DNA from: Deltaproteobacteria bacterium
GTDB taxonomy: Bacteria > Desulfobacterota > Desulfobacteria > Desulfobacterales > ETH-SRB1
Length of the DNA: 7,288 bases
Direction: 5' to 3'
Assembly: GCA_030611115.1 (NCBI GenBank)
Contig: JAUWQK010000075.1
Location: 1 to 7,288 of the forward strand
The notes under the pieces were generated by a model that had not been told where the DNA came from, did no database searches, and worked only from the letters and a program-made list of their open reading frames with translations. A program made the position numbers and the translations under genes. Numbering within the stretch: position 1 is the stretch's first letter; each line of letters starts with the position of its first letter. Shown here piece after piece: positions 1 to 7,288 of the stretch.

Positions 1-36
1 TATATTTATATATAATAGAGTTGATTTTCATAAATA

Positions 37-196
37 GTAACAGTTCACGGTTGTCGGTTTACAGTTAACAGTTTTATGCTTTTCGTTCTCGTTCCCATGC
101 TCCAGCGTGGGAATGCATACCACAGGTTACCACGCCGAAGCATGGGAACCAGGCACAGTTTTATGTTTTGAGCAACCGTAAACCGTAAACTGTTAC
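37..196. repeat. Outer inverted repeat of the GTAACAG/GTTCACGG family
   Basis: The left arm GTAACAGTTCACGGTT (37-52) and the right arm AACCGTAAACTGTTAC (181-196) form a 16-bp inverted repeat with one mismatch. The inner flanks are also related, with further GTTTAC and GTAAAC units at 57-63 and 178-184. The left 16-mer recurs exactly at 4644-4659. Between the arms sits a second, unrelated palindromic element (79-154). The segment 1-238 is otherwise non-coding and lies downstream of the minus-strand gene block. I infer a dispersed, non-autonomous intergenic repeat; it has no coding capacity. Confidence 0.7.
79..154. mobile_element. REP/MITE-like palindromic insertion with flanking direct repeats
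   Basis: GTTCCCATGCT (91-101) pairs perfectly with AGCATGGGAAC (139-149). Extended inwards, 91-110 and the complement of 130-149 agree at 18 of 20 positions, around a loop at 111-129. Each arm also holds its own near-palindrome, for example TCCCATGCTCCAGCGTGGGA. The element is flanked by an exact 11-bp direct repeat, ACAGTTTTATG, at 68-78 and 155-165, which looks like a target duplication. The motif resembles the GTTCCCA...TGGGAAC palindromes that I recall as highly repeated in several environmental proteobacteria. That resemblance is from memory and was not searched. Confidence 0.6.
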
Positions 197-238
197 CATA
201 AATAATACCGCAAGGAAGGAAAAAAATTATTCAAGCCT

Positions 239-358
239 TCAGGCCATATTCTTGTCGTTGCTAAACTGCGATTGATAGAGTTTGTAATATTCTTTCTTGA
301 GAGAAATCAGCTCGTTATGTTTTCCCTCTTCCACAATCTTGCCTTTAATTATAACAAC
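239..358 (-). pseudogene. msbA: C-terminal remnant of an MsbA-type lipid A ABC exporter
   Basis: On the minus strand an open frame without a start codon encodes 39 residues and then TGA. It begins VVIIKGKIVEEGKHNEL and continues with KEYYKLYQSQF. This is the signature end of an MsbA-type ABC exporter nucleotide-binding domain: the strand after the H-loop, then the I-V-E-E-G-x-H-x-E-L segment and the terminal Y-x-x-L-Y helix. Everything upstream (transmembrane domain, Walker A, signature motif, Walker B) is absent. Upstream in the same frame a TGA appears within about ten codons. The remnant overlaps the last codons of the DUF374 gene in a different frame, so the two genes were joined by a rearrangement. 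An msbA gene is expected in this operon, since MsbA flips core-lipid A across the inner membrane. The remnant itself cannot function. A local assembly or chimera error is the main alternative. Confidence 0.75.
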
Positions 359-1016
359 TGTCTGCCTCCAGGGTAAGACAGTTCAGTTCCTTTTCAAGGA
401 GGTTACGGTATCTCATCAAGTCGTTTTTGTCGGCATCCTTGGGAACAAAGAATGGATTGCCATAAATACCCATACATTTTGTAAAAGGATACGGAAGAAT
501 AAAGCGATCCCAGCTTGCAAAAACCTTGATTTTCTTTGCGCTGTAGCTAAAAGGCAAAATAGGGTATCCGGTTTCTCTTGCCAGAATGATTATTCCTATT
601 TTTACCTTGAATCTTGGTCCCTGGGGTCCATCCGGTATAATTAAGCCGGGCCTTTGTTTTCCTTTAATATTCTTAATCAGCCCTGATAATGCTTTAATCC
701 CGCCTCTTGTCGTTGAACCACGAAAAGCTTCATGTCCTTGTCTCTTAAGTATCCTTGCCAAAAATTCACCGTCTTCTGAACCGCTTACCATAGCGGTTCC
801 AGCCAATCCCCTGCACAAATAGTTCAAAAGCAGAAGTCTTGAGTGCCATGCTGCATAGATGAATTTTTTTGAGTTAATAATTGGCCTTACTTTCTCAAAT
901 CCTCTCAATTCTATCTTCATTGTATAAAATAGAATATCAATTAAAAACTTGCCAAAAATACCGACAAGTTCCCATTTGATTTCAGCGAGTTTATTTTTCT
1001 GCGTTATTCTTTTAAT
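345..1016 (-). CDS. DUF374 / LpxJ-like lipid A late acyltransferase, probable ATT start
   Basis: This is a lysophospholipid-acyltransferase-like protein of the DUF374 family. That family includes LpxJ, which adds a secondary acyl chain to lipid A in epsilonproteobacteria; the exact acceptor here is not known. Counted from the ATG at 920, visible motifs are AAWHSRLL (23-30, putative catalytic His26), GSEDGE (47-52), FRGSTTRGG (66-74) and PDGPQGPR (96-103). From that ATG the product is only 191 aa and has no Shine-Dalgarno. The same frame is open for 32 further codons that read as a family-like N-terminus, with a hydrophobic segment ELVGIFGKFLIDILF, but it contains no ATG, GTG or TTG. GGAG at 1024-1027 lies 7 nt before ATT at 1014-1016, giving 223 aa, which fits the family. 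The ATT overlaps the lpxB stop (tATTAA), so the two genes are probably translationally coupled. The 3' end abuts an msbA fragment, so the last residues (SCYN) may come from the junction. Confidence 0.72.
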   Translation of the reverse strand: MKRITQKNKLAEIKWELVGIFGKFLIDILFYTMKIELRGFEKVRPIINSKKFIYAAWHSRLLLLNYLCRGLAGTAMVSGSEDGEFLARILKRQGHEAFRGSTTRGGIKALSGLIKNIKGKQRPGLIIPDGPQGPRFKVKIGIIILARETGYPILPFSYSAKKIKVFASWDRFILPYPFTKCMGIYGNPFFVPKDADKNDLMRYRNLLEKELNCLTLEADSCYN

Positions 1017-2169
1017 ATTTTTTCTCCATCATACTCAGAGCTATTTCAGCTACTCGTTCTGAAGCACCGGGCACACCCAGCATGTCTCTTATTTCAAAAA
1101 GCTTTTTCCTCAGCTTTTGCAGCCCTTTTGCGTCATTTAACATATTAAATGCAGTATCAGCTATATTTTCCGGGGATGCTTCATCCTGTAATAATTCCGG
1201 GACAATATTTTCCCCTGCAATAAGGTTTACAAGACCAAAATTTTTAACCTGTACCATTAATTTGCCTAACCAGTAGCTTACAGGAGATACCTTGTAAATT
1301 ATTACTGTTGGAGTGCAGGAAATCGCTGCTTCTAATGTAACAGTCCCGGATGCAGCTACAGCTAAGCTGCACATTTTAAAGACGTTTTTAACATCTCCTG
1401 TCGCTATCTGGTAATTACATATTTCTTTATGTTTTTTTAATATTTCTTCAACGTGTTTTGTTTCAACAGAGGGAGCTGTGGAAATTATGAATTTTATGTT
1501 CTTGAGCCTGCTTTGTAGAATCTTGGCGGCATCAAGCATTACTGGAAGATGTCTTATAACCTCTCTGTCACGGGAACCCGGCAGAAGGCCTATAACCGGC
1601 ATTTCATGATTTTCATTTCCAACTGTTTCCAAAGTGTCTGACTGACGGAGATAATTTTGAGTATAATTGTCCAGCAAGGGATGACCTACAAATGTTACCG
1701 GCACTTTGTGTTTTTTGTAAAAGTCTTCCTCAAAGGGCAGGATAACAGCAATATGATCCACAAGTTTTCGAATTATTTTGACGCGGCCCGGCCTCCACGC
1801 CCAAACCTGAGGACCGATATAATATAAAACAGGTATATTGAGCTTTTTAGCGGCTGCTGCAATTTTAAGGTTAAAATCAGGGAAATCTATTAATATAACA
1901 AGGTCCGGCTTAATGCTTTTTAAGTGTCTTTTAACATCGGCAATCGCCTTAAAAAGATTTGGTATTTTGGAAAACACCTCGGTTATCCCGACAACAGACA
2001 GCTCGGATGCATCAACCAGGATCTCAACTCCCGCATCCCTGAGAGCTTGTCCTCCGATACCTGAAAAATGTATCTTATTGTTTTTATTACATATAGACCT
2101 TACAAGCTTTGACCCGTGAAGATCGCCGGAAGCTTCACCGGCTATAATCATAATATGTTTCGGTTTCAT
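1012..2169 (-). CDS. lpxB: Lipid-A-disaccharide synthase LpxB
   Basis: A GT19 glycosyltransferase that joins UDP-2,3-diacylglucosamine and lipid X to form the beta-1,6 disaccharide of lipid A at the inner face of the inner membrane. The 385-aa length is normal. Family motifs appear in order: AGEASGD (10-16), GIGGQ (37-41), DFPDFN (95-100, with Asp98 matching the essential Asp98 of E. coli LpxB), YYIGPQVWAWRPGR (116-129), FVGHPLLD (160-167), LLPGSRDREV (195-204), ASGTVTLEAA (273-282) and LVNLIAGE (313-320). The start MKPKHIMIIAGEASGD fits the family N-terminus, but the ribosome-binding site is poor (only GGA about 9 nt upstream). A better one, AAGGAG, lies about 45 nt further up, cut off by a hairpin repeat. 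The stop codon overlaps the proposed ATT start of the acyltransferase gene. Confidence 0.97.
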   Translation of the reverse strand: MKPKHIMIIAGEASGDLHGSKLVRSICNKNNKIHFSGIGGQALRDAGVEILVDASELSVVGITEVFSKIPNLFKAIADVKRHLKSIKPDLVILIDFPDFNLKIAAAAKKLNIPVLYYIGPQVWAWRPGRVKIIRKLVDHIAVILPFEEDFYKKHKVPVTFVGHPLLDNYTQNYLRQSDTLETVGNENHEMPVIGLLPGSRDREVIRHLPVMLDAAKILQSRLKNIKFIISTAPSVETKHVEEILKKHKEICNYQIATGDVKNVFKMCSLAVAASGTVTLEAAISCTPTVIIYKVSPVSYWLGKLMVQVKNFGLVNLIAGENIVPELLQDEASPENIADTAFNMLNDAKGLQKLRKKLFEIRDMLGVPGASERVAEIALSMMEKKY

Positions 2170-2190
2170 AAGCTATTCCATAGGATTACC

Positions 2191-2208
2191 GTAACCGTTC
2201 ACGGTTAC
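2191..2208 (-). promoter_or_regulatory. Perfect hairpin of the AACCGTGAAC family in the lpxB leader
   Basis: GTAACCG (2191-2197) and CGGTTAC (2202-2208) form a perfect 7-bp stem with a TTCA loop. It lies between a strong Shine-Dalgarno (AAGGAG, 2215-2220 on the minus strand) and the lpxB start at 2169. AGCTAT (2211-2216, minus strand) and ATAGCT (2171-2176, minus strand) can form a closing 6-bp stem around it. The strong Shine-Dalgarno directly serves only an ATG-TAA pair at 2205-2210. I infer either a repeat insertion in the leader or an RNA structure that brings the Shine-Dalgarno near the true start. Confidence 0.5.
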
Positions 2209-2242
2209 ATATAGCTCCTTGAATCTAAAAAGATAACATATG

Positions 2243-2438
2243 ACTCAGGACGGGTGCCATGGACAAACTTGTTTGTCCGTGCCCTTTTTCTGTTCAATGA
2301 TGGGAACTGTTGGTAAGAAAAAAATTTCAAAAACACACCTAACCGCAATCATTGAAGTACCGAGCAGTTCTTCTCTTTCGTTACTTTGTATTGATGCCCT
2401 TTGCACGGACAAACAAGTTTGTCCATGGCACCCTGAGT
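2243..2438. mobile_element. 196-bp MITE-like element with palindromic terminal inverted repeats
   Basis: The ends of this stretch are inverted repeats of about 36 bp. The left end begins ACTCAGG, followed by GGTGCCATGGACAAAC and onward to 2282. The right end, 2403-2438, is its complement, with only a 3-nt indel near the outer tip. Each terminal repeat contains its own hairpin, GGACAAAC-TT-GTTTGTCC. An inner inverted repeat, TTCAATGAT (2293-2301) with ATCATTGAA (2348-2356), adds a further stem. No transposase or credible gene lies inside; the 67-codon plus-strand frame across it is just the element read through. It accounts for over half of the gap between the oxidoreductase and lpxB genes. 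I could not define a convincing target duplication. Confidence 0.72.
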
Positions 2439-2531
2439 ACTGACAAAAGACTACGGTAAAACCTTTTCATGGTGCCTAATGGAGTGTTGGAGTCGGTGCC
2501 TTATTACTCAGTGAACGGATACGGCTTACCG
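2439..2531. other. Remaining gap between the oxidoreductase gene and the 196-bp element
   Basis: There is no coding frame or terminator here. The only recognisable piece is GTGAACGGATAC at about 2510-2521. It is a degenerate copy, in opposite orientation, of the GTTCACGG repeat seen in other gaps. Nothing else is supportable. Confidence 0.4.
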
Positions 2532-3485
2532 CTAAAGAAGGCTTCCGTTAGACTCGCTGATTTGGTTCATAATGCTTAAAGCTGTCTTTAAAGCATCGCG
2601 TCCCATTAGTCCCGTAACTTCAGGGACATTACGATTTTGTACCGATTTTACAAAGGATTTAAGCTCATCTTCCAAGGCGTCACTTTTTGTAAAGCAGAGC
2701 TGTTTTATTTCCATGCCCGGGATAAGGCTGTTTGAACTTTTTTCGTTCTGTCTGATCACGGTTATTTCATGATTTGCAAAATCGACAGAAATATATGCAT
2801 CTTTTTGGAACAGCCTGATTTTCCTTTCATTTTTTGTTGAAATTCTGCTTGCCGTAACATTTGCGACACATCCATTTTCAAATTCTAAACGAGCATTTGC
2901 TATATCAACATGTTTTGAGATTACAGGTATGCCTGCTGCATGAATGCTTTTTATGCTATACCTGACAAAGTTCAGAATTATATCTATATCATGAATCATG
3001 AGGTCCAGAATTACGCTGACATCGGTGCATCTTTCTTTATATATGCTCAAGCGATGTGATTCTATAAACCTTGGATTTTTAACAAAATCCTGCAAGGCAA
3101 CAACAGCAGGATTGAACCTTTCAAGATGCCCGACCTGTATAATAAGGCCCTTTGATTCTGCAATTTTAATCAGTTCGTCAGCCTCTTCAAGGGTTGTTGT
3201 TATCGGCTTTTCGATAAGAACATCAATGCCATTTTCAAGAAAATTTTTGCTGACGGCAAAGTGAGCAGGCGTAGGAACGACTATGCTCACAGCATCGACT
3301 TTTCCGAATAGATCTTTGTAGTTTGTATATGCAGATATACCAAAATTTGCCGCTGTGTTTTCGGCTTTTTCTTTTTCTATATCAACAACGCCGACAAGTT
3401 CAACTTCATCCATTCCTGCATACTTTTCAGCATGAAATTTACCAAGATAACCTGTACCTATTACACCAACACGAAGTTTTTTCAT
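2532..3485 (-). CDS. Gfo/Idh/MocA-family NAD-dependent sugar oxidoreductase (GnnA-like)
   Basis: A 317-aa cytoplasmic dehydrogenase of the Gfo/Idh/MocA family. The N-terminal Rossmann fold shows VGVIGTGYLG (6-15, GxGxxG), an acidic residue after the second strand (VVD, 33-35), and IVVPTPAH (68-75). The family catalytic motif EKP is at 92-94. GHLERFNP (119-126) and LDLMIHDIDI (160-169, with His165) are typical of members that oxidise nucleotide-sugar hydroxyls. Its place between lpxI and lpxB suggests a role in making or modifying the lipid A sugar. The closest characterised model I know is GnnA, which oxidises the 3-OH of UDP-GlcNAc so that GnnB can aminate it. No GnnB-type aminotransferase is in the window, so the substrate is inferred. 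The start is MKKLRVGVIG, with a weak GGA 7 nt upstream. The end of the foldback element lies only 18 nt upstream of the start codon. Confidence 0.88.
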   Translation of the reverse strand: MKKLRVGVIGTGYLGKFHAEKYAGMDEVELVGVVDIEKEKAENTAANFGISAYTNYKDLFGKVDAVSIVVPTPAHFAVSKNFLENGIDVLIEKPITTTLEEADELIKIAESKGLIIQVGHLERFNPAVVALQDFVKNPRFIESHRLSIYKERCTDVSVILDLMIHDIDIILNFVRYSIKSIHAAGIPVISKHVDIANARLEFENGCVANVTASRISTKNERKIRLFQKDAYISVDFANHEITVIRQNEKSSNSLIPGMEIKQLCFTKSDALEDELKSFVKSVQNRNVPEVTGLMGRDALKTALSIMNQISESNGSLL

Positions 3486-3503
3486 GATTATTCCGTTTTA
3501 TTC

Positions 3504-3792
3504 GTAACACTTTAGCTTTATGAAACAAACCAGATAGGCGTGAGCTTCAGGTGTGATACATTCAAAACAGGACACGAAGTGAAGCATTAGCGCTAAACTG
3601 TTTGAGCGCATTAGATATCGTCAAGAAAGAACCTTGCAGGATCTTGTCATTGTTTATTAATGGCTTGCTGACCTGTTACTATTGTTTTCATTCGTGGCAA
3701 GTTCTTTCTTTACGATATCTTATGCGTGAGTTTTTCATGGTTTTAATGTATTATACCTGAAGCGAATATATTTCAAAGCGCTAAAGTGTTAC
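3504..3792. mobile_element. 289-bp foldback/MITE-like element between lpxI and the oxidoreductase gene
   Basis: The ends are a perfect 13-bp inverted repeat, GTAACACTTTAGC (3504-3516) and GCTAAAGTGTTAC (3780-3792). Two further inverted blocks follow inwards. CTTCAGG-plus-ATACATT sequences at 3545-3568 match the complement of 3740-3762. A block around AGATATCGTCAAGAAAGAAC (3607-3637) matches the complement of 3697-3726. The element fills the gene gap, lying 9 nt from the lpxI stop and 18 nt from the next start. The flanking octamers TTTTATTC and TTCAATTC agree at 6 of 8 positions, compatible with an old 8-bp target duplication. GTAA ends and 8-bp duplications recall IS66-type elements, but this is a weak link. 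There is no coding capacity. Confidence 0.72.
3750..3776 (-). promoter_or_regulatory. Candidate sigma70 promoter within the foldback element
   Basis: On the minus strand TTGAAA (3771-3776) and a perfect TATAAT (3750-3755) are separated by 15 nt, a short but tolerated spacer. It would read toward the oxidoreductase and lpxB genes, which the long insert would otherwise separate from the upstream promoter. The matching position in the other arm of the element reads TGTGAT and has lost the box. This was recognised by motif only. Confidence 0.35.
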
Positions 3793-3801
3793 TTCAATTC
3801 T

Positions 3802-4620
3802 TTAATCTTTATTGTTTATAGCAACTATAGCAATCCCAAACTTGTCTGCCAGTGCTATCATTTCTTCTCTGTCAAAAACCACGGCCTTTCCTGCTTCAAT
3901 AGCCAGAGCCTTTGCGCCTGCTTCATGCATGGTACTGATTGTCTGCGCGCCGATAGCGGGCATATCAAACCTGACATCCTGAGTTGGTTTGCAAACCTTA
4001 ACAACTACAGCGGTTCCATTGCCAAGTTCCCCGCCTCTTTTTATTGTGGCATCAGTTCCATCAATAGCCTCTACGGCAAGGACTGATCCGCCTCCCACAA
4101 CAACGCATTGACCTATATCAAGGCGTCCAATCTCCTTTGCATATTTCCAGCCCAGGTCAATATCGGCTTTTTCCGACTTGGTTGGCTTTCGTTTTGTCCA
4201 GCATCCTTCCTGAGCCAGAATGTCGGGGAGTAAGAATGTTGAAGCGCTTATTTTGATGCCCTCTTTTTCAAGAGTTCTGGCAAAGGCACTCAAAATTCCA
4301 TCATCATGTGTATGGATCATACCGGCAAAAAGCGAGATTGCTTTCATATCCGGTTTTAAATCTTTAAAGTCCGAAAAGATACTTGTCTTACGAATGGCGC
4401 CCATCATGACGGCTTCGCTTATATTGTGCTTTTTAAAAAAACTGATGAGACGCTTCAACTGCCCCAGATGCATCCATTCTATTTCATCAACGTGGTCTTC
4501 CAGACTCTTGTCAGCCTCATTCAAAAAAGCTGCGGCATAAACAGAAAACCCTTTTGATTTTGCTTTTTTTGAAAAAATTATGGGGAACTGGCCGCTCCCC
4601 GCAATTAGACCTATCCGCAT
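3802..4620 (-). CDS. lpxI: UDP-2,3-diacylglucosamine pyrophosphatase LpxI
   Basis: LpxI (formerly DUF1009) hydrolyses UDP-2,3-diacylglucosamine to lipid X and UMP, replacing LpxH in many alpha- and deltaproteobacteria. The 272-aa length fits. The N-terminal domain begins MRIGLIAGSGQFPI. HTHDDGIL (103-110) matches the conserved H-D-D segment. The C-terminal catalytic domain contains GGGSVLAVEAIDGTDATIKRGG (176-197), VVKVCKPTQDVRFDMPAIG (206-224) and GAKALAIEAGKAVVFDREE (235-253). Asp219, in FDMPAIG, probably corresponds to the essential Asp225 of the Caulobacter enzyme. GAGG lies 10 nt before the ATG. The position between lpxA and lpxB matches the pathway. A 178-nt gap full of repeats separates it from lpxA. 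Confidence 0.96.
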   Translation of the reverse strand: MRIGLIAGSGQFPIIFSKKAKSKGFSVYAAAFLNEADKSLEDHVDEIEWMHLGQLKRLISFFKKHNISEAVMMGAIRKTSIFSDFKDLKPDMKAISLFAGMIHTHDDGILSAFARTLEKEGIKISASTFLLPDILAQEGCWTKRKPTKSEKADIDLGWKYAKEIGRLDIGQCVVVGGGSVLAVEAIDGTDATIKRGGELGNGTAVVVKVCKPTQDVRFDMPAIGAQTISTMHEAGAKALAIEAGKAVVFDREEMIALADKFGIAIVAINNKD

Positions 4621-4642
4621 AAATTACAGACCTCGTAAATTT

Positions 4643-4673
4643 GGTAACAGTTCACGGTTTACAGTTTACGGTT
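4643..4673. repeat. GTAACAGTTCACGGTT intergenic repeat upstream of lpxI
   Basis: GTAACAGTTCACGGTT at 4644-4659 is identical to 37-52, followed by degenerate TTTAC/CGGTT units up to 4673. On the coding strand the core AACCGTGAAC ends 29 nt before the lpxI start codon. It lies between the tandem repeat at 4735-4797 and lpxI. It is a family member, with no other function visible. Confidence 0.7.
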
Positions 4674-4734
4674 AATCGCTTTACGATTTTTTTCTCAGTC
4701 ATCGATTTCATTGAGTGAACATTATGAACTTTTT

Positions 4735-4797
4735 ATCCCTGCTCCCTGATCCCTAAACCCTGATCCCTGGCCCCTGATCCCTGGCCCCTGATCCCTG
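4735..4797. repeat. 14-bp tandem repeat, 4.5 copies, G-quadruplex-prone on the mRNA strand
   Basis: Units start at 4735, 4749, 4763, 4777 and 4791 (partial). The consensus is ATCCCTGGCCCCTG; the third and fourth units are identical. The array ends one base before the complement of the lpxA stop codon (4799-4801). On the minus (mRNA) strand it gives nine G-runs of 3-4 G spaced by 3-4 nt, satisfying the usual G-quadruplex pattern. It sits in the lpxA-lpxI intercistronic region. Confidence 0.85.
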
Positions 4798-4798
4798 T

Positions 4799-5569
4799 TT
4801 ACCTTGTTATTCCTCGCTGAGATGATTTAATAAAATCTATAAAGTAAACTACTTCAGGAATCTGTTCCACTTCAGCCTTTACTCTCTCTATAGCCTCGTT
4901 TATTGTAAGGCCAATTCGAAAAATAATTCTGTAAGCTTTTTTTAATAATTTGAGTTTGCTTTGAGAAAAGCCACTTCGCTTCAGGCCCACACTGTTTAAG
5001 CCGTGAAGCATGGCTCTGTCACCTGCTGCAATAACATAGGGCGGTATGTCTTTTACAACAGCGGATTTTCCTCCCACAAAAGCATAATCACCTATTCTTA
5101 CGAACTGGTGAATAGCTACAAGTCCTCCAATGGTTGCATAATCGCCAATTGTAATATGTCCTCCAAGTGTTGCATTGTTTGACATGACGACTTTTCGGCC
5201 GATTTTGCAGTCATGAGCGATGTGAGTATAAGCCATCAGGAAATTTTCCTCGCCGACTTCAGTTATGCCGCCGCCAAATCCTGTTCCTCTGTGAATTGTA
5301 ACAAACTCGCGTATAATTGTTTTACGCCCAATGGTAACATAGGTTTTTTCGCCTTCAAACTTTAATGACTGTGGAGCAGCGCCAATCGCCGCATACTGAA
5401 ATATATGACATTCCGGCCCAATGGTAACATAAGGTTCAATCACTACATGGGGACCTATTATTGTTCCAGCTCCGATAAAAACATCTTCTCCAATAATCGA
5501 ATACGGACCGACTTCTACAGTGGAGTCCAGTTCAGCTTTGGGATCGATAATTGCGGTTGGATGTATCAT
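4799..5569 (-). CDS. lpxA: UDP-N-acetylglucosamine O-acyltransferase LpxA
   Basis: LpxA catalyses the first step of lipid A synthesis, moving an R-3-hydroxyacyl chain from ACP to UDP-GlcNAc (or UDP-GlcNAc3N in some species). The 256-aa protein is a left-handed beta-helix of hexapeptide repeats (residues 1-185), followed by a helical tail with GLKRSGFS (195-202). THIAHDC (115-121) carries the catalytic base His119, equivalent to E. coli His125; His116, His138 and His154 match other conserved histidines. Gly167, in VGGKS, matches the E. coli hydrocarbon-ruler residue Gly173. The start overlaps the fabZ stop as ATGA, and GGAG lies 7 nt upstream (5577-5580), so coupling to fabZ is expected. A G-rich tandem repeat follows directly after the stop. 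Confidence 0.98.
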
Positions 5570-6012
5570 ACTTTTTCTCCAATAGTGGCCATAAATTCAG
5601 CTTCAGCAACGACTTTTTCGTCTACAAATGCGGTACCTGACATTTTAATTGCCTTTGCTCGCTGTTTTAGTATTTTGATTTCAAGCAAAAGCTGGTCGCC
5701 CGGTAAAACAGGCTTTCTGAATTTGACTTTGTCAATTCCCATAAAATATATAAGAGCACCATGCTTTTCTTCCGGCAGGGATTTAAAAACCAGTACGCCG
5801 CCCGCCTGAGCCATAGCCTCTATTATAAGTACGCCCGGCATAATAGGAGCGCCCGGAAAATGCCCCTGGAAAAACGGTTCATTTATGCTGACATTTTTGA
5901 GGGCGACAACCTTTTTATCAGCTACAAGCTCAAGTATTCGATCAACCAGAAGAAATGGATAGCGGTGAGGAAGCAAGCTCATTATTTTCTGAATATCATA
6001 ATTGTTCTTCAT
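5566..6012 (-). CDS. fabZ: 3-hydroxyacyl-ACP dehydratase FabZ
   Basis: A hot-dog-fold dehydratase of fatty acid elongation. It draws on the same 3-hydroxyacyl-ACP pool as LpxA and LpxD, so its place between them ties membrane lipid and lipid A supply together. The protein is 148 aa, beginning [20 protein letters not shown]. The catalytic His51 is in [13 protein letters not shown] (48-60) and Glu65 is in [12 protein letters not shown] (61-72). The start at 6012 is chosen because AGGAG (6020-6024) lies exactly 7 nt upstream and because the family begins just before the I-x-x-x-L-P-H-R-Y-P-F motif. The longer frame from 6066 would add 18 residues with no homology and runs through a repeat. The stop overlaps the lpxA start by 4 nt. 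Confidence 0.97.
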
Positions 6013-6024
6013 TATCTTTCTCCT

Positions 6025-6068
6025 GTTGCATAGTCGTTCACGGTTAAAATGCTTCAGTCGTTGCATAG
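6025..6068. repeat. Short GTTCACGGTT repeat bounded by 9-bp direct repeats
   Basis: GTTGCATAG occurs at 6025-6033 and again at 6060-6068, bracketing a 26-nt stretch that contains GTTCACGGTT (6036-6045). A second direct repeat, AGTCGTT, overlaps both ends (6032-6038 and 6056-6062). This looks like an insertion with target duplication in the lpxD-fabZ gap. On the coding strand AACCGTGAAC ends 23 nt before the fabZ start. Confidence 0.5.
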
Positions 6069-6098
6069 CTCATTGAAAAAACTGTGAGCTGTAAACCC

Positions 6099-7142
6099 TT
6101 AACTAAGTTTCTCCTCAATCTTATTTAATTTCTTTTCAATTTCAGATAGTTTTTTGCTGAGTTCGGGAAGCATAGGTATAATTCTCTGCACCCGCAGCCA
6201 TAATCTGTGGGGCATTGCAGGTGCTCCGGATACGATCTGGTTATCCGGGACAGACTTTGCAACACCGGCCGTAGGACCGACAGTGACATTGTCACCAACG
6301 GTTAGGTGTCCCGATATTGCCGCTTGTCCAGCAATTGTTACATGTTTGCCTATAATTACACTTCCTGCGATTGCGACCTGTGCTACGAGTAAAGTGTTTT
6401 CACCTACAATAACATTATGGGCAATCTGAACGAGATTATCTGTCTTAACACCCCGGCGAATCCATGTCTTTCCGAATGTTGCCCTGTCTATTGTATTGCT
6501 TGCTCCAATTTCAACATCATCATCTATCTGAACTATACCTGTTTGAGGAATTTTATAATATTTATCTCCGTCAGGAGCGAAACCATAACCATCGCTTCCT
6601 ATTACTGATCCGGCATGAATTATAACTCTGTTCCCGATCCTGCATCTTTCAAGTACGGTCACATTCGGGTATATTAATACATAATCTCCAATAACTACAT
6701 CATCTCCAATAACTACGTTAGGATGCAGGATAACATTTTTTCCAAGCACAACATTATTGCCGATCGCAACAAAAGGCGCGATGGAAACATTTTCTCCGTA
6801 TACAAAATTATTACCGATATAGGCATTTGAACATATTCCATCAATACTATTAGAATAGTCCGGTCTGGAAGGCGGATGAAAAAGAGCCATTGTTTTTGCA
6901 AAAGAAACACGAGGATTATCTACTATTAAAATATTTTTTGAAGACTCTTCAAAGCCTGATGGAACAATAACAGCGCCGGCATTCGTATCATCTATTCTTT
7001 TTAATAATTTTTTATTGTCGGCAAATGTTATATGGTCAGCAGACGCATCATGAAAGGGGGCCACGCCGGTAATAATTTTTTCAGAATTGCCCTTAAAACC
7101 GCCTCCAACAACTTCGGCTATCTTTGCAAGAGATATTTTCAT
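6099..7142 (-). CDS. lpxD: UDP-3-O-(3-hydroxyacyl)glucosamine N-acyltransferase LpxD
   Basis: LpxD adds the second hydroxyacyl chain to the 2-amino group of UDP-3-O-acylglucosamine in the cytoplasm. The 347-aa length is typical. The N-terminal uridine-binding domain runs over about residues 1-98 (GVAPFHDASADHITFADNKK, 26-45). A hexapeptide-repeat beta-helix covers about 104-310, with HAGSVIGSDGYGFAPDGDKY (176-195), KIPQTG (197-202) and IGASNTIDRATFG (212-224). QIAHNV (239-244) contains the catalytic base His242, equivalent to E. coli His239. The tail (about 322-347) is a Lys/Glu-rich helix, probably coiled coil. Only a weak GAG lies about 10 nt before the ATG. It is the first lpx gene of the visible block; any upstream partner such as a Skp/OmpH or BamA gene would lie beyond the window's right edge. 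Confidence 0.98.
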   Translation of the reverse strand: MKISLAKIAEVVGGGFKGNSEKIITGVAPFHDASADHITFADNKKLLKRIDDTNAGAVIVPSGFEESSKNILIVDNPRVSFAKTMALFHPPSRPDYSNSIDGICSNAYIGNNFVYGENVSIAPFVAIGNNVVLGKNVILHPNVVIGDDVVIGDYVLIYPNVTVLERCRIGNRVIIHAGSVIGSDGYGFAPDGDKYYKIPQTGIVQIDDDVEIGASNTIDRATFGKTWIRRGVKTDNLVQIAHNVIVGENTLLVAQVAIAGSVIIGKHVTIAGQAAISGHLTVGDNVTVGPTAGVAKSVPDNQIVSGAPAMPHRLWLRVQRIIPMLPELSKKLSEIEKKLNKIEEKLS

Positions 7143-7164
7143 AATCAGATACTCATTATGTAAG

Positions 7165-7177
7165 CGTTCACGGAACG
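7165..7177 (-). promoter_or_regulatory. Small palindrome with the CCGTGAAC motif in the lpxD leader
   Basis: CGTTC-ACG-GAACG forms a 5-bp stem. On the coding strand CCGTGAAC (7166-7173) ends 23 nt before the lpxD ATG, the same distance as at fabZ. It is a degenerate member of the repeat family; whether it is regulatory is unknown. Confidence 0.4.
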
Positions 7178-7190
7178 TTGAAAATCACCT

Positions 7191-7237
7191 ACCACGCCCA
7201 TAGGACGTGGTTTGATGAAGACCCCTCGAAGGGGTCT
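7191..7237. repeat. Twin-hairpin module upstream of lpxD
   Basis: Hairpin 1 is ACCACG (7191-7196) with CGTGGT (7206-7211), with possible inner CC/GG pairs. Hairpin 2 is AGACCCCT (7219-7226) with AGGGGTCT (7230-7237), a perfect 8-bp stem with a CGA loop. The two lie 7 nt apart. Neither is followed by a proper T-run on the minus strand, so a classical terminator is not supported. The paired-hairpin layout recalls REP or IS200/IS605-end modules. The remaining sequence up to 7288 holds only a short palindrome GCAATTGC (7247-7254) and no gene. Confidence 0.55.
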
Positions 7238-7288
7238 AAAAGCATCGCAATTGCTGCAGATTACAATCCAATATTCAGGACGTAGCTA

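Follow-up and report, generated by a model that had tools for sequence, protein, structure and literature searches.

The 10-nt motif AACCGTGAAC, which recurs ahead of lpx genes in the stretch of DNA analysed here (the window, 7,288 nt in full length), lies within the inverted repeat GTAACNGTTYACGGTT that terminates a dispersed element, and is most likely a mobile-element end and not a pathway switch. Taken as a whole, the data are best explained, with high confidence, if the motif sits in the ends of small, non-autonomous transposable elements. Such an element end reads 5'-GTAACNGTTYACGGTT and continues into 7-nt words (GTTTACA and GTTCACA, for example); insertion generates an 8-bp target duplication, and mobilisation would most likely be provided in trans by a transposase of the IS66 family, whose GTAA-starting ends and 8-bp duplications are as in these elements. 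The longest intact copies (444 bp, and 505 bp in a sister subfamily) carry a gene of the 23S rRNA IVP family (PF05635), which encodes a four-helix-bundle protein, whereas shorter copies resemble MITE-like derivatives that have lost internal sequence, or single ends in decay. Most insertions are intergenic, and very often a Shine-Dalgarno region follows directly; the window's lpx/lpt cluster gathered several of them, which on this reading do not form a pathway operator. In this way a testable mobile element takes the place of a regulatory reading that is tempting for a conserved pathway but unsupported.

Motif copies and element remnants in the window

On the minus strand, exact copies of AACCGTGAAC occupy 2197-2206, 4650-4659 and 6036-6045, ahead of the start codons of lpxB (2169), lpxI (4620) and fabZ (6012), and a variant, CCGTGAAC, lies at 7166-7173 ahead of lpxD (7142). 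Re-reading of the positions confirmed the four leader copies of the original prediction, at 27, 29, 23 and 23 nt before the respective starts, and its gene identities agree with Pfam. Its claim of an excess over chance is likewise borne out by 20 matches with at most two mismatches versus 4.93 expected, a count reached in 0 of 200 shuffles; by arithmetic on equal base frequencies, about 0.014 exact copies would be expected in the window. The list of copies was correct for the four leaders but overlooked an exact copy at 43-52, located 11 nt before the start of an lptF/lptG-like ORF and facing that start, as well as imperfect copies at 4664-4673 and, on the plus strand, at 174-190; these show the motif to be part of a 7-nt tandem array and to occur in both orientations. 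With the lptF/lptG-like leader included, five leaders in the window bear the motif, at gaps of 11-29 nt. The features are as follows, with the strand given where one is assigned.

1..31 (minus): first 10 codons of the lptF/lptG-like ORF; MKINSIIYKY is identical in the related stretch L063 from 16252
29..36: left 8-bp target-site duplication CATAAATA, exactly equal to 197-204
37..196: complete 160-bp element with ends GTAACAGTTCACGG... and ...CCGTAAACTGTTAC, identified by the end pair and the exact 8-bp duplication
68..165: candidate second insertion, lodged inside the 37-196 element with a copy of ACAGTTTTATG on either side (68-78 and 155-165), read by eye
197..204: right 8-bp target-site duplication CATAAATA, exactly equal to 29-36
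2191..2208 (minus): lpxB leader GTAACCGTTCACGGTTAC, motif at 2197-2206; reads as an 18-bp palindrome of two fused element ends
3504..3792: oxidoreductase leader, a foldback (inverted repeat I9) with ends GTAACACTTTAGC, another GTAAC-ended element
4644..4673 (minus): lpxI leader, element end and 7-nt word array, motif at 4650-4659; 90% identical to the first 30 positions of the 444-bp element
4735..4797: another array of 7-nt words (ATCCCTG and GCCCCTG) in the leader of lpxI; TRF periods 7 and 14
6030..6104 (plus): fabZ leader, remains of an element lying antisense to the gene, its end ATAGTCGTTCACGG degenerate; outer limits set by eye
7160..7185 (minus): lpxD leader, one sister-subfamily end GTAAGCGTTCACGGAACGTTGAAAA with CCGTGAAC at 7166-7173; matches elements with 8-bp duplications in the closest relative, G001

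The complete element at 37-196 contains the exact motif at 43-52 (minus strand) and the variants at 174-190 (plus strand), and it resembles the 444-bp element of G001 at both extremities, with 90% identity between 37-75 and the right end of the latter and 87% between 174-196 and the left end. The start codon of the lptF/lptG-like ORF (29-31) falls within the duplicated target, and its counterpart in L063 matches PF03739 (LptF_LptG, 290 bits in Pfam); L063 also provides the empty site, the element being absent and the target single near position 16249. The candidate nested insertion holds an inverted repeat of its own (88-113/127-152).

At lpxB, positions 2191-2206 are identical to 1-16 of the 444-bp element, and the palindrome is found again in a G001 gap (C3 36788-36987). 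The lpxI leader is 13 nt long in L063 and 28 nt in both L001 and L005, and a PF05635 gene in L216 has words like those of the 4735-4797 array (AGGGGTCAGGGATC) on its flanks. At fabZ, positions 6046-6097 are 90% identical to 374-425 of the 444-bp element (E 9e-16), and the leader retains, beside the motif, the last 13 codons of the element's PF05635 gene, with 12 of 13 residues the same as in the element. An 86-bp element in the lpxD leader of L005, flanked by the duplication ATAATGGG, shares the end seen at lpxD in the window; the window showed no second end for the lpxD copy, and no target duplication at its lpxB, lpxI and fabZ copies. The flanks of the foldback, TTTTATTC and TTCAATTC, match at 6 of 8 positions as read from the sequence, and an element with its type of ends and an exact 8-bp duplication is present in G001 (C10:55848-56171).

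Ends, target duplications and copy number

In seven related genomes the exact motif is present in 47-376 copies per genome and the reversed pattern in 0-4; GTAACNGTTYACGG is found in G001 45 times forward and 45 times reverse, with 0 control matches. Terminal inverted repeats that start with GTAA are present; the ends of the sister subfamily are GTAG or GTAAGCG. Direct repeats of 8 bp, with at most one mismatch, flank 25 of 42 end pairs versus 1.05 expected, and 16 pairs have exact repeats (L005 and L105 among them represent one site read on both strands). Among the other repeat lengths, 3-6 and 9-12 bp gave no case and 7 bp a single one, and the other 17 end pairs fall below 7/8 flank-base identity, three of them at 6. 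A search blind to the ends in an 800-kb sample returned exact 8-bp repeats ten times versus five times for 7 bp and once for 9 bp, with neighbouring repeat lengths serving as the control, since the inverted-pair total is inflated, probably by an N stretch; seven of the ten 8-bp cases have GTAAC- or GTGAC-type ends, and three were already among the 42 end pairs. A further empty site, read from leader comparison, is that in L003 for the lpxB element of L063 (CAATCTTG). Of 49 motif copies in the G001 sample, 43 fall in gaps between predicted protein genes, five in predicted coding sequence and one at an edge, and the window copies are similarly placed between protein genes and not within a 23S rRNA gene. 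Of the two readings offered in the original prediction, the leader-targeting mobile repeat gains support from these inverted ends, 8-bp duplications and empty sites, and also from insertion differences between close relatives and from the clustering 21-34 nt before gene starts described below.

PF05635 genes, word arrays and the probable mover

The elements hold no transposase gene: the 444- and 505-bp copies contain a PF05635 frame and are too short for an IS66 transposase. The IS66-type mover is our inference, as would be any role for the four-helix-bundle protein. Within the same order, IS66 (PF03050) elements have the ends GTAACCATTCAGC, GTAACTATTCAGC, GTAACGATTCACC or GTAAATATTCGG, with exact 8-bp duplications at L251, L260, L262 and L263, and a passage of PMC11946415 describes IS66 ends as starting with GTAAGCG and flanked by 8-bp repeats. 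Our elements share with IS66 insertion sequences and MITEs the GTAA-starting ends, the 8-bp target duplications and small multicopy forms without transposase, but differ in having no PF03050 transposase gene, in their inner 7-nt word arrays and in the PF05635 gene of the longest copies. They also differ in that no identical-ended autonomous element was found among 34 PF03050 loci (4 plus 30, the latter being those fetched from a survey with matches in 36 of 76 genomes): none has a GTAACNGTTCACGG end, and the IS66 ends in the order, GTAACNATTCA, are similar but in no case identical. G001 itself gave no PF03050 match. An 8-bp duplication does not by itself single out IS66, since a second family with non-GTAA ends (CRACCTGTGCGG) also has direct end repeats, of 8 bp in L192 and, among 17 further copies, of 8-9 bp in four.

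The 444-bp G001 copy has an intact PF05635 frame (116 bits), and the PF05635 protein of L205 scores 84 bits, while most copies are shorter and without the gene. Inverted repeats lie on the flanks of 35 of 48 PF05635 genes versus 0 of 259 controls at a 24-bit cut set after a first look at the data (36/48 versus 3/259 at 22 bits). For this set, 10 partial loci of 30 were dropped (L201, L202, L206-L209, L211-L214) and 28 further loci were all included; L241, with 5 nt of right flank, is scored as a miss, and the right flank of L210 is short. On plasmids, 11 of 12 loci (from 12 of 24 records) have flanking inverted repeats versus 3 of 60 control slices, the three reaching at least 24 bits (highest 26.3) and some possibly overlapping arrays. 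The flanking repeats are mostly 7-8-nt words with visible periodicity, and many different words are used between loci; five PF05635 loci occur in the 800-kb sample, three of them enclosed by end pairs that have 8-bp duplications.

These flanking repeats lend some weight to an unlikely alternative, in which the mover is not of IS66 type but depends on the PF05635 protein itself, which might for example bind nucleic acid as a partner of a reverse transcriptase, like its relative Avd, with the word arrays as recognition sites. The 8-9-bp repeats of the non-GTAA family fit such a mover, as does one plasmid protein that matches bAvd below the bAvd cut-off, and PMC10053308 reports homology between PF05635 and Avd, which acts in diversity-generating retroelements. 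However, the GTAAC end with a Y-T-Y-A core behind it is common to elements with unrelated interiors and to real IS66, and over all other word families 8-bp repeats are not above control (5/36 versus 4/72 mismatched controls); their 7-bp repeats (13/36 versus 3/72) may reflect the 7-nt words. Mobilisation as REP/BIME elements by a REP-associated Y1 transposase would suit short, palindromic, mostly intergenic sequences in up to hundreds of copies, some with the GTAG start that is a REP hallmark, but is very improbable given the 8-bp target duplications, which REP elements are not known to make.

Besides IS66 sequences and their MITEs, the elements most resemble 23S rRNA intervening sequences (IVS) and the TAACTGA heptamers treated below. 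With IVS (S23p/PF05635), as represented by that of Coxiella, termed a selfish element in the abstract of PMC4990558, they share a length of about 430-500 bp and a single PF05635 gene, but they differ in their location between protein genes, word-array ends and many short derivatives. Two PF05635 genes separate cas6 from cas4 and a third separates cas10 from a cmr3-family gene; all three are flanked by inverted repeats, with the weakest case (L314) only equal to the highest control slice; a '23S rRNA IVP' is named in a figure legend of a survey of rare CRISPR systems (PMC10910872). The TAACTGA heptamers of marine Beggiatoaceae, as presented in a section of PMC4679880, are also intergenic 7-nt direct repeats that mostly face start codons and lie near them, but consist of another word and are described almost wholly as direct repeats. 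Triple TAACTGA words number 0 in G001. Among 192 genomes, six have triple arrays (23 loci, 10 distinct sites), and a PF05635 profile from 18 proteins found no gene within the stretch examined at any of the 10 sites, six of these sites lying at most 100 nt from a contig end; a TAACTGA-PF05635 link is not supported by this sample, although (TCAGTTA)2 flanks the PF05635 gene of L189 on both sides.

We tentatively consider, at somewhat less than even confidence, a wider reading in which PF05635 genes outside rRNA mark widespread, largely undescribed mobile elements with inverted 7-8-nt word-array ends, each lineage using its own word. Their deletion derivatives would be a main source of intergenic heptamers in Desulfobacterota, Cyanobacteria and others, and they would settle as passengers at gene starts and in operons, including CRISPR-Cas. 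If true, this would give a function-neutral account of heptamer repeats near start codons, would mean that 23S rRNA IVP genes in operons look functionally linked yet are passengers, and would provide a concrete biological setting for the large four-helix-bundle (PF05635) protein family, for which we know of no role.

Gene starts, relatives and the operator reading

In the 800-kb G001 sample, 10 of 21 motif-to-start gaps measure 21-34 nt versus 1.27 expected, over a range chosen after a first look at the data and with gene starts predicted by a simple custom gene caller; the originally noted 23-29 nt contains 5 of the 21. The near-constant distance is real but, as it recurs in the closest relative, not special to lpx genes, and would follow if insertion takes place immediately before the Shine-Dalgarno region. 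Clustering near starts is slight in the sister subfamily, whose outer ends are the same (2/29 versus 10/21, Fisher p = 0.0017), so that a common target preference alone is insufficient; compact operons as the sole cause are also insufficient, since clustering is seen in divergent gaps too. Either targeting or retention may account for the start-proximal position.

The same clustering, together with the shared orientation and similar distance of the four lpx copies and the fifth copy 11 nt before the lptF/lptG-like start, could be taken to favour the other original reading, a protein-bound operator or mRNA-leader element common to the lipid A/LPS pathway, which we regard as extremely improbable. 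Conservation at the lpx genes of relatives was checked and did not hold: the exact motif is present in 0 of 4 lpxB leaders (all complete), 0 of 7 lpxI and 2 of 6 visible fabZ leaders (2 of 17 together), and CCGTGAAC in 3 of 6 visible fabZ and 1 of 5 visible lpxD leaders. The lptF-like copy leaves the probability of an operator unchanged, since the window covers a cluster of LPS genes and the exact motif is absent from both lptF-like leaders of relatives (0/2). The search of the 800-kb sample upheld the distance preference but not one for lipid A genes: among 20 of the 21 downstream genes in the G001 sample (L169:6942-7400 was left out), 17 have a Pfam family and three have none, with lipid A families at 0 of 20 and genes as diverse as IMPDH, DAHP synthase, DapB, RF-1 and ribosomal protein S2 included. 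With duplications and empty sites indicating insertion, patchy presence in relatives and unrelated downstream genes lead us to reject a lipid A operator.

Microsatellite slippage of the 7-nt words without any mobile element, suggested by the period-7 arrays, is exceedingly improbable given the defined ends, inverted layout, 8-bp duplications, empty site and protein gene between arrays; it accounts only for length change within an array, as in the fabZ leader of L005, two 7-nt words longer than those of the window and L063, and in the extra words of L004.

A dispersed element with defined ends

The motif, the exact 10-mer AACCGTGAAC, and its distances to the lpx start codons are exactly as the original prediction gave them, and the four lpx copies listed there are right; overlooked was a further exact copy, located at 43-52 and facing the start of an lptF/lptG-like gene across a gap of 11 nt. 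Near copies, at 174-190 and at 4664-4673, were missed as well; they reveal a 7-nt periodicity and both orientations of the motif.

Genes of the window (seven protein genes on the minus strand, assigned by Pfam; last line assigned by its match to L063, the closest long locus)
lpxD, minus strand
fabZ, minus strand
lpxA, minus strand
lpxI, minus strand
Gfo/Idh oxidoreductase gene, minus strand
lpxB, minus strand
DUF374 gene, minus strand
lptF/lptG-like gene, first 10 codons, low end of the window

LpxI is 87-97% identical in its best 14 relatives. Among loci of known origin, the closest come from MAGs labelled Desulfobacterales, Desulfobacteraceae or Deltaproteobacteria; aligned blocks of L063 are 92-97% identical to the window. 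At 237-359 the DUF374 gene passes straight into the apparent tail of an ABC transporter gene, while L063 has at the same place (14258-16027) a 589-aa ABC transporter (Pfam ABC_membrane and ABC_tran). As only the tail of this gene is present and two of the aligned blocks share 11 bp at window 349-359, either most of the gene was lost in a deletion with short repeats at its ends, or this is a chimeric assembly.

As part of a terminal inverted repeat, the motif belongs to an element that is dispersed and has defined ends. In seven related genomes (G001-G007) exact copies number 252, 151, 210, 376, 256, 47 and 94, against 0-4 copies of the reversed control pattern, and are frequently arranged as facing pairs. 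We paired ends using GTA[AG]NN[GA]TT[CT]AC and its complements in an 800-kb sample of G001 (the closest relative), seven lpx loci from relatives, the window and loci L081-L144 and L185-L214. Direct repeats of 8 bp with at most one mismatch flank 25 of the resulting 42 pairs, where re-pairing predicts 1.05; 16 of the 25 are exact, two of those being one site counted twice. Repeats of 7 bp were found once and those of 3-6 and 9-12 bp never. When the same 800 kb were searched blind to end sequence, inverted-repeat pairs with exact flanking repeats numbered 10 at 8 bp, 5 at 7 bp and 1 at 9 bp; ends of the GTAAC or GTGAC type were present in seven of the ten, of which three belong to the 42-pair set and the rest have different interiors. 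The complete copy in the window (37-196) is flanked by the perfect duplication CATAAATA, and in L063 the target is single and unbroken. This element sits directly on the start of the lptF/lptG-like gene, whose start codon lies within the duplication at 29-36 and thus stayed intact and usable after insertion. The defined ends, the 8-bp duplications and the empty site in L063 support the proposal of a mobile repeat and carry it beyond what was known when it was made.

The PF05635 gene and inverted word arrays

A 444-bp copy in G001, with a duplication matching at 7 of 8 positions, contains an open 119-aa frame encoding a PF05635 (23S rRNA IVP) protein (116 bits).

Window stretches aligning to the 444-bp element
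37-75
174-196
2191-2206
4644-4673
6046-6097

The last adjoins the fabZ motif copy and runs antisense to fabZ; it matches the end of the PF05635 gene at 90% identity (E 9e-16), and its peptide is still legible. In the lpxD leader the copy is of a sister subfamily whose outer ends are similar; L205 holds a 505-bp member of that subfamily with the duplication TAAAAATA and a PF05635 gene inside. The 800-kb G001 sample contains five PF05635 loci, three of them within such end pairs.

The PF05635 genes of these genomes tend to be bracketed by inverted arrays of a 7-8-nt word particular to each. When flanks of 180 nt were compared at a threshold of at least 24 bits, an inverted match was found at 35 of 48 PF05635 loci (19/20 in G001-G007, 16/28 in 60 genomes of the class), compared with 0/259 control slices of the same loci and 0/244 G001 genes of at most 300 aa. 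Counting plasmid loci, 41 of 118 PF05635 flanks had a stretch that repeats at lag 7 and 14 had one at lag 8, the figures for 488 control flanks being 21 and 3. Among the plasmid loci (11 from Cyanobacteria, one from Gemmatimonadota) 11 of the 12 examined reached 24 bits, the twelfth having arrays in direct orientation only; 3 of 60 plasmid control slices did so, the highest, at 26.3 bits, equalling the weakest of the 11 positive loci. Three of the cyanobacterial plasmid genes (L309, L313, L314), with inverted repeats on their flanks, lie within CRISPR-Cas operons, twice at cas6/cas4 and once at cas10/cmr3-family genes, where a PF05635 gene could be mistaken for a CRISPR-associated one.

A second family has GTTAGC words and ends CRACCTGTGCGG, with 84 matching pieces in G002; its short copies, in G002 and other relatives, join the first 105 nt to the last 86 nt. 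Direct end repeats of 8-9 bp were seen in 4 of 17 further copies, and of 8 bp in L192. Across all word families, 8-bp repeats showed no excess over control, with none seen at most loci. Several G002 contigs start or stop inside copies of the GTTAGC-word element, so the assembly seemingly breaks there and copy number is probably underestimated.

In the accessible portions of the open-licence literature we found no paper that describes these elements or connects PF05635 genes with word arrays. MacGregor 2015 (PMC4679880) places TAACTGA heptamers upstream of starts and raises a repeat-binding protein as a possible mobile part. Our test for a TAACTGA-PF05635 link was negative: none of ten TAACTGA sites had a PF05635 gene, six of the ten being no more than 100 nt from the end of their contig. 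Outside this set, L189 is an exception, its PF05635 gene having two consecutive TAACTGA words on each side.

Leaders in relatives and distance to start codons

Comparison with seven close relatives points to insertions rather than one conserved leader. The lpxI leader of the window measures 178 nt, whereas that of L063 has 13 nt and those of L001 and L005 have 28 nt; for the oxidoreductase leader the window has 316 nt versus 5-6 nt in L002, L003, L005 and L006. The inserts in long leaders often differ. The exact motif occurs in 0/4 complete lpxB leaders, 0/7 lpxI leaders and 2/6 visible fabZ leaders (L063, L005), the other fabZ leaders carrying the shorter form CCGTGAAC (L004) or a variant (L001), or spanning 0-7 nt within our limits (L002, L003). 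CCGTGAAC is present in one of five visible lpxD leaders (L005), and neither form lies within 120 nt upstream of the lptF-like start in the two relatives checked. The L063 lpxB leader has a sister-subfamily element in place of the motif, and the L001 oxidoreductase leader has the motif facing the other way.

The expected preference for a distance from start codons was borne out in the G001 sample: where the motif faces a start, 10 of 21 gaps measure 21-34 nt, a range picked after a first look, against 1.27 expected under uniform placement, and 5 of 21 fall within the 23-29 nt of the original prediction. Clustering is alike in codirectional and divergent gaps, and at these distances the near element end reads as lying just upstream of the Shine-Dalgarno region. 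A preference for lipid A genes did not emerge: among 20 downstream genes tested from the 21 gaps, 17 had a Pfam family and 3 none, and no lipid A family was found. With the motif patchy in relatives' lpx leaders and the downstream genes unrelated, a common operator or RNA element for the pathway is unsupported. Gaps with CCGTGAAC lacking the full motif, mostly sister-subfamily, clustered in 2 of 29 cases versus 10 of 21 (Fisher p = 0.0017). As both subfamilies should behave alike under target choice alone, the motif-bearing one may be retained at leaders, or its word arrays may have some role.

A candidate mover and other small elements

IS66 elements have ends beginning GTAA and 8-bp duplications (PMC11946415), and entries for two IS66 elements in the table of PMC3281130 are taken by us as 8-bp duplications. 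IS66 transposase genes in same-order genomes are flanked by ends GTAACCATTCAGC, GTAACTATTCAGC, GTAACGATTCACC or GTAAATATTCGG, and Desulfobacterales elements of the L260, L262 or L266 type by GTAACNATTCA; 8-bp duplications are exact at L251, L260, L262 and L263. Since GTAA ends and 8-bp duplications match IS66, an IS66-type enzyme likely moves the element in trans, a mover we infer from these features; a GTAACNGTTCACGG end occurs at none of 34 PF03050 (IS66 transposase) loci examined, and G001 has no PF03050 match.

Other foldbacks are present in the window. The lpxB leader holds, at 2252-2433, an insertion of a different family, with the perfect 31-nt inverted repeat GGGTGCCATGGACAAACTTGTTTGTCCGTGC and arms 120 nt apart; in the oxidoreductase leader a second foldback (3607-3726; 35-nt arms, 83% complementary) is nested in a GTAAC-ended one. 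A further family in relatives has ends like GGCTACCAACKTAAGGCGG.

Small elements with GGCTACCAACKTAAGGCGG-type ends
L005, 11777-11985, lpxB leader
L004, 4426-4640, oxidoreductase leader
G001, C4:73017-73141
G001, C10:65540-65664

Exact repeats of 8 bp flank both copies in G001.
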